Shown: piece after piece, positions 1 through 64,000 of the stretch
How the letters are laid out: every line of letters starts with the position of its first letter
How positions within the stretch are numbered: position 1 is the stretch's first letter
Assembly: GCA_945885625.1 (NCBI GenBank)
Contig: CAMCYS010000004.1
Coordinates: forward strand, 17,825-81,824
Direction of reading: 5' to 3'
DNA: 64,000 nucleotides
From: Bifidobacterium breve
GTDB lineage: Bacteria; Actinomycetota; Actinomycetes; Nanopelagicales; Nanopelagicaceae
Position numbers and translations under genes: made by a program
The notes under the pieces: model-generated
Seen by the model: the letters and a program-made list of their open reading frames with translations, nothing else
Databases searched by the model: none
Told to the model about the DNA's origin: nothing

Positions 1-1
1 C

Positions 2-415
2 TTCTCCCTTCGCGAGGAAGCTTTCGTTGAAGCAGATCGCGCCTTTGGATTTTCGAAACCCCGAATTATCTTTAGGCATATTCTGCCAAACACAATGAGC
101 CCAATTGTTGTTGCATTCACGATTAATATCGCAATTTTTATCATTGCTGAAGCTGGACTCTCGTTCTTAGGGCTTGGCGTTCCCGTTACTACGCCAACTT
201 GGGGTAACTTGCTAACGGCAGCACAAAACCCGGTAGTTGTAGATGAATATTGGTGGCTATGGGTATTTCCTGCAATGTCGATCGCAATATTTGTATTGGG
301 TGTCAACTTTGTTGGCGATGGTTTACGCGACGTTTTAGATCCACGTCATAAATCTTTAATCGCAAAAAATAAGTGGAAAGTAGTCTTAGTTGGTCGCTTG
401 GGGAGAAAAAAGTGA
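2..415 (+). CDS. ABC transporter permease, DppC/OppC type (5'-truncated by window start)
   Basis: Open frame from base 2; FSLREEAFVEADRAFGFSKPRIIFRHILPN resembles the EAA loop of binding-protein-dependent permeases; followed by two ATPase genes. Confidence 0.9.
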   Translation, partial: FSLREEAFVEADRAFGFSKPRIIFRHILPNTMSPIVVAFTINIAIFIIAEAGLSFLGLGVPVTTPTWGNLLTAAQNPVVVDEYWWLWVFPAMSIAIFVLGVNFVGDGLRDVLDPRHKSLIAKNKWKVVLVGRLGRKK

Positions 416-1458
416 GCCGATCAACTAATAAAGATTTAATTCTAGATCTCAAGAGCGTCAATGTTAAATTCAAGGTCGAAGATGGCACCTTGCATATCTT
501 GCGTGATGTCTCGCTTAGTATTCCAAGAGGCTCTTTCCTTTGTGTAGTTGGTGAATCTGGTTGCGGAAAATCTGTAACTGCGCAGGCAATCGTGCAACTA
601 CTGCCGGATAATGGCGAAATAAGTAGTGGCGACATTCTCTTTTCACAAGGAGATCAGGTTGTAGAACTCAATAAGCTGGAAAAATTTGGAAAACAGATGC
701 GTGATATCCGCGGTGCGAAAATAGGAATGATTTTCCAGGACACGCTCTCTTCTCTAAATCCAGCCCACAAAGTTGGTCGTCAGGTAGCCGAAAGTCTTTT
801 GCAGCATTTTCCTATCTCAAAGGACGAGGCTCGCACCCGTGTGGTTGAGCTATTTCGAAAACTTGGCATTCCGGATCCGGAACGTCGCTATGAGGCTTAC
901 CCGCATGAGTTTTCGGGGGGCATGCGTCAGCGGGTAATGATCGCAATTGCCACTATCTGCGAACCAGATTTAGTCATTGCCGATGAGCCAACAACCGCTC
1001 TCGATGTAACAATTCAAGCGCAGATTATGACTCTGCTAAAAGATCTACAAAAGAGTGCAGGTAAAACTTTCATTTTAATTACCCACAACATGGCACTAGT
1101 TTCAGAGGTTGCAGACCATGTGGCCGTTATGTATCTGGGCCGCGTTGTTGAGTACGGTACGGTTGAGCAAGTCCTTCGCGACCCTAGACATCCATATACA
1201 AAAGCGTTGATGGCAAGTGTTCCAAATTTAGACGCTGATAAAAATGTTGATTTACAAACTGTTGATGGGCAAACACCTTCGCCGGCAGAAGTAACAGTCG
1301 GTTGCGAGTTTGCCGGACGCTGCCCTTACGTAATTGCTGCATGCACAGAGAAAACAATTCAGATGACACAAGTTAGTCCTGGTCATGACGTCCGCTGTAT
1401 TCGTTTGGACTCAAATGGAAAACTACCTGTTCTGATTGGAGGTGCATCAAATGAATAA
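412..1458 (+). CDS. Oligo/dipeptide ABC transporter ATP-binding protein (DppD-like)
   Basis: Walker A GESGCGKS, signature FSGGMRQR, Walker B LVIADEPT, C-terminal CEFAGRCP oligopeptide-type motif; GTG start overlapping upstream stop preferred over the 373 ORF start. Confidence 0.92.
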   Translation: MSRSTNKDLILDLKSVNVKFKVEDGTLHILRDVSLSIPRGSFLCVVGESGCGKSVTAQAIVQLLPDNGEISSGDILFSQGDQVVELNKLEKFGKQMRDIRGAKIGMIFQDTLSSLNPAHKVGRQVAESLLQHFPISKDEARTRVVELFRKLGIPDPERRYEAYPHEFSGGMRQRVMIAIATICEPDLVIADEPTTALDVTIQAQIMTLLKDLQKSAGKTFILITHNMALVSEVADHVAVMYLGRVVEYGTVEQVLRDPRHPYTKALMASVPNLDADKNVDLQTVDGQTPSPAEVTVGCEFAGRCPYVIAACTEKTIQMTQVSPGHDVRCIRLDSNGKLPVLIGGASNE

Positions 1459-2455
1459 CACACGCACCCCGTTATATAAAGTAGGCCAGATCAAGAAGCA
1501 CTTCCCAGTTCTTGGTGGAATTCTAAGACGCACCAAAGGTTATGTAAAAGCTCTTGATGGCGTTGATCTTGAAGTTTTCCGCGGCGAAACAATTGCCGTA
1601 ATTGGTGAATCAGGGTGCGGAAAAACAACGCTAGGTCGTATGTTGGCTTTACTCGATAAACCGACAGGAGGCGAACTTTCTTTTGACTTTGGCCAAGGCC
1701 TTCAAGATGTAACTAGTTTGCGTGGCGAAGATCAAATGCGGTTCCGTAAGAAAGTTCAAATGATTTTCCAAGATCCATATACTTCATTTAATCCTCGCCA
1801 ACGTGTTGGCGCTGCGATGGATGAAGTTCTTCGTGTCCATGGCGTTACTGATGAAGCGGAACGAACCGCGCGAATTCTGGAAGCTTGCGAAATGGTCAAT
1901 ATTCGCCCTGAATATCTGCAGCGCTACCCGCATGAGTTCTCGGGTGGCCAGCGCCAACGGCTAGCAATTGCGCGCTGTTTAGCAACTAAGCCCGAACTGA
2001 TCATTGCCGATGAAATCGTTTCGGCTCTTGATGTTTCTATTCAGGCTCAAATAGTCAACCTACTCTTGAAGATTCAAAAAGAGACCGGTTTGTCATTTAT
2101 TTTCGTAACTCACGATGTAGCTGTTGCTCGCTATGTGGGCCATCGTGTTGCGGTTATGTATTTAGGCAACGTAGTTGAGATTCTTCCAGCAGATTCACTG
2201 CCCGATGCAGCCGAGCATCCTTATACGATCGCGCTCTTATCAGCAGTTCCGAGCATGAATCCAACCGCGAAAGATCATCGAGTTGTATTACAAGGCGAAG
2301 TTCCCAGCCCAATCGATATGCCAAGTGGATGTGCTTTCTCAACCCGCTGCCCATCAGTTATGGATATTTGTCGAACCGAAAGACCCGTATTAAAAATCTC
2401 AAACATCTCAAAAGGTGGCCATCAAGTCGCCTGTCACGTAAATAAAGGAGCATAG
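1451..2455 (+). CDS. Oligo/dipeptide ABC transporter ATP-binding protein (DppF-like)
   Basis: GESGCGKT, FSGGQRQR, LIIADEIVSALD, CAFSTRCP; ATG at 1451 overlaps the upstream gene. Confidence 0.92.
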   Translation: MNNTRTPLYKVGQIKKHFPVLGGILRRTKGYVKALDGVDLEVFRGETIAVIGESGCGKTTLGRMLALLDKPTGGELSFDFGQGLQDVTSLRGEDQMRFRKKVQMIFQDPYTSFNPRQRVGAAMDEVLRVHGVTDEAERTARILEACEMVNIRPEYLQRYPHEFSGGQRQRLAIARCLATKPELIIADEIVSALDVSIQAQIVNLLLKIQKETGLSFIFVTHDVAVARYVGHRVAVMYLGNVVEILPADSLPDAAEHPYTIALLSAVPSMNPTAKDHRVVLQGEVPSPIDMPSGCAFSTRCPSVMDICRTERPVLKISNISKGGHQVACHVNKGA

Positions 2456-2457
2456 TA

Positions 2458-3405
2458 ATGGCGACCAATCCAAAACTTCTAAGAGGCGTAGTACCTCCAG
2501 TGTGTACGCCGTTTACCGCTGACTACGAAGTAGATGAAAAATCCCTTCGCCGTTTGATCAACCACCTTATTGATGGCGGCGTTCATGGTCTCTTTGTCCT
2601 TGGCTCAACCAGCGAAGTGGCTTATCTAACCGATAAGCGACGTGCCGATGTTATTCGAATTGCAATTGATGAAACTGCAGGACGCGTACCAGTTGTTGCT
2701 GGAGCAATCGATATGACAACGCTTCGTGTTAATGAACATGTGCGTGCCGCTGTTGCTGCTGGCATCGACGGAATAGTTATAACTGCGCCGTTTTATGTCC
2801 GTACTCACCCAGAAGAAATCACACTGCATTTCAGATTAGTTAAAGAAGCATGTGGCGATATTCCTCTATACGCTTACGACATTCCAGTTGCCGCAAATAA
2901 CGTAAAACTTGAAACCAGTACGGTGCTAAAACTGGCTAAAGAGGGCGTTATTCAAGGACTTAAGGACTCTTCGGGCAATGATGCAGGAATCAGAGCAGTG
3001 GTACTTGGCGCTAAGAAGATGGGGCTAAATGAATTTGTGGTTCTTACTGGCTCAGAACTATCTGTTGATTCAGCTTTGATCTTCGGCGCACATGGCGTGG
3101 TGCCGGGTATTGGAAATATTGATCCAGCGGGCTATGTAAAGATCTTTGACCTAGTGGCCGCTGGCGATTACAAATCTGCCAAAGCTGAACAAGAGCGCCT
3201 CACTGAAATGTTTGGCTTAGTCGATGTTGGCTCTACCGCACGCATGGGCCGCGGCTCATCAGCACTTGGTGCGTTCAAAGCATCGCTAAAGCTTCTTGGG
3301 GTCATCGAAGATGCCCGTATGGCACCTCCCCAGATTCCGCTTAACGCCGATGAGATTGCAGCAATCGTTCCATTCCTAAAGAATGCAGGCCTTTCAGTTA
3401 AGTAA
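2458..3405 (+). CDS. Dihydrodipicolinate synthase / N-acetylneuraminate lyase family protein
   Basis: GVVPPVCTPFTADYEVD...GGVHGLFVLGSTSE...GLKDSSGN, typical DapA-family motifs. Confidence 0.9.
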   Translation: MATNPKLLRGVVPPVCTPFTADYEVDEKSLRRLINHLIDGGVHGLFVLGSTSEVAYLTDKRRADVIRIAIDETAGRVPVVAGAIDMTTLRVNEHVRAAVAAGIDGIVITAPFYVRTHPEEITLHFRLVKEACGDIPLYAYDIPVAANNVKLETSTVLKLAKEGVIQGLKDSSGNDAGIRAVVLGAKKMGLNEFVVLTGSELSVDSALIFGAHGVVPGIGNIDPAGYVKIFDLVAAGDYKSAKAEQERLTEMFGLVDVGSTARMGRGSSALGAFKASLKLLGVIEDARMAPPQIPLNADEIAAIVPFLKNAGLSVK

Positions 3406-3441
3406 TTAACAACTATGAGTCAGGTTTATTAGACTGCTGTC

Positions 3442-4713
3442 ATGCCTCAATACAAAGTAGCAATCGTCGGCGCCGGCCCAGCTGGCTACTTTGCTGCGCA
3501 GGCTCTGCAGAATCTGCAAACTGATGAACTTAAGTTCTCGATCGACATGATTGAACGCCTACCAACGCCCTGGGGCTTAGTTCGCAGCGGTGTCGCACCT
3601 GATCATCCAAAGATTAAGACAGTCGCCAAGGTATTCGAGAAAATCGCAACCAGTGATGGCTTTAGCCTTTATGGAAACGTAGAACTTGGGACAGATATTT
3701 CCTTAGAAGTTCTCAAAACAAAGTATGACGCTGTTGTTATCGCTACAGGATCAGCGGTGGGCAGAAAACTTGGTATCCCAGGAGAAGATTTACCTGGCTC
3801 GATCTCAGCTGCTGAGTTTGTGCCTTGGTATAACGGACACCCTGATTTTGCTGGTCACACACCAAATCTAGATTGCGATACCGCAGTTGTAATTGGCGCC
3901 GGTAACGTTGCGATGGATGTTGCGCGTATGTTGGCACTTGAACCAAGTGAACTCGACCCAACTGATACTGCCGATCACGCGATTGATGCGCTACGCAATT
4001 CAAGTATTCGTAAAGTTGTAATTAGCGCTCGTCGTGGCCCTGAACATGCAGCCTTTACTTCACCGGAACTTCGCGATTTACCAAAGTTAGAACACACAAA
4101 TGTTGTAATGCGTGCTTCGGATATTGCTGCAGCACTCGAGCGTGCAGGAGAAGAGCCAGAGAAGGAAGTTCGCAATAACTTAGAAGCCATGCGCCTTATC
4201 TCTGAGCTAGAGCAAGGAAAACACGCTCGCACTATGGAATTTCAATTCCTCAGCACTCCGAAAGAATTTAGGGGTAATGGCAAAGTTGAAGAGGTGGTAT
4301 TTACTACAAGTGCTGGTGAGGAAAAAATTGTTAAATGCGGCTTGGTAATCACTGCTATTGGATATGAAGCCGCCGCCCTTGAAGGCTTGCCATATGAAAG
4401 AGGTAAAGTCTTAAATCAAGATGGCCGTGTATTCGAAAATCTTTATGTAGTTGGCTGGGCAAAGCGTGGGCCATCTGGGGTAATCGGTACGAATAAATCA
4501 GATGCTGCAGATGTTATGAGTTTGTTAATTGCTGACCTCAAAGAACCCAAGCCAAGGATTGAATTCTCATCTTTAATCACAGCGGATAAAGTTATTTCAC
4601 AGAGCCATTGGGAATCAATCAATGCTGCCGAAGTCGCTGCAGGTGAACCTCATGGAAAGCCAAGAATTAAGGCAGTTTCTCGCGAAGAGCTCTTGCGTTT
4701 GGGTGGGCTGTAA
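3442..4713 (+). CDS. Ferredoxin/ferredoxin-NADP reductase (FprA-like, adrenodoxin-reductase family)
   Basis: VAIVGAGPAGYFAAQAL, ERLPTPWGLVRSGVAPDHPKIK, VIGAGNVAMDVARML, GWAKRGPSGVIGTNK. Confidence 0.92.
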   Translation: MPQYKVAIVGAGPAGYFAAQALQNLQTDELKFSIDMIERLPTPWGLVRSGVAPDHPKIKTVAKVFEKIATSDGFSLYGNVELGTDISLEVLKTKYDAVVIATGSAVGRKLGIPGEDLPGSISAAEFVPWYNGHPDFAGHTPNLDCDTAVVIGAGNVAMDVARMLALEPSELDPTDTADHAIDALRNSSIRKVVISARRGPEHAAFTSPELRDLPKLEHTNVVMRASDIAAALERAGEEPEKEVRNNLEAMRLISELEQGKHARTMEFQFLSTPKEFRGNGKVEEVVFTTSAGEEKIVKCGLVITAIGYEAAALEGLPYERGKVLNQDGRVFENLYVVGWAKRGPSGVIGTNKSDAADVMSLLIADLKEPKPRIEFSSLITADKVISQSHWESINAAEVAAGEPHGKPRIKAVSREELLRLGGL

Positions 4714-4741
4714 AAAGCAGGTATCATTACGACTTCGCTAA

Positions 4742-4817
4742 GCGCCCGTAGCTCAACGGATAGAGCATCTGACTACGGATCAGTAGGTTAGGGGTTCGAA
4801 TCCCTTCGGGCGCACCA
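4742..4817 (+). tRNA. tRNA-Arg (anticodon ACG), CCA encoded
   Basis: 7-bp acceptor GCGCCCG/CGGGCGC, D arm GCTC/GAGC, anticodon loop CTACGGA, T arm with TTCGAAT, terminal ACCA. Confidence 0.95.
4772..4815 (+). repeat. Left att repeat (within intact tRNA-Arg)
   Basis: ACTACGGATCAGTAGGTTAGGGGTTCGAATCCCTTCGGGCGCAC, matches 12378-12421 at 43/44. Confidence 0.95.
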
Positions 4818-4870
4818 TTTCAAGCGTAGTTTTTTCTTTTCTTCTTCTCTAAATCCTAGAACTTCGTTCT

Positions 4871-4896
4871 TTTGCTTTCATTTTGCTTTCAACCGT
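4871..4896 (+). repeat. Element-end direct repeat, tandem TTTGCTTTCA pair (candidate integrase arm sites)
   Basis: TTTGCTTTCAtTTTGCTTTCAaCCGT; two decamers 11 bp apart; near copy at 12240-12265. Confidence 0.7.
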
Positions 4897-6028
4897 TCTC
4901 GATAGCCCTTGCGAATAGATCCGCGACTTCTTGCTTCTGCTCGGGGCGAATGTGAGCATAGATTCGAAGAGTCGTAGAGATGTCCGAATGACCGAGTCGA
5001 TCCTTTACTAGATGAACCCCCGCGCCTGAGTTAAGTAGCTCGGTGGCGTGTAGGTGACGGATCGAATGAAGAGATTCAGACCGAAGCCCTAACCTTTTCG
5101 CCGTCTTTTTAAAGAGCTGGTACGGAGTCGAAGGATCTAACGGAAGCCCGTTCTCCTGAGTGAAGATGTAATTCGCTTCTTGCCATAGAGAACCCGCCTT
5201 TATGCGTTCTTCTATCTGCCGTCTCCGGTGATCCTTGATAAGTCGCAGAGTTTCGGAGTCGAGTTGAACGATTCTCTTACCGTCTCCGCCCTTTGTTGAA
5301 TCTTGTTCGATAACCGTTTTCCCTATGCGAGTCCGGTTCTTTGAGATCGAAAGAGTAGCCTTTTCGAAATCAAGGTCACTCCACCGAAGCGCGAGGATCT
5401 CTCCACGTCTTCCGCCCGTGTAGGCAAGAAGTCGGAAGAATGCGAAGAGTCGGTGACTTTTTAACTCTTCGAGTAATTGCTTTAACTCGCTCGAAGTGTA
5501 AGGAGTAACGCTTCTCTTCTTTCCTTTTGGTCGTTCTATTCCTTTTGCCGGATTGAATGCGAGACGCTTATCCTTAACGGCTCGATCTAACCCTTGAGTA
5601 AGAGTGATAGCGATTAGGCGAACGGTACTTTCCGAAAGATCTTGGATAAGTTCGATTAGAACCTTCTCAATTCGTGCCGAAGTTAGATCTTTTAGAAGCT
5701 GAGATCCGAACTTCGGGAGAATGTAGCGATCTAGAATGAAGCGATAGTTCTCAGCCGTGGTCGGCTTGACCTTCGCCCTCTTGATATCCCACCATTCTTC
5801 GAAGTGTTCTTGAACGGTGATCTTCGTAGGGGATACGAAAACACCGTCTCGAGACTCGGATCTCGCCTTATCTCGTGCGCTTTTTGCTTCTTCCTTAGTG
5901 GCAAAGCCGGAGATCCATTTTTGCTTTGAGATACCCGTTTCTGGATCTTTGACTCTGACTATGTAGGAATAGGACGATCCGCGCTTTGCGATACCGTCCT
6001 TTTGCTCTCCTGTTTTATGTCTGCTCAC
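4889..6028 (-). CDS. Tyrosine-type site-specific recombinase / integrase
   Basis: Catalytic-type motifs AYTGGRRGEILALRW, SLHSIRHLHATELL, DRLGHSDISTTLRIYAH; next to att-repeat tRNA. Confidence 0.96.
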   Translation of the reverse strand: MSRHKTGEQKDGIAKRGSSYSYIVRVKDPETGISKQKWISGFATKEEAKSARDKARSESRDGVFVSPTKITVQEHFEEWWDIKRAKVKPTTAENYRFILDRYILPKFGSQLLKDLTSARIEKVLIELIQDLSESTVRLIAITLTQGLDRAVKDKRLAFNPAKGIERPKGKKRSVTPYTSSELKQLLEELKSHRLFAFFRLLAYTGGRRGEILALRWSDLDFEKATLSISKNRTRIGKTVIEQDSTKGGDGKRIVQLDSETLRLIKDHRRRQIEERIKAGSLWQEANYIFTQENGLPLDPSTPYQLFKKTAKRLGLRSESLHSIRHLHATELLNSGAGVHLVKDRLGHSDISTTLRIYAHIRPEQKQEVADLFARAIENG

Positions 6029-7104
6029 TTTTTCTCCTTTCTTGCTTTTGGAGTGGTCTTTCTTCCCGCCTTAGAAGCGGAAACCTTTTGCTTCGCCTTG
6101 TAGTTGCGATTAGGCAGTTTCCTTCTACAAGATAGACCGCAGTATTTATTCTCTTCCTTTACGCGCACCGGTAGGAAAACAGATCCACACACTACGCAAA
6201 CTCTTTTAACCTTCTTGCCTTTAAAATTATTTAAGAGATACGCAGAAAAAGCCGTTTCGAGTCCGGTATTTTCAAGATTGAATCTTCGTACGCCTTCGGT
6301 AGTAACTACGGACTTAGTAATTAGGCTTAAGTGCTTATTCATCACTTGAGAAAAATCTGAGAGCGAACTCTCCGCAAAGTCGAGAACCGGAATCTTTCTT
6401 TTTCCGCCGTAGGTGTAAGTCCATTCCTCATTGACATTGAACTTAGGACTTGCCGGATCTTCTGAGTCTTTGAATGCGCCACCATATCCCTTCCACGCAG
6501 AGACGATTCTCTTTCTATTCTTATCCGTAAGAGAAAGAACTTCATTCTTTTCAAAGTTCGGATCTTCTAAAAGGTTTATGTAGAGACGAGCTGACTTCGC
6601 TAGATCCCTCAAGACTTTCTCGATTAAGTAATAAGGAACTTCGTCTCCGCTACGAATCGCCAAAAGACGATCTAGGAACTTAGGATCTAAAGACTTTCCT
6701 TTATAGAGTTTCTTTGCTTTCGTAGGAGTTAGCTTTGTTAGTCGAGTAATAGCAGGAAGATCTCTTTCGGTCATGACTCGATTTCTGGACTCTATGTCAG
6801 AGATTCCCACTACACCGAATCGGTTTAGGTAAGAAATAACTTTATGAGGATCTATTTCGGGAATGTTATATTCCCCGTGCTTCTTCTTTCCCTTTTCGTC
6901 ATAGACATACTCCATAACCGGAATCAACTTTAGAAGTTCTGTTAGTGCGTCAGAGTCAAAACTTTCTTGAATCTTTGCTTCACCTGAGTATTGAACGAAT
7001 AAATAACCGGATTCGTCCGCATAAATCTTTGCTTCTCTTTTTAGGTACGGAATCTCTGGTAGAAAATAGGAGATTGCTAAGGGAGACTCTTTAGGTGTCT
7101 TCAT
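6025..7104 (-). CDS. Unknown protein with C-terminal CGNR-like zinc finger, overlaps integrase start
   Basis: C-terminus CVVCGSVFLPVRVKEENKYCGLSCRRKLPNRNYK (CxxC...CxxxC plus basic tail); ATG at 7104 (MKTPKES) preferred over ORF start 7137; 4-bp overlap with integrase. Confidence 0.7.
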   Translation of the reverse strand: MKTPKESPLAISYFLPEIPYLKREAKIYADESGYLFVQYSGEAKIQESFDSDALTELLKLIPVMEYVYDEKGKKKHGEYNIPEIDPHKVISYLNRFGVVGISDIESRNRVMTERDLPAITRLTKLTPTKAKKLYKGKSLDPKFLDRLLAIRSGDEVPYYLIEKVLRDLAKSARLYINLLEDPNFEKNEVLSLTDKNRKRIVSAWKGYGGAFKDSEDPASPKFNVNEEWTYTYGGKRKIPVLDFAESSLSDFSQVMNKHLSLITKSVVTTEGVRRFNLENTGLETAFSAYLLNNFKGKKVKRVCVVCGSVFLPVRVKEENKYCGLSCRRKLPNRNYKAKQKVSASKAGRKTTPKARKEKK

Positions 7105-7170
7105 AGGTGAGAGCCTAGCACTACAAGGAACGAACAATCGTTTCTCATATTGTCAGGAACAGGAGACACC

Positions 7171-7365
7171 GTGGAAACTTCAATACTTCCGCAGTTACAC
7201 ACTCTCGTCACCGTAGGAGAAAGAACTTCGCTTTCTCGCTCGGCTCTATACCGCGAGATCAAAGCTGGACGCTTACAGGCTCTCAAAGTGGGAAAAGCCT
7301 TACGCATAAGCGAGAACGAACTTCAACGCTTTATTGCCTCTCTCGAAGCACAAAAGGTCGCATAA
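7171..7365 (+). CDS. Excisionase/AlpA-like helix-turn-helix DNA-binding protein
   Basis: LVTVGERTSLSRSALYREIKAGRLQALKVGKALRISENELQRFIASL is a typical excisionase-family HTH; AGGAGA upstream of GTG at 7171. Confidence 0.85.
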   Translation: METSILPQLHTLVTVGERTSLSRSALYREIKAGRLQALKVGKALRISENELQRFIASLEAQKVA

Positions 7366-7646
7366 TGACAAAAAAGAATGACCCGTTTTTCAACGAGTCA
7401 CCCTATCCGCTTCAAACTTTACACCCATTCTCAAACAATCGAGAACTCACCGAAGTGGAGTGGTTCGCGCTTCGCCTCGCTTCGACAACTCGCTTTCGTA
7501 CAAGCGAACCGAAGTTGATCACAAAGGCTCGATCTCGAATTGCTACGGCAGAGATCGCAAGAGATCACTTAATTAAGAACGGTCTCATTCCGGTATTCGA
7601 CTCCTTCTACTTTGAAGGAATGTTTCTTAAAGGGGCGCGTCCATGA
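7365..7646 (+). CDS. Hypothetical protein of the element
   Basis: ATG overlaps upstream stop by 1 bp and ORF overlaps the next ATG (ATGA); consistent coupled operon. Confidence 0.7.
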   Translation: MTKKNDPFFNESPYPLQTLHPFSNNRELTEVEWFALRLASTTRFRTSEPKLITKARSRIATAEIARDHLIKNGLIPVFDSFYFEGMFLKGARP

Positions 7647-8005
7647 CTATTTACTTAAATCCGACAAAAGAACAAAAAGAAGAGATGGCGCGAAGTATCG
7701 CGCAAAGCAAAATGAAAGAAAATTGGGCACACCTTCTTGAAGTAATTCTTGAAGATTCCACACTTGAAGAGATTCTTGCCTTTGCTTTAAGACTTGATGA
7801 GATTCCACGCTATACGCAAGAAGAAGAACGTGCGCGGAATTGGATTCGTAACGGATACACCTCAAGATATCTTCCTGATAGAGACCTTCCGCGAGGTCAT
7901 GCTGGCTTCCATTGGGAAAAACACACAGAAGAACCCGTCTCGCTTTTAGAACTTCCTCAAGGACTCATTCAGAAAGGCTCTAAATCGTGGAAGATCGAGA
8001 TATAG
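7643..8005 (+). CDS. Hypothetical protein of the element
   Basis: ATGA overlap with upstream ORF, 19-bp overlap with downstream DUF3631-like gene. Confidence 0.7.
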   Translation: MTIYLNPTKEQKEEMARSIAQSKMKENWAHLLEVILEDSTLEEILAFALRLDEIPRYTQEEERARNWIRNGYTSRYLPDRDLPRGHAGFHWEKHTEEPVSLLELPQGLIQKGSKSWKIEI

Positions 8006-9111
8006 GGAATGCGCTTACAGAAACCGAAAACCTTCTTCGGAAGTTAATAGTCCTTAAGTTAGACGCTCACTATTGGGCTTTGACTCTATGGATAGCATTT
8101 TGCTATTCAATACCGCAGTTCGATTACGCCCCGCGTCTTTGCTTTTGGAGTCCGGAGAAGCGTTGCGGAAAGTCATTAGCCTTAGAAGTGGTTTCTCACT
8201 TACTACCGAACCCGCTTATGACTTCCTCTATTTCTTCAGCTTCACTCTTTCGGATACTAGACCGAGACAATTCAAAAGTGATCCTCATAGATGAATCGGA
8301 TACGGTTTTTGGCAGAAATGGAGACAAGGAGAAAGCCGAAGCCCTACGGCAACTCTTGAACGCTTCTTTTAAAAGAGGGCAAAGCGTGATTCGTTGCGAA
8401 CCGCCTAAGTACGAACCGCGAGAGTTCAAGATCTTCGCACCTGTCGCACTTGCTGGAATTGGTACTTCTGCCATTCCTGAGACCGTGGCGGATCGTGCGC
8501 TTATGATCGAAATGAGAAGAATGCTTCCGAACGAACAGATCCTAGAGTTTGAGTCAGACGAAGTGGAGAAATACTTCTTTCCGGTTAAGGAGAAACTACA
8601 AAACTTCGCAACAGAGAATGAATTTAAGTATCGAGAACTTAGACCCGAACTTCCTAGAGAGTCTCTTAATCCGAGGGCGCGTGACCTATGGAAGCCCCTC
8701 TACAAGGTCGCAGAGTGTGCGGGGGAAGAATGGATTAAGAAAGCTCTTCTTGCTTCTGTCGCGCTTTCTTCGGGCGAATCTGATCCGGAAGAAGCGAGTC
8801 TTTCACTCCGACTTCTTTCAGATACTCGAGAAGTATTCCTTGAAGAACAGTTAGCAACTAGAGATTTAATTGACCGCCTCAGATCTCTTGAAGAATCTCC
8901 GTGGGCTTATCTTGAAAGGTTTAATCCTTCTGTACTCGCACACCTACTTAAGAACTACGGAATAAAACCGAAACCCTTTTCAGGCGGAAAAGTTCGAGGC
9001 TACTATCGAAAGAGTTTTGAAGATTCATGGAGTCGCTATCTCGATCCCGCACAGACCGTCACACCCGTCACACCCGTCACACCCGAAGAGTTAGATCTCG
9101 AAGCTTCGTGA
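7987..9111 (+). CDS. DUF3631-like P-loop ATPase (putative replication/helicase-associated protein)
   Basis: LCFWSPEKRCGKSLALEVVSHL (Walker A-like), NSKVILIDESDTVFG (Walker B-like), FAPVALAGIGTSAIPETVADRALMIEMRR typical of DUF3631 proteins. Confidence 0.75.
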   Translation: MEDRDIGNALTETENLLRKLIVLKLDAHYWALTLWIAFCYSIPQFDYAPRLCFWSPEKRCGKSLALEVVSHLLPNPLMTSSISSASLFRILDRDNSKVILIDESDTVFGRNGDKEKAEALRQLLNASFKRGQSVIRCEPPKYEPREFKIFAPVALAGIGTSAIPETVADRALMIEMRRMLPNEQILEFESDEVEKYFFPVKEKLQNFATENEFKYRELRPELPRESLNPRARDLWKPLYKVAECAGEEWIKKALLASVALSSGESDPEEASLSLRLLSDTREVFLEEQLATRDLIDRLRSLEESPWAYLERFNPSVLAHLLKNYGIKPKPFSGGKVRGYYRKSFEDSWSRYLDPAQTVTPVTPVTPEELDLEAS

Positions 9112-9130
9112 CACTCGTGACACTTGTGAC
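9058..9130. repeat. Iteron-like inverted cluster: three GTCAC at 9-bp spacing, then three GTGAC at 9-bp spacing
   Basis: GTCAC at 9058, 9067, 9076; GTGAC at 9108, 9117, 9126. Confidence 0.8.
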
Positions 9131-9162
9131 GCGTAATAGAACACTAGAGAAAGGCTCTAAGT

Positions 9163-9354
9163 ATGGAATCTGAACAGGAGAAACAGATTCGGGAGTTTTG
9201 GGAGTCACTCACGCCCGAATCTTTAGACGATCTTTTGAAAGAGATTACAGAAGCTCCAATTTTTCCGGATTCAAATAAAGTGTCTAAGCCTCGCAGAACT
9301 CGCAAAAAGAATGAGTGGACACAACAGACGCTAGGGGATTTCGATCATTTGTAA
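9163..9354 (+). CDS. Hypothetical small protein
   Basis: 63-aa ORF MESEQEKQIREFWESLTPESLDDLLKEITEAP..., AGAAAGG upstream. Confidence 0.5.
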   Translation: MESEQEKQIREFWESLTPESLDDLLKEITEAPIFPDSNKVSKPRRTRKKNEWTQQTLGDFDHL

Positions 9355-9403
9355 ACTTTATGGACTCAGTAGAAAAGGAAAACTTATAAGGGTTAGATAA
9401 GTG

Positions 9404-9655
9404 TCAGACCCCGTAGTGCGCGCCCTTCCTTCTATGTTTTTCCCGATCCTTATCGGTGTATCTGCTTTCATCTTTATCTATTACAAGGCAAATAATCCAC
9501 GCGACCGCAGGAAATAAAAGACTTAACCAAACAAACCCCACGCGGGAACGACCTGTTCGCGTTGCCACTTGGTATGAGTATCGAGCAAGCAAAATGATCA
9601 AAGTAATCAAGATTATTAAGATTACAAAGCCAAAAAATAAGAGCACGTCTTCCAT
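9404..9655 (-). CDS. Small membrane protein
   Basis: 83 aa, two hydrophobic segments (LFFGFVILIILITLIILLA; VGFVWLSLLFPAVAWIICLVI). Confidence 0.6.
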   Translation of the reverse strand: MEDVLLFFGFVILIILITLIILLARYSYQVATRTGRSRVGFVWLSLLFPAVAWIICLVIDKDESRYTDKDREKHRRKGAHYGV

Positions 9656-9743
9656 GCGCCTAAGAGTACTTTTCTTTATCCCTAACCTCTACCCCTTTGC
9701 TTATTTGTACCTATCTCGCCGATTCAGAGGGGGTTCAAGCCTT

Positions 9744-9779
9744 ATCGGGGAGATGGGGGTAGCCAAGTCACCTAAAAAA
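9744..9779 (-). promoter_or_regulatory. Shared upstream block, left copy
   Basis: Reverse complement TTTTTTAGGTGACTTGGCTACCCC...ATCTCCCCGAT matches 11594-11647; ends 13 bp before the ATG at 9793. Confidence 0.6.
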
Positions 9780-9792
9780 CTTAAGTTAAGGC

Positions 9793-10011
9793 ATGGACAA
9801 AATCAAAAACTACGCAATCGCAATACTCACGGGGCTATTAGTCCTATCGCTATTTACGCAACCAGCTCAAAGCGCACCCGCAAAAAGCAAAGAGGCTAAA
9901 ACTGTGGAATACCAAGCTTGCTTGAATACTTGGCTAGATCAAGCAGTGGTAGAGAATAAAAGCGATTACTTGAATTACTGGATTAAAGCTTGTGCTAGTT
10001 ACCGCCCTTGA
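9793..10011 (+). CDS. Small exported protein
   Basis: Signal-peptide-like MDKIKNYAIAILTGLLVLSLFTQPAQSA; mature part with Cys pair ACLNTWLDQ...IKACASYRP. Confidence 0.65.
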   Translation: MDKIKNYAIAILTGLLVLSLFTQPAQSAPAKSKEAKTVEYQACLNTWLDQAVVENKSDYLNYWIKACASYRP

Positions 10012-10046
10012 TAACTATTTAAGATAAACCGAACTATGATCAAGGT

Positions 10047-10334
10047 ATGGGTTTCTTTCGTAAGAAGCAAGAAGATGATCTCTCTTTGCCAAGAAATAGA
10101 CGGTTAGACCTGAATCCGTCACGCCAAGAACTTGAATGGATAGAAGCTGTTAATTTATGGGAAGACGAATACTGGTCAATTCATAATCAACACGGCTGGA
10201 AGACCATAAAGGGAAAAGGGTTTAGAGAAACCAGTGACAGATTTACGCCTGTCCATTGGAAAGTGGGCGAAGTAACGGTAATTGCTGAGTTTGATTCGAG
10301 ATCCGGAATAGTGACCGAAAGGGTTATTGGCTAA
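10047..10334 (+). CDS. Hypothetical protein
   Basis: 95-aa ORF MGFFRKKQEDDLSLPRNRRLDLNPSRQELEW...; AAGG upstream of ATG. Confidence 0.5.
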   Translation: MGFFRKKQEDDLSLPRNRRLDLNPSRQELEWIEAVNLWEDEYWSIHNQHGWKTIKGKGFRETSDRFTPVHWKVGEVTVIAEFDSRSGIVTERVIG

Positions 10335-10376
10335 GAATATGAAACCCCTTATTTCCGTGTTGGTTGGTCTTTTGGT

Positions 10377-10583
10377 ATGAATACAGATGGTTTTGACGTA
10401 CCTGAAGGCTTTAGTAGTCGCGAAGAGTTCTTGAACCACCAACACCGAGAACAAACACGACTTAATAAAGAACAATTCGAACGAGACTTAGCCGAGACAA
10501 AATCAAATAACTTTGGGATTTTAATGTTCGTAGTAATAATTGCCGTAGTTATTATTGCTGGACTTATGGGTGCTGATGTGTAA
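10377..10583 (+). CDS. Small C-terminally anchored membrane protein
   Basis: 68 aa, charged N-terminal half and single C-terminal TM (FGILMFVVIIAVVIIAGLMG). Confidence 0.55.
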   Translation: MNTDGFDVPEGFSSREEFLNHQHREQTRLNKEQFERDLAETKSNNFGILMFVVIIAVVIIAGLMGADV

Positions 10584-10891
10584 CACCTGTCTAATACTCT
10601 AGGGAATTACTAGGAACGGTATGGGTGTTAAACAGTTTAGGCAGGAATAAATAGACCGACAAACAAGGAAAAAGCCATATATAAACCAACCACGTAAAGA
10701 ATTACCGTGAAGACCTTTTGTGTTGGGGATAACAGAGACCATTTCTGGCCTTGCCACCACTTTCTTTCTCTTGCCATAAGAACAAGGCTACCTTTTTTAG
10801 TAGCCCCAAACACCCCTGACTCACCATGTTTGTTTTTTTCCCTAAAGAATCAAAGCCGGTAGTTTCCCGATCTTGGGCGTATCTTGGGGTC

Positions 10892-11062
10892 ATGAAAATA
10901 CTAGGAATTTGTTTTATTGTCTTTGGCTTGTTCTGGTCTATTGCCGGGTTCTTGGCTTATGCCTCAGATATTCAGTTGGGTATAGCCGTTGGGGGCATAA
11001 ACATGGTCGGACTAGGCATAGTCATGGTAAAACTTTCAGATATGACTTTAACTAAAGAGTAA
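10892..11062 (+). CDS. Small membrane protein
   Basis: MKILGICFIVFGLFWSIAGFLAYASDIQLGIAVGGINMVGLGIVMVKL; internal ATG preferred over ORF start 10826. Confidence 0.5.
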   Translation: MKILGICFIVFGLFWSIAGFLAYASDIQLGIAVGGINMVGLGIVMVKLSDMTLTKE

Positions 11063-11064
11063 AA

Positions 11065-11301
11065 CTATTTCTTAGTAGGAAGAAATTTTCTACATGCGAG
11101 TATGGCTTGCTCCGTATAAGATTCTACGTCGAGGTACGAGCCGAACCTTGAATTTGTTGAGCCACTTACATAGTTCTCTACGCATGTTTGAAAAATGATT
11201 AACTCAGCCTCATCATATTTAATCTCTGGTTCTGAGTTTGCCTGAGAACTACACCCGGTAAGCACTAAAAGTCCAACCAATACGGAAGTAAGCAGCTTCA
11301 T
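11065..11301 (-). CDS. Small lipoprotein
   Basis: Lipobox MKLLTSVLVGLLVLTGCSS; Cys pair FQTCVENYV...AILACRKFLP similar to that of 9793-10011. Confidence 0.65.
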   Translation of the reverse strand: MKLLTSVLVGLLVLTGCSSQANSEPEIKYDEAELIIFQTCVENYVSGSTNSRFGSYLDVESYTEQAILACRKFLPTKK

Positions 11302-11336
11302 ATTCTTAGCCTAATTCGTTTTATCTGAGACAAGCG

Positions 11337-11579
11337 TTAGGGATATAGGTCTTCGCACGTGTCTCTTGCCTCGCCATTAACTTCAACAATCGAGCACTCA
11401 CGGGTTGGTTTAGGTGGCGAAAATCCGGTGGGGTCTGAAATGAAAATTGCCCCCATTACAATTCCTGTTAAGGCAATAATCGCTACCCATAGAGAAAGAA
11501 TAAAACGGCCGACTATTGCCATGGGGCTCTTGCTCGCTGAATAACTTTCACCTTTAAGCCAGCTCACCCATTTCTTCAT
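11337..11579 (-). CDS. Small membrane protein with extracytoplasmic Cys pair
   Basis: One TM (FILSLWVAIIALTGIVMGAIFI) then CSIVEVNGEARDTCEDLYP. Confidence 0.55.
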   Translation of the reverse strand: MKKWVSWLKGESYSASKSPMAIVGRFILSLWVAIIALTGIVMGAIFISDPTGFSPPKPTRECSIVEVNGEARDTCEDLYP

Positions 11580-11593
11580 ACGCGTATTCTATT

Positions 11594-11647
11594 TTTTTTA
11601 GGTGATATGGCTACCCCTGCTGCCTTTCCTGTCTTTATCTCCCCGAT
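11594..11647 (+). promoter_or_regulatory. Shared upstream block, right copy
   Basis: TTTTTTAGGTGATATGGCTACCCC...ATCTCCCCGAT; ends 14 bp before the minus-strand ATG at 11579. Confidence 0.6.
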
Positions 11648-11744
11648 TCGTTCAAGCTTGATCCTTTTCCCTACGGCTTCAAGCCGATCTCGTAGGGTTG
11701 AAGTTATTTACCCGCCATTCCTAAACGCGTCACTATGGGGGCGT

Positions 11745-11798
11745 CAAGGTCGGTGGTTAGTAGTTTTATCAGGCTTGGGTAACTAACCCCTGACCTTG
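11745..11798. other. Long intergenic hairpin
   Basis: CAAGGTCGGtGGTTAGT / ACTAACCcCTGACCTTG: 16 bp paired (one G-U) with one mismatch, 20-nt loop. Confidence 0.75.
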
Positions 11799-11894
11799 CT
11801 TTGTCGGGGATAAGTTGGACAAAAAGGCAGCGGGGGTAGACGCCAAGGGTAAAAGAAAGGTTTAATTACCTTTCTAACCAACCAAGGGGGAAAA

Positions 11895-12161
11895 GTGGAC
11901 AAGATTACTGAAGGCGAAAAAGCCAACAAATTGGCAATGGCAATTTCTACTGAAGTTAGCAAAGGTTGGCGCGTAGAAAGTCAATCGCAAGTCCAAGCCG
12001 TATTGGTTAAGGGCAAAAACATCAACCACACACTTCAGATTTTTCTAAGTGTAATTACAGTTGGATTTTGGCTATTGGTTTATGTGCCAACCTTCATTGT
12101 CAACCGCAGACAAACGAAAATTGTAAGAGTGGACGATTTCGGCAACACCTTATTCGAATAA
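11895..12161 (+). CDS. Small membrane protein (GWRVESQSQVQAVLVKGK... type)
   Basis: AAGGGGG upstream of GTG; soluble N-terminus then hydrophobic segment LQIFLSVITVGFWLLVYVPTFIV. Confidence 0.65.
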   Translation: MDKITEGEKANKLAMAISTEVSKGWRVESQSQVQAVLVKGKNINHTLQIFLSVITVGFWLLVYVPTFIVNRRQTKIVRVDDFGNTLFE

Positions 12162-12239
12162 ATATTTACTTAGTTTGCCAAGGTTTATTCGGACTTCTTC
12201 TACCCTTTGAAGTATTTCAAGGCAAGACTTTTGGCTAGC

Positions 12240-12265
12240 TTTGCTTTCAATTTGCTTTCACCCGT
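12240..12265 (+). repeat. Element-end direct repeat, tandem TTTGCTTTCA pair (candidate integrase arm sites)
   Basis: TTTGCTTTCAaTTTGCTTTCAcCCGT; same 11-bp spacing and orientation as 4871-4896. Confidence 0.7.
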
Positions 12266-12377
12266 ACAGATAGCGCAAGAGATCACTAGGTACAAAGAGA
12301 ACACTTTTACGCTTAAAGCAAGCAAAAGAACGAAGTAGTAGAAACTTAGAGACACGCTTAGATAGGCGTAAGGCAAA

Positions 12378-12421
12378 ACTACGGATCAGAAGGTTAGGGG
12401 TTCGAATCCCTTCGGGCGCAC
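12378..12421 (+). repeat. Right att repeat (displaced tRNA-Arg 3' fragment)
   Basis: ACTACGGATCAGAAGGTTAGGGGTTCGAATCCCTTCGGGCGCAC; only difference is A12390 versus T4784. Confidence 0.95.
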
Positions 12422-12514
12422 ACAGTATTTTCTTGATTAAATAAATTGCCCTCAAGTTCTAGTGAGTGAAACTTTGCCATTGACGCAACCTGCTTCACGC
12501 GTAACGCTAGGCAC

Positions 12515-14047
12515 ATGAAGATCACCCGGCATTATCTCGATGTTAATGGACGCCGCGTTCACTATCGAAAGTGCGGGAGTGGTCCGACTTTGATTATGGT
12601 TCATCAGAGTCCAAGATCTTCAGCGGAATATGAAAAATTGATGCTCAAATGGGGTACATCATTTACTTGTATTGCTCCTGACTCCCCTGGCTATGGCCAA
12701 TCTGAACCACTTCGAATAACTTCACCCGACATTAATGATTTTGGTGATGGCTTAATCGAATTCTTAGATGTTCTAGGTGTTAAAGAAGTTGGTATGTATG
12801 GCTTTCACTCTGGTGGAGCTATCGCCATGAATGCCCATGTTCGAAATCCAGGTCGCTTTACCGCACTTGCATGCGGTGGTTATCCAATTTGGACAGATGC
12901 TGAAATGGCTCTTTATGCCAGCGGATATTTACCTTCCTTTAAACCAACTGGATATGGTGAACATTTAACTTGGGTCTGGTCACGCATTCTTGAGCAGAGT
13001 TGGTTTTTCCCGTGGTTTAAGACAGAAGAGTCAACCCGTATGCGCAACGCCCACGATGATATTGCGCGCGTGAATGCTCAAGTTTTAGAACTACTAGATG
13101 CTGGTGATAACTACCAACATGGTTATCGCGCGGTGTTATCTGCCCCCAGTGATATTCCTGCGGCTGCCTCAAAACATAATCCGGTTTTGATTGCGACCTA
13201 TCAAGGTGACCCGCTTCTAATTCACATTGATCGCTTGCCGGCACTGCCAGCAGGCTGGAGCACTGGAAGTGCTGAAAATCCAGCAGCACTGGAAGATTTA
13301 TTCGGCGATTTCCTAAAGAAATATCCAGGCCCTAGCTACGAATCCTTTAATGCAGATACCGATCGTGGTTTCGTCTCTGTGGAAACCGCGCACTTTAATG
13401 GGGTTATTCAATGGAGTGGTGATTCAAATGCCTCAAAGTTAACCCTTCATAATGTTGGGGAATCGAGTGAACTAGTTAAAGCTGAGCAGGCTTTGGTAAT
13501 TGATCTGCCGGGGCATGGTCTATCGAGTGACATCAGTGATGCAGCAACGCTTGCAGATTGGGCCGATGTAATTAAGAGTGCAATTACCAACCTTGGTGCT
13601 AAAAATATTACCTGTGTTGAAGGTGACCAGCTATCTGCTCTGCTTGCGCTGGCAATAGCTAAATCCGTAGGTGCTGATTGCGTTTGCGCAATCAATGCTC
13701 ACATTCCGAAAGATGGTGAGAACTGGCAGTCATCGCAAGCTGATCTAACACCCGATCGTTTTGGAAGCCATTTGAACAAAGCGTGGCAAGTAGTTCGTGC
13801 TACTCAATTCTTTTGGCCTTGGTTTGAAGCGAAGAACTCAAATGTAATTGCTTTTGATAAGAGTCAGATAGATCCAGAGTATTTAGCGTTAGCTCATCGC
13901 GCCTTATTGCGAGCACGATCACGTGAGAAATTAACAGCTCTACTGTTAAGCGTTGATAAAGCGCAATTAGTTGCTGATGCACCAAAGATTACTGGTTGGC
14001 ACATAGCTGACTGGGCAAGAAAGCGCGACGATATCTGGCGGCCATAA
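12515..14047 (+). CDS. Alpha/beta hydrolase with two hydrolase-like halves
   Basis: RRVHYRKCGSGPTLIMVHQSPRSSAEY, GMYGFHSGGAIAMN nucleophile elbow; second half re-uses DLPGHGLSSD and FFWPWFEAKN. Confidence 0.8.
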   Translation: MKITRHYLDVNGRRVHYRKCGSGPTLIMVHQSPRSSAEYEKLMLKWGTSFTCIAPDSPGYGQSEPLRITSPDINDFGDGLIEFLDVLGVKEVGMYGFHSGGAIAMNAHVRNPGRFTALACGGYPIWTDAEMALYASGYLPSFKPTGYGEHLTWVWSRILEQSWFFPWFKTEESTRMRNAHDDIARVNAQVLELLDAGDNYQHGYRAVLSAPSDIPAAASKHNPVLIATYQGDPLLIHIDRLPALPAGWSTGSAENPAALEDLFGDFLKKYPGPSYESFNADTDRGFVSVETAHFNGVIQWSGDSNASKLTLHNVGESSELVKAEQALVIDLPGHGLSSDISDAATLADWADVIKSAITNLGAKNITCVEGDQLSALLALAIAKSVGADCVCAINAHIPKDGENWQSSQADLTPDRFGSHLNKAWQVVRATQFFWPWFEAKNSNVIAFDKSQIDPEYLALAHRALLRARSREKLTALLLSVDKAQLVADAPKITGWHIADWARKRDDIWRP

Positions 14048-14818
14048 ATGTCACGTCCATGGGTAGATTTCATAAATATTGATGAGCAACCGGCACAAAG
14101 TTGCGCTAATGACTACGGCACATTTACTTATCGAGAGTTTGCAAATGGCACTACTCGCAATGAAGGAAAAAGCTCTCCAATTATTGCTCCTGGAAAATCA
14201 ATCATGCTTGAACTAGATAGCAATACGCCCATTGCTGCTCATGCAGCACCCACGCAAATTCGCGCATTTATATTCGAAGGCAACATCAAATTAGATGGCC
14301 AAGAAGTCAAGGAACGTAGTTACATTGAAATTCCAGCTGGAAGCCAAGTACCTGCGATAACTGTAGATACGAAAGCTCGCATATTTATTACTTACGATGG
14401 CGAATACACAATTACTTCCGCAAAAGCCGAAAAGAACGAGATCGTAATTAAATACATGCAAGATATTGTCTGGCGCACACCAATCGTTTCTGATTTTCCA
14501 GGTGGCGCTGCCCGTAAAGCCTTCTATGACCATGGTGATTATGGTTCAGGAATTTTAGGCATCTTGCCCGAATGGGAAAGCCCGTTTTATGAATGGCATA
14601 CTTTTAGCGAAGAGATTTTGATTGTCGAGGGCAGCATCATCTCCTCATTCGGAACTATGAAACGTGGTGCTTATCTATCTCACCCAGGCGGCGAAGACAC
14701 CGTTCACGGCCCGATGTATAGCAAAGAGGGCTGCCTAATGCTGGTTTTACGCGAAGGTCCAATCGGAAATACATTTACACCCGCCGACCCAGTCGAGGTA
14801 GCATCGCGCAAGATGTAA
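14048..14818 (+). CDS. Cupin-like protein
   Basis: WESPFYEWHTFSEEILIVEGSI...GGEDTVHGPMYSKEGCLMLVLREG. Confidence 0.65.
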   Translation: MSRPWVDFINIDEQPAQSCANDYGTFTYREFANGTTRNEGKSSPIIAPGKSIMLELDSNTPIAAHAAPTQIRAFIFEGNIKLDGQEVKERSYIEIPAGSQVPAITVDTKARIFITYDGEYTITSAKAEKNEIVIKYMQDIVWRTPIVSDFPGGAARKAFYDHGDYGSGILGILPEWESPFYEWHTFSEEILIVEGSIISSFGTMKRGAYLSHPGGEDTVHGPMYSKEGCLMLVLREGPIGNTFTPADPVEVASRKM

Positions 14819-14836
14819 CTAGGAGATGAGACCAGC

Positions 14837-15958
14837 GTGCGCGATTTAACCGAACTTAGAAAGTTACATAGTTCAAAGTGGTTGCGCTATCCCGCTGACG
14901 TTTTACCTATGCATGTAGCTGAAATGGATTTTGAAGTTGATCCTGGTGTGCGTGCGGTTTTGGCCGAGATGGTTGCCAAGTCTGATCTTGGTTATCTAGG
15001 GCCTATCCCTGAAGTACCCGAAGCATTTGTTGGTTTCGCAGAACGTCATTGGGGCTGGACACCGGATGCTGCACAGATTCGCCTGACTACCGATGTTGGC
15101 GTCGGTATAGTTGAAGTTATCCGCGCGCTTAACAAGCCAGGTGACAAGGTGATTATCAGTTCACCGGTCTATCACAGCTTCTATATGTGGCTTGATGAGT
15201 TGAAACTAACTACGGTCGATGCTCCACTAATTCACGAGGGCGATAACTGGCGCCTTGATCTAGTTGCAATCGAAGCTGAGTTTAAGAATGGTGCTCGTTT
15301 CATTTTGCTCTCTAGCCCACATAATCCGGTTGGTCGGATTCACACCCTTGAAGAGTTAACTGCGATTTCTGAACTTTCAAATAAGTACAACGCATATGTG
15401 ATTAGCGATGAGATTCACGCACCACTTACCTATGCTGATCAAAAATTTGTGCCATATCTTTCAATTCCGGCTGCTCAACGCCGCGGAATTATGGTTACTT
15501 CATCTAGCAAAGCCTTTAACTTTGCTGGCTTAAAGGCCGCAATTATCGTTTCGCAGAACCAAGAGATGTTTGAAGAGCTAAATGCAATGCCAGAGGCAAA
15601 TCACTGGCGCGCCTCATTATTGGGCGGTTTTGCGATGGCAAAAGCCTTTAGTGACGGCGATAAATGGCTTTCCGAAACGATGGCCCAACTAGATCACAAT
15701 CGTAAGTTGGTTAAAGAGTTACTTGCTAAGTACCTACCGGATGCTAAATATGTAATTCCGCAAAATAGCTATTTGGCTTGGGTTGACATCTCTTGCTTAG
15801 GACTTGGCGACAGCGCCTCTGAACTCTTAATTGAAAATCAGAAAGTTGCTTTTAACCCGGGCACAGAGTTTGGCGCTCAATACGGTGCTTACATTCGTTT
15901 GAATTTTGCCACCTCACCGGAAATTATTGAAGAAGGAATTAAGCGTCTGGCTCCTTAA
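14837..15958 (+). CDS. PatB/MalY-type PLP-dependent aminotransferase (cystathionine beta-lyase-like)
   Basis: WLRYPADVLPMHVAEMDFEVDP, SSPHNPVGR, SDEIHAPL, TSSSKAFNFAGLKAA. Confidence 0.88.
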   Translation: MRDLTELRKLHSSKWLRYPADVLPMHVAEMDFEVDPGVRAVLAEMVAKSDLGYLGPIPEVPEAFVGFAERHWGWTPDAAQIRLTTDVGVGIVEVIRALNKPGDKVIISSPVYHSFYMWLDELKLTTVDAPLIHEGDNWRLDLVAIEAEFKNGARFILLSSPHNPVGRIHTLEELTAISELSNKYNAYVISDEIHAPLTYADQKFVPYLSIPAAQRRGIMVTSSSKAFNFAGLKAAIIVSQNQEMFEELNAMPEANHWRASLLGGFAMAKAFSDGDKWLSETMAQLDHNRKLVKELLAKYLPDAKYVIPQNSYLAWVDISCLGLGDSASELLIENQKVAFNPGTEFGAQYGAYIRLNFATSPEIIEEGIKRLAP

Positions 15959-17319
15959 GCCTTTTTACTTGAGTAAATTTCGTATTGCCAAGGCTTTAGC
16001 GTCAACGTTAGTTTTTTCTTTAGCGTTACGAGTTTACCGGTGCTGAATATATAGTAAGAGTTATTTAGTTTAGTTAGATCGATAGTTACTTTTTGTGTTG
16101 TATTACTTGCATTAATAACCGTTAAAACTTTATTAGTTCCTTTTGCACGTGAATAAACAATCACAGAATTATTATCACTCGGCGTTGGAACTAACTTAGC
16201 AGTCGAGTTATTCCAGAGTGCAGCATTTTTAGTCTTTAAAGAGACTAACTTGGTATAAAAGGCAGTAGTTGAATTAGCAACTGTTAAACCTGGGATTAAG
16301 TCTTTTTCAAAGAAAGCCAAACGTTTGGTGTTACCAACTTCTTGTCCTGAATAAATCAACGGTATTCCAGGATACGTGAAAGTCAGGGCAGCCATTGCTG
16401 ATACCGCGTTACCAAGTCGTTCAAACTCAGTTCCGCTCCAACTATTTTCATCGTGATTCGTAATAAAATTCATGGGAAAAGAACGAGTTGGATAGGTAAA
16501 TGTTTGATTTGTTGCCAAGGCTTCGAAGTTAGCGCGACCCTTATTGCCATCGGCAATTGCTTTAACTAAATCTTTAAGTTCCCAGTTGTAATTCGCAATA
16601 AAGGCATCATCGAGCAGACTCTGCACACTTTGGTCTTCAGCAAGCATAAATAGCGGTTTTATTGCCTGTAACTGAGTATTTGCTTGCTTCCAGAAGTCTG
16701 TTGGCACTCCTGCTGCGACATCGGCGCGGAATCCATCGATATCGAATGTCTTAACCCAATAAGCCATGGCGTCAATCATGGCTCTGCGCATATCTTGGTT
16801 TTTGTAATCTAGCCAAGCAACATCTAGCCAGTCATTATTTGGTGGCACGATATTGCCAGTTCCATCCCTGTGATACCAGGACTTATTGGCTATCCATGGA
16901 TTATCCCAACCCGAGTGATTTGCGACCCAGTCGAGAATCACTTTAAAACCGAGTGCATGAGCTTTTTTCACTAAAGATTTAAAGTCAGCTTCATTGCCAA
17001 ACTCGGGGTTAATTCCTTTGTAATTAGCGACGGCATACGGAGAACCCAAACTTCCTTTTCGATTTAGCTCTGAAATCGGATGAATTGGCATCAGCCAAAG
17101 AATTTTCACACCTAATTTCTGCAATCTGGGCAAGTTTGCTTCAAATGCTTGAAAAGTTCCAGCTTCGGTGTATTGACGAACATTTACTTCATAAATTGTT
17201 GCACTATTCGCCCACGTTGGTAATACCGAATTGCTGTTATATGCAGTTGCGGGCTGCAGACCGAGAGCTGCTATTGCGAACATTGTGACAAGAATAATCT
17301 GAAGCCGCTTGGAAGTCAT
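15955..17319 (-). CDS. Secreted alpha-amylase family glycoside hydrolase (GH13-like)
   Basis: Signal peptide; LMPIHPI, VILDWVANHSGWDNPW, GFRADVAAG, FITNHDENSW conserved GH13 regions. Confidence 0.88.
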   Translation of the reverse strand: MTSKRLQIILVTMFAIAALGLQPATAYNSNSVLPTWANSATIYEVNVRQYTEAGTFQAFEANLPRLQKLGVKILWLMPIHPISELNRKGSLGSPYAVANYKGINPEFGNEADFKSLVKKAHALGFKVILDWVANHSGWDNPWIANKSWYHRDGTGNIVPPNNDWLDVAWLDYKNQDMRRAMIDAMAYWVKTFDIDGFRADVAAGVPTDFWKQANTQLQAIKPLFMLAEDQSVQSLLDDAFIANYNWELKDLVKAIADGNKGRANFEALATNQTFTYPTRSFPMNFITNHDENSWSGTEFERLGNAVSAMAALTFTYPGIPLIYSGQEVGNTKRLAFFEKDLIPGLTVANSTTAFYTKLVSLKTKNAALWNNSTAKLVPTPSDNNSVIVYSRAKGTNKVLTVINASNTTQKVTIDLTKLNNSYYIFSTGKLVTLKKKLTLTLKPWQYEIYSSKKA

Positions 17320-17377
17320 GCGTATAGAGTAAGTCACAATTTACTAATTTGTAAGGTTCAGTCGGTAAGATATCGGC

Positions 17378-18493
17378 ATGGCTAAGAAGTTAATTGTCCA
17401 TGCTGGCTTTCATAAGACCGGCACCACAGCTCTACAATCTTCTTTCTTTGCAAATGTAAACGAGTTAGCGAAATTTGGCATTAACTATCCGCAAGTTGGC
17501 GGGAAAGCTCAACATAAAGCGATTTATTCTTTAATGGGAAAAACTTGGGGCTGGGAAGACCGTGGCGGAGTAATGTCCAATGATAAGAAGTGGAAGAACC
17601 TCTTAAAACAGGTGGCTAAAGCAAAGAAAACCAGTCTGATTAGCTCAGAATTTCTCTGCGAGCTAGATGAAGAGCAGATCGCTAAGTTTAGGAAAGCTTT
17701 AGGTGTCGCTGATGCCCAAATTTATTTCACAATAAGGCCACTTCTTAAAATTATCCCTTCGGCATATCAGCAACATTTAAAGATTGGCATAAAGAGCGAT
17801 TACGAAAAGTGGCTTCATTCAATTTTGGACGAACCTGGTGTATCGACGATTACTCCCTCGTTCTGGGTCAGACATACCCATGCCAAGGTGCTAAGCAAAT
17901 GGATTGCGGAATTCGGAGCCGACCGGGTCACGCTTATTGTGGTTGATGAAGCTAAACCTGAGTTTATGTACGACACATTTAGTGAACTACTTGGACTGCC
18001 CGCTAAATTCTTAAAGAAACAAGAGAATCAAGATAGCAATCGCTCGCTATCGTTAAATGAGATTACCTTGTTAAATCGCATAAATCGCAAGTTTCCCAAG
18101 CGTCGCAGTTGGCATGACTATGAAACCTTTATTCGTAATGGTGCAATCAAATACTTAACAAACAAAGTTGTGCCAGCCCAAGATGATTTACGCTTGTTAA
18201 CTCCACAATGGGCAGTTGATAAAGCAAAAGAAATCTCAGCTAATAGTGTGGCTGATATCAAGAATTTGGGTATTCGTATTATTGGCGATCTAGATACTTT
18301 TGCTGATGCCAAGGTACCAGTAGGCGACAATCCACCGATCGAAATGATTCCAGTAGATCTTGCTGCACAAGCTTTAATCGCCTTAGACTTGCGAGTAGTT
18401 GAGACATTCCCAAAAAAATGGATATTACAAAAGTTGTGGAAAATGACAAAGCGCGATCTCAAAAAATGGTTAAAGAAAGTGGCTAAGAAATGA
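17378..18493 (+). CDS. Sulfotransferase-like protein (paralog of 39553-40647)
   Basis: LIVHAGFHKTGTTALQSSFF (5'-PSB-type loop), FTIRPLLKIIPSAYQQHLK. Confidence 0.75.
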   Translation: MAKKLIVHAGFHKTGTTALQSSFFANVNELAKFGINYPQVGGKAQHKAIYSLMGKTWGWEDRGGVMSNDKKWKNLLKQVAKAKKTSLISSEFLCELDEEQIAKFRKALGVADAQIYFTIRPLLKIIPSAYQQHLKIGIKSDYEKWLHSILDEPGVSTITPSFWVRHTHAKVLSKWIAEFGADRVTLIVVDEAKPEFMYDTFSELLGLPAKFLKKQENQDSNRSLSLNEITLLNRINRKFPKRRSWHDYETFIRNGAIKYLTNKVVPAQDDLRLLTPQWAVDKAKEISANSVADIKNLGIRIIGDLDTFADAKVPVGDNPPIEMIPVDLAAQALIALDLRVVETFPKKWILQKLWKMTKRDLKKWLKKVAKK

Positions 18494-19413
18494 TTACAAT
18501 TCCAGAGACTGATTTAGTCGTTCACCCACTTTGTCTCGGTACAAATGTCTTTGGCTGGAGCGCTGATGAGACAGAGTCACGCCAAGTTCTAGATGCCTAC
18601 GCTTCACATGGTGGAAATTTCCTTGATACAGCCGATGTTTATTCGCAATGGAAGCCTGGCAATCAAGGTGGCGAATCTGAAACGATCATTGGCAACTGGC
18701 TAACTAAACGCGATCGCAGCAAAGTTGTGGTTGCTACTAAAGTTTCAATGCTTAACACTCGCCCAGGGCTATCGGCTAAGAATGTTTTGGCAGCTTGCGA
18801 TGATTCTTTACGTCGCCTACAGACTGATTACATCGATATTTATTACTCGCACCGCGACATAGCTGAAACACCAATGGAAGAAACCCTTGGTGCTTATGCC
18901 GAATTAATCGCAGCCGGTAAGGTGCGTTATATAGCGGCTTCACAACATACAGGTGCGCGCTTACAACAATCTCTAGACATTTCAGCAGCTAATGGGTTGC
19001 CTTCATATATTGGCTTACAAGATCAATACAACTTGATTTATCGCCAGCTTTTTGAATCTGAACAACAACCAGTACTTGCTGCTAACCATTTGAGCGCAAT
19101 GCCTTTCTATGGATTAGCACGTGGCTTCTTATCCGGAAAATATCGCCCCGGCGTGAAAGTTGAATCAGTTCGCGCCGAAGGAGTTGCTGAGTTCTATAAC
19201 GACAAGAACTGGGCAGTGCTGGATAAAGTGCGTGAGATCGCTAAAGATCGCAATGTGCCTGTAGCTGCAATCTCGTTAGCGTGGATACGTTCAAACCCGC
19301 AGGTCAGCACACCAATCGCGAGCGCACGTACAGTCGAGCAACTTGAAGAAATCGTGCAGGTTGTTGAGCTCAGCACCGATGAGCTTACGAGCCTGAATTC
19401 CCTTTCGGCCTAA
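18490..19413 (+). CDS. Aldo/keto reductase
   Basis: LCLGTNVFGWSADE, NFLDTADVYSQW, YIDIYYSHRD, LSGKYRPG. Confidence 0.92.
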   Translation: MITIPETDLVVHPLCLGTNVFGWSADETESRQVLDAYASHGGNFLDTADVYSQWKPGNQGGESETIIGNWLTKRDRSKVVVATKVSMLNTRPGLSAKNVLAACDDSLRRLQTDYIDIYYSHRDIAETPMEETLGAYAELIAAGKVRYIAASQHTGARLQQSLDISAANGLPSYIGLQDQYNLIYRQLFESEQQPVLAANHLSAMPFYGLARGFLSGKYRPGVKVESVRAEGVAEFYNDKNWAVLDKVREIAKDRNVPVAAISLAWIRSNPQVSTPIASARTVEQLEEIVQVVELSTDELTSLNSLSA

Positions 19414-20868
<1,455 letters not shown>

Positions 20869-21002
20869 TTCTTACCCGCTTGGGTGATTTCTTAGGGTGA
20901 TATAGCGCCATAAAGGCTCATTAAGTCACCCTCATTATTCGTTGCTACTTACGCTTATCACCTCGGGTTTTCCGCCTACAAGTGCGCAATAAAGAGGTAT
21001 CA

Positions 21003-24000
21003 GTGAATCTTGTTTGGCGTCGCAAGAAGAAGATTCATGCGCGCCCAAAACTTGCAACTCTTTTAGCCACGACCCTAATTTCAGGGCTATTTGTTTCAAT
21101 TCCCATGCCTGCAATTGCAGCTGCATGTAATCCAACATCGACAACTGCTTCTAACGGCGACACGATTCTGACATTTACAACTGTTGGTACTTGTGATTGG
21201 ACTGTCCCTGCAGAAGCTACACAAGCGCAGGTATTGATCGTAGCCGGCGGCGGTGGCGGCGGCGATTCAAGAGATTATCAAACTGGCGGTGGCGGTGGTG
21301 GCGGCGGTTATTTTCAAGCTAACAATTTAGCAATTTATGGATCTATTGCAGTTTCTGTTGGCGCGGGTGGAACGGGTGGCGCTAACAGTGCTACTTCTAA
21401 TTCAACAAGTACTTCAAGAGGAAGTGCTGGCGGTGATAGTTCATTCGGGACACTAAAGGTCGGTGGCGGTGGCGGCGGTAATTCATGGAATTACACATTG
21501 GGAGCGGCTGCAATGTCAGGAACTGGTGGCGCTTCATATCTTACGGGTGGTAACGGCGGTGGCGCTAGATCAAGACCCAACCCTTCAGCGGCAACCCAAA
21601 GTGGTGGAAGCGGTGGCACACATTCAAGTTCTGGAATTCTCTTTTTAGAAACAACTCTTACAGGCACTGCTGGTGCCGCTGGTAATAATTCAAATAGCGG
21701 TGACTATGGAACAGGCGGCGTTGGCGGCTCCATTGCATCAGCCAATCGCACTTCGTCAATTAGTGGTAGCTCTTACGTATATTCGCACGGTGGCACATTC
21801 AAGTGGTCTACCGGTGCACAAACATATGGCTCTGGTGGTGACACTAATTATCTTGGTGCCACTGATGGCAATGGTGGAGGTGCGGGATTTCAAGGGATTG
21901 TAATAGTTCGTTACAGCCAACCACCAGCAGGAACTTCCGTACTTTCCTTTAACGCCAATGGTGGTACAGGTAGCGACGCATCAAGTGTGCTAACAACAGG
22001 AACTGCCGGAGTTGTTCCTAGTAGTACAAACATTAGACGTGCTGGTTTTGAATTCAATGGCTGGAACACGGTTGCAAATGGTTCAGGTGATCCATATGCC
22101 TTAGGTGCCCCAATCACAATTAGTGCAAATACAATTTTGTACGCACAGTGGATACGTATTCCTGGCCCAAGTTGTGCAGCGGGTGTTGGTAAAGGTGGAG
22201 TTCAAGCTGCAACTCTTGAATTAGCCCGAGGTGGTCATGGTTGCGTTGGCATTAGTTACAAGCAATCTAATGGAACCTATACAACGATCACATTTAATTA
22301 CACAGGTGCAGATCAAAGTTGGACTTCTCCAGACGGTGCAACTTCTCTGACTTTCTTTTTGATTGGAGCTGGCGGCGGTTCTAGTACCCTTAGCGGAAGT
22401 GGCTCGGGTGGAAGCGCCGGTTTCTCAATTGGAACATACGCAGTTTCTGCACAAACAACTTTCAAAATAATTGTTGGCCAAGGTGGTTATTCACTTGGAA
22501 ATGTAAGTACCTATGGTGGCGGCGGCGCAGGTGGTGGTGCCGAAGGTGGATACGGAAGTGGCGGCGGGCGTTCAGCAATCCGATTAGGAACTGGTTCAAC
22601 AGATTTAATTACCGCAGGTGGCGGTGGCGGTGGCGGCTACAACAATTTCTGCGGCGGCGGTGGCGGTGGAAACGTCGGCGGCGATGCTGCGAAAAGAAAT
22701 AGCGTTGATGGCGGCGGTGGCACGCAAATAGCAGGAGGTGTTGGTGGTTATTCAATTAATAACTTACCTGGCACAGTTGGTAGTGCATATCAAGGCGGAA
22801 CTGGGCGCGATGGTAGCGGCGGCGGCGGCGGCGGATACTTCGGCGGCGGCGGTGGTGGTGACAATGCTGGCGGCGGCGGCGGTTCAGGCTTTATTGGTGG
22901 CGCAGGAATCACTAATGGATCAACAGTTGCAGGAACATGCGGAACTGTAGGAAACTCTGCTGCATTCGTTTTTAGTATTACTTACGACGGTAATCAAAAT
23001 ACTGGTGGCACAGCCCCAAGCGGCATAGAAATAAATGCTTTGACATCAACAACTGCTGCAACAAACTCTGGCAGTTTAACAAGGACTGGTTTTACACCTG
23101 CTGGATGGAATACTAGAGCTGACGGCGCAGGAACAAACTATCCATTCGGATCTGCGATTACTCCATCAGGTGACACAACTTTGTACGCGCAATGGAATTC
23201 AACGATTACTTACAACGGCAATGGCCAAACATCGCTGATAAGCACTGTTCCTGCGCCAACAACAGCAAAAGGCTCTTCGAATACAATTTTAGCTGCACCG
23301 ACAACATTGCTTCGTACCAACTTTGTTTTTGACGGCTGGAACACCGCGGCTAACGGATCAGGCACTTCCTACGCATCCGGCTTAACTACTTACTCTTCAA
23401 CTGGCTCGACAACACTCTATGCACAGTGGAAAGCTGTGATTACCTTCAATGGAAATACAAACTCGGCAGGAAGCGCACCAACAATTGTTAATACCACAAC
23501 TTCAACGATTACTTTGCCTGGCAATACAGGATCACTAGCAAAAACCGGATATTCATTCTCAGGTTGGAATACCGCAGCAGATGGCTCGGGTACGACATTT
23601 GCAGTTGATACTTCTTATACAGTCACAGGTACAACTACTTTGTACGCGGCATGGACCCCAAGTAATACTGGTTTAACACCTAATTTCAAAGCCGATACAA
23701 CTGCGCCAATTGGCGTTCTCGCAAGCACCGCATATGTAATTAACAACGTTTACGCTGGAACTACAAATGATCTAATACTTTCAGACCTGCCAGATAAAAT
23801 TCAGATAATTGCTTCAGTAGCATCTGGAACTTTAGCAATCACCACAACTACTAATCTAACTTTGCCTACTGGTTATCAAAGTACGCTGAGTACTGCGGCT
23901 GCGAGAATTTCATTTATTGGAAACGTCACTGATGTAAATGCAGCTCTTGCAACTTTGAGATACACGGCTGCGGCTACGGCAGCAAGCGGCAACATAACTG

Positions 24001-27000
24001 TTATTGCGGCATATATAGGACTGGCCGGAACTTTCCGTTACAACACAACAACACCAGTTGATTTCTCGAATCAATTCCCGGCACTAACTAGGACGATTGC
24101 CATCGGTGCTCTAGTAGCACCTACTGCGCCGACGCTGGCAACTGCCTCTGACACTGGTACTTTGAATAACGACAAGATAACTAATGACAATACACCAACG
24201 ATCAATCTTGGTGGCTTAACTGTCGGTGCAACCGTTACATTGACAGCAACACCAGCATCTGGGCCAGCAGTAACTTGTACTTTTGTTGCTCAATCAACCT
24301 CAAGTTCATGCACTTTTGCAACGATGCTTGATGGCACTTATTCAATTGCCGCCACGCAAACTCTGGGTGGAACCACAACCGGAGCTTCTACCGCCTTAGC
24401 AAATGTAAAAATTGATACGGTTCGCCCAACAGTTACTCTAAGTTCAACCTCAATAACTTCTGGTGGAAATTCTCTAGCGACTCCTACTGCCCCCTCCAAA
24501 AATTACAACATATCTGCGACATTTACTGAGGTTGTTAACGGTTTTGTAATCGGTGACGTCACAAAAAATACAGAATCAACGGGCTGGTCGATAACCACAA
24601 CGGCACTGTCTACCTCAGCCCTTGCTGCTTATACTTTTAACGTTGCAAATACAACGGGCGCTGGTAATGCGGCCGGAAAACTATATTTATCTGTTGCCGA
24701 GGGTGTTGCTTCAGACGTTGCAGGTAATACGAACGTGGCAACAACATCAAGTTTCATTATTAATACAGTTATTCAGTTAACCCTTACTAATGAATATCAA
24801 GCAGGAATTAACCCAGTGGTCGGTGGAAACAATGCCACCGTTGCGCAAACTACTAGTGGCCAGGCTTTAGATATTTCTGGCCAAGCAGGTGTAACTCGGG
24901 CAAACCACACATTTGCTGGCTGGTCTTTAGTTACAACTAACGGTAGTGGTGCAGTTATTCCATCACCGTTTATTCCAACTGTGCCAGTAAAGCTTTACTC
25001 ATCGTGGACACCAAATAATTATGTAGTCACCTATAACGCTAATGGTGGAAATGGTGCACCAGCAACTGTTTCTCAGAGCTTTAATTATGGTGGCACCGCA
25101 CTAGTTCCGTCGGCGATTGGAACTCTAAATCGCACAGGTTACAGGTTCGATGGTTGGAGTACCACCCAAGTTGCTTCAGGAACTATTTATTCAAACCCTA
25201 ACGACACTTCTATCGTCGGCACTACGACAAAGACATATTCACCTACAGCTTCGATAATCCTTTACGCAAAGTGGACTGCACTCCCATTTGCAGTTTCCTT
25301 CAATGCCAATGGTGGCGCCGGAACCAAGCCAAACTTAGCGATCGTTGCCGGGACAGCTTCAACAATAGTCACGAACACTGAAATCACCAGAGCTGGCTAC
25401 ACATTCACAGGCTGGAACACCGCAGCCGATAACACGGGTACTACTTATGGAAATACCGGCACAATTACCGCTTATTCCAACGTGGTTTTATACGCGATCT
25501 GGGTGATTAAAGCGCCAGCAGTTCCGACCGTTAGTGCTACTGCTGGAAACGGCGAAGCGACGATTTCAATTACTTCATCTTTGCTAGGTACGAGCACAAA
25601 CGGGGCACCAGCTTCATTCACCATAACCGCACTTGATTCAAGCGGTGCAGCTCTTTCACCAGCTAAAACTTGTACTGTGATTACACCAGCTACAAGTTGT
25701 GTAATTACTGGGCTTAGCAACACAGTTGGTTACAAGTTCTCAGCTACCGCGACTAACGCTGGCGGCACTTCGACTGCAGGCGCTGCATCGACTACGGTGA
25801 CACCGGCAGGTTTTGGAGTTACTTATAACGTTGCCGCTAATGGTGGGACAACCGCAACAGCGAGTGCGACCTTTAATGCCGGCACCCCACTTGTTCTGCC
25901 AGCGGCAACTAGAAATGGTTACACATTTGCGGGTTGGTACAGCGCAGCAAGTGGCGGAACTTTAATTGGTCCAGCTGGAGGCGCATATTCACCAACTGCT
26001 ACGGCAATTGTTTACGCGACATGGACAGCTATTACTTACGCAATCACTTATAACGGCAACGGCAATACATCTGGAGCCACACCTGCCAATGGTGCTTACA
26101 CAAGTGGCGGCACTAATTACAGCATCCTTGGCGCGAATACTTTAGTGAAAACTGGTTATGACTTTGCCGGTTGGAATACCGCCGCCGATGGAAGTGGCAC
26201 AGATTATGCAGCTGCTGCAACTTATTCGATCTCGGCCAATTTAAATCTCTTTGCTAAGTGGACTGCCACAAATTACACAGTTACCTATTCGCTAAACAGT
26301 GCAACTACTGGAACGCTACCAACTCAAGGTACAAAAACAATTGGTCAAACTTTCCAACTTGCTGCCGCTACTGGAATTACTAAGACTGACTTTACTTTTG
26401 GTGGCTGGTCAGATGGCACAAATACCTACACCGCGGGCACTAACTACACAGTCGGTACCGCGAATGTGACGCTTACAGCAGTCTGGGTAGCCACTTACAT
26501 CATTACTTACGATAAGAATGGTGCAACTACCGGAACTGCCCCAGCGCTCACCAGTTATGTAACAGGTGCAACTGGCATTACCTTGGCTGCGGCTGGTGAC
26601 TTGCTTAAGAGCGGTTATACATTCGATGGCTGGTCAACAACCCCAACTGGCACCGCAGTTTCATCGCCATACACAGTGAGTGCTAACACAACACTTTATG
26701 CCAAGTGGGCGCTTTCAACAATAAATATTAATTTCGCAGCTGGAACCGCAAATGCAGCTCCAGCGTCACCCGTCGCGTTGCCGACAAATACCAGCGCAAC
26801 ATTCGGTTCGCTTTATCAACTTCCAAATTCTTCAACAGCCTCTGTATCTGCCGGCGGAAATGTATATGTGTTTTCCGGTTGGTCAGATGGAAGCGCAACC
26901 TATCAACCTGGCTCGCAATACCGAATGACCGCAAACGTTCCAACATTTACCGCACAATGGAATCGTGTTTACGATGTTCGCTATGTATTAGGTGGCGGAA

Positions 27001-30000
27001 CATCGACCGATGCAAACATTGCTAACACTGATAGCGAATGCGTAACTTTAGGTCTCTGTACAGATGGTCAAATTATTGAAACTTCTATTGCGCCGACTCG
27101 CACTGGTTATGACTTCGCGGGCTGGGTAGATCAAAGTGGTGAGACTGTCGCGGCGGCATCTAGTTATACAGTGCGCGACGACCATTACATTCTTTTTGCT
27201 ACTTGGACATTTAAGAGCTACAACATTATTTTCGACGCGCAAACTGGTTCTGGTGCACCAGCAATACAAACTGGAAATCTGGGGCAGATTGTTAGTTTGT
27301 CAGCGACTGCACCAACGCCACCTGCGGGCCAAAACTTCTTAGGCTGGAATACCGCAGCTGACGGTTCGGGTAATTCTTATGGTGCGGGGGCCCAACTAAT
27401 TCTGGGTGCTGACAACGTAACGCTCTATGCCCAGTATGCCGCAGCCACAATCATTGTTATCTACATTGGCACTCTAACCAGCGGCTCACTACCTGCTGCG
27501 CAAAGTGCTGCAAGTGGATCAAGTATTCAGTTAGCCGCAGGTACCGGTTTTACTCGCACTGGATATAACTTCGCCGGTTGGTCAGATGGTTCGCAAGTTA
27601 TTGCAGCGAGCACCTCTTACCAAATGCCAGTTGTTAACACTCAATTAACTGCGCAATGGACAGTCGCGTTACCTAATACGCCAGCTGCGCCAACTGCAGT
27701 TGCTGGCGATGGCAACGCAGTTGTAACTGTTAACCCAGGAACTGGCAGTGGTGGCGATGTGGTTTCTTACACAATTACCGCATCCCCTGGTGGCGCTAGT
27801 TGTACCGTTTATGCGCCAGCTCTTACTTGCACAATTTCACCGCTACCAAATAACACCACATACACTTTTACAACTACCGCTACAAATGCAACTGGAACAA
27901 CTTCTTCTTCGCCAGCCTCGACTTCAGCAAAACCACTCGCTAAACCTGATGCACCAAGTAGCGTAATTGTGACCGCTTCAAACGGAGCCGCGACCGTTTC
28001 TTTCACAGCACCTGAGAATTCTGCCGAATCAGCACCAACTAAGTACACAATTACTTCATCCCCTGCTGGCGGATCTTGTGAATTAACTGCACCATTCCCA
28101 AATCCATTAGCTTGCAACATAACCGGTTTAACAAATGGAACTGCGTATACCTTTACCGTCGTTGCCGAGAACGCACTATTTACTTCAGATGCTTCAACTG
28201 CTTCTCTTGCGGCTACCCCAAAAACCTTGCCAGGTGCACCAGGGATAAGTGCCTCATCAAGCGCATCCGGTACTGCAACAATTACGGTCACTGCACCCGC
28301 AAGCAATGGTGGCTCTGCAATTACTGGCTACACAGTTACTTCTTCACCTGGTGGCTTCACTTGCACGGTGGCACCTTCAGCTAACCCATTAGCCTGTGAC
28401 ATCTCCACGCTAGTAAATGGCACTTCTTATACCTTTACCGCGGTCGCGACCAACATTGTTGGCGATTCGATAGCTTCCAGCGCTTCGACATCATTGATTC
28501 CACAAGGTCCGGCTTCTGCGCCAACTACGATTTCTGCAGCAGCCGGGGATGCCAAAGCCACCATAACTTTCAGCGGCGCAGTGACAAACGGCTCGACAAT
28601 TACTGGATACACAGTGCAGGCATATGACAGCAACGGTAGCGCCGTTGATGGCTCGACTTGCACGGTAACAACTTCAACAGGGGGCGGCTCTTGCGAAGTA
28701 ACAGGGCTTGCCAATGGTTCGAGCTACACATTTAAAGCAGTCACTAATTCGACAGCCAACGGTTCGTCACTTACTTCGGCTGCATCGATTGCAACATCGG
28801 CAATCATGCCGGCATCGGCGCCTGATGCACCAACTGATCTAGAAGTTACTTCTGGCACTGGCAAGGTAACTGTTACTTGGACCGAGCCATCAGCAAATGG
28901 TTCAGTAATTCTTAGCTATACAGTTCAAGCTTATGATGCTTCGGGAAATGCAGTTGCAGGTGCGACATGTACTGCAATCGCACCAGCTGTAACTTGCGAT
29001 GTATCAACTAGTTTAGTTGCTGGAAATAACTACACCTTTAAAGTAATCGCCACAAATGCGATCGGACCTTCATCGGCTTCGACTGCTTCTCCAGCTGCTG
29101 CGATTAACGCTGCGCCATCGGTTCCACTGTCAGTAACTGCAATTGCCGGAAATGCATTAGCAACGCCATCATGGGATCCACCAGCAAATATCAATGGATC
29201 AGCAATAACTGGTTATACCGCAACAGCATATGACGCGAACAATGTTGCTAGGGGTACTTGTACTTCAGTAGCTCCGGATACAACCTGCGAAATAACCGGT
29301 CTGACAAATGGCGCTCCTTATACATTTAAAGTCACTGCCACTAATGGAATTGGTACCTCACTAGCCTCCTTGGCTTCAGCTGCCGTGATCCCATCAACAG
29401 TGCCAAACCCACCAACTGCAGTATCTGCCGCACCTCTAGACGGTGGTGCAACAGTTTCATTTACCGCACCTGTTAACAATGGTGGGTCTGCAATCACTGG
29501 TTATCTAATTATCGCCAGCAACGGAGTCACAGGAACGGGTGCTACTTCACCTCTGAACATTTCAGGTCTCGATAACGGAACCGCTTATACATTTACAGTA
29601 AAGGCATTGAATATAAATGGTGAATCAATTGCCTCGGTTGCTTCAACATCAGTAACACCAGCTGCCATAGTTCCGCCAACTGTAAGCACTGAAGCAAAAC
29701 CAACGGGTGTTCCTTACACAGGATCTACATTGACTGCAGCTCTGACATTTACGGGTGCACCGAATCCAACTGTTACCTATCAATGGGTTGCCTGCACTTT
29801 AGAAACTGATCCTTCAACATGTACCGATATTGCTGGCGCAACTAGTACAACTTTTACCTTAACCTCTGCTCAAGTTGGAAAATATCTTGCGGTTAAAGGT
29901 ACCGCAACCAATACAGGTGGTTCGATTACTGAGATATCTCCAGTAACAGATCTAGCTACCGCTGCCCTAACCATTGCTGCCCCAAATAGCGGAATCAACG

Positions 30001-31736
30001 GAACTGCTGGTTCTGCCTATTCGATGATCCCAACTTCAACTGGTGGATCTTCACCAAAAACATTTGCAATTTCTAGTGGAACGCTTCCAGCCGGATTAAC
30101 TATTGACCCCGCGACTGGCGAAGTAAGTGGAACACCAACAGCTGCCGGTACATCAACAATTACGATTACCGTTACTGGTGCAGATGGAGTAACTGCGAAT
30201 TTAACTCTGGCGATCTCAATTGCGGCAGCATATGTTGCACCAGCTCCGGCCCCAACCCCACCACCAGCGCCGGCTCCTGCACCAGCTCCAGCCCCAACGC
30301 CACCACCTGCTCCAGTAACAGTTGCGCCAACTGTTACTTCTTCAGGCGTCCCGATCGGAACTCCAATGGCCGGCATATCTTTGAGCGCAAATACCTTATT
30401 TACGGGCACTCCAGCCCCAACCATCACTTATCAATGGTTACTTTGCCTTTCACCAACTGATGTAAACACCTGCATTGAAGTTGGTGGCGCAACCGGGTCA
30501 ACTTATTCTGCTCGTGCTGCAGATATCGGAAGTTATGTACGATTGAAAGCAACTGCGACAAATAGCGCTGGCACAGTTACTGACATTTCAGCAGCAAGCG
30601 GCCCAATTGTGGCAGCCGCAACTATTACGGCGCCAACATCTGGCTTAAATGGGATAACTGGAACGGCCTATTCATTACCGCTGAATATTTCTGGTGGCAA
30701 AGTGCCAATCACTTTTGCGATCACTAATGGGGCGCTACCTGCAGGACTAACAATTGATCCAGCCACTGGAAAAATTAGTGGCACTCCAACTGGTAGCGGC
30801 ACTTACACCTTCACAGTAACTGCTACTGATGCCAACGGTGTTAGAACGTCAGTAACTCTAGCGATCACAATTAACAAGCCAGTTGTTGAGTATTCGATCG
30901 AGAACTTTGCCTACGCCCTGACTGGCACTGCAGCAACGCTCTCTTGGAAAGCAATAGATGTTCCGGCAATTATTGAAATCACCGCATCTGATGGAACAAA
31001 GCAGAATTTAACAGTTGCAGCTGGCGTCGGCCAAGTAGTTGTCTCAAATCTTGAGCCAGGCTTTGCTTACTCGGCAACTGCGACACCTAATGCCGCAGTA
31101 AATAGTGGATCTTCCAAATCTTTATCATTTGGTATCGCGCCTCGTGATCCTTCAAATCTTCAAGTAACAGACTCAGGTGCAAATCTGAAAGTGACTTGGA
31201 CAGGAGCTGCAGGTTCTGCCCAGTATCGAATTGCCTTAGTTGCTGAAGGAAAACCAATTCAAGTATTTACAACTAGCGATACCAATATTGTGATTCCAGC
31301 AGACTTGGCGGTTGGCTATACCGTGTCAGTTGTTGCACTTGGTGCTGGTGAATTGAAATCGAATGCAGTTTCAGGTCAGTTCACTCCGAAGGCGGCTCCA
31401 ACACCAACCCCATCGCCTTCAGCAACTCCTACGCCAACACCGACCCCAACACCTTCAGCAACTCCTACGCCAAAACCTTCAGCAACTCCGAAACCAACTA
31501 TTTCTCCTACCCCAAAGCCGACGGTTACTCCGAAACCAACAGTGACGCCAAAAGCAACAGCAACACCAAAGCCAACCGTTAAACCAAAGGTGACAGCAAC
31601 ACCAAAGCCAACCGTTAAACCAAAGGCGACAAATAAGCCATCGATTGCTCCAACAACCGATAGTTCAAAAGTAAAAGTAAATAATTTAAAGCCTGGTCAA
31701 AAGATCAAGGTAACTGTGAAAGTCAAGGTGAAGTAA
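21003..31736 (+). CDS. Giant secreted surface protein: glycine-rich, InlB B-type, Fn3-like and Ig/He_PIG-like repeats, Pro/Thr/Lys-rich C-terminus
   Basis: 10.7-kb ORF with signal peptide; about 15 GWNTAADGSG...LYAQW repeats; about 8 Fn3-like repeats; LPAGLTIDPATGEVSGTP x2; PTPTPSATPTPKP tail. GTG at 21003 after AGAGG chosen; ORF track starts at 20982. Confidence 0.92.
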   Translation: MNLVWRRKKKIHARPKLATLLATTLISGLFVSIPMPAIAAACNPTSTTASNGDTILTFTTVGTCDWTVPAEATQAQVLIVAGGGGGGDSRDYQTGGGGGGGGYFQANNLAIYGSIAVSVGAGGTGGANSATSNSTSTSRGSAGGDSSFGTLKVGGGGGGNSWNYTLGAAAMSGTGGASYLTGGNGGGARSRPNPSAATQSGGSGGTHSSSGILFLETTLTGTAGAAGNNSNSGDYGTGGVGGSIASANRTSSISGSSYVYSHGGTFKWSTGAQTYGSGGDTNYLGATDGNGGGAGFQGIVIVRYSQPPAGTSVLSFNANGGTGSDASSVLTTGTAGVVPSSTNIRRAGFEFNGWNTVANGSGDPYALGAPITISANTILYAQWIRIPGPSCAAGVGKGGVQAATLELARGGHGCVGISYKQSNGTYTTITFNYTGADQSWTSPDGATSLTFFLIGAGGGSSTLSGSGSGGSAGFSIGTYAVSAQTTFKIIVGQGGYSLGNVSTYGGGGAGGGAEGGYGSGGGRSAIRLGTGSTDLITAGGGGGGGYNNFCGGGGGGNVGGDAAKRNSVDGGGGTQIAGGVGGYSINNLPGTVGSAYQGGTGRDGSGGGGGGYFGGGGGGDNAGGGGGSGFIGGAGITNGSTVAGTCGTVGNSAAFVFSITYDGNQNTGGTAPSGIEINALTSTTAATNSGSLTRTGFTPAGWNTRADGAGTNYPFGSAITPSGDTTLYAQWNSTITYNGNGQTSLISTVPAPTTAKGSSNTILAAPTTLLRTNFVFDGWNTAANGSGTSYASGLTTYSSTGSTTLYAQWKAVITFNGNTNSAGSAPTIVNTTTSTITLPGNTGSLAKTGYSFSGWNTAADGSGTTFAVDTSYTVTGTTTLYAAWTPSNTGLTPNFKADTTAPIGVLASTAYVINNVYAGTTNDLILSDLPDKIQIIASVASGTLAITTTTNLTLPTGYQSTLSTAAARISFIGNVTDVNAALATLRYTAAATAASGNITVIAAYIGLAGTFRYNTTTPVDFSNQFPALTRTIAIGALVAPTAPTLATASDTGTLNNDKITNDNTPTINLGGLTVGATVTLTATPASGPAVTCTFVAQSTSSSCTFATMLDGTYSIAATQTLGGTTTGASTALANVKIDTVRPTVTLSSTSITSGGNSLATPTAPSKNYNISATFTEVVNGFVIGDVTKNTESTGWSITTTALSTSALAAYTFNVANTTGAGNAAGKLYLSVAEGVASDVAGNTNVATTSSFIINTVIQLTLTNEYQAGINPVVGGNNATVAQTTSGQALDISGQAGVTRANHTFAGWSLVTTNGSGAVIPSPFIPTVPVKLYSSWTPNNYVVTYNANGGNGAPATVSQSFNYGGTALVPSAIGTLNRTGYRFDGWSTTQVASGTIYSNPNDTSIVGTTTKTYSPTASIILYAKWTALPFAVSFNANGGAGTKPNLAIVAGTASTIVTNTEITRAGYTFTGWNTAADNTGTTYGNTGTITAYSNVVLYAIWVIKAPAVPTVSATAGNGEATISITSSLLGTSTNGAPASFTITALDSSGAALSPAKTCTVITPATSCVITGLSNTVGYKFSATATNAGGTSTAGAASTTVTPAGFGVTYNVAANGGTTATASATFNAGTPLVLPAATRNGYTFAGWYSAASGGTLIGPAGGAYSPTATAIVYATWTAITYAITYNGNGNTSGATPANGAYTSGGTNYSILGANTLVKTGYDFAGWNTAADGSGTDYAAAATYSISANLNLFAKWTATNYTVTYSLNSATTGTLPTQGTKTIGQTFQLAAATGITKTDFTFGGWSDGTNTYTAGTNYTVGTANVTLTAVWVATYIITYDKNGATTGTAPALTSYVTGATGITLAAAGDLLKSGYTFDGWSTTPTGTAVSSPYTVSANTTLYAKWALSTININFAAGTANAAPASPVALPTNTSATFGSLYQLPNSSTASVSAGGNVYVFSGWSDGSATYQPGSQYRMTANVPTFTAQWNRVYDVRYVLGGGTSTDANIANTDSECVTLGLCTDGQIIETSIAPTRTGYDFAGWVDQSGETVAAASSYTVRDDHYILFATWTFKSYNIIFDAQTGSGAPAIQTGNLGQIVSLSATAPTPPAGQNFLGWNTAADGSGNSYGAGAQLILGADNVTLYAQYAAATIIVIYIGTLTSGSLPAAQSAASGSSIQLAAGTGFTRTGYNFAGWSDGSQVIAASTSYQMPVVNTQLTAQWTVALPNTPAAPTAVAGDGNAVVTVNPGTGSGGDVVSYTITASPGGASCTVYAPALTCTISPLPNNTTYTFTTTATNATGTTSSSPASTSAKPLAKPDAPSSVIVTASNGAATVSFTAPENSAESAPTKYTITSSPAGGSCELTAPFPNPLACNITGLTNGTAYTFTVVAENALFTSDASTASLAATPKTLPGAPGISASSSASGTATITVTAPASNGGSAITGYTVTSSPGGFTCTVAPSANPLACDISTLVNGTSYTFTAVATNIVGDSIASSASTSLIPQGPASAPTTISAAAGDAKATITFSGAVTNGSTITGYTVQAYDSNGSAVDGSTCTVTTSTGGGSCEVTGLANGSSYTFKAVTNSTANGSSLTSAASIATSAIMPASAPDAPTDLEVTSGTGKVTVTWTEPSANGSVILSYTVQAYDASGNAVAGATCTAIAPAVTCDVSTSLVAGNNYTFKVIATNAIGPSSASTASPAAAINAAPSVPLSVTAIAGNALATPSWDPPANINGSAITGYTATAYDANNVARGTCTSVAPDTTCEITGLTNGAPYTFKVTATNGIGTSLASLASAAVIPSTVPNPPTAVSAAPLDGGATVSFTAPVNNGGSAITGYLIIASNGVTGTGATSPLNISGLDNGTAYTFTVKALNINGESIASVASTSVTPAAIVPPTVSTEAKPTGVPYTGSTLTAALTFTGAPNPTVTYQWVACTLETDPSTCTDIAGATSTTFTLTSAQVGKYLAVKGTATNTGGSITEISPVTDLATAALTIAAPNSGINGTAGSAYSMIPTSTGGSSPKTFAISSGTLPAGLTIDPATGEVSGTPTAAGTSTITITVTGADGVTANLTLAISIAAAYVAPAPAPTPPPAPAPAPAPAPTPPPAPVTVAPTVTSSGVPIGTPMAGISLSANTLFTGTPAPTITYQWLLCLSPTDVNTCIEVGGATGSTYSARAADIGSYVRLKATATNSAGTVTDISAASGPIVAAATITAPTSGLNGITGTAYSLPLNISGGKVPITFAITNGALPAGLTIDPATGKISGTPTGSGTYTFTVTATDANGVRTSVTLAITINKPVVEYSIENFAYALTGTAATLSWKAIDVPAIIEITASDGTKQNLTVAAGVGQVVVSNLEPGFAYSATATPNAAVNSGSSKSLSFGIAPRDPSNLQVTDSGANLKVTWTGAAGSAQYRIALVAEGKPIQVFTTSDTNIVIPADLAVGYTVSVVALGAGELKSNAVSGQFTPKAAPTPTPSPSATPTPTPTPTPSATPTPKPSATPKPTISPTPKPTVTPKPTVTPKATATPKPTVKPKVTATPKPTVKPKATNKPSIAPTTDSSKVKVNNLKPGQKIKVTVKVKVK
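31557..31628 (+). repeat. 36-bp tandem repeat, two copies, in the giant gene's 3' end
   Basis: ACAGCAACACCAAAGCCAACCGTTAAACCAAAGG[T/C]G repeated at 31557-31592 and 31593-31628. Confidence 0.85.
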
Positions 31737-33421
31737 TGCGTAAAATCCTTTTACTGATTTTGCTATTTCTTAATCTGTCAGTCTTGCCAAGTTGGTCTGC
31801 CGATGAAGTTATCATTGATCGGATATCAGTAGCAGAGGCCGAAGACTTGGATATTCAGATTCCTAATGATGTGCCACCAGGATTTCACTCAGTTGAAATT
31901 GAAGTTTATGATGAGAGCAAAACACTTAGTAAACAGGAGATTGTTTTCTGTAAAAATTTGGAAGGTGAAGTTCGCTGGGATAACATTTGTCCTGATGTTA
32001 CCGAACTGTGGGCATATGAAGATTTAATGAAAATCAAAGAGCGAGAGAAGCTGCCTGCTTATAGCCCAGCTCAAGAACCAGAGAAATCAAGAGATTTACA
32101 AGTAGCAGCATTCGCCGCCCTTGCTGCTCTAACTGTTGCAGGGTCTGCTAAAGAGAAGAAGAGCAGAGAGAACGAAGAGCCATCAGAGGGCGAAGATAGA
32201 GAGCAAGAGGATCTTGCCTCAGTTGATTCTGGAAAATTAGCCTTAATCAAGCGTGACCCTGGTCGAGGCGATCTCTCTAGGACTTGGCAGAATCCATATA
32301 CCGATGAGAGTGATTATCTCTTTGTTGCAGCAGCCTATAAAGCTTCAGGTTATTCCCCATTACTGGCTCGCACCTTGGCTGATGGCAGTTATTTGCGCTC
32401 TATTTTGGGCTCTTTTGCTGGATTCCTATATCCAATATCAGTGCTTTTGGGTCTCGTCGCACTGATTGATGTTGGGGCGCAAGCGATGGCACCAGCACTA
32501 GCCATTATTTTGGCAATTGTTGTAGTTGGTATTCTCGATGCTTTTGCTGGCTTTACCGCGGCAGCCATCTTCTTCTTAGGCGTCTTCATTACCGGGCACA
32601 TGGGAACTCGACATGAACTACTAACGGTTGCGGGACTAATGGTTATCTTCTTTGCGCCAGCACTTCTTGCTAGCGCAGTCCGTCCATTACGTAGATTAGT
32701 AAGCAACGGCGAAGAGGGCTGGGAAAGAATTACCGACTACGCACTAGCAATTCTATTAACTGGCTGGGCAGTCGAAAAAATGGTTAATGCGCTAAATGGT
32801 TTAGCATCCGTGCAGCTAGCAATCACTTACCAAGCAACCACAATCGCTATCTGGTCTGCAGTGTTAGTTGGAATCCGAATCGCACTTGAAGATCTTTCGA
32901 CATACCATTATCCAGTTCGCTTACAAGCGGTTACTGCTGAATTACAAGATCCAGATCAGTATCAGAAGATTGTTTCTCTGATGATCAAAACCTTCATCTT
33001 CATCATGCTTGCTGCACCGTTTGTAGGCTTTAATATTCAGTTGATTCTGGGAACAGCGCTTTTTGTCTTCCCAAGTGTCGCAAGCATGACATTTGTCAAT
33101 AAGTTACCAAAGGTCCCAAATATTCACTGGCTCGTACCAAAGGGCGCCTTCAAAATTGTTGCGATGGTCTTTGTCGGCTTCATATTCTCTAACTGGGTGC
33201 AGAGTCAATTCAATAATCCGCAAACCTTCCTTAAGTGGAGTTTTGTGATTCTAACTTTCCCAGGAATCTTCTTCGCAATTCTGGGTTGGATTGCTAAGGC
33301 ACCCGAGAAGAGCTGGCGCTCAAACAAGAACGGTCAGATCGCATACCGAATTCTCGGTGTTGTGGTATTCCTATTGGTTGTTCAGATTGTGCGCGGAGTC
33401 GACCTGACCAGTTGGCTCTAA
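31736..33421 (+). CDS. Uncharacterised polytopic membrane protein with signal peptide and N-terminal exported domain
   Basis: TAATG 1-bp overlap with the giant gene; signal peptide, charged linker, then many hydrophobic segments. Confidence 0.85.
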   Translation: MRKILLLILLFLNLSVLPSWSADEVIIDRISVAEAEDLDIQIPNDVPPGFHSVEIEVYDESKTLSKQEIVFCKNLEGEVRWDNICPDVTELWAYEDLMKIKEREKLPAYSPAQEPEKSRDLQVAAFAALAALTVAGSAKEKKSRENEEPSEGEDREQEDLASVDSGKLALIKRDPGRGDLSRTWQNPYTDESDYLFVAAAYKASGYSPLLARTLADGSYLRSILGSFAGFLYPISVLLGLVALIDVGAQAMAPALAIILAIVVVGILDAFAGFTAAAIFFLGVFITGHMGTRHELLTVAGLMVIFFAPALLASAVRPLRRLVSNGEEGWERITDYALAILLTGWAVEKMVNALNGLASVQLAITYQATTIAIWSAVLVGIRIALEDLSTYHYPVRLQAVTAELQDPDQYQKIVSLMIKTFIFIMLAAPFVGFNIQLILGTALFVFPSVASMTFVNKLPKVPNIHWLVPKGAFKIVAMVFVGFIFSNWVQSQFNNPQTFLKWSFVILTFPGIFFAILGWIAKAPEKSWRSNKNGQIAYRILGVVVFLLVVQIVRGVDLTSWL

Positions 33422-33441
33422 ATCCATTGATTACTGGGGTT

Positions 33442-34266
33442 CTACTTCATAAACAAGGCGTTTAGACGCCTGGTTGTGAAGAATAAACCAACACAAATCA
33501 TCACCATAAAGTAAGTGAAATTAACTAATATGTTGATTCCAAATTCCCCGCTCATGGCTCGCGTCACCAATTCAATAGCCTGTCGCAACGGCAAGGCTTT
33601 GATTATCGCTTGTGCCCAACCTGGGAAAACGGTTAGCGGATAGAAAGCACCAGAGAACAAGAACATTGGGAGTAAGAAAATTTCAAAGAAGTTCATCTGA
33701 TGATGTGACTTCATGAAAGAAGTAATTGCCATGCCAAATGAAGCGAATCCAAAAGCCACAATAATGGCTGCCGGAATCGCTAGGAGTGCCCACCACGAAG
33801 TAACCAGACCTAAGCCAGCGATTACCGCCGTAAAAGCTGTTGCGTAAATTCCACCGCGCATTAGCGCCCAGGCTATTTCGCCCAGGGCAACATCTAGTGG
33901 CCCAAGCGAGGTTGCCAACATAGCCTTGTAAAGGCGGCTTTCATTTAGTTTGAAAAATACATTCCAGGTTGAATCAAGCATCGCGCCATTCATAGCACTT
34001 GTTGCTAATAACCCCGGAGCGATATAAGCAGCGTAAGAGATGTCACCGCCAGGTGTCGAGATATTGCCTACGAGTTCGCCAATGCCATATCCAAAAGAGA
34101 GCAGGTAAAGAACTGGCTCAAAGAAGCCACTTACTACGGCAATCCAGGCAGATGACTTAAAAGAAAGCCAGTTTCTAAGCAATACTTGCTGAGGTCGACC
34201 GGCGTAATATTTTTCGCCGAATTTTCCGATCCGACCTTCAGAGAGTTCTACAGCGTTGGATCTCAT
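33442..34266 (-). CDS. ABC-2 type transporter permease
   Basis: FFEIFLLPMFLFSGAFYPLTVFP motif, multiple TMs, operon with ATPase. Confidence 0.88.
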   Translation of the reverse strand: MRSNAVELSEGRIGKFGEKYYAGRPQQVLLRNWLSFKSSAWIAVVSGFFEPVLYLLSFGYGIGELVGNISTPGGDISYAAYIAPGLLATSAMNGAMLDSTWNVFFKLNESRLYKAMLATSLGPLDVALGEIAWALMRGGIYATAFTAVIAGLGLVTSWWALLAIPAAIIVAFGFASFGMAITSFMKSHHQMNFFEIFLLPMFLFSGAFYPLTVFPGWAQAIIKALPLRQAIELVTRAMSGEFGINILVNFTYFMVMICVGLFFTTRRLNALFMK

Positions 34267-35067
34267 TTACTTCTCTAACCTTTTAGCAAAAACTCGAGCA
34301 GATAAGAACAACCCAACTGCAACCATGGTGCTCAGTACGCCAAGATGAGTGAAAAGTTGTAAACCGGATAGCGGGTAGTCATAAGTCAGATAGCGACCAA
34401 GTTCAGTAGCGTGCCAAAGCGGCGAGATCCAGCCGAAAAATTGCAAGAAAATCGGCATTTGGGTGAGTGGGTAGAAGGTGCCCGAGAAGAGAAACATCGG
34501 GATCATGATGAAACGACCAACCAGGGTGAAGAAGAAGTTTTCATTTTCGATTTTGGCAGCTAATGCCAGCATCACAGCAGCCATCGAAGCTCCTGCTAAT
34601 AGCGCTGCTGGCATTGCCAGCCAAGCGGTATCTGACTCAAGCGCGCCAAATAAATAGAGCACGATCCAGTAAATAACTATCGAGACAATAGCGCGAGCCA
34701 TTGCCGCCAGAAAAATACCTAAAGATATTTGTCGGGCGGTTAGTGGCGTAGAACGCATACCGAAGAAAGTACGGTTCCATTTAAATCCATCCATAACTGG
34801 GAAAATTACTTCATCACTACTTCCTTGAATCGCGGCACTTGCGAGTAATGCCGGTGCTAAGAAAGTTAAGTAACTCACGCCGTTAACACCATTGTTGGCA
34901 TCAATCAAGGAACCGACACCTATACCGATAGAAACCAGATAAAGCGTTGGATTAATTACGGCTGCAAACAAAATAATGCCAGCCCACTTGAGCATGTTTC
35001 GAATCCGGGCTTCAGCTACATGAAATGAACCAAACCTAGAAACTTTACGAATATTGGCACTCATCAT
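34267..35067 (-). CDS. ABC-2 type transporter permease
   Basis: FIMIPMFLFSGTFYPLTQMP, multiple TMs. Confidence 0.88.
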   Translation of the reverse strand: MMSANIRKVSRFGSFHVAEARIRNMLKWAGIILFAAVINPTLYLVSIGIGVGSLIDANNGVNGVSYLTFLAPALLASAAIQGSSDEVIFPVMDGFKWNRTFFGMRSTPLTARQISLGIFLAAMARAIVSIVIYWIVLYLFGALESDTAWLAMPAALLAGASMAAVMLALAAKIENENFFFTLVGRFIMIPMFLFSGTFYPLTQMPIFLQFFGWISPLWHATELGRYLTYDYPLSGLQLFTHLGVLSTMVAVGLFLSARVFAKRLEK

Positions 35068-35990
35068 TCAACCAAGGAGCGACCGGTGAGGCGAAGGAAT
35101 ACATCTTCCAGAGAACTGCGTCGTACTAGTGAAGTATTTGGATGAATTCCTTTTGCCGTAATCTGTTCGAGGAGCTGTTCACCATCTGTGGCATATAGCA
35201 ATATCCGATCAGGAAGAACTTCGATGCGATCGGCAAGCGGCCGAAGCACATCAACCATTTCTTGATTGCGATCAGAGCCAAAGCGAACTTCAAGTACTTC
35301 TTTGGTTGAGTAATCTTTAATTAGCTGGGCCGGACTATCTTCAGCCATGATCTTGCCTTTATCCATCACGATTAAACGATCACAAAGTTGTTCGGCTTCA
35401 TCCATGTAGTGAGTTGTAATAAGTAAAGTCACGCCTTGTTCTTTCAGGCGGAATAAACGATCCCAGAGAATGTGGCGCGCTTGGGGGTCTAATCCGGTAG
35501 TTGGTTCATCGAGCATCAAAATGTCAGGCTCGCTAACCAGAGATCTAGCGATAGTCAGACGTCTTTTCATGCCACCGCTTAGCGCCTCGACTTTTGTGTC
35601 TTTCTTCTCTTCGAGTTGTGCGAATTCAAGAAGCTCAGGAATCTTTCTATTAATAAAACTAGATGATAGACCGAAATAGCGACCATAGATGAAAATGTTT
35701 TCGGAAACCGTTAATTCGTTATCTAAGTTATCTTGTTGTGGAACTACACCTAAGTGTGCACGAATCTGTGGTCCATGTACTTCAGGGTCTTTTCCAAGAA
35801 TTGTTAACGTGCCAGAGGTTCGCACCGAAGTGGCACCAATAATTCGCATGGTTGTTGATTTTCCAGCCCCATTAGGCCCCAAGAAACCGAATGACTCTCC
35901 TTTGGCGACATCAAAATCAATGCCATCGACGGCAATAAAGTCACCATAGGTTTTAGTTAGCCCGCGAGCGACAATTAATTTTTCCGACAC
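35064..35990 (-). CDS. ABC-2 transporter ATP-binding protein
   Basis: GFLGPNGAGKSTTMR, LSGGMKRRL, DILMLDEPTTGLDP. Confidence 0.93.
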   Translation of the reverse strand: MSEKLIVARGLTKTYGDFIAVDGIDFDVAKGESFGFLGPNGAGKSTTMRIIGATSVRTSGTLTILGKDPEVHGPQIRAHLGVVPQQDNLDNELTVSENIFIYGRYFGLSSSFINRKIPELLEFAQLEEKKDTKVEALSGGMKRRLTIARSLVSEPDILMLDEPTTGLDPQARHILWDRLFRLKEQGVTLLITTHYMDEAEQLCDRLIVMDKGKIMAEDSPAQLIKDYSTKEVLEVRFGSDRNQEMVDVLRPLADRIEVLPDRILLYATDGEQLLEQITAKGIHPNTSLVRRSSLEDVFLRLTGRSLVE

Positions 35991-36075
35991 ATCTAATTCT
36001 ATTGAATATCCTGAGAATTTAGTAATTCGAGGTGGTGATACCTGAAATTTAGTTGTAATTGCCTAGAATAACGGG

Positions 36076-36981
36076 GTGAATAGCTCATCTGAAATTTTAA
36101 AAGCTCTAGAAAATGAGTCTATCGAGATTCTTCGCGAGACGGCAGCCGCATTTAGAAAACCAGTATTGCTATATTCGATTGGAAAAGATTCAGCCGTTTT
36201 GCTTCATCTGGCTGCGAAGGCTTTTTATCCAGCTCCTATTCCATTTCCAGTAATGCACATAGATACCACTTGGAAATTCAAAGAGATGATTTCTTTCCGT
36301 GAGGAAATGGTGTTGAAGTACGGTCTTAATTTAATTACTCATACCAATAAAGCTGGAGTCGAAGAAAATATTACCCCCTTCACCACGGGCATTTCTGAGT
36401 ACACCCGAGTTATGAAGACTGTGGCACTAAGACAAGCGCTAGATATGAACAATTTTGATGCGGCAATTGGTGGTTCGCGAAGAGATGAAGAGCGCAGTCG
36501 CGCCAAAGAACGCATTTTTAGTGTTCGCGAGTCTGGGCATCGCTGGGATCCAAGGCAGCAGAGGCCCGAACTTTGGCGAACCTACAACCCTCGCATAACT
36601 CCAGAGCAGTCAATGCGTGTTTTCCCATTATCAGATTGGACTGAGTTAGATATCTGGAACTACATCTTGTTAAATGATGTGCCAGTCAATCCGCTGTATT
36701 TTGCTAAGGAGCGCCCGGTTGTTTTTCGTGGCGAGCAAATGATCATGGTCGACGATGAACGCTTCCCTTTGATTAATGGCGAGACTCCAGTCATGCGCAA
36801 AATTAGATTTAGGACTCTTGGTTGCTACCCACTTACGGCAGCTGTTGAATCTGAAGCCACAACTATTGCCGAAATTGTTGAAGAAGTCATGAATGTTAAA
36901 TTAAGTGAGCGTGCCACTCGACTAATTGATGGCGAAAAAGAAGATTCCATGGAAAAGAAGAAGACCGAAGGGTACTTCTAA
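36076..36981 (+). CDS. cysD: Sulfate adenylyltransferase subunit 2
   Basis: [14 protein letters not shown] (PP-loop), [18 protein letters not shown]; followed by cysNC. Confidence 0.93.
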
Positions 36982-38804
36982 TGAGTAAACCAATAATTCG
37001 CCTGGTCACCTGCGGAAGTGTTGATGATGGAAAAAGCACGCTCATAGGTCGTCTACTAGTTGAAACTGACAGCGTCCCGCACGACACGGTTGCATCTGCC
37101 AGAAGCGTACGCAGAAGTGGATCCACAATAGTTGCTGGTGATATTGACTTTAGTCTTTTAACCGACGGGCTTGAGGCCGAGCGCGAGCAAGGGATCACAA
37201 TTGATGTGGCTTATAGGTCTATGTCACTTCTAAATGGCCGCCGATTGATCATCGCTGATGCGCCTGGCCATGAGCAGTACACACGAAATATGGCGGTAGC
37301 AGCATCTCGCGCAGACGTTGCGCTGGTTTTGGTCGATGCAGCACGTGGAATTCGTACCCAAACTCTGCGCCACTTAACGATCTGCTCCTTGATGGGAGTA
37401 AGTAGAGTCGCAGTTGTTGTAAATAAATTGGATGCTGTTGGCTATCAGGAATCCATCTACCAAGCGATCGTCGATGAACTTGCGATAGTGGCTGCGCGGC
37501 TAGAGATAACTGATTATCAAGCAATTCCAGTTAGTGCATTAGTTGGCGATAATGTAATTGTTCGAAGTAATTCAATGCCTTGGTATAGCGGCCCAACTCT
37601 CTTGGAATATATCCAAACTTGGGATAAAGCAGATGGGATAATGGATTCACCACATATGGGAATCCAATTAATTTCCCGTGCTGAAAATTTCCGTGGGTTA
37701 TCCGGAACTGTTCTAAATGGCACCTTTGCTATCGGCGATGAAATTGTTATTCTGCCAAGTAAGCGCAAAGCTAAAATCTCCGAAATCATTACCTACGACG
37801 GCAAACTCGAGTCAATTGGCGATGGCGATGCGGCAACTTTAGTTCTAGAGCCAGATGTTGATGCGAGCCGCGGTGATTCAATTCAGCTAGCTAATAACTT
37901 CACTAATCCAGCAGATCGGTTCCGGGCAAATCTAGTTTGGCTCGGCGATAAAGAGTTAGTCCATAGTCGTTCCTATTACCTAATCTCTGGTTCAACTCAA
38001 GTTCCGGCGGTGGTTACCTCGGTTAGATATAAGTTAAATGTAAATACCGGCGATCACGAGGCCTCTGAAAATTTGGCCATGAACGAGATCGGAATTGTAG
38101 ATATTGCAACCGATTCGCCTATCGCCCTAAATACCTATAAAAAAGAGCGTAACACCGGCAGTTTTATCTTGGTTGATCGAGTCACCCTAAATACCGTCGC
38201 CGCCGGAATGGTTTCACACACCCTGCGTCGATCAGAGAATGTATCTGAACAACACTATGAGGTTGATTCGCTAGCAAGAGCTGCGCAGAAAAATCAGAGC
38301 AGCAAGGTAATTTGGTTAACTGGTCTATCTGGTTCAGGCAAATCAACTATTGCCAATGAACTTGAGAAACAATTATTTGCAGCGGGCTTGCATAGCTATG
38401 TTTTAGATGGCGATAATTTAAGACTCGGACTAAATAAAGATCTGGGTTTCACGCAAGCAGATCGAGCCGAGAATGTTCGTCGTGTAGGACATGTTGCACA
38501 ACTCATGAGTGATGCGGGGCTGATTGTTATTGTGGCGTTGGTCAGCCCATTTAGCGCTGATCGAGATTCGGTTCGTGAACTATTTGAGGTCGGCAAATTT
38601 ATGGAAGTATGGGTTAAAACCCCAACTCAAATTTGTATTGATCGCGATCCTAAAGGCCTATATAAAAAAGCGGCAACTGGTTCTATTCCAAATATGACTG
38701 GAATTGGACAGGATTATGAAGAGCCAACACATGCCGAGTTGATCCTTGATGGTACAGAGCCAGTAATTGAAAATGTAAAGATTTTGTTAGCGGCGATTTT
38801 ATGA
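36981..38804 (+). CDS. cysNC: Bifunctional sulfate adenylyltransferase subunit 1 / adenylylsulfate kinase
   Basis: N-terminal GTPase CGSVDDGKSTLIGRLL, DAPGHEQYTRNM; C-terminal APS kinase LTGLSGSGKSTIANELEKQL, DGDNLRLGLNKDLGF. Confidence 0.93.
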   Translation: MSKPIIRLVTCGSVDDGKSTLIGRLLVETDSVPHDTVASARSVRRSGSTIVAGDIDFSLLTDGLEAEREQGITIDVAYRSMSLLNGRRLIIADAPGHEQYTRNMAVAASRADVALVLVDAARGIRTQTLRHLTICSLMGVSRVAVVVNKLDAVGYQESIYQAIVDELAIVAARLEITDYQAIPVSALVGDNVIVRSNSMPWYSGPTLLEYIQTWDKADGIMDSPHMGIQLISRAENFRGLSGTVLNGTFAIGDEIVILPSKRKAKISEIITYDGKLESIGDGDAATLVLEPDVDASRGDSIQLANNFTNPADRFRANLVWLGDKELVHSRSYYLISGSTQVPAVVTSVRYKLNVNTGDHEASENLAMNEIGIVDIATDSPIALNTYKKERNTGSFILVDRVTLNTVAAGMVSHTLRRSENVSEQHYEVDSLARAAQKNQSSKVIWLTGLSGSGKSTIANELEKQLFAAGLHSYVLDGDNLRLGLNKDLGFTQADRAENVRRVGHVAQLMSDAGLIVIVALVSPFSADRDSVRELFEVGKFMEVWVKTPTQICIDRDPKGLYKKAATGSIPNMTGIGQDYEEPTHAELILDGTEPVIENVKILLAAIL

Positions 38805-39553
38805 ATTGGATCTTCTTTGCGCTAGCAGGATCGATCGCGCAACTAGTAGATGGCTCGCTAGGAATGGGTTTTGGCCTAACTAGCTCAACCTTGCTACTTA
38901 CGCTAGGTGCATCAGCTGCCGTCGCTTCCGCCGCCGTACATGCGGCAGAAATTGGCACAACTTTAGCTTCAGGAGCATCACATTGGCATCGAGAAAATAT
39001 AGATAGAGAGATCTTAAAAAAGATTGCAATACCAGGCGGCATCGGCGCAATTCTGGGCGCAACTTTTCTCTCAAATATAGATTTATCTGGCGGCAAGATA
39101 TTCATTTCGACTCTATTACTATTGCTTGGCCTGGTACTTCTCTACCGCAATATTTTTGTGCCTACGACCACAAATATCACCGAGATTACAAACCCCAAAT
39201 ACCTCACATTTTTAGGCGCTACAGGAGGTTTTGTAGATGCAGCGGGTGGCGGTGGCTGGGGCCCAATAGTTACGCCAACACTATTGGCAACCACGCAGAC
39301 TGAACCAAGAAAAGTCATCGGCACCGTTTCGGCCGCCGAATTTGTGGTAGCCGTATGTGCAAGTCTTGGTTTCTTACTGAATATAAATCGGTTAGATATT
39401 GATTGGTCTGCGGTTGGCGGCCTTGCCTTGGGCGGAATTTTGATGGCGCCCATTGCTGCAAAGTTAGTTAGCTGGATGCCTCGTCGGCAACTAGGAATAA
39501 TAGTAGCTGTCGCAATTATTCTGCTAAACGCAGTAAGACTCTTAGGTTTCTAA
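38801..39553 (+). CDS. TauE/SafE family permease
   Basis: Internal repeats with QLVDGSLGMGFGLTSSTLLL and GGFVDAAGGGGWGPIVTPTLL. Confidence 0.9.
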   Translation: MNWIFFALAGSIAQLVDGSLGMGFGLTSSTLLLTLGASAAVASAAVHAAEIGTTLASGASHWHRENIDREILKKIAIPGGIGAILGATFLSNIDLSGGKIFISTLLLLLGLVLLYRNIFVPTTTNITEITNPKYLTFLGATGGFVDAAGGGGWGPIVTPTLLATTQTEPRKVIGTVSAAEFVVAVCASLGFLLNINRLDIDWSAVGGLALGGILMAPIAAKLVSWMPRRQLGIIVAVAIILLNAVRLLGF

Positions 39554-40647
39554 TGCCTAAAAAAGTATTTATTCATGTTGGTTTTCATAAGACCGGTACT
39601 ACCGCGATACAAGAGTCGTTGTTTGCTAATTCTAAAACTCTCAAAGACTTAGGAACAACTTATGCAAGAACCGGTAAGAAGGCTGCCCACAGAGCCGCTT
39701 GGGCCTTATCAGATAAAACTTGGGGCTGGAAAGATCGCGGCGGAGTAAAAACTCCAATATCTGAATGGCAAAAGTTACTTCGGAAAATTAAGTTACGAAA
39801 ATCTCAAGTAATAGTTAGTAGTGAGTTCTTCAGCGAGCTCTCTGATGAACACCTTTCCAAGTTAGCCTTAGATTTAAAAGGCATGGATGTTCAGATAATT
39901 TTCACAATTCGTCCTTTTAGTAAGATGCTTTCATCTTCATATCAACAGTATTTGAAGTATGGTTTAAAGGCTAGTTATGAAGAATGGCTTAGAGATATCT
40001 TTGCTGTGCCAAATAAATCAAAGTTAAGCCCATCTTTTTGGAAGCGACATAACCATGCCAAGGTAATCGCTAGATGGCAAAGAACATTCGGCAGCCAAAA
40101 TATTCATTTGATAGTCGTTGATGAGAATGAGCCTGACCACCTCTATCGCTCATTTGAGGAAGTATTGAAACTTCCCCAGCAGACGCTAAATGCGGTCAAT
40201 TCAGTCGGCTCAAACCGTTCACTAAGTCACGCCGAAATCTCCCTTCTATTGGCGATAAATAGGGCTTTTCCAGCTAGTCGCAGTTGGCCAGATTACGAGC
40301 TCTTTATTAGAAATGGCGCATTCCGCTATATAACAGATGAAATAAAGTTATCGGAGCTGGATGAGAGATTACTTACGCCGCAATGGGCGCTGGATATCTC
40401 AAAAGAATTTTCTAAGAAGAATGTAGAGAAAATCGAATCATTAAATGTAAATATTTATGGCAACTTGCAGAAGTTATTAACTACAGACGTGGCCGTTGGT
40501 GAAAATAGCGAGATTTCGGAAATTTCATTAGATGTTGCAGCAAGTGCGTTGCTTGGTTTCCAAAAGAAAGCAGTGCTGCGAAAATATTCAAATAAAGAGA
40601 TTAGCCGCGAAGCTTTTCGCCGACTTAAAAAGATTTTTAAGAAATAA
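39553..40647 (+). CDS. Sulfotransferase-like protein
   Basis: VFIHVGFHKTGTTAIQESLF; FTIRPFSKMLSSSYQQYLK; downstream of PAPS synthesis genes. Confidence 0.8.
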   Translation: MPKKVFIHVGFHKTGTTAIQESLFANSKTLKDLGTTYARTGKKAAHRAAWALSDKTWGWKDRGGVKTPISEWQKLLRKIKLRKSQVIVSSEFFSELSDEHLSKLALDLKGMDVQIIFTIRPFSKMLSSSYQQYLKYGLKASYEEWLRDIFAVPNKSKLSPSFWKRHNHAKVIARWQRTFGSQNIHLIVVDENEPDHLYRSFEEVLKLPQQTLNAVNSVGSNRSLSHAEISLLLAINRAFPASRSWPDYELFIRNGAFRYITDEIKLSELDERLLTPQWALDISKEFSKKNVEKIESLNVNIYGNLQKLLTTDVAVGENSEISEISLDVAASALLGFQKKAVLRKYSNKEISREAFRRLKKIFKK

Positions 40648-40653
40648 TCTAAA

Positions 40654-41349
40654 TTACTTAAGCCCTTTATTCGCACGATCTAAATCATCTTGGAAATCAA
40701 CCTCAACTGCAAAGAGATCAGAAATATCGATTGGCTCCATTTGCAGTCCATTTTTCTCGATTGCTAACTCAAGCCCCCGCTCGAAATAATCTTGCTCACC
40801 ACAAGCGTCTAACTGGGTGATTACATCTGCTTTCTCACGACTTGAAATAAAGTTAATGCCGACGGCTTCGCCAAGTGCACCTTTGACCGTTTTAGAGAGC
40901 TCCTTGATATATCCCTGGGTATCTACCGTGTACTTAACTTCTTCATCAGCAGTAGCAGATGTGTTAACGCAAACAAATGATTTATCCGCAGATATACGAT
41001 CAGCAACGCGCTGAAGAACTTTGTGATCAAAAACTACATCACCATTTAGCCAAAGAACACCACTTTCTTGGCTGGCACGTAGCGCACGCAAAAGGCTCTT
41101 AGATGTGTTGGTTTGATCGTAGACCTCGTTATAAACAAAAGAAGCAGTTGGGTGAGCCTCCATAATCATTTCAAGCTTGAAGCCAACCACAACTGTTATG
41201 CGGGCTTTGTCACCAAATACAGTGCGTACATTCTCCATCTGCTGCTGCATGATCGAGCGACCATCAGAAAGTTGCGTCAATGGCTTAGGCCATGGCTTGC
41301 CCAAACGAGTGCCCATGCCAGCGGCCAGGATTACAACTTGAATCGCCAT
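40654..41349 (-). CDS. Sugar-phosphate / inositol-phosphate type nucleotidyltransferase
   Basis: VVILAAGMGTRLGKPWPKPL, LWLNGDVVFD. Confidence 0.85.
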   Translation of the reverse strand: MAIQVVILAAGMGTRLGKPWPKPLTQLSDGRSIMQQQMENVRTVFGDKARITVVVGFKLEMIMEAHPTASFVYNEVYDQTNTSKSLLRALRASQESGVLWLNGDVVFDHKVLQRVADRISADKSFVCVNTSATADEEVKYTVDTQGYIKELSKTVKGALGEAVGINFISSREKADVITQLDACGEQDYFERGLELAIEKNGLQMEPIDISDLFAVEVDFQDDLDRANKGLK

Positions 41350-41414
41350 TTTTACCTCTTCTGATAAAGCGAGAAAGTCTAAATTTCATCTCTCAACACG
41401 ATAGATTACAGGTT

Positions 41415-43040
41415 GTGAGCGTAAATCTTCGGACTCTTCTCGTTAATAAGAGCACAAAGATCTCGGAAATCGTTGAAATCTTTAGCGAAAGTAAGACCGA
41501 CCTCTTATTAGTCGATGAGAGTGCAGTAGTAACAAAACCGCATTTGGAGTTGTTAACTGATTACCCACGTTTAACCACAACCGCACTTGTTGCCCCCAAG
41601 TTTCTGGGCGATGTTCGAGTTACCGGTGATCGAGTGGCTGGGGCTAGTTCTAAGTTTCATAAATTAGAAGGTGGGAATAACACCTTTGTTGGAATTTTGC
41701 GGTTATCTCAGAATCAACGGGAAGCAATTATCGCAACACTAACTGAGGTAAAAAATAGTGAAGCATACGGCGAAGCACTGGATTTAGTTTTGGTTGCGCT
41801 AGTTCGCGCGGCAATTGTGGTATCACCTGCTTCACTGACAGGTGCACTATATATTCGAAGTTCGGATGAAAGTGCCAGAGCTAAAATTAAAGAAGAAATC
41901 AATAGTTTAAACATTGCTCGATTGCGTTTAAAAATGGCAAATCGGGCAAACGATGGTTTTTTCTCCGTATTTGTCTTACGCAAGTTTTCGAAGTTATTTA
42001 CCTGGGTGGCCATACGCTTAAAGATGACACCGAACCAAGTAACACTTATTTCTTTTGCGATTGGCTTGCTTTCAGCATATGCATTCAGCCGTGGAACTTT
42101 TTGGCCAATATTCGCGGGTGCCCTTTTATTACAGCTCAGCATCATTGTTGACTGTGTCGATGGTGAACTAGCTCGTTATACCCGTCAATTTTCAGCTCTT
42201 GGCGCTTGGCTAGATGCCATTACTGATCGCATTAAGGAATACCTAGTCTTCTTTGCTCTGGCATATGGTGCTGCTAAAAGCGGCAGGGACCTCTGGATCC
42301 CAGCCATGTTTATGATGGTTTTCCAAACCTTTAGACATCTCTCTGATTACAACTTTGCGCGTATTAATAAGGTGCGCAGCACAAATTTGCCGGTCATTGA
42401 CTTTAATCAAGCATCTGACGGATTCGTACCTGTAGATAGAGTTAAGAAATCTAGATTTGAATATTGGGCGAAAAAAGCAATTCAGTTCCCAATCGGCGAA
42501 CGTTGGTTAGTGATCAGCGCGTCCTCAATAATCGGCGGAGCGGCTTTTACCCTCACAATAATGCCAATTTTGGCCCTTATTTCGATTCTCTTAGTTTTCC
42601 GCTCGCGAATTCGTAAATCTCGGACCTGGCCAAAAATGCGAGTCAACAAGAACTTAATTGACAATCAATTAGATTTTTTTAAAAATGAAAATTCCACTAA
42701 TCGTTTTGACTGGCTGGAGCCATCAATCTTGCGGGCTCTTGAAGGTGCCATCTTTATCTGGGCAGTTGCGGCAACAGACTTAAGTCGACCAGCTGCCTTC
42801 TTATTACTATTTGCAATTCTCTTTGGTCATTATGACAATATGTATCGTTCGCTTCAAGGTGAACATAAGCCAAGGTGGTTAGCGATTGCTGGTGGTTTTA
42901 TCCTCGGCCGAGTCATACTTCTCGGCATATTTCTGGCCCTCGGTTGGTCAATAATTCCGCTAGTTTGGTATTTCGGCTCTCTCTTCTTTGTTATTTCATC
43001 TATCCAGTGGGTAGCCGGACATAAAGTTCGGAGTAAATAA
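41415..43040 (+). CDS. CDP-alcohol phosphatidyltransferase family protein with extra N- and C-terminal regions
   Basis: DCVDGELARYTRQFSALGAWLDAITD, complete motif; GTG at 41415 chosen. Confidence 0.85.
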   Translation: MSVNLRTLLVNKSTKISEIVEIFSESKTDLLLVDESAVVTKPHLELLTDYPRLTTTALVAPKFLGDVRVTGDRVAGASSKFHKLEGGNNTFVGILRLSQNQREAIIATLTEVKNSEAYGEALDLVLVALVRAAIVVSPASLTGALYIRSSDESARAKIKEEINSLNIARLRLKMANRANDGFFSVFVLRKFSKLFTWVAIRLKMTPNQVTLISFAIGLLSAYAFSRGTFWPIFAGALLLQLSIIVDCVDGELARYTRQFSALGAWLDAITDRIKEYLVFFALAYGAAKSGRDLWIPAMFMMVFQTFRHLSDYNFARINKVRSTNLPVIDFNQASDGFVPVDRVKKSRFEYWAKKAIQFPIGERWLVISASSIIGGAAFTLTIMPILALISILLVFRSRIRKSRTWPKMRVNKNLIDNQLDFFKNENSTNRFDWLEPSILRALEGAIFIWAVAATDLSRPAAFLLLFAILFGHYDNMYRSLQGEHKPRWLAIAGGFILGRVILLGIFLALGWSIIPLVWYFGSLFFVISSIQWVAGHKVRSK

Positions 43041-43814
43041 ATGCAAGCTCGTCCGGCACGTCCAACTATTGCTCAAATTCGCGAGATATCGCAACCACCT
43101 TCAGTAACTGGTCGTTCAAACGCCGAACATTGGATTGCTGATCTCTATCTTCGCAAAGTCTCGCCATATGTAACTCAAATTCTGCTGCGAACTCCAATTA
43201 CCGCAAATGGCGTCACTTGGCTGATGATTTTGATCGGTCTTTCAATTGGCCCAGCGCTCTTAATCCAAGGTTGGCTGGGAATAGCGCTAGCTCTAGTTTT
43301 AAGTCACAAACAAATGTTGATTGACTGTTGTGATGGTGAAGTTGCCAGATGGCGGAATACTAAATCTCCGATGGGTATCTTTCTAGACAAATTAGGCCAC
43401 TACGGTGCAGAAAGTTTGATTCCAATTTGTTTTGGCTTGCGATTAGCTGATTGGCCTAATCAGCCAATCACTTCAAGTATTTATCCATACTTAGGGGCGT
43501 TGCTTGCTGTTCTGGTAATTATCAATAAAGCATTAAATGACGTGGTACATGTGGCGCGAGCATTTTCTGGATTGCCAAAGCTCGAAGATACTAAAGGTGT
43601 TAATTTGCCTCGTGGTGGGCTACTTCGAATGGCTCGTAAAGCCTTTAATTTCTTGCCAGCTCATCGAATCTTCCATTCAGTTGAATTCACAATGTATGTT
43701 GCAATCTTCGGCAGTTTTGCCATTTCACTGCAAATTGCTTTGATTATTGCGCTTTTCGTAACTGCTGGCCACATATTGGCTATTACAACCTCTACAAAGC
43801 TACGTAATACCTAG
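43041..43814 (+). CDS. CDP-alcohol phosphatidyltransferase family protein, motif ends in His
   Basis: DCCDGEVARWRNTKSPMGIFLDKLGHYG. Confidence 0.8.
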   Translation: MQARPARPTIAQIREISQPPSVTGRSNAEHWIADLYLRKVSPYVTQILLRTPITANGVTWLMILIGLSIGPALLIQGWLGIALALVLSHKQMLIDCCDGEVARWRNTKSPMGIFLDKLGHYGAESLIPICFGLRLADWPNQPITSSIYPYLGALLAVLVIINKALNDVVHVARAFSGLPKLEDTKGVNLPRGGLLRMARKAFNFLPAHRIFHSVEFTMYVAIFGSFAISLQIALIIALFVTAGHILAITTSTKLRNT

Positions 43815-43867
43815 CCGTATACGATAAATTTGCCCTCTAACTAGGCTGTAGAAGAGGGAAATAAACG

Positions 43868-44638
43868 ATGAAAGTTATCTTGTGGAACTTGCGCAAGAGC
43901 TTGCTCGAATTGTTTCCCACTAATAAATTTCGGTTAATTCTAATCAGCCTTTCATTGTTAGCTGCGTCAATTTCAGTTTCTGAATTATTAGTCGCAAAAT
44001 TCTTCACTCAAATCATTTTGCATGAAGATGAACTCTCTGACAGAGAACTCATATTTTTTGTCATCTTCTTTTTCCTTTTTTATGGATTAACCCGAGCGGG
44101 ACAGTATTTTCAACGTATCTATCGACTCAAAGTATTTGAGAGAGCATTTAAGGCTAATGAGAGCGGTTTAAGTAAATTTCAAGAGAATTGGCGCTGGTCA
44201 CTCGCTATCGAACTAACCAATATTTTGGCAACCTTGACGCAACTCGGTGTGGTGATTCTGTTCTTTATCTACGTTAACCCAATGTTTGGCTTACTGGATC
44301 TAGTTATCGTGTTAATAGTTCTTCAATTAATTGGTCGTATATTTGCTAAACAAATCAAAGAACAGCGAAACTTTGCTAATGCTCGGAAAAAGAGAAAGAG
44401 AATTGGGTCTGCCGAAAAATTTAGAACTCGAATCAAGTCAGGTGAGGTAGGAATTTTGCAGTCCGGCGGAGCTATGATTGTTTTACTTGGGCTACTCTTG
44501 TATTTAAGCCATCAGGGTGAAATCAGCCCCGCTAATACAGTTGTTCTTTTCTTTGGTCTAAGAATGCAGAATTCAGGGCTCTCGAGCATGTCAACCAGTC
44601 TGATGAGATTCGCAAGGGCTCGGACGCATAGTGAGTGA
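43868..44638 (+). CDS. Membrane protein resembling an ABC-exporter transmembrane domain without ATPase
   Basis: Multiple hydrophobic helices with GLTRAGQYFQRIYRLKVFERAF; no Walker motifs. Confidence 0.6.
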   Translation: MKVILWNLRKSLLELFPTNKFRLILISLSLLAASISVSELLVAKFFTQIILHEDELSDRELIFFVIFFFLFYGLTRAGQYFQRIYRLKVFERAFKANESGLSKFQENWRWSLAIELTNILATLTQLGVVILFFIYVNPMFGLLDLVIVLIVLQLIGRIFAKQIKEQRNFANARKKRKRIGSAEKFRTRIKSGEVGILQSGGAMIVLLGLLLYLSHQGEISPANTVVLFFGLRMQNSGLSSMSTSLMRFARARTHSE

Positions 44639-45395
44639 CGAGCTTTTAACTATTGGGTTTTCAACTCTTTCTGAGCGCATAAATAATATTGAACCCCCGC
44701 GCGTAAGTATCCCGCACAAGGTTTTTATCTCTATTCAAGACCCGCAGAATTCAACTGGGCCACTACCGACTAATTTTAAATTTGAATCAGAAAAATCATC
44801 TGAGCTTGGCGTAGCCAAAAGTAGAAACACAGTAATTCGAAGCACTAAAACTAAATACTTGTTATTTGCCGATGATGAAATCGTTTTCCTAGATCGAGGA
44901 GTTAAGTCGGCGGTTGCTTATTTAGAGGAGCACCCAGAATGCGACCTAGTTCTCGCCCAAGCAATTGATACAACTGGCGCTCTTCGTAAACGCTATCCGA
45001 AGAAGAAAGTGAGATTAACCAAGTTTAATTCGGCAAAAGCTGCGACCTACGAAATGATTATCCGCGTCGAGAGCATCAAAGCTAAAGGTGTTTACTTTGA
45101 CGAGAAATTTGGGGCTGGTGTGAGTAATTACATTGGTGATGAGTACATTTTTATTACAGATCTATTAAATAAAGGTGGAAATGCGATCTTCTTGCCAATC
45201 ACAATTGCAGTCCACCCGAAAGATAGCTCTGGAAGTCTTTGGGGTACCGAGCGAGATCTTTTGGCGCGCGCGCAAGTTTTCCAGCGAGTATTTGGATCTT
45301 GGGCACCTTTAGTGCGAGCTGCTTTCTACTTTAAGAATTATGGCAAGACCAACGGTCTTCGCAGTTTCAAAAAGTTTGTACGCGGAAAAATCTAG
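44631..45395 (+). CDS. Family-2-like glycosyltransferase
   Basis: GVAKSRNTVIRSTKTKYLLFADDEIVFLDRG (DxD-like context), YIGDEYIFITDLLNKGGN. Confidence 0.7.
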   Translation: MSDELLTIGFSTLSERINNIEPPRVSIPHKVFISIQDPQNSTGPLPTNFKFESEKSSELGVAKSRNTVIRSTKTKYLLFADDEIVFLDRGVKSAVAYLEEHPECDLVLAQAIDTTGALRKRYPKKKVRLTKFNSAKAATYEMIIRVESIKAKGVYFDEKFGAGVSNYIGDEYIFITDLLNKGGNAIFLPITIAVHPKDSSGSLWGTERDLLARAQVFQRVFGSWAPLVRAAFYFKNYGKTNGLRSFKKFVRGKI

Positions 45396-46786
45396 TCACG
45401 AAGCGCTTTAGCTAAAGATCTAAAATCTTCCACCAAAAGATTAATCTCAGTTTGGCCATGAGCCAAAGAAATCAACCATTGTTCATCAAGTCCTGGCGGG
45501 GTAATGATTCCACGGTTTAGCGACCATAACCAAGAAAGTTCAGCGACTTGGAAATCAGTTGCTTTGTAATCGCGATAATTTCGGACTGGGGTTGTTGACC
45601 AAGTAATACAGCCTTTTACGCCAAAACCAACGGTGTGCGCAGGCAAGTTGTACTCATCAATAATTTCATTAATGCGTACAAGTGCTTGCTTATTTAGCGC
45701 TTCAGCTTTTTCAATAGCTTGCGGAGTACAGATTTTATCAATCGCACGAATGCCGGCCATCGCAAGTGGGTTTCCATTAAAAGTACCAAAATGTCCAAGG
45801 CGACCATCGGTAACAGCTTGCATGTACTTTTCTTTTCCACCAAAGGCGGCAACCGGAACACCACCACCAATTGATTTAGCAAGCGTGATGAGATCTGGTT
45901 TAACGCCAAGCCGTTGCGCAGCCCCTTGGTATCCAGCCGTTAAACCGGTCTTTACTTCGTCAAAGATCAAAATGATCCCGTATTGATCACAGAGTTGGCG
46001 AACGGATTCAAGATAGCCAGCATCTGGCAACACGATTGCAATATTTTCGAGAACTGGCTCAAGAATAAAGCAGGCGATTTTGTCAGCATGAGCTTGGAAT
46101 ACTCGCTCAAGTGATTCAATGTTATTAAACGGCACAACATAAACATCGCCAGGCACAGTTCCGATATTTGCAACTGGGGTTGGATTATCAGCATCGCCGA
46201 CTTGAGACAAACTTGGTTTACAGGAAACCATTAACGGATCAAATGAACCGTGATAGCCACCTTCGATCTTTACAACTCCACTCTTGCCGGTATAGGCACG
46301 AGCTAAGCGAACTGCGTACATAGTTGCCTCGGTGCCAGAATTTGCAAAGCGAACCTGATCGATCGCAAAGCGCTTACAGATTCGCTCTGCGGCATCTCGA
46401 GAAATTGGTGAAGGCGTTACAAAAAGCATTCCTTCAGAAAGGGAATTCTTGATTTCTTCAACCACGGCTGGATTTAAGTGACCGGCAAACATTGCGCCAA
46501 AACCCATCGACATATCGAGTAATTTGCGACCATCAACATCGGTCATGTATGCGCCTTGCGCTGATGTGATGGAGATTGGGTATGGATCCCAGTGCTGGAA
46601 GCTAGATGGCACGCCCATAGGCATGCTCTCTTTGGCAACCACGTTTTCGATCTCGGACTTGCTAGTTCCTTCCTTAAAACGAGCCCATTCTTGGTCTAAC
46701 AGAGCAGCAACTCGAGTTTTGGAGACTGGCGTTGATGTAGCAGGTACTGATCTAAACGTTTGCGGATGATTCGCAGTGGTTTTCAT
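45392..46786 (-). CDS. Class III aminotransferase (glutamate-1-semialdehyde aminomutase-like)
   Basis: FANSGTEATMYAVRLARAYTGK, LIFDEVKTGL, TLAKSIGGGVPVAAFGG. Confidence 0.88.
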   Translation of the reverse strand: MKTTANHPQTFRSVPATSTPVSKTRVAALLDQEWARFKEGTSKSEIENVVAKESMPMGVPSSFQHWDPYPISITSAQGAYMTDVDGRKLLDMSMGFGAMFAGHLNPAVVEEIKNSLSEGMLFVTPSPISRDAAERICKRFAIDQVRFANSGTEATMYAVRLARAYTGKSGVVKIEGGYHGSFDPLMVSCKPSLSQVGDADNPTPVANIGTVPGDVYVVPFNNIESLERVFQAHADKIACFILEPVLENIAIVLPDAGYLESVRQLCDQYGIILIFDEVKTGLTAGYQGAAQRLGVKPDLITLAKSIGGGVPVAAFGGKEKYMQAVTDGRLGHFGTFNGNPLAMAGIRAIDKICTPQAIEKAEALNKQALVRINEIIDEYNLPAHTVGFGVKGCITWSTTPVRNYRDYKATDFQVAELSWLWSLNRGIITPPGLDEQWLISLAHGQTEINLLVEDFRSLAKALRD

Positions 46787-46960
46787 TTTTTGCGCTTTCG
46801 ACTTTAAGACGATCCCAAAGCCCCTAGCGCCTTACTCCCAACAAATTTTGTTACTTCTGAAGTGTAGCCCTTTATAGTTTTAATGCAATGGGAGTGCTAG
46901 TTCATGCGTGGTTTGTCGCGTGTTTTCAAGAAATTAACATGATTTGTATAGGTTTGCCTT

Positions 46961-48967
46961 ATGACTAATACCCTTAAAACACGCAAAAAACTCAGCCTCG
47001 GCATCTTTGCCGTAGTAGCTTCGCTAGCGGTAACGATGGTTACCCCAATCGCACAGGCAAATGTTGTTTATTCAACTCCTAGTGCACCGACAAATGTCAC
47101 TTCATATTTAACTACACGCGGAGTCATGGTTAAGTGGACACCTTCTGCAACCGCTAACCCAGAAATCACGCATTATGTAGTTTCAGCGGGCTCGGGTTCC
47201 TGCCCAATTTTGGTTCCCGTGACTTCAAGTAATCTTGTAACAATGCCAGTTGTTGTTGGTCAACCTGGTGGCACTCCAGTTGTTCAAGCAGTTAATGCCT
47301 ACGGTTTCTCTGCAGCTGCAAAGTCAAATAAGTCTTACACAGCTGCACAGCTGGCAACTGTTGCCTCAGCTTCGAACATTAAGTCTGTTCAAGTTTTACA
47401 ACTAAGTGACTTACACGGAGCAATTGAAGCTAGTAGCGGATCAAATATCGGCGCTGCGGTTCTAGCAAGTGCTTTTGCAAATGATCGCAAGAATGCTGCC
47501 GCAACAGTCACACTTTCAGCAGGAGATAACATTGGTGCAGCGCCACCAATTTCAACTGAGTTTGAAGAAATGCCAACTATCGAAGCTATGAACTTGATGA
47601 AGTTCGATGTCTCGGCTTTCGGAAATCACGAGCACGATCGCAACTTGGCGCACGTGCAAAAAGTTATTGGCGCATCTGACTTCGAATGGGTTACCTCAAA
47701 CTACGGCGACTCATCCCTTGCGGTGCTAAAGTCTGGTGCTAAAGCTGCCAAGAGTTACACCATCATTGAACGTGGTGGTGTGAAGATCGGTATTGTCGGC
47801 GCAAACACAGAAACCACCATTGAACAGGTATTCCCAGGCAACCTGGATTACACAGATGCCGCAGGAATCAAGCGCACCATTGAGATTCAAGCTGGCGTGA
47901 CCGGAATCAACTCAGCAATCGCCGCCGCCAAGAAAGCCGGCGCCGATCTAGTTGTTGCAGTAATCCACCAAGGTTGGTCTGAAAACGCAGGAGGAGTGGC
48001 TGTAGGAGTACTAAACGAAATGGTGCCTCAAATCAAAGGCGCAGCCGCTGTATACGGTGGACATAGCCATCAAACGTTCTCAACTTTGGTTCCTGGAACT
48101 CAGAAAGTCTTTGGAACTTTGGTTGGCCAAACACTAAATGCTGGAGCTGAATACACCCGATCACAAATCTGTGTGAACACAGATACCAACAAGGTGCTTG
48201 GCGCCTCAATTGAAATTGTAAAAAAGGCAGCTCTTTCAACCGTTGTGGCTGATGCAGCAACAGCAGCGCTAGTTAAGAAGTACAAAGATCAAATGACTAG
48301 CAAGCTAGATGTGAAAATTGGTTCGGTATCAGGCACATTCCCACGTGGTGGAACACCTGCAGTTGAACGCTCTGGTGAAAACCCAATGGGTATTTACATC
48401 GCAGATCTACTGCGCGCTAAGTACAAGACTGACTTTGTGCTAACTAATGGTGGCGGTATTCGCGATACTTTCCCAGCCAGAACATATGTGCCAGTAGATA
48501 AAACCTTAGTTCGTACTGGTACCGGCGCACTTGATGTAACACTTGGTGATGCGCTAACTGTTTACCCATTTGGTAATCAGGTTGCGACAACAGTTGTTAC
48601 TGGTGAGAACCTATGGAAAGCGCTAGAAAATGGTGTTGGCGGAAGCTATCCAGGTGATGGTCGCTTCCCACAAATTTCCGGATTCAAGTTCACCTTTGAT
48701 CCATCGAAGGCAGTCGGAAGTCGCATTGTTTCAGTAACCAAGAACGATGGGACTGCAATTGCCAAAGATCAAACTGTTTACACCCTGACAACTCTGGACT
48801 TTATTGTTTACGGTGGTGACGGATATCTCAATGTATTCTCGCCATCAAAAGCCCAAGTTAGGGACGCGCTACTAGATGTATTTGTTAATGCACTCAAGGC
48901 TGATCTAGCTGCTGGAAAGGTCACTCAACTCCCAGCACTTGATGGTCGTGTCAAGAAAGTGTCTTAA
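46961..48967 (+). CDS. Secreted 5'-nucleotidase / UshA-like metallophosphatase with N-terminal Fn3-like region
   Basis: VLQLSDLHGAIE, SAGDNIGAAP, FGNHEHDRN, VVAVIHQG, GGHSHQTF, LTNGGGIRDTFP. Confidence 0.9.
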   Translation: MTNTLKTRKKLSLGIFAVVASLAVTMVTPIAQANVVYSTPSAPTNVTSYLTTRGVMVKWTPSATANPEITHYVVSAGSGSCPILVPVTSSNLVTMPVVVGQPGGTPVVQAVNAYGFSAAAKSNKSYTAAQLATVASASNIKSVQVLQLSDLHGAIEASSGSNIGAAVLASAFANDRKNAAATVTLSAGDNIGAAPPISTEFEEMPTIEAMNLMKFDVSAFGNHEHDRNLAHVQKVIGASDFEWVTSNYGDSSLAVLKSGAKAAKSYTIIERGGVKIGIVGANTETTIEQVFPGNLDYTDAAGIKRTIEIQAGVTGINSAIAAAKKAGADLVVAVIHQGWSENAGGVAVGVLNEMVPQIKGAAAVYGGHSHQTFSTLVPGTQKVFGTLVGQTLNAGAEYTRSQICVNTDTNKVLGASIEIVKKAALSTVVADAATAALVKKYKDQMTSKLDVKIGSVSGTFPRGGTPAVERSGENPMGIYIADLLRAKYKTDFVLTNGGGIRDTFPARTYVPVDKTLVRTGTGALDVTLGDALTVYPFGNQVATTVVTGENLWKALENGVGGSYPGDGRFPQISGFKFTFDPSKAVGSRIVSVTKNDGTAIAKDQTVYTLTTLDFIVYGGDGYLNVFSPSKAQVRDALLDVFVNALKADLAAGKVTQLPALDGRVKKVS

Positions 48968-48987
48968 TACTTAACAACTGCTTAAAG

Positions 48988-49028
48988 ATCAGGGGCACAT
49001 CCGAAAAGGGTGTGTCCCTGATTTCTTT
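48988..49028 (+). terminator. Rho-independent terminator after the nucleotidase gene
   Basis: ATCAGGGGCACATCC GAAAA GGGTGTGTCCCTGAT followed by TTCTTT. Confidence 0.75.
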
Positions 49029-49048
49029 CCGCGATAAACTCTCCGTCT

Positions 49049-50488
49049 ATGAGTCCGCAAGCGGAAAAACCCACGATTATCTTGGCTACCAGCAATGGGG
49101 TCGGAATGGGCCATCTCGCTCGCGCTAGCGCAATTGCCCTTGAGTTAAAAGAGATTGCCAATCCAATCATTGTTTCCATGGCTGGTGGCGTTGCTGAAGT
49201 TCCGAATTTTGTTGGCGTCCGTTGTGAATATATTCCTGGACGCGATCGCGGCTGGATGCCACGCAAACTTTGGGATGCTTACTTGCGCGATCGCTTACTT
49301 GCGTTAATTGAAGAAACAGATGCTCAAGTTTTATCCTTTGATGGCGTAGTTCCTTACCCTGGTGTAATTGGGGCTAAATTAAAGAAAAGCAACTTAGCTT
49401 TAGTTTGGGTTCGTCGCGGTTTGTGGCAGCAGAAACCACAAGGTTTAGCGCTAGGTCTGCAGTCAATGATGATGGATGCAATTATTGAACCTGGTGATTT
49501 CGCTCGAGTTTATGATCATGGCCCTACTAAAAATCGCAAAGATGCAGTTGTTACATCAGCGGTTTCACTTTTCCAAGAAGCTACTGCACTTGACCGCGAC
49601 GAAGCTCGAAAAGCTTTAGGCCTTGAGTTAAATCGCCCTGCCGTACTAGTTCAATTAGGAACTGGCGACAGCGATGTTAACGAGAAAATGACGGCAGCAC
49701 TTAAGGGGTTGATTGGTTGGAAAGATTTACAAGTAATCCTAACCAAGAAGCCAATCGATGCTAATGGAAATTCTTTAGTTCCAGATGGGTTAGAGATCAA
49801 ACAAGTCCGATATTTCCCATTGGCCAAAGTCCTACATGCTTTTGATGCGGCGATATGTGCTACTGGTTATAACGGTGTACATGAACTTTTGCCAGCTTTG
49901 GTACCGACTGTTTTTGTCTCAAATATTCGTGGCACTGATGATCAAGAGGCGCGCGCACAGTGGTGCCACGATTTAGGCTATGCGCTGCGAGCAGACCAAG
50001 CTGACTTAACAAATATCACCGAAACTGTAAAGTTATTACAAGACCCGGATGAGCGCGCTCGGCTACATCGCATGTGTAAGAAATTACCTGAAGCAAATGG
50101 TGCTAAAGAGGCAGCACAGATTCTCTATGAAATGGCCACAATTAAGCATGGAGTACAACCTTCGATGGTAGCCAGAATGCGTTTACGGGCTCGCGATTTT
50201 AGCCTCTTCAGTTTTCGGCAACTGGCAAATGCCGTTTATCGCCAGTTAGCTTTGGTTTATCGCAAAATTAATCCGCACATCGTGGTTCAAATTGTAAAGA
50301 CAGATGCCCCTCACTTTGGCGAAGAGACAGACCCAGAGACAATGCGGCAATTAATCAATGGCGAAGTTCGTTACGAACATCTGATCAGCGGTGCTTCAGA
50401 GGTTTATCGTCGTCGTCGCGATGAGATAGCATCAGTTGCCTACGGAACTTTGCGTCGAGTAGTAAATACTCATAAGGAGCCGCTATGA
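49049..50488 (+). CDS. GT-B / MurG-like glycosyltransferase
   Basis: LATSNGVGMGHLARASAIALEL, AICATGYNGVHELLPALVPTVFV. Confidence 0.7.
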   Translation: MSPQAEKPTIILATSNGVGMGHLARASAIALELKEIANPIIVSMAGGVAEVPNFVGVRCEYIPGRDRGWMPRKLWDAYLRDRLLALIEETDAQVLSFDGVVPYPGVIGAKLKKSNLALVWVRRGLWQQKPQGLALGLQSMMMDAIIEPGDFARVYDHGPTKNRKDAVVTSAVSLFQEATALDRDEARKALGLELNRPAVLVQLGTGDSDVNEKMTAALKGLIGWKDLQVILTKKPIDANGNSLVPDGLEIKQVRYFPLAKVLHAFDAAICATGYNGVHELLPALVPTVFVSNIRGTDDQEARAQWCHDLGYALRADQADLTNITETVKLLQDPDERARLHRMCKKLPEANGAKEAAQILYEMATIKHGVQPSMVARMRLRARDFSLFSFRQLANAVYRQLALVYRKINPHIVVQIVKTDAPHFGEETDPETMRQLINGEVRYEHLISGASEVYRRRRDEIASVAYGTLRRVVNTHKEPL

Positions 50489-50808
50489 ACTTAAGAAGGT
50501 TTATCAAGCGTACCAAGGCTGGCCAGATTATCTGGCGGGTATTTATCGGTGTTCTTGGTGGGTCAATTACGGTATTAGGTGCTATCGCGCTGGTAGCACC
50601 CGGTCCCGGTGTGTTGATTTTATTAGCCGGCCTTGGAATTTTGGCTAGCGAATTTGCTTGGGCTAGCAGAGCGATGAATAAAACCAAAAGTATGGCGCAA
50701 AGTGCTTCTGATAAAGTTGGAATCCCAACTTGGATAAAGTATTTAATCTTTGCTGGCGCAGCAGTATTTTCAATTGTTGCAATTATCTATTATCAGATGT
50801 ATACGTAG
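50485..50808 (+). CDS. Small TIGR02611/PGPGW-type membrane protein
   Basis: GAIALVAPGPGVLILLAGLGILASEFAWA. Confidence 0.75.
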   Translation: MNLRRFIKRTKAGQIIWRVFIGVLGGSITVLGAIALVAPGPGVLILLAGLGILASEFAWASRAMNKTKSMAQSASDKVGIPTWIKYLIFAGAAVFSIVAIIYYQMYT

Positions 50809-50863
50809 GTAAGCTAAATATTTTAAAGAGAAATCTTTGGTTTACTGATATATACTTGACTGA

Positions 50864-51436
50864 ATGAGCGCAATAACTTCAACTCCAATTCATCCGGTAC
50901 TAACAAATCGTCGCAGCCCAAGGTCTTTTGCCATCACTGCCACTATTTCAGATAACGATCTATTGGCAATCTTAGAAGCAGCTCGCTGGGCGCCATCTGC
51001 AAATAATTTTCAACCTTGGCGTTTTCATGTTGGAGTGCGCGGTGATGAAGTTTTTAACTCAATACTCGCGACCTTAATAACTTTTAATCAAAGTTGGGCG
51101 AATCGGGCATCAGCTTTAGTTTTAGTCTCGGTGGTTAATCAGAATGAAGACGGCACCGCCCGACCAATTTCAGGATTTGATGCTGGTTTAGCGGTTAGCC
51201 AGCTGACTTTTGAAGCTCATAGTCGTGGCCAAGTGGCCCATCAAATGGCAGGTTTTGATGCAACGAAAGCGGCAGAAACCTTTGAGTTACCAATTCAAAT
51301 CGCACCTATTGTGGTAATCGCTATTGGCACACAAGGGCCAGCCGAACAACTCGAAGGCGTGCTTCTTGAGCGGGAAAATGCCCCCCGACAACGCAAGGAG
51401 TTGACTGAAATTGTTTTAGCTGGGTTGCCTATTTAG
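50864..51436 (+). CDS. Nitroreductase family protein
   Basis: NRRSPRSF, LLAILEAARWAPSANNFQPWRF. Confidence 0.9.
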   Translation: MSAITSTPIHPVLTNRRSPRSFAITATISDNDLLAILEAARWAPSANNFQPWRFHVGVRGDEVFNSILATLITFNQSWANRASALVLVSVVNQNEDGTARPISGFDAGLAVSQLTFEAHSRGQVAHQMAGFDATKAAETFELPIQIAPIVVIAIGTQGPAEQLEGVLLERENAPRQRKELTEIVLAGLPI

Positions 51437-52234
51437 TTAGAAGCGAGATCGGATCTCCCAGAGATCAACAAAGACCGGATTAAATAAAGTACTAGCCAGA
51501 TATTTAACACCGGCTGAGCCACCGGTACCCATTTTAGCGCCAATAGTTCGCTCAACCATTTTCACATGGCGATAGCGCCATTCCTGTAGTCCTTCGTCGA
51601 TATCAAGTAAGCGCTCACAAACACCAGCACTTTCTGGATCATTACGATGCACTTCAAGTAAAACATCCTGTACTGCTGGATTTGCGACATAAGCAATTGA
51701 TTTATCGCGGGCGAGAACATTAATCGGAATCACATGCCCACGTTTTGAAATGTAGAGAAGCAATGAGTCCCAAACTGAATTTAGATTAGTAATTTCTGAA
51801 ATCTCGCTCTGAACATTTGCCGGCAGGTGCCCAGCCATTGCGCTATCGCGACGGCCAAGAATTGCTTCAACTTTTCTAAATTGAGCAGATTGAAAACCAC
51901 TAGCGGATGAAAGATATGAACGGAAACTATTGAACTGAAGCGGTGTCATTGTTTCGAGAATATCAATCTGGGCAACACAGACTTTCATAATGGTGCGAAT
52001 GCGACCGAGGAGTGCAAGCGAGCGATGAGTATCGCCAGCTTCAAGAGCTACTTGCGCAGCCTGAAACTCATGAATTAGTTGTTTAAACCAAAGCTCATAA
52101 CTCTGATGGATGATGATAAAAAGCATTTCATCATGTTCTGGGCCATCTGAAAGTGGCCTCTGTAAGCTTAGTAGTTCATCTACCGCTAAATAAGAAGTAT
52201 AAGTAAGGGCTGGATCTACCTGATCTCTGGTCAT
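51437..52234 (-). CDS. kynA: Tryptophan 2,3-dioxygenase
   Basis: TYTSYLAVDELLSLQRPLS, HDEMLFIIIHQSYELWFKQLIHE, RYRHVKMVERTIGAKMGTGGSAGVKYL. Confidence 0.95.
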   Translation of the reverse strand: MTRDQVDPALTYTSYLAVDELLSLQRPLSDGPEHDEMLFIIIHQSYELWFKQLIHEFQAAQVALEAGDTHRSLALLGRIRTIMKVCVAQIDILETMTPLQFNSFRSYLSSASGFQSAQFRKVEAILGRRDSAMAGHLPANVQSEISEITNLNSVWDSLLLYISKRGHVIPINVLARDKSIAYVANPAVQDVLLEVHRNDPESAGVCERLLDIDEGLQEWRYRHVKMVERTIGAKMGTGGSAGVKYLASTLFNPVFVDLWEIRSRF

Positions 52235-53505
52235 GTAACTCTCGAATCTGATTTTTTAACTTTTTCATATTGGCGAGTTGTAACTAGATCTCGAAGACGT
52301 TGAAAGCCATCCCAAATTTCCACATAAGAAGTAGGTAATGGCGAAATAGCTAAACGAATTGAATCGGGCGTGCGATAGTCCGGAACTACATTGGCGAACT
52401 GCCTAAGGGCCACGCAGATACGGGCTGCATCTGGGTGCCCAAGTGAGATATGACCACCACGCTCTGTGGCATCGCGGGAGGTAAGCAATGTGAAGCCAAG
52501 ATCAGCTAACCAGGCGTCATATAGCTCAATCATCATTTGAGTTCCGGCGGCACACTTATGTGAAATCTCAGTTATGCCAGCTTCTTCAATAATGGAGAAA
52601 GCACTTTTAATACAACGAAGCCCGATTAAGGATGGGCTCGCGATTTGAAATCCTCGAATTCCTTCAGCACGTTCAAATTCTGGACCCATGCCAAATTGAT
52701 CACCTTGTGAAAACCAACCTTGAATGGGAACTTGTAGTTCAGTTTGTACTCGTTTATTTACATATAGCCATGCTGGTGCACCTGGGCCAGAATTACCGTA
52801 CTTATAGGTACAACCAACTGCAATATCTACGCCATTAGCATCAAAATTCATTTCAATTGCACCAACCGCGTGGCTGGCATCCCAGAGCAGGAAAGCGCCA
52901 AAACTGCGAACTAAATCAGTTAAAGATTTAATATCGTTGCGTGCACCTGAGCGGTATTGAATCACTTCTAAAGTTACAAGTGCCACATCATCAGAGAGGT
53001 ATTGTTTTAAAAGATCAACTGTGATTAATTCATTCTCGGCAATTTTAGGATCTTCGTTATTGATAATTACTAAGTTCAAACCAAATTGCTTAGCGATGCC
53101 ATCAAGAATGTAGCGATCAGTTGGAAAGTTTGCAGCATCGGTAATAATAGTTTTCCGACCAGGGCGGGCATGAATGGCCGCTAAACAAAGCTGATAGAAA
53201 TTAACTGAAGTTGTGTCACAAGCTAGAACTTGGCCAGCTGCAGCACCTAAAGTTGAGCGGCCAATTAAATCGCCAGTTGGTTGTGCTTCATCAACCCAGT
53301 GACCCCAACCAGTTACAACTTCTGGACCCCACTCCTTAGTCAGGAAATCATTGACCGCCACCACGGTGTCATGTGGCAAACGGCCCAATGAATTTCCATC
53401 TAGATAACACATATCTGGATCGGTAATCACATAACGCCCTTTGAATTGGCGTAATGGGTCTGCCGCATCAAGAGCTAAGGCATATTCTCGGTCAGTAACC
53501 TTCAT
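52231..53505 (-). CDS. kynU: Kynureninase
   Basis: CYLDGNSLGRLP, LLWDASHAVGAIEMNFDANGVDIAVGCTYKYGNSGPGAPAWLYV. Confidence 0.95.
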   Translation of the reverse strand: MKVTDREYALALDAADPLRQFKGRYVITDPDMCYLDGNSLGRLPHDTVVAVNDFLTKEWGPEVVTGWGHWVDEAQPTGDLIGRSTLGAAAGQVLACDTTSVNFYQLCLAAIHARPGRKTIITDAANFPTDRYILDGIAKQFGLNLVIINNEDPKIAENELITVDLLKQYLSDDVALVTLEVIQYRSGARNDIKSLTDLVRSFGAFLLWDASHAVGAIEMNFDANGVDIAVGCTYKYGNSGPGAPAWLYVNKRVQTELQVPIQGWFSQGDQFGMGPEFERAEGIRGFQIASPSLIGLRCIKSAFSIIEEAGITEISHKCAAGTQMMIELYDAWLADLGFTLLTSRDATERGGHISLGHPDAARICVALRQFANVVPDYRTPDSIRLAISPLPTSYVEIWDGFQRLRDLVTTRQYEKVKKSDSRVT

Positions 53506-53529
53506 GCCGTAAAGGTACGCTTTCCCCCT

Positions 53530-55299
53530 ATGGCACGCAATCTTGTTAACGTCGAAAGCGTAAACAAAGCCTTTGATATCAAGCAGTTACTAGTTGGCGT
53601 ATCTCTTGGTGTTGCTGAAGGCGAACGCATTGGAATTGTTGGACGAAATGGTGCCGGTAAGAGCACTTTAATGAAAATAATTGCTGGTATTGAGCAACCA
53701 GATTCCGGTCGAGTAACCAAGAATAATTCAGTCAAATTAGGAATGCTTAATCAAGTCGATATTGCCGATAAAGCCGCAACTGTTAGAGATGTGGTTTTGG
53801 GCGATAAAGCAAAACATGAATGGGCGAGTGACGCCGGCGTACGCGAAGTTTTTACTGGTTTGTTTGGCGGATTTGATGATCACTTATTTGAACGAACATT
53901 TCTCTCGTTATCAGGCGGCGAGCGACGTCGCGTTGGCTTAGCAAAGCTACTTATCGATGATCTGGATTTGATTCTGCTTGATGAACCTACCAACCACCTA
54001 GATGTTGAAGGCGTGGCTTGGTTGGCAAACCATTTAAAAAACCGCAAAAATATTGCGGTCACAGTAGTGACTCACGATCGCTGGTTTCTAGATGAAGTCA
54101 CAGATCGCACCTGGGAAGTTGTGGGTGGAAAGGTCGAAGAGTATGACGGTGGATATTCCGCATTCGTTTTAGCAAAAGCAGAACGTTCACGCCAAGCTGC
54201 AGTGCTCGACCAACGCCGTAACATGCTTATTCGCAAAGAGTTAGCTTGGCTGCGACGTGGTGCGCCGGCTCAAACAGTTAAGCCCAAATTCCGAGTGGAT
54301 GCAGCTAACGAATTAATCTCAGCTGAACCAGCTCCGCGTGATACCACCGAGTTATTGAAGTTTGCCCAAAACAGATTGGGAAACACTGTTTACGAAGCGC
54401 ACCATCTGCAAGTTCGTGCAGGTGATAAAGAGTTAATTGATGATCTTTACTGGAATGTTGGTCCTGGTGATCGCATTGGCATTGTTGGTATTAACGGCGC
54501 TGGCAAAACCACTTTAATGCGCACTCTAGCTGGCGAAATTCAACCTACTGCCGGAAAACTAGTTACAGGCGTGACTGTAAAAGCTGCATTTTTAACCCAA
54601 CATTTAACAGAACTAGACCCAACTTGGCGGGTACTTGAAGCTGTAGAGAAGGTTGCCTCGCATATCGAACTTGGTAAAGGTCGCACCCTTTCGGCATCTC
54701 AACTTTGTGAGCGGTTAGGTTTTGATCGTGATTCGCAATGGACTCCAGTTGGTGACTTATCAGGCGGCGAAAAACGACGTCTGCAACTAACCCGGTTGTT
54801 GATGGAAAGTCCCAATGTGCTAATGCTTGATGAGCCAACCAATGATTTTGATATCGAGATCTTGACTGAGTTGGAAGATTTACTAGATAGCTACGCGGGA
54901 ACTTTGCTGATTATTTCTCACGATAGATATTTCCTGGAGCGGGTCTGCGATCGTTTTGTTGGCTTACTTGGGGACAAAAAGTTGCTTGATTTGCCACGTG
55001 GAGTCAATCAGTATTTAGAGTTACGCGAGAAAGCTATTTCAGGCAGTTCAACAAAAAGAGAGAGTAAAGCCACCTCTTCCGCCGCCGAACAGCGCCAAGC
55101 TAAGAAAGATTTAGCGCGCATCGAACGGCAGATTGCCAAGCTAGAGGAGAAGAGTATTGCCCTACTGGCAGAACAGGAATTGTGTGAATTTGATGCCGAA
55201 CGATTAGCGGCGATAGCTGGTGAATTAGCCGACTTAAGTTCAGAGAAATCTCGACGCGAAGAGGAATGGTTAGCCGCCACATTACTAATCGAGGGTTAA
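53530..55299 (+). CDS. ABC-F family ATPase
   Basis: Two ABC domains (GRNGAGKST, GINGAGKTT), LSGGERRRV and LSGGEKRRL, C-terminal coiled coil. Confidence 0.93.
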   Translation: MARNLVNVESVNKAFDIKQLLVGVSLGVAEGERIGIVGRNGAGKSTLMKIIAGIEQPDSGRVTKNNSVKLGMLNQVDIADKAATVRDVVLGDKAKHEWASDAGVREVFTGLFGGFDDHLFERTFLSLSGGERRRVGLAKLLIDDLDLILLDEPTNHLDVEGVAWLANHLKNRKNIAVTVVTHDRWFLDEVTDRTWEVVGGKVEEYDGGYSAFVLAKAERSRQAAVLDQRRNMLIRKELAWLRRGAPAQTVKPKFRVDAANELISAEPAPRDTTELLKFAQNRLGNTVYEAHHLQVRAGDKELIDDLYWNVGPGDRIGIVGINGAGKTTLMRTLAGEIQPTAGKLVTGVTVKAAFLTQHLTELDPTWRVLEAVEKVASHIELGKGRTLSASQLCERLGFDRDSQWTPVGDLSGGEKRRLQLTRLLMESPNVLMLDEPTNDFDIEILTELEDLLDSYAGTLLIISHDRYFLERVCDRFVGLLGDKKLLDLPRGVNQYLELREKAISGSSTKRESKATSSAAEQRQAKKDLARIERQIAKLEEKSIALLAEQELCEFDAERLAAIAGELADLSSEKSRREEEWLAATLLIEG

Positions 55300-55309
55300 A
55301 CTTCATTCT

Positions 55310-55840
55310 ATGTCCAAGTTATCTCATGCCATCGAATCTACCTTATTCCGTAGCCGGTTTTTATTAGCTCCGCTCTACCTTGGCTTAGTGGGCGCTTTAG
55401 TGCTGCTTTGTTGGCGATTTATTATTGAGTTTTACCACCTAGCTATCCATATTGGTGAAGCAACTGCCCAAACATTCACCTTAGATCTCTTGGCGCTTCT
55501 TGATCTAACTCTTTTAGCGAATCTGATTTTAATGGTGATCTTTGCTGGTTATGAAAACTTTGTTTCTCGCATTGATGTGGCAGCTGAATCAAAAGATCGT
55601 CCACACTGGATGGGAACGATTGATTTCTCTGGTCTAAAAATAAAGTTAATTGGTTCACTTGTTGCGATTTCAGTAATCGAACTATTAAAGGATTTTATTG
55701 AATTAGCTGGCCAAGATCAGGTAGGCGGAGGCACTAAGTGGCGCATCGTTATTCATTTAACGTTCGTAGCATCCGGCGTGCTTTTTGCACTAATGGATTG
55801 GATTGCTGATAAGCGAGAGTTCCACGGCACACATAAGTAA
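55310..55840 (+). CDS. UPF0114/YqhA-type membrane protein
   Basis: ESTLFRSRFLLAPLYLGLVGAL, NLILMVIFAGYENFVSRID. Confidence 0.85.
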   Translation: MSKLSHAIESTLFRSRFLLAPLYLGLVGALVLLCWRFIIEFYHLAIHIGEATAQTFTLDLLALLDLTLLANLILMVIFAGYENFVSRIDVAAESKDRPHWMGTIDFSGLKIKLIGSLVAISVIELLKDFIELAGQDQVGGGTKWRIVIHLTFVASGVLFALMDWIADKREFHGTHK

Positions 55841-56781
55841 TGCGCCTCGACTTATTAGCAGCGCTTTCAGGTCTAATGATCGCGCTTCAAGCGCGTGCAA
55901 ATGGTGAACTCTCTTATCGTCTCAATAATGGACTCGAGGCTGCACTAGTTTCATTTGGGTCAGGGCTAATAATCATTGCAGTGATCTCAATTTTCCATAA
56001 AGGAATCAAAGCGGGAATTACTAACCTGCGGGTGGCGGTAGTAGCAAAAGAGATACCTCGCTGGCGATTATTTGCTGGAGCTCTCGGTGGCACATTTGTT
56101 GCCGTTCAAACCCAAGTTGTACCAATCATCGGTGTTGCAATCTACTCAGTGGCATCCATTGCTGGCCAAACTGCTATCTCTTTATATGTAGATCGAATTG
56201 GTTTAACAGGCGGTGGCAAGAAGTTAATCTCCAGACGACGAATTGCAGCGGCAGTTTTGACGGTGCTCGCAGTATTGGTTTCAGTATGGGATCGCATTGA
56301 TGCTAAGAACTTATCCATGTGGGCAGTGTTTTTCGGGGTTTTAGCCGGTGGTGTCGTTGGGATACAAAGGGCACTTAATGGCCAGATTAACGAATACTCT
56401 AAACAGAGCTTCACCACATCTTTACTAAATTTCATTATGGGTACTGGCTTCTTGGTGATTCTTTTGGTTATTGCAGTAATAGCAAATTGGTCTGAACTTT
56501 CACCACTTCCAGCAGGTCCTTGGTGGATATATACCGGTGGCGTAATTGGTGTTATCTATATTGCCTTTACGTCAACAATCGTTCAACATCTAGGAGTCTT
56601 AACCTTCACTCTCTTTAGCGTTGGTGGCCAACTAGTTGGTTCACTGCTAATTGATTTAATTGCACCAACTAGTGGCGTAGATATAAGTGCTTATCTAGTT
56701 ACTGGAATTGTTATGACTTATTTTGGGGTGATCGCCGGAGGCGTAGGTAGTTCACGAATCCGGAAATCAGCGAAAGAGTAA
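55840..56781 (+). CDS. DMT-type transporter (DUF606/YdcZ-like tandem)
   Basis: Two homologous hydrophobic halves with ALQARANGELSYRLNNGLEAALVSFG and GIQRALNGQINEYSKQSFTTSLLNF. Confidence 0.8.
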   Translation: MRLDLLAALSGLMIALQARANGELSYRLNNGLEAALVSFGSGLIIIAVISIFHKGIKAGITNLRVAVVAKEIPRWRLFAGALGGTFVAVQTQVVPIIGVAIYSVASIAGQTAISLYVDRIGLTGGGKKLISRRRIAAAVLTVLAVLVSVWDRIDAKNLSMWAVFFGVLAGGVVGIQRALNGQINEYSKQSFTTSLLNFIMGTGFLVILLVIAVIANWSELSPLPAGPWWIYTGGVIGVIYIAFTSTIVQHLGVLTFTLFSVGGQLVGSLLIDLIAPTSGVDISAYLVTGIVMTYFGVIAGGVGSSRIRKSAKE

Positions 56782-57328
56782 TAAAAAAGAGCGCAATCAA
56801 TTTGGAATTTTCATCAATCCACGGGAATTGGACTGCGTAATAGCCAAGCAGAGTCATTCCGACTCCCCAAACGAAGGCACCAAGAGCATTTGCACTTAAG
56901 AAGCGGTAGTAGTTCATCTTTGAGATTCCGGCAATTGGCGGCACGAAAGTTCTAATCCAAGGATAGAAGCGCGCAAACACCACGGCCCACCAACCGTATC
57001 TTTCATAGAAACGTTCAGCACGTGCGACCATCTTGAGGAATCCAGGCCGCTTGCTTTTCTCTAAATATGAACGACCCACAGTGCGACCTAGCGCAAAGCC
57101 AACTTGGTCGCCCATAAAAGCTGCCAAGAAAATTATCGATACCAGTAAGAGAATATTTACATTTTCAGTAGATGCCGCAACTAACCCGGCAAAGAATAGA
57201 AGTGAATCACCCGGAATAAAGAAAGCAACCAAGACCCCAGTTTCCAGAAAGATGATGACGCCCATGAAGATATAGAGCAAGAACGGGGCCATCGAGCTCA
57301 AAAACGCTTGGTATGAGGAGAAATCCAT
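56711..57328 (-). CDS. DedA family membrane protein
   Basis: FFIPGDSLLFFAGL, MGDQVGFALGRTVG, VFARFYPWIRTFVPPIAGISKMNYYRF. Confidence 0.92.
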   Translation of the reverse strand: MDFSSYQAFLSSMAPFLLYIFMGVIIFLETGVLVAFFIPGDSLLFFAGLVAASTENVNILLLVSIIFLAAFMGDQVGFALGRTVGRSYLEKSKRPGFLKMVARAERFYERYGWWAVVFARFYPWIRTFVPPIAGISKMNYYRFLSANALGAFVWGVGMTLLGYYAVQFPWIDENSKLIALFFITLSLISGFVNYLRLRRSPQNKS

Positions 57329-58707
57329 TAAACGCTCTTCTTTACCGCCGAGGCAACCGCGGTAACTACTTGCGGGTCAAAAACACTTGGCACAATGAAT
57401 GAGGCATTTAGCTGTGAAGGGCTAACGCAGTCAGCGATGGCTTCAGCTGCAGCTATTAGCAAGGTATCGGTAATTTTATGTGCATTCGCATCGAGTAGTC
57501 CGCGGAAGATTCCGGGGAAAGCTAGAACATTATTGATTTGATTAGGTTGATCGCTGCGACCGGTAGCAACTACTGCTGCATATTTTCGTGCGATCACAGG
57601 GTCAATCTCAGGATCTGGATTAGCTAACGCAAAAACGATCGAACCAGTTGCCATCGAAGCAACATCTGACTCAGCTAAAACATTTGGCGCGCTAACACCG
57701 ATAAAGACATCGGCACCGCTCATAGCTTCATGAATGTTGCCATTGAAATTACCTGGGTTGCAGTTATCTACAAACCATTGACGCATAGGATCATGATCAG
57801 CTTGAGTTTCTTTGCAGATAACTCCATCTTTATCAAAGGCAATAATATTTGTGGCACCGCTCTTAGTTAGCAAGCGAGCAATGGCGGTACCAGCAGCACC
57901 TGCCCCGCTCATAATTATCTTTACTTGCGGAAGATCTTTCTTTACCAATTTCAAGGAATTACGAAGTGCAGCTAGAACTACGATTGCAGTTCCGTGCTGA
58001 TCATCATGGAAAACCGGGATATCAAGAAGTTCGCGGAGTCGCGCCTCTACTTCGAAACAACGAGGAGCAGAGATATCTTCTAAGTTGATGCCACCATAGA
58101 CTGGTGCAATCAACTGCACAGTTCGCACAATCTCATCAACATCTTGAGTATCAAGGCAAACTGGCCAGGCATCAACATCGGCAAAGCGCTTAAACAGTGC
58201 GGCCTTACCTTCCATAACCGGTAGCGCCGCAGCAGGGCCAATGTTTCCTAGACCTAGCACTGCTGAGCCATCAGTTACTACGGCCACAGTATTTCGCTTA
58301 ATAGTTAAGCGACGAGCATCAGCCGGATCATCAACAATAGCTTGGCAAATACGCGCTACCCCAGGGGTGTAGGCACGGGAGAGATCATCGCGGGTTTTAA
58401 GTGGCACCTTTGATTGAATCTCAATTTTGCCACCGAGGTGTAATAAGAAGGTGCGATCTGAAACTTTGCGAACTGTTAAGTCTGGGTGTCTTGAAATGGA
58501 ACTAGTAATCACATCAGCATGTTCCTGATCAATTGCATCGCAGGTAATATCGATTACAACTCGTTCTAAAAGTGATTCAACTACATCGAGTGCGGTAATC
58601 GTTGCACCTGCTCCGCTGATGACAGCAGTGATTGCAGCTACTGGATGTGAGTCAGGATGTCCCTCAACGCGGATTGTGATGCCATAACCGGGACTTGTAC
58701 TTGCCAT
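57328..58707 (-). CDS. NAD(P)-dependent malic enzyme with N-terminal ACT domain
   Basis: DDLSRAYTPGVARIC, GNIGPAAALPVMEGKAALFK, FHDDQHGTAIVVLAALRNSLK. Confidence 0.95.
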   Translation of the reverse strand: MASTSPGYGITIRVEGHPDSHPVAAITAVISGAGATITALDVVESLLERVVIDITCDAIDQEHADVITSSISRHPDLTVRKVSDRTFLLHLGGKIEIQSKVPLKTRDDLSRAYTPGVARICQAIVDDPADARRLTIKRNTVAVVTDGSAVLGLGNIGPAAALPVMEGKAALFKRFADVDAWPVCLDTQDVDEIVRTVQLIAPVYGGINLEDISAPRCFEVEARLRELLDIPVFHDDQHGTAIVVLAALRNSLKLVKKDLPQVKIIMSGAGAAGTAIARLLTKSGATNIIAFDKDGVICKETQADHDPMRQWFVDNCNPGNFNGNIHEAMSGADVFIGVSAPNVLAESDVASMATGSIVFALANPDPEIDPVIARKYAAVVATGRSDQPNQINNVLAFPGIFRGLLDANAHKITDTLLIAAAEAIADCVSPSQLNASFIVPSVFDPQVVTAVASAVKKSV

Positions 58708-59346
58708 TTAGACAACACCATACAAACGATCCCCAGCGTCACCCAGACCAGGAACGATGTAACCGTGCTCGTTTAGTTTTTCATCTAAAGCACCAGTAAC
58801 AATTGTGATATCAATCTTGGCATCTTTAAATGCATCTTCAACAATTTTGATGCCTTCAGGTGCGGCCAAGATACAAACTGCCGTTATGTCAGAGGCACCG
58901 CGCTCAATCAAAAAGTTAAAAGCAGCAACTAAAGTTCCGCCAGTTGCCAACATTGGATCAAGTACAAATACTTGGCGACCAGTTAGATCTTCGGGCAGAC
59001 GATTGGCATATGTACTAGCTTGTAAAGTCTTTTCATCTCGTACCATTCCAAGGAAACCAACTTGGGCTGTTGGTAACAACTTAACCATGCCTTCCAACAT
59101 TCCGAGCCCTGCGCGCAGAATTGGGACCACTACGGGCGCAGGCGAAGCCATCTTGACGCCAGTAGTTTTTGTCACTGGCGTTGTGATTTGGACTTCTTGC
59201 GTGCGAACTTCACGGGTGGCTTCATAGGCCAGCAGTGTCACAAGTTCTTCGACTAAATGTCGGAAAGTTGGTGAATCAGTTTCCTGATCACGCAGAATCG
59301 TTAATTTATGCGAAATTAGTGGGTGATTTGCTACGTGGACTTTCAT
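58708..59346 (-). CDS. upp: Uracil phosphoribosyltransferase
   Basis: [65 protein letters not shown]; internal ATG 59346 chosen. Confidence 0.95.
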
Positions 59347-59922
59347 AACGCAAACCATACAGGGGTTTCTTTCCGCATAAAAAAGTGCCACTATGTCCGT
59401 ATTGGGACTCTAAAAAAGTTCCTTCGTGGCGATGCGGTGAGGGGCGGAATAGTGACTGAACTCATTAACGAAGTCGATATCGCCGTTGAAGCATGGCATG
59501 AAGATGGCCGTTGGACGCTAGCCAATCTGCCTGATGCCCAAGATCTGCCAGGAATTATTGATCGCCTCAAGTCACAACAAACTAATGGCGGCGCAGTTGC
59601 GCTAATTTCAATTGACGAAGAGTTTTTCATCTTGATTCGAGTTCTCGGAACCCACATTTACATGTTCTTAAGCGATATCTCATGTGCACTTGATTACGAA
59701 GTTGCTGAAGAATTTCTGGAAATAGCAGATCTTGATCAACCAACTGATGAAGATGAGCCGCTGCCTGCCGGCAACAAAGATATTTTTGCTGATCTCGGAA
59801 TGTCACATATGGAACTCCTTGCTCTCTGTGATGACGGCGAACTTTTTCCAGATGAACAACTAGAGGCAATTGCGAAACGATTAGGTTTCGGCAATGAGTT
59901 TGCGGAGCTACTAGAACTTTGA
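59323..59922 (+). CDS. tRNA adenosine deaminase-associated protein
   Basis: Acidic protein ending [52 protein letters not shown] directly upstream of tadA; true start may be downstream of 59323. Confidence 0.8.
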
Positions 59923-60365
59923 TTCATCAAGATCTAATGCGCTCAGCAATTGCAATTGCGCAAGGCGCTTTAAAAACAGCGGATGTACCGGTAGGTGCGT
60001 TAATTGTTGACTCCGAAAATAGCATCATTTCAACTGGTTACAACGAACGCGAAGCGCATCAAGATCCAACCGCGCATGCCGAGATTGTGGCAATCCGACG
60101 GGCGGCACAGAAATTGGGTACTTGGAGATTAGATAGCTGCAAATTAGTGGTGACTCTTGAACCTTGCGCAATGTGTGCTGGCGCAATTGCGCAATCACGA
60201 ATCAACACTTTAGTTTTTGGGGCTTGGGATGAAAAAGCCGGCGCGGTAGGTTCGGTTTGGGATGTTCTGCGTGACCCGCGAGCTATTCATAAAATGGAAG
60301 TTGTTGGTGGCGTACTCGAAGCAGAATGCGCGGAACTCTTAACTAACTTTTTCCGCCAACAGTAA
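59919..60365 (+). CDS. tadA: tRNA adenosine(34) deaminase
   Basis: HAEIVAIRRAAQKLGTWRL, TLEPCAMCAGAIAQSRINTLVFGAWDEKAGAVGS. Confidence 0.93.
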   Translation: MIHQDLMRSAIAIAQGALKTADVPVGALIVDSENSIISTGYNEREAHQDPTAHAEIVAIRRAAQKLGTWRLDSCKLVVTLEPCAMCAGAIAQSRINTLVFGAWDEKAGAVGSVWDVLRDPRAIHKMEVVGGVLEAECAELLTNFFRQQ

Positions 60366-60385
60366 TTTGGGGTATCGTCACCTAC

Positions 60386-60475
60386 GGTGGCGTGTCTGAG
60401 CGGCCAAAAGAGCACGCCTCGAAAGCGTGTGTTGGGGAAACTCAACCGTGGGTTCAAATCCCACCGCCACCGCCA
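60386..60475 (+). tRNA. tRNA-Ser (anticodon CGA), CCA encoded
   Basis: GGTGGCG/CGCCACC acceptor, anticodon loop CTCGAAA, long variable arm, TTCAAAT T loop, GCCA end. Confidence 0.94.
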
Positions 60476-60492
60476 TATTTTTTAGGATGCGA

Positions 60493-62832
60493 CTACTTAA
60501 GTAGTTCGTATGAAGGATTCAAAATAGTCATTTTGCCTTCGTTATCAGCGACCATTCCTTCTGCGCGAAGCTCGATACCAATATCTAGGCCACGGATCTC
60601 GCGTCGACCCAAGAATTGCAGCGTTACGCCACCAGTTTCATCCCAAACTTCTACATTAATTACTGGCGCTGAACCGCTTGGCGCAGTGCGAATAGAGGTG
60701 ACACGACCTTGGATATGTGCGCGCTTGCGCCAAGTTATCTTTCCGATTGGCGTCATGTTCTCTGCGTAGTGACTAACAGGTTCGGCCGATTGTGCAGCTG
60801 GCGAATTAACCACAGTTTTTGCAATAGTTGGTTTAGCCGCAACTCTTGCTAATTCTTTCTGATTCTCAACCACTGGCGATTTACCAGAAATCATTTTTGA
60901 GACGTCAAATGGCAAAATCGTTGCAACAACTCGGGACAACTGTGAAATTGGCGCTGCAATCTCTTCTGCAGTTTGATCATGCAGCAATCTACCCAAGAAG
61001 CCGGAATAAGAGCGACGAGGCAGCAACAAAGTTAATTCAACATCTGTTTGCTCGGTCATTTTAATTGCGTAGTCAAGCGCTGCATTAGGTAGGCGACGAT
61101 CGGGGCAATCAATCAACTCAAGTTCTACGTCATCTACGGCATCAGATGCGGCCCAAGCTGCTTGAATATCTGCCGCACGTCGATCATCAATTACAAAATG
61201 CACAGCTGAAATTTTACGAGCATTCAAAGTACGTGCATAACGCACAACGCTAATGGTCGCAAGATCTACCGAATCAACTAGAACAGTTACATCATGACGG
61301 GTAATTGAAGTAGCACGCTGTTGTTCGCGTTTGATTGTCAGGGCTTTCTGTTCAGCAGCATATTGATTATTAAATTTCAACATGAGGAGTACGACTAATG
61401 GAGTACCGACAACCACAATCCAGGTACCCTCAGTAAATTTAAGAAGTGACAGAACTATTACAGTAAAAGCTGAAATCGCTGCCGAAATACCATGCAGTAA
61501 AACACGGCTCTTTCCTAAGCGTTCTTTGATGGACTTTTTTGTCATACCAGCACCAGTCAAGGTGAATCCAATAAATACGGCAAGGGCATAGATTGCGGCC
61601 AAAATCGAAATACTCGCTTGAGTTATCAACACAAGTACTGCAGCGCCACCAGCAATAAAAAGTATTCCATTTGAAAAAACTAAGCGGTGCCCTCTTTGAG
61701 TTAATTGTCGCGGCAAGAAACCGTCGTTAGCGACGTTATTTACCATGTTAGGAAATGCGCTAAAACAAGTGTTAGCGCCCGCAAACAAAATAAGCATGGT
61801 TCCAAGTTGTGTTGTAACAAACAAGATAGAACCTAAAATTCCTTCACCTAATGAGGCCTTGGCTACTAGTGAGATAAGTGTTGGAGTTCCATCAGCGTAA
61901 GGGACTGCTTGTGTTTCTTTTGCCAGCCATGCGATTCCAGCAATCAAAGTAGCAAGGGTTGCACTCATTAAGATTAAAACTTTTCTGGCATTTTTATGTT
62001 CAGGAGATTTAAAAAGTGGGACACTATCTGAGATTGCTTCGATTCCGGTCAATGAGGCGCTGCCATTTGCGAATGCTTTTAAGATTAGTAAAGCGGCAGC
62101 AACCGAGAGAAGTCCTTGCGGGTCACCAATTGGTACCAAACCTTCGGTCTCGAGCGAGAATTTAGCTAGGGTTCCGTTGAAATATCGATAGATACCGAAG
62201 AGAAAAACTATCAGCATAGATCCCATAAATAGATAAGAGGGTATAACGAAAACTAAACCTGCTTCTTTAACACCTCTCAAGTTTACAAATGTTAGAAGTA
62301 ATACAACTGATAATGTGAGTTGTACTTTGAAGGAGTTCAACTCTGGGAAAGTAGAGATTATTGCTGCGACACCAGCAGCAGATTGAATTGCCACAGTAAT
62401 TATGTAACCAAACATCAGTTCAATTGCGGCTACTTGAGAAACAACTCGACCAAAATTTTCTCTAGCAACAATATAAGCACTTCCAGATTTTGTGTAAGTA
62501 TTGATCACATCGCGGTATGAAAAAGTTATAACAAGCAACATAAGTAAAATGACGCCAATTATGGGTGGGAAAATTGTGAAGGCCGCCAAACCAAATGCAG
62601 GAATCAAGGCCAATAAAATTTGCTCTCCGCCATAAGCCGAAGACGAAATGCAGTCAGATGACAAGATTCCAAAGGCATACTTTTTGTTTAATCTTTGGTT
62701 GCCTAAGGAGTGGCGGTTTAGAGGTTTACCTAAGAACCGTCTTTTTATCTTGTAGGTAAGCGGGTCGCGCAGATGCGCATGATCCTGCAGCGCAACCGGG
62801 GCTGGGGCTCCATCAGTCCAAGACTTAGGCAC
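60493..62832 (-). CDS. APC-superfamily permease with C-terminal cytoplasmic region and OB-fold-like domain
   Basis: SSDCISSSAYGGEQIL, many TMs; C-terminus GKITWRKRAHIQGRVTSIRTAPSGSAPVINVEVWDETGGVTLQFLGRREIRGLDIGIELRAEGMVADNEGKMTILNPSYELL. Confidence 0.88.
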   Translation of the reverse strand: MPKSWTDGAPAPVALQDHAHLRDPLTYKIKRRFLGKPLNRHSLGNQRLNKKYAFGILSSDCISSSAYGGEQILLALIPAFGLAAFTIFPPIIGVILLMLLVITFSYRDVINTYTKSGSAYIVARENFGRVVSQVAAIELMFGYIITVAIQSAAGVAAIISTFPELNSFKVQLTLSVVLLLTFVNLRGVKEAGLVFVIPSYLFMGSMLIVFLFGIYRYFNGTLAKFSLETEGLVPIGDPQGLLSVAAALLILKAFANGSASLTGIEAISDSVPLFKSPEHKNARKVLILMSATLATLIAGIAWLAKETQAVPYADGTPTLISLVAKASLGEGILGSILFVTTQLGTMLILFAGANTCFSAFPNMVNNVANDGFLPRQLTQRGHRLVFSNGILFIAGGAAVLVLITQASISILAAIYALAVFIGFTLTGAGMTKKSIKERLGKSRVLLHGISAAISAFTVIVLSLLKFTEGTWIVVVGTPLVVLLMLKFNNQYAAEQKALTIKREQQRATSITRHDVTVLVDSVDLATISVVRYARTLNARKISAVHFVIDDRRAADIQAAWAASDAVDDVELELIDCPDRRLPNAALDYAIKMTEQTDVELTLLLPRRSYSGFLGRLLHDQTAEEIAAPISQLSRVVATILPFDVSKMISGKSPVVENQKELARVAAKPTIAKTVVNSPAAQSAEPVSHYAENMTPIGKITWRKRAHIQGRVTSIRTAPSGSAPVINVEVWDETGGVTLQFLGRREIRGLDIGIELRAEGMVADNEGKMTILNPSYELLK

Positions 62833-62879
62833 TTTTACTCCTTGTTAGAGGCCCTATCTTAGATTGTTATGCTCTCCTT

Positions 62880-64000
62880 ATGCGCACACAACTCTATATA
62901 AATGGCCAGTGGGTGCCGGGTGCAAGCACGGTTGCCGTAACTGACCCCAGCGATGGTTCAGAGATTGCCCAAGTTGCGATCGCCGATGATGCGCAATGTG
63001 AAGCCGCGATTGCTGCTGCTGATGCCGTAGCTGTTGAGTGGGCGGCGACTGCGCCACGATTCCGCTCTGAAATTCTGCGTAAAGCATTTGAAATCATGAC
63101 CGCTGAAATTGAAGAGATCGCGACTTTGATTTCCCGCGAAAATGGCAAAGCAATGCCCGATGCGCGCGGTGAAGCAACTTATGCTGCCGAATTTTTCCGT
63201 TGGTTTGCTGAAGAAACCGTGCGCACTCCAGGTGATTTCAGAATGTCACCAAGTGGCGACAAGCGAATTTTAGTTACACATCAACCAATTGGTCTATCAA
63301 TTTTAATTACTCCTTGGAATTTCCCTGCAGGTATGGCTACTCGCAAGATTGGTCCGGCTATCGCAGCTGGTTGCACCATGGTTTTAAAACCAGCAACTGA
63401 AACTCCGCTAACTGCCATACACATCGTAGATATTTTGGAGCGCGCTGGATTACCTAAAGGTGTTTTGAATTTAGTGATTCCAGAAAAAACTGGCCCCGCA
63501 ATTTCTAAAATGCTGCATGACCCACGCGTTAAGAATTTATCTTTCACTGGTTCAACTGAAGTAGGTCGCGTTCTACTTAAAGAAGCTGCCGACCGAGTGA
63601 TTCGTTGTTCAATGGAACTTGGTGGAAACGCCCAGGTTATCGTGCACGATGACGCCGACCTTGCAGTAACAATTCCACAATTGTTGTTAGCAAAGATGCG
63701 CAACGGTGGCGCTGCTTGTACATCAGCAAATCGCATTTATGTGCAGCGATCAATTTCCGAAAAATTCATCGCCGAACTAACTAAATCAATGGCCGCCTTC
63801 GTTGTTGGTCGCGGTACCGATGCCACAACAACACTTGGTGCCAGCGTTTCAGTCAAAGAGCGCAACAAGATCGCTGAGTTAGTAGATCAAGCAATCGCAG
63901 CTGGCGCTAAGGTCGAAACCGGCGGCAAAACCCCCGATGGCGTAGGCGCTTTCTACCCCGCAACCGTGCTCTCAGTGGCTAAAGACAACCCGATTTTGAA
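62880..64000 (+). CDS. Succinate-semialdehyde-type NAD(P)-dependent aldehyde dehydrogenase (3'-truncated by window end)
   Basis: ITPWNFPAGMATRKIGPAIAAGCTMVLKPATETPL, SFTGSTEVGRVL, MELGGNAQVIV, GGAACTSANRIYV. Confidence 0.92.
   Translation, partial: MRTQLYINGQWVPGASTVAVTDPSDGSEIAQVAIADDAQCEAAIAAADAVAVEWAATAPRFRSEILRKAFEIMTAEIEEIATLISRENGKAMPDARGEATYAAEFFRWFAEETVRTPGDFRMSPSGDKRILVTHQPIGLSILITPWNFPAGMATRKIGPAIAAGCTMVLKPATETPLTAIHIVDILERAGLPKGVLNLVIPEKTGPAISKMLHDPRVKNLSFTGSTEVGRVLLKEAADRVIRCSMELGGNAQVIVHDDADLAVTIPQLLLAKMRNGGAACTSANRIYVQRSISEKFIAELTKSMAAFVVGRGTDATTTLGASVSVKERNKIAELVDQAIAAGAKVETGGKTPDGVGAFYPATVLSVAKDNPIL

Follow-up and report, generated by a model that had tools for sequence, protein, structure and literature searches.

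A tRNA-Arg-integrated element of a freshwater actinobacterium as a probable cos-type phage satellite

What kind of mobile element occupies a tRNA-Arg gene of a Nanopelagicales genome with an integrase, replication-type genes and small envelope-protein genes as its content? The window (the whole stretch of 64,000 nucleotides that was analysed) originates from a genome in the genus that includes the acI isolate IMCC25003 (Ca. Planktophila, Nanopelagicales). Repeat search identified 44-bp direct repeats with a spacing of 7606, delimiting an element of approximately 7.6 kb.

4742-4817, plus strand: tRNA-Arg(ACG), the integration target (ARAGORN, Rfam RF00005)
4772-4815, plus strand: attL, direct repeat in the 3' part of tRNA-Arg(ACG)
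12378-12421, plus strand: attR, 43 of 44 bases identical to attL
4871-4896: candidate integrase arm site, left, 26 bp, 92% identical to 12240-12265, kept in the mini-element of genome G233
12240-12265: candidate integrase arm site, right, repeat of the left arm site

The att repeats at tRNA-Arg, already proposed in a preliminary description made from the letters alone, were thereby borne out, with attL lying inside the tRNA gene. The same description had named a lack of empty sites in relatives as an argument against such an element. Relative G250 contained an exact empty site, matching the in silico junction of 4601-4815 with 12422-12620 at 385 of 414 ungapped positions. The repeats at 4871-4896 and 12240-12265 presumably serve as integrase arms. 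The right end of the element (12240-12425) showed 97% identity to the G233 mini-element.

An integrase operon and a divergent operon for excision and replication occupied the left half of the element.

4889-6028, minus strand: tyrosine integrase, 379 aa (Phage_integrase PF00589, 4e-28; Arm-DNA-bind_4; SAM_3; PHROG 1, 2e-77)
6025-7104, minus strand: zinc-knuckle protein of the integrase operon (ORF; same-position genes in loci L046 and L048)
7150-7365, plus strand: xis-like winged-helix protein (HTH_17, 3e-7; PHROG excisionase, 8e-6)
7365-7646, plus strand: orf of the replication operon (ORF list, overlapping ORFs)
7643-8005, plus strand: orf of the replication operon (ORF list)
7987-9111, plus strand: RepAM-type (DUF3631) P-loop ATPase, predicted replication initiator/helicase (PF12307, 4e-36)
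9056-9134: candidate replication origin at the 3' end of rep, three 9-bp iterons CCGTCACAC and three inverted (9108-9134)

The family matches confirmed the integrase, xis-like and DUF3631-like genes of the preliminary description. Its label "CGNR-like" for the product of 6025-7104 was not backed by any family in Pfam or NCBIfam, despite a C-terminal CxxC...YCxxxC knuckle. Relatives of the integrase with 41-43% identity were located at tRNA-Thr, tRNA-Val and tRNA-Asn in genome G197, whose elements also held relatives of the xis-like protein (54-56%). A search of viral contigs with the integrase returned nothing beyond 23% matches and one short fragment of 49%. RepAM, equivalent to DUF3631, is a replication protein of actinomycete integrative elements of the AICE type (PMC3218068). 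P-loop and DExD motifs were present in 20 of 23 homologues. Direct scans of the viral and genome collections found no relatives of the rep protein, and a PDB search with RepAM gave chance matches only. An orf overlapping rep, comparable to 7643-8005, is also found on a Streptomyces plasmid. Arrays with a 9-bp period were detected 0-330 bp 3' of DUF3631 genes at 19 of 31 loci, while other periods occurred at 1-7 of 31. The iteron array is predicted from sequence to be the origin of a RepAM replicon.

The remaining part of the element was filled with small genes.

9163-9354, plus strand: small soluble ORF (ORF list)
9404-9655, minus strand: c1, two-TM protein (78% over 65 aa in the G252 tRNA-Lys element, E 5e-34)
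9793-10011, plus strand: c2, exported two-Cys protein (43% in the G131 tRNA-Arg element)
10047-10334, plus strand: c3, soluble protein (35% in the G252 element, 1e-7)
10339-10380, plus strand: stopped fragment MKPLISVLVGLLV, copying the start of gene 11065-11301 (inverted repeat I1)
10377-10583, plus strand: c4, C-terminal TM protein (hydrophobicity)
10637-10813, minus strand: c4b, possible TM protein, weakly supported (ORF list, hydrophobicity)
10892-11062, plus strand: c5, two-TM protein (hydrophobicity)
11065-11301, minus strand: c6, lipoprotein of a two-Cys family shared with c2 (alignment; 36% in the G252 element, 2e-4)
11337-11579, minus strand: c7, one-TM protein (hydrophobicity)
11895-12161, plus strand: c8, membrane protein of a Streptomyces-phage family (PHROG 34413, 4e-20)

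These small ORFs are coding, and most of their products are membrane-bound or exported. A strongly hydrophobic segment was present in eight of nine small cargo ORFs tested, compared with 17 of 111 spurious nested ORFs, and the envelope-protein bias was seen again in the majority of the other insertions into this tRNA-Arg. The bias suspected from the letters is thus real. Missing coding conservation had been named as a further argument against the cargo; both testable genes were under purifying selection, with dN 0.093 and dS 1.68 for c8 (dN/dS 0.055) and dN 0.065 and dS 0.41 for c1 (dN/dS 0.16). Five cargo proteins had homologues in other mobile-element contexts of the same genus or family. 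Relatives of c8 were found in Streptomyces phages (38%) and in genome G177 (88%). Family searches among the ORFs of the element yielded no capsid, conjugation, toxin or resistance families, in agreement with the preliminary description, and no PADLOC families.

A motif of about 60 bp was located among the cargo genes, with two full copies and one carrying a deletion. The motif, the iterons and the related elements had not been part of the preliminary description.

11592-11647, plus strand: cosA, phage cos site, very likely, with predicted cut near 11627/11628 (profile R1, 58.4 bits; alignment with phage cos)
11803-11854, minus strand: cosB, second copy in opposite orientation, partly degenerate, predicted cut near 11822/11823 (R1, 46.8 bits)
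9744-9779, minus strand: cosC, copy with a deletion across the cut region (R1, 20.7 bits; alignment)

The R1 match of cosA itself was given as 11590-11650, minus strand. Strong matches in the host genome were restricted to the copies of the element, with two exact matches in 1.44 Mb. The motif lay directly upstream of c2, c7 and c8, and the cosB variant was the single copy of the G233 mini-element.

Outside bacterial genomes, the motif occurred once per genome in uncultivated actinophages of about 16 kb, at the junction of the HNH and terminase genes. Profile R2, trained on copies from bacterial genomes only and on no phage sequence, matched all 29 phage contigs that reached 130 bp upstream of the terminase, with E values down to 3e-15. 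The phage form was found in 109 viral contigs and overlapped the HNH gene in all of them. The terminase followed directly in 87; none was near in the other 22, for 12 of them because the contig breaks off within 6 nt. Among 49 phage contigs with a nearby end, 29 broke off within the motif, 79-81 bp ahead of the start of the terminase, and a phage contig of 16,048 bp had the motif site at both ends. Because R2 recovered the motif in 29 of 29 testable phage contigs and contig ends fall inside it, the motif is very likely a cos site, as judged from sequence. cosA reads FLGDMATPAAFPVFISPIRSS and resembles the C-terminus of the phage HNH protein, FLGKKSTPPVFPSFISPTRSK, which suggests that cosA was captured from a phage. 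The motif was also tried as an RNA leader and rejected (no Rfam match, weak z-scores, no covariation, phage contig ends inside the motif). At 189 viral loci, no relatives of the window proteins tested were detected, and the G252 integrase gave one match. Searches of IMG/VR for packaged copies returned no relatives of c1 and a single 76-kb contig for c8. A host for the helper is suggested by phage contigs that were assigned to a single MAG (G220), an assignment that may be wrong.

Related elements of the genus carried the motif at several tRNA genes. Complete att-bounded elements were found at tRNA-Lys (G252, 9.07 kb) and tRNA-Leu (G256, 7.9 kb). The motif was also present in a tRNA-Thr element of G197 and in the tRNA-Arg mini-element of G233, which comprises 0.66 kb and has no integrase. 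In G180, it adjoined a truncated integrase at tRNA-Gly. The elements sharing the motif differed in integrase and replication genes, and independent elements at four tRNAs followed a common reduced plan. In G177 and G180, the motif preceded a gene for a small membrane protein; in G197 and G275, its placement relative to genes was different.

With int, xis, rep and iterons present and virion genes absent, the element is probably an integrative cos-type phage satellite built on a RepAM replicon with variable envelope cargo. The preliminary description had offered a satellite or a plasmid-like element with surface cargo; the satellite option is the best-supported one because the cos site is common to the element and the phages. 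Upon helper phage infection, Xis and Int would excise the element as a circle, which RepAM would replicate after binding the 9-bp iterons located at the 3' end of the rep gene. The phage terminase and its HNH partner would cut the satellite cos, filling particles with satellite DNA. At 15.2 kb (2 x 7.6 kb), a packaged dimer would leave little room in a 16-kb head. In a new host, the circle would integrate at tRNA-Arg, and the membrane proteins and lipoproteins may act as a host-protecting load, for example as an envelope block against rival phages. Counting against the satellite are the failure of the IMG/VR searches to show a packaged copy, the lack of recognisable capsid-remodelling or terminase-redirecting genes and the doubtful binning behind the helper's host. 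It is also unusual to find a deleted cos copy besides two full ones that face opposite ways at a distance of about 200 bp; one or more of the copies may be dead.

A rather unlikely alternative is an AICE or integrative mobilizable element that lacks tra genes, transfers by conjugation with trans-acting help and carries cos copies as chance phage scraps. Its replication protein is of the AICE type, AICE-like elements without tra or rep are described as remnants or as mobilizable integrating elements (PMC3218068), and in the nearest relative among complete plasmids TraA/TraB lie close to genes in the same rep-xis-int order. However, no ORF of the element matched a tra, relaxase or FtsK-type gene, and accident does not explain why the cos motif recurs across different integrases and replication genes. 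We give very little credence to the motif acting in cis as a regulatory leader or promoter for the cargo genes without a role in packaging. Its position upstream of c2, c7 and c8, and of the membrane-protein gene in G177 and G180, would fit such a role, but the phage copies sit within the 3' end of the HNH gene, ahead of the terminase, and contig ends fall within them. Moreover, no Rfam match or covarying RNA structure was found, and the gene arrangement differs in G197 and G275. That the element is a decayed prophage from the group of 16-kb phages is similarly improbable: the cos site is common to both and c8 has homologues in Streptomyces phages, yet no virion gene is left, the element and the viral loci have essentially nothing further in common, and the same reduced plan is seen in independent elements at four tRNAs.

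tRNA-integrated cargo elements of streamlined plankton are represented by the tycheposons of marine picocyanobacteria. Among phage satellites, the cos-type PICIs (cos SaPIs and proteobacterial PICIs) are alike in fixed-site integration, an integrase with an excision factor, the lack of virion genes, their own replication ATPase with an iteron origin (predicted here) and a helper-like cos. The use of cos by PICIs has been described (PMC10690885), and the helper's HNH nuclease works with the terminase according to Quiles-Puchalt 2014, as cited in PMC10803314. The element differs from them in a RepAM module instead of Pri/Rep, several cos copies and a freshwater actinobacterial host. The classical PICI genes (PICI regulator, Pri-Rep, ppi/cpm/rpp/terS) were absent among its family matches, and no stl, ppi, rpp, capsid-size, capsid-remodelling or terminase-redirecting genes were recognised in it. 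PICMI satellites of Vibrionaceae share a size of about 6-8 kb, a minimal core of integrase, regulator and replication genes, the lack of capsid remodelling and concatemer packaging that fills the helper head, as it would here (PMC10803314). In contrast, PICMIs sit by fis with an AlpA/primase core, unrelated genes and no identified cos (PMC10803314); the element has no int-alpA-prim core next to fis, with a tRNA-Arg site, RepAM and no primase match instead. RepAM AICEs of the pMEA300 type have the tyrosine integrase, xis, RepAM/DUF3631 and tRNA att site in common (PMC3218068), whereas the element combines the lack of an FtsK/SpoIIIE-type transfer gene with a phage cos. The Streptomyces satellites MulchRoom and MiniFlayer are also satellites of actinophages but bring capsid and terminase genes of their own, of which the element has none (PMC10690885).

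With the array of 9-bp iterons that follows DUF3631 genes, the RepAM family gains a predicted origin, and the array together with the RepAM P-loop questions the published prediction of RepAM as a rolling-circle initiator. Only tentatively, and with more doubt than confidence, a wider system can be proposed. Diverse Nanopelagicales satellites would have acquired their cos/HNH end from actinophages of ~16 kb, be packaged as head-filling dimers and exchange a pool of small envelope proteins that keep out rival phages, with G233-like att-cos-att minicassettes (at least 0.66 kb, without integrase) served in trans. Few freshwater bacteria are as abundant as the acI/Nanopelagicales; they have no CRISPR, and phage isolates for them are recent (PMC10202952). 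The literature searched contained no account of phage satellites from this group. Through the cos site common to the element and a widespread group of uncultivated phages, host, satellite and helper can be connected from sequence alone, and the satellite system becomes testable via virion DNA ends. Such a system offers a route for the spread of envelope genes in streamlined plankton.

The 7.6-kb element at tRNA-Arg(ACG) (4772-12421) was examined together with related genomes. The att repeats, the tRNA, the integrase, the xis-like gene and the DUF3631 gene all lay where the preliminary description had placed them. An in-silico junction (4601-4815 joined to 12422-12620) aligned to the relative G250 over its full length and without gaps, with 385 of 414 positions identical. 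The flanking genes in G250 also matched, being the same fprA-like gene on the upstream side and the same hydrolase on the downstream side. The element is therefore an insertion, and G250 carries the empty site. The same place held a different 6.3-kb insertion in G220 and a 0.7-kb insertion in G222.

Within this genus, the tRNA-Arg(ACG) gene is a hotspot for integration. Insertions of 0.7-7.4 kb flanked by att repeats were present in G131, G148, G253, G220, G233, G244, G176, G196, G194, G256 and G201, and also in G054, which belongs to another genus of the same family. Signal-peptide or membrane proteins made up most of their cargo; among the exceptions, G244 carried a methyltransferase and G256 oxidoreductases. 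Many secreted cargo proteins (L078, L079, L081, L082, L051, L053) had in common a C-terminal motif resembling ITCxKGKxTKKVTxVxPKCPxGYKKK, which may serve this group as a surface-sorting tail. A different type of recombinase, of ~250 aa and encoded on the tRNA strand immediately behind the tRNA, also used this tRNA-Arg site (L054, L079, L081); the G148 version was shortened to 200 aa. Another recurrent feature of tRNA-integrated elements in the genus was large proteins in which treble-clef zinc motifs are repeated (L050, L054, L081, L214).

The regions upstream of the cargo ORFs c2 and c7 share a repeat, which led to a motif of ~60 bp. Strong matches in the element's own genome were confined to the element, which held two full copies, inverted to each other, and one deleted copy:

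11592-11647, plus strand: cosA, full copy
11803-11854, minus strand: cosB, full copy
9744-9779, minus strand: cosC, deleted copy

Across 135 genomes, the profile model R1 matched strongly (E below 1e-6) at 11 places:

Window element: two places
G233: mini-element
G177: beside a c8 homologue
G197, G252 and G256: elements
G180: remnant beside a truncated integrase
G236: glycan-gene region
G220: two phage contigs

The elements of G252 (44-bp tRNA-Lys repeats, 9.07 kb apart) and G256 (49-bp tRNA-Leu repeats, 7.9 kb apart) were complete.

It is well established that phage cos sites can adjoin HNH and terminase genes. On the G220 phage contigs, the motif was located where an HNH gene ends, with the terminase large subunit and portal genes following immediately. 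The terminase had 529 relatives in IMG/VR. Three tests support the reading of the motif as a cos site. Model R2, made without phage sequence, matched all 29 phage contigs reaching at least 130 bp upstream of the terminase, once per contig. Of 49 phage contigs that ended close to the motif, 29 stopped inside it, 79-81 bp before the terminase and right after CTGTCTTT; of 22 contigs coming from the other side, 12 ended 1-6 nt after it. Finally, the motif overlapped HNH in 109/109 contigs found with its phage form. One phage contig of 16,048 bp had the motif at both ends, so the phage genome is ~16 kb. In cosA, one frame can still be read as the C-terminus of the phage HNH protein, which suggests capture by the satellite from a phage. 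IMG/VR loci L217-L405 represent a large group of uncultivated actinophages whose genomes measure ~16 kb and in which the 3' end of the HNH gene contains a conserved cos site.

The first unit in G233 (L051:831-1529) measured 655 bp from att to att. Both ends were 96-97% identical to the window element (window 4742-4946, 11788-11837 and 12240-12425), and the unit carried the cosB variant of the motif. Integrase and rep were absent, and the sole product was an 82-aa zinc-ribbon membrane protein. The unit is an internally deleted, non-autonomous derivative. It was followed by a second att unit of 1.3 kb with an exported protein.

DUF3631 corresponds to RepAM, the replication protein of the AICE pMEA300 (PMC3218068). 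It was rare in the order (3/296 genomes) compared with a class-wide sample (39/296). RepAM also adjoins xis and integrase on a 14-kb Streptomyces plasmid, together with TraA/TraB; the window element lacks any transfer gene. Iterons were located at the end of rep (7987-9111, plus strand):

9056-9134: three 9-bp CCGTCACAC within the last part of rep, then three in inverted orientation just past its end

Across 31 DUF3631 loci, the best array of 9-bp period fell 0-330 bp 3' of the domain in 19, against 1-7 for other periods (5-8, 10-15). Array scores of at least 17/20 were reached by 11 loci at 9 bp and by 0-2 at other periods. Arrays occurred on either strand and the encoded residues differed; they are thus DNA features. 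Arrays of CCGYNMC plus two bases, on either strand, were present actinobacteria-wide directly behind DUF3631/RepAM genes (L117-L145). The P-loop (xExxxGK[ST]) preceded hhDExDT by 47-50 residues in 20 of the 23 proteins having hhDExDT. These features would agree more readily with an ATPase-driven origin than with the rolling-circle role that the literature predicts for RepAM.

The element would be excised, replicate from the iterons and be packaged by a helper phage, possibly as dimers. Binning in one MAG suggests the helper-host link. A search of IMG/VR for a packaged copy of the window element found none.

The envelope bias first noted for the cargo held, with a hydrophobic segment in 8/9 small ORFs tested versus 17/111 spurious nested ORFs, and the cargo may act in phage exclusion. 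Coding conservation was borne out by purifying selection in c8 and c1. At 10339-10380 the opening codons of the lipoprotein gene c6 (11065-11301) recur in inverted orientation and run into a stop, a trace of turnover among the cargo genes. Five cargo ORFs (c1, c2, c3, c6, c8) had homologues elsewhere. The G252 tRNA-Lys element, with a primase/helicase pair in place of RepAM, encoded homologues of c1 (78% over 65 aa), c3 (35%) and c6 (36%). A 43% homologue of c2, which belongs with c6 to one two-Cys exported family, was found in the G131 tRNA-Arg element. For c8, an 88% homologue was present in G177, and the family extended to Streptomyces phages. Judged from these homologies, the cargo is thus a shared pool, moved between elements that differ in their integrases and replication genes.
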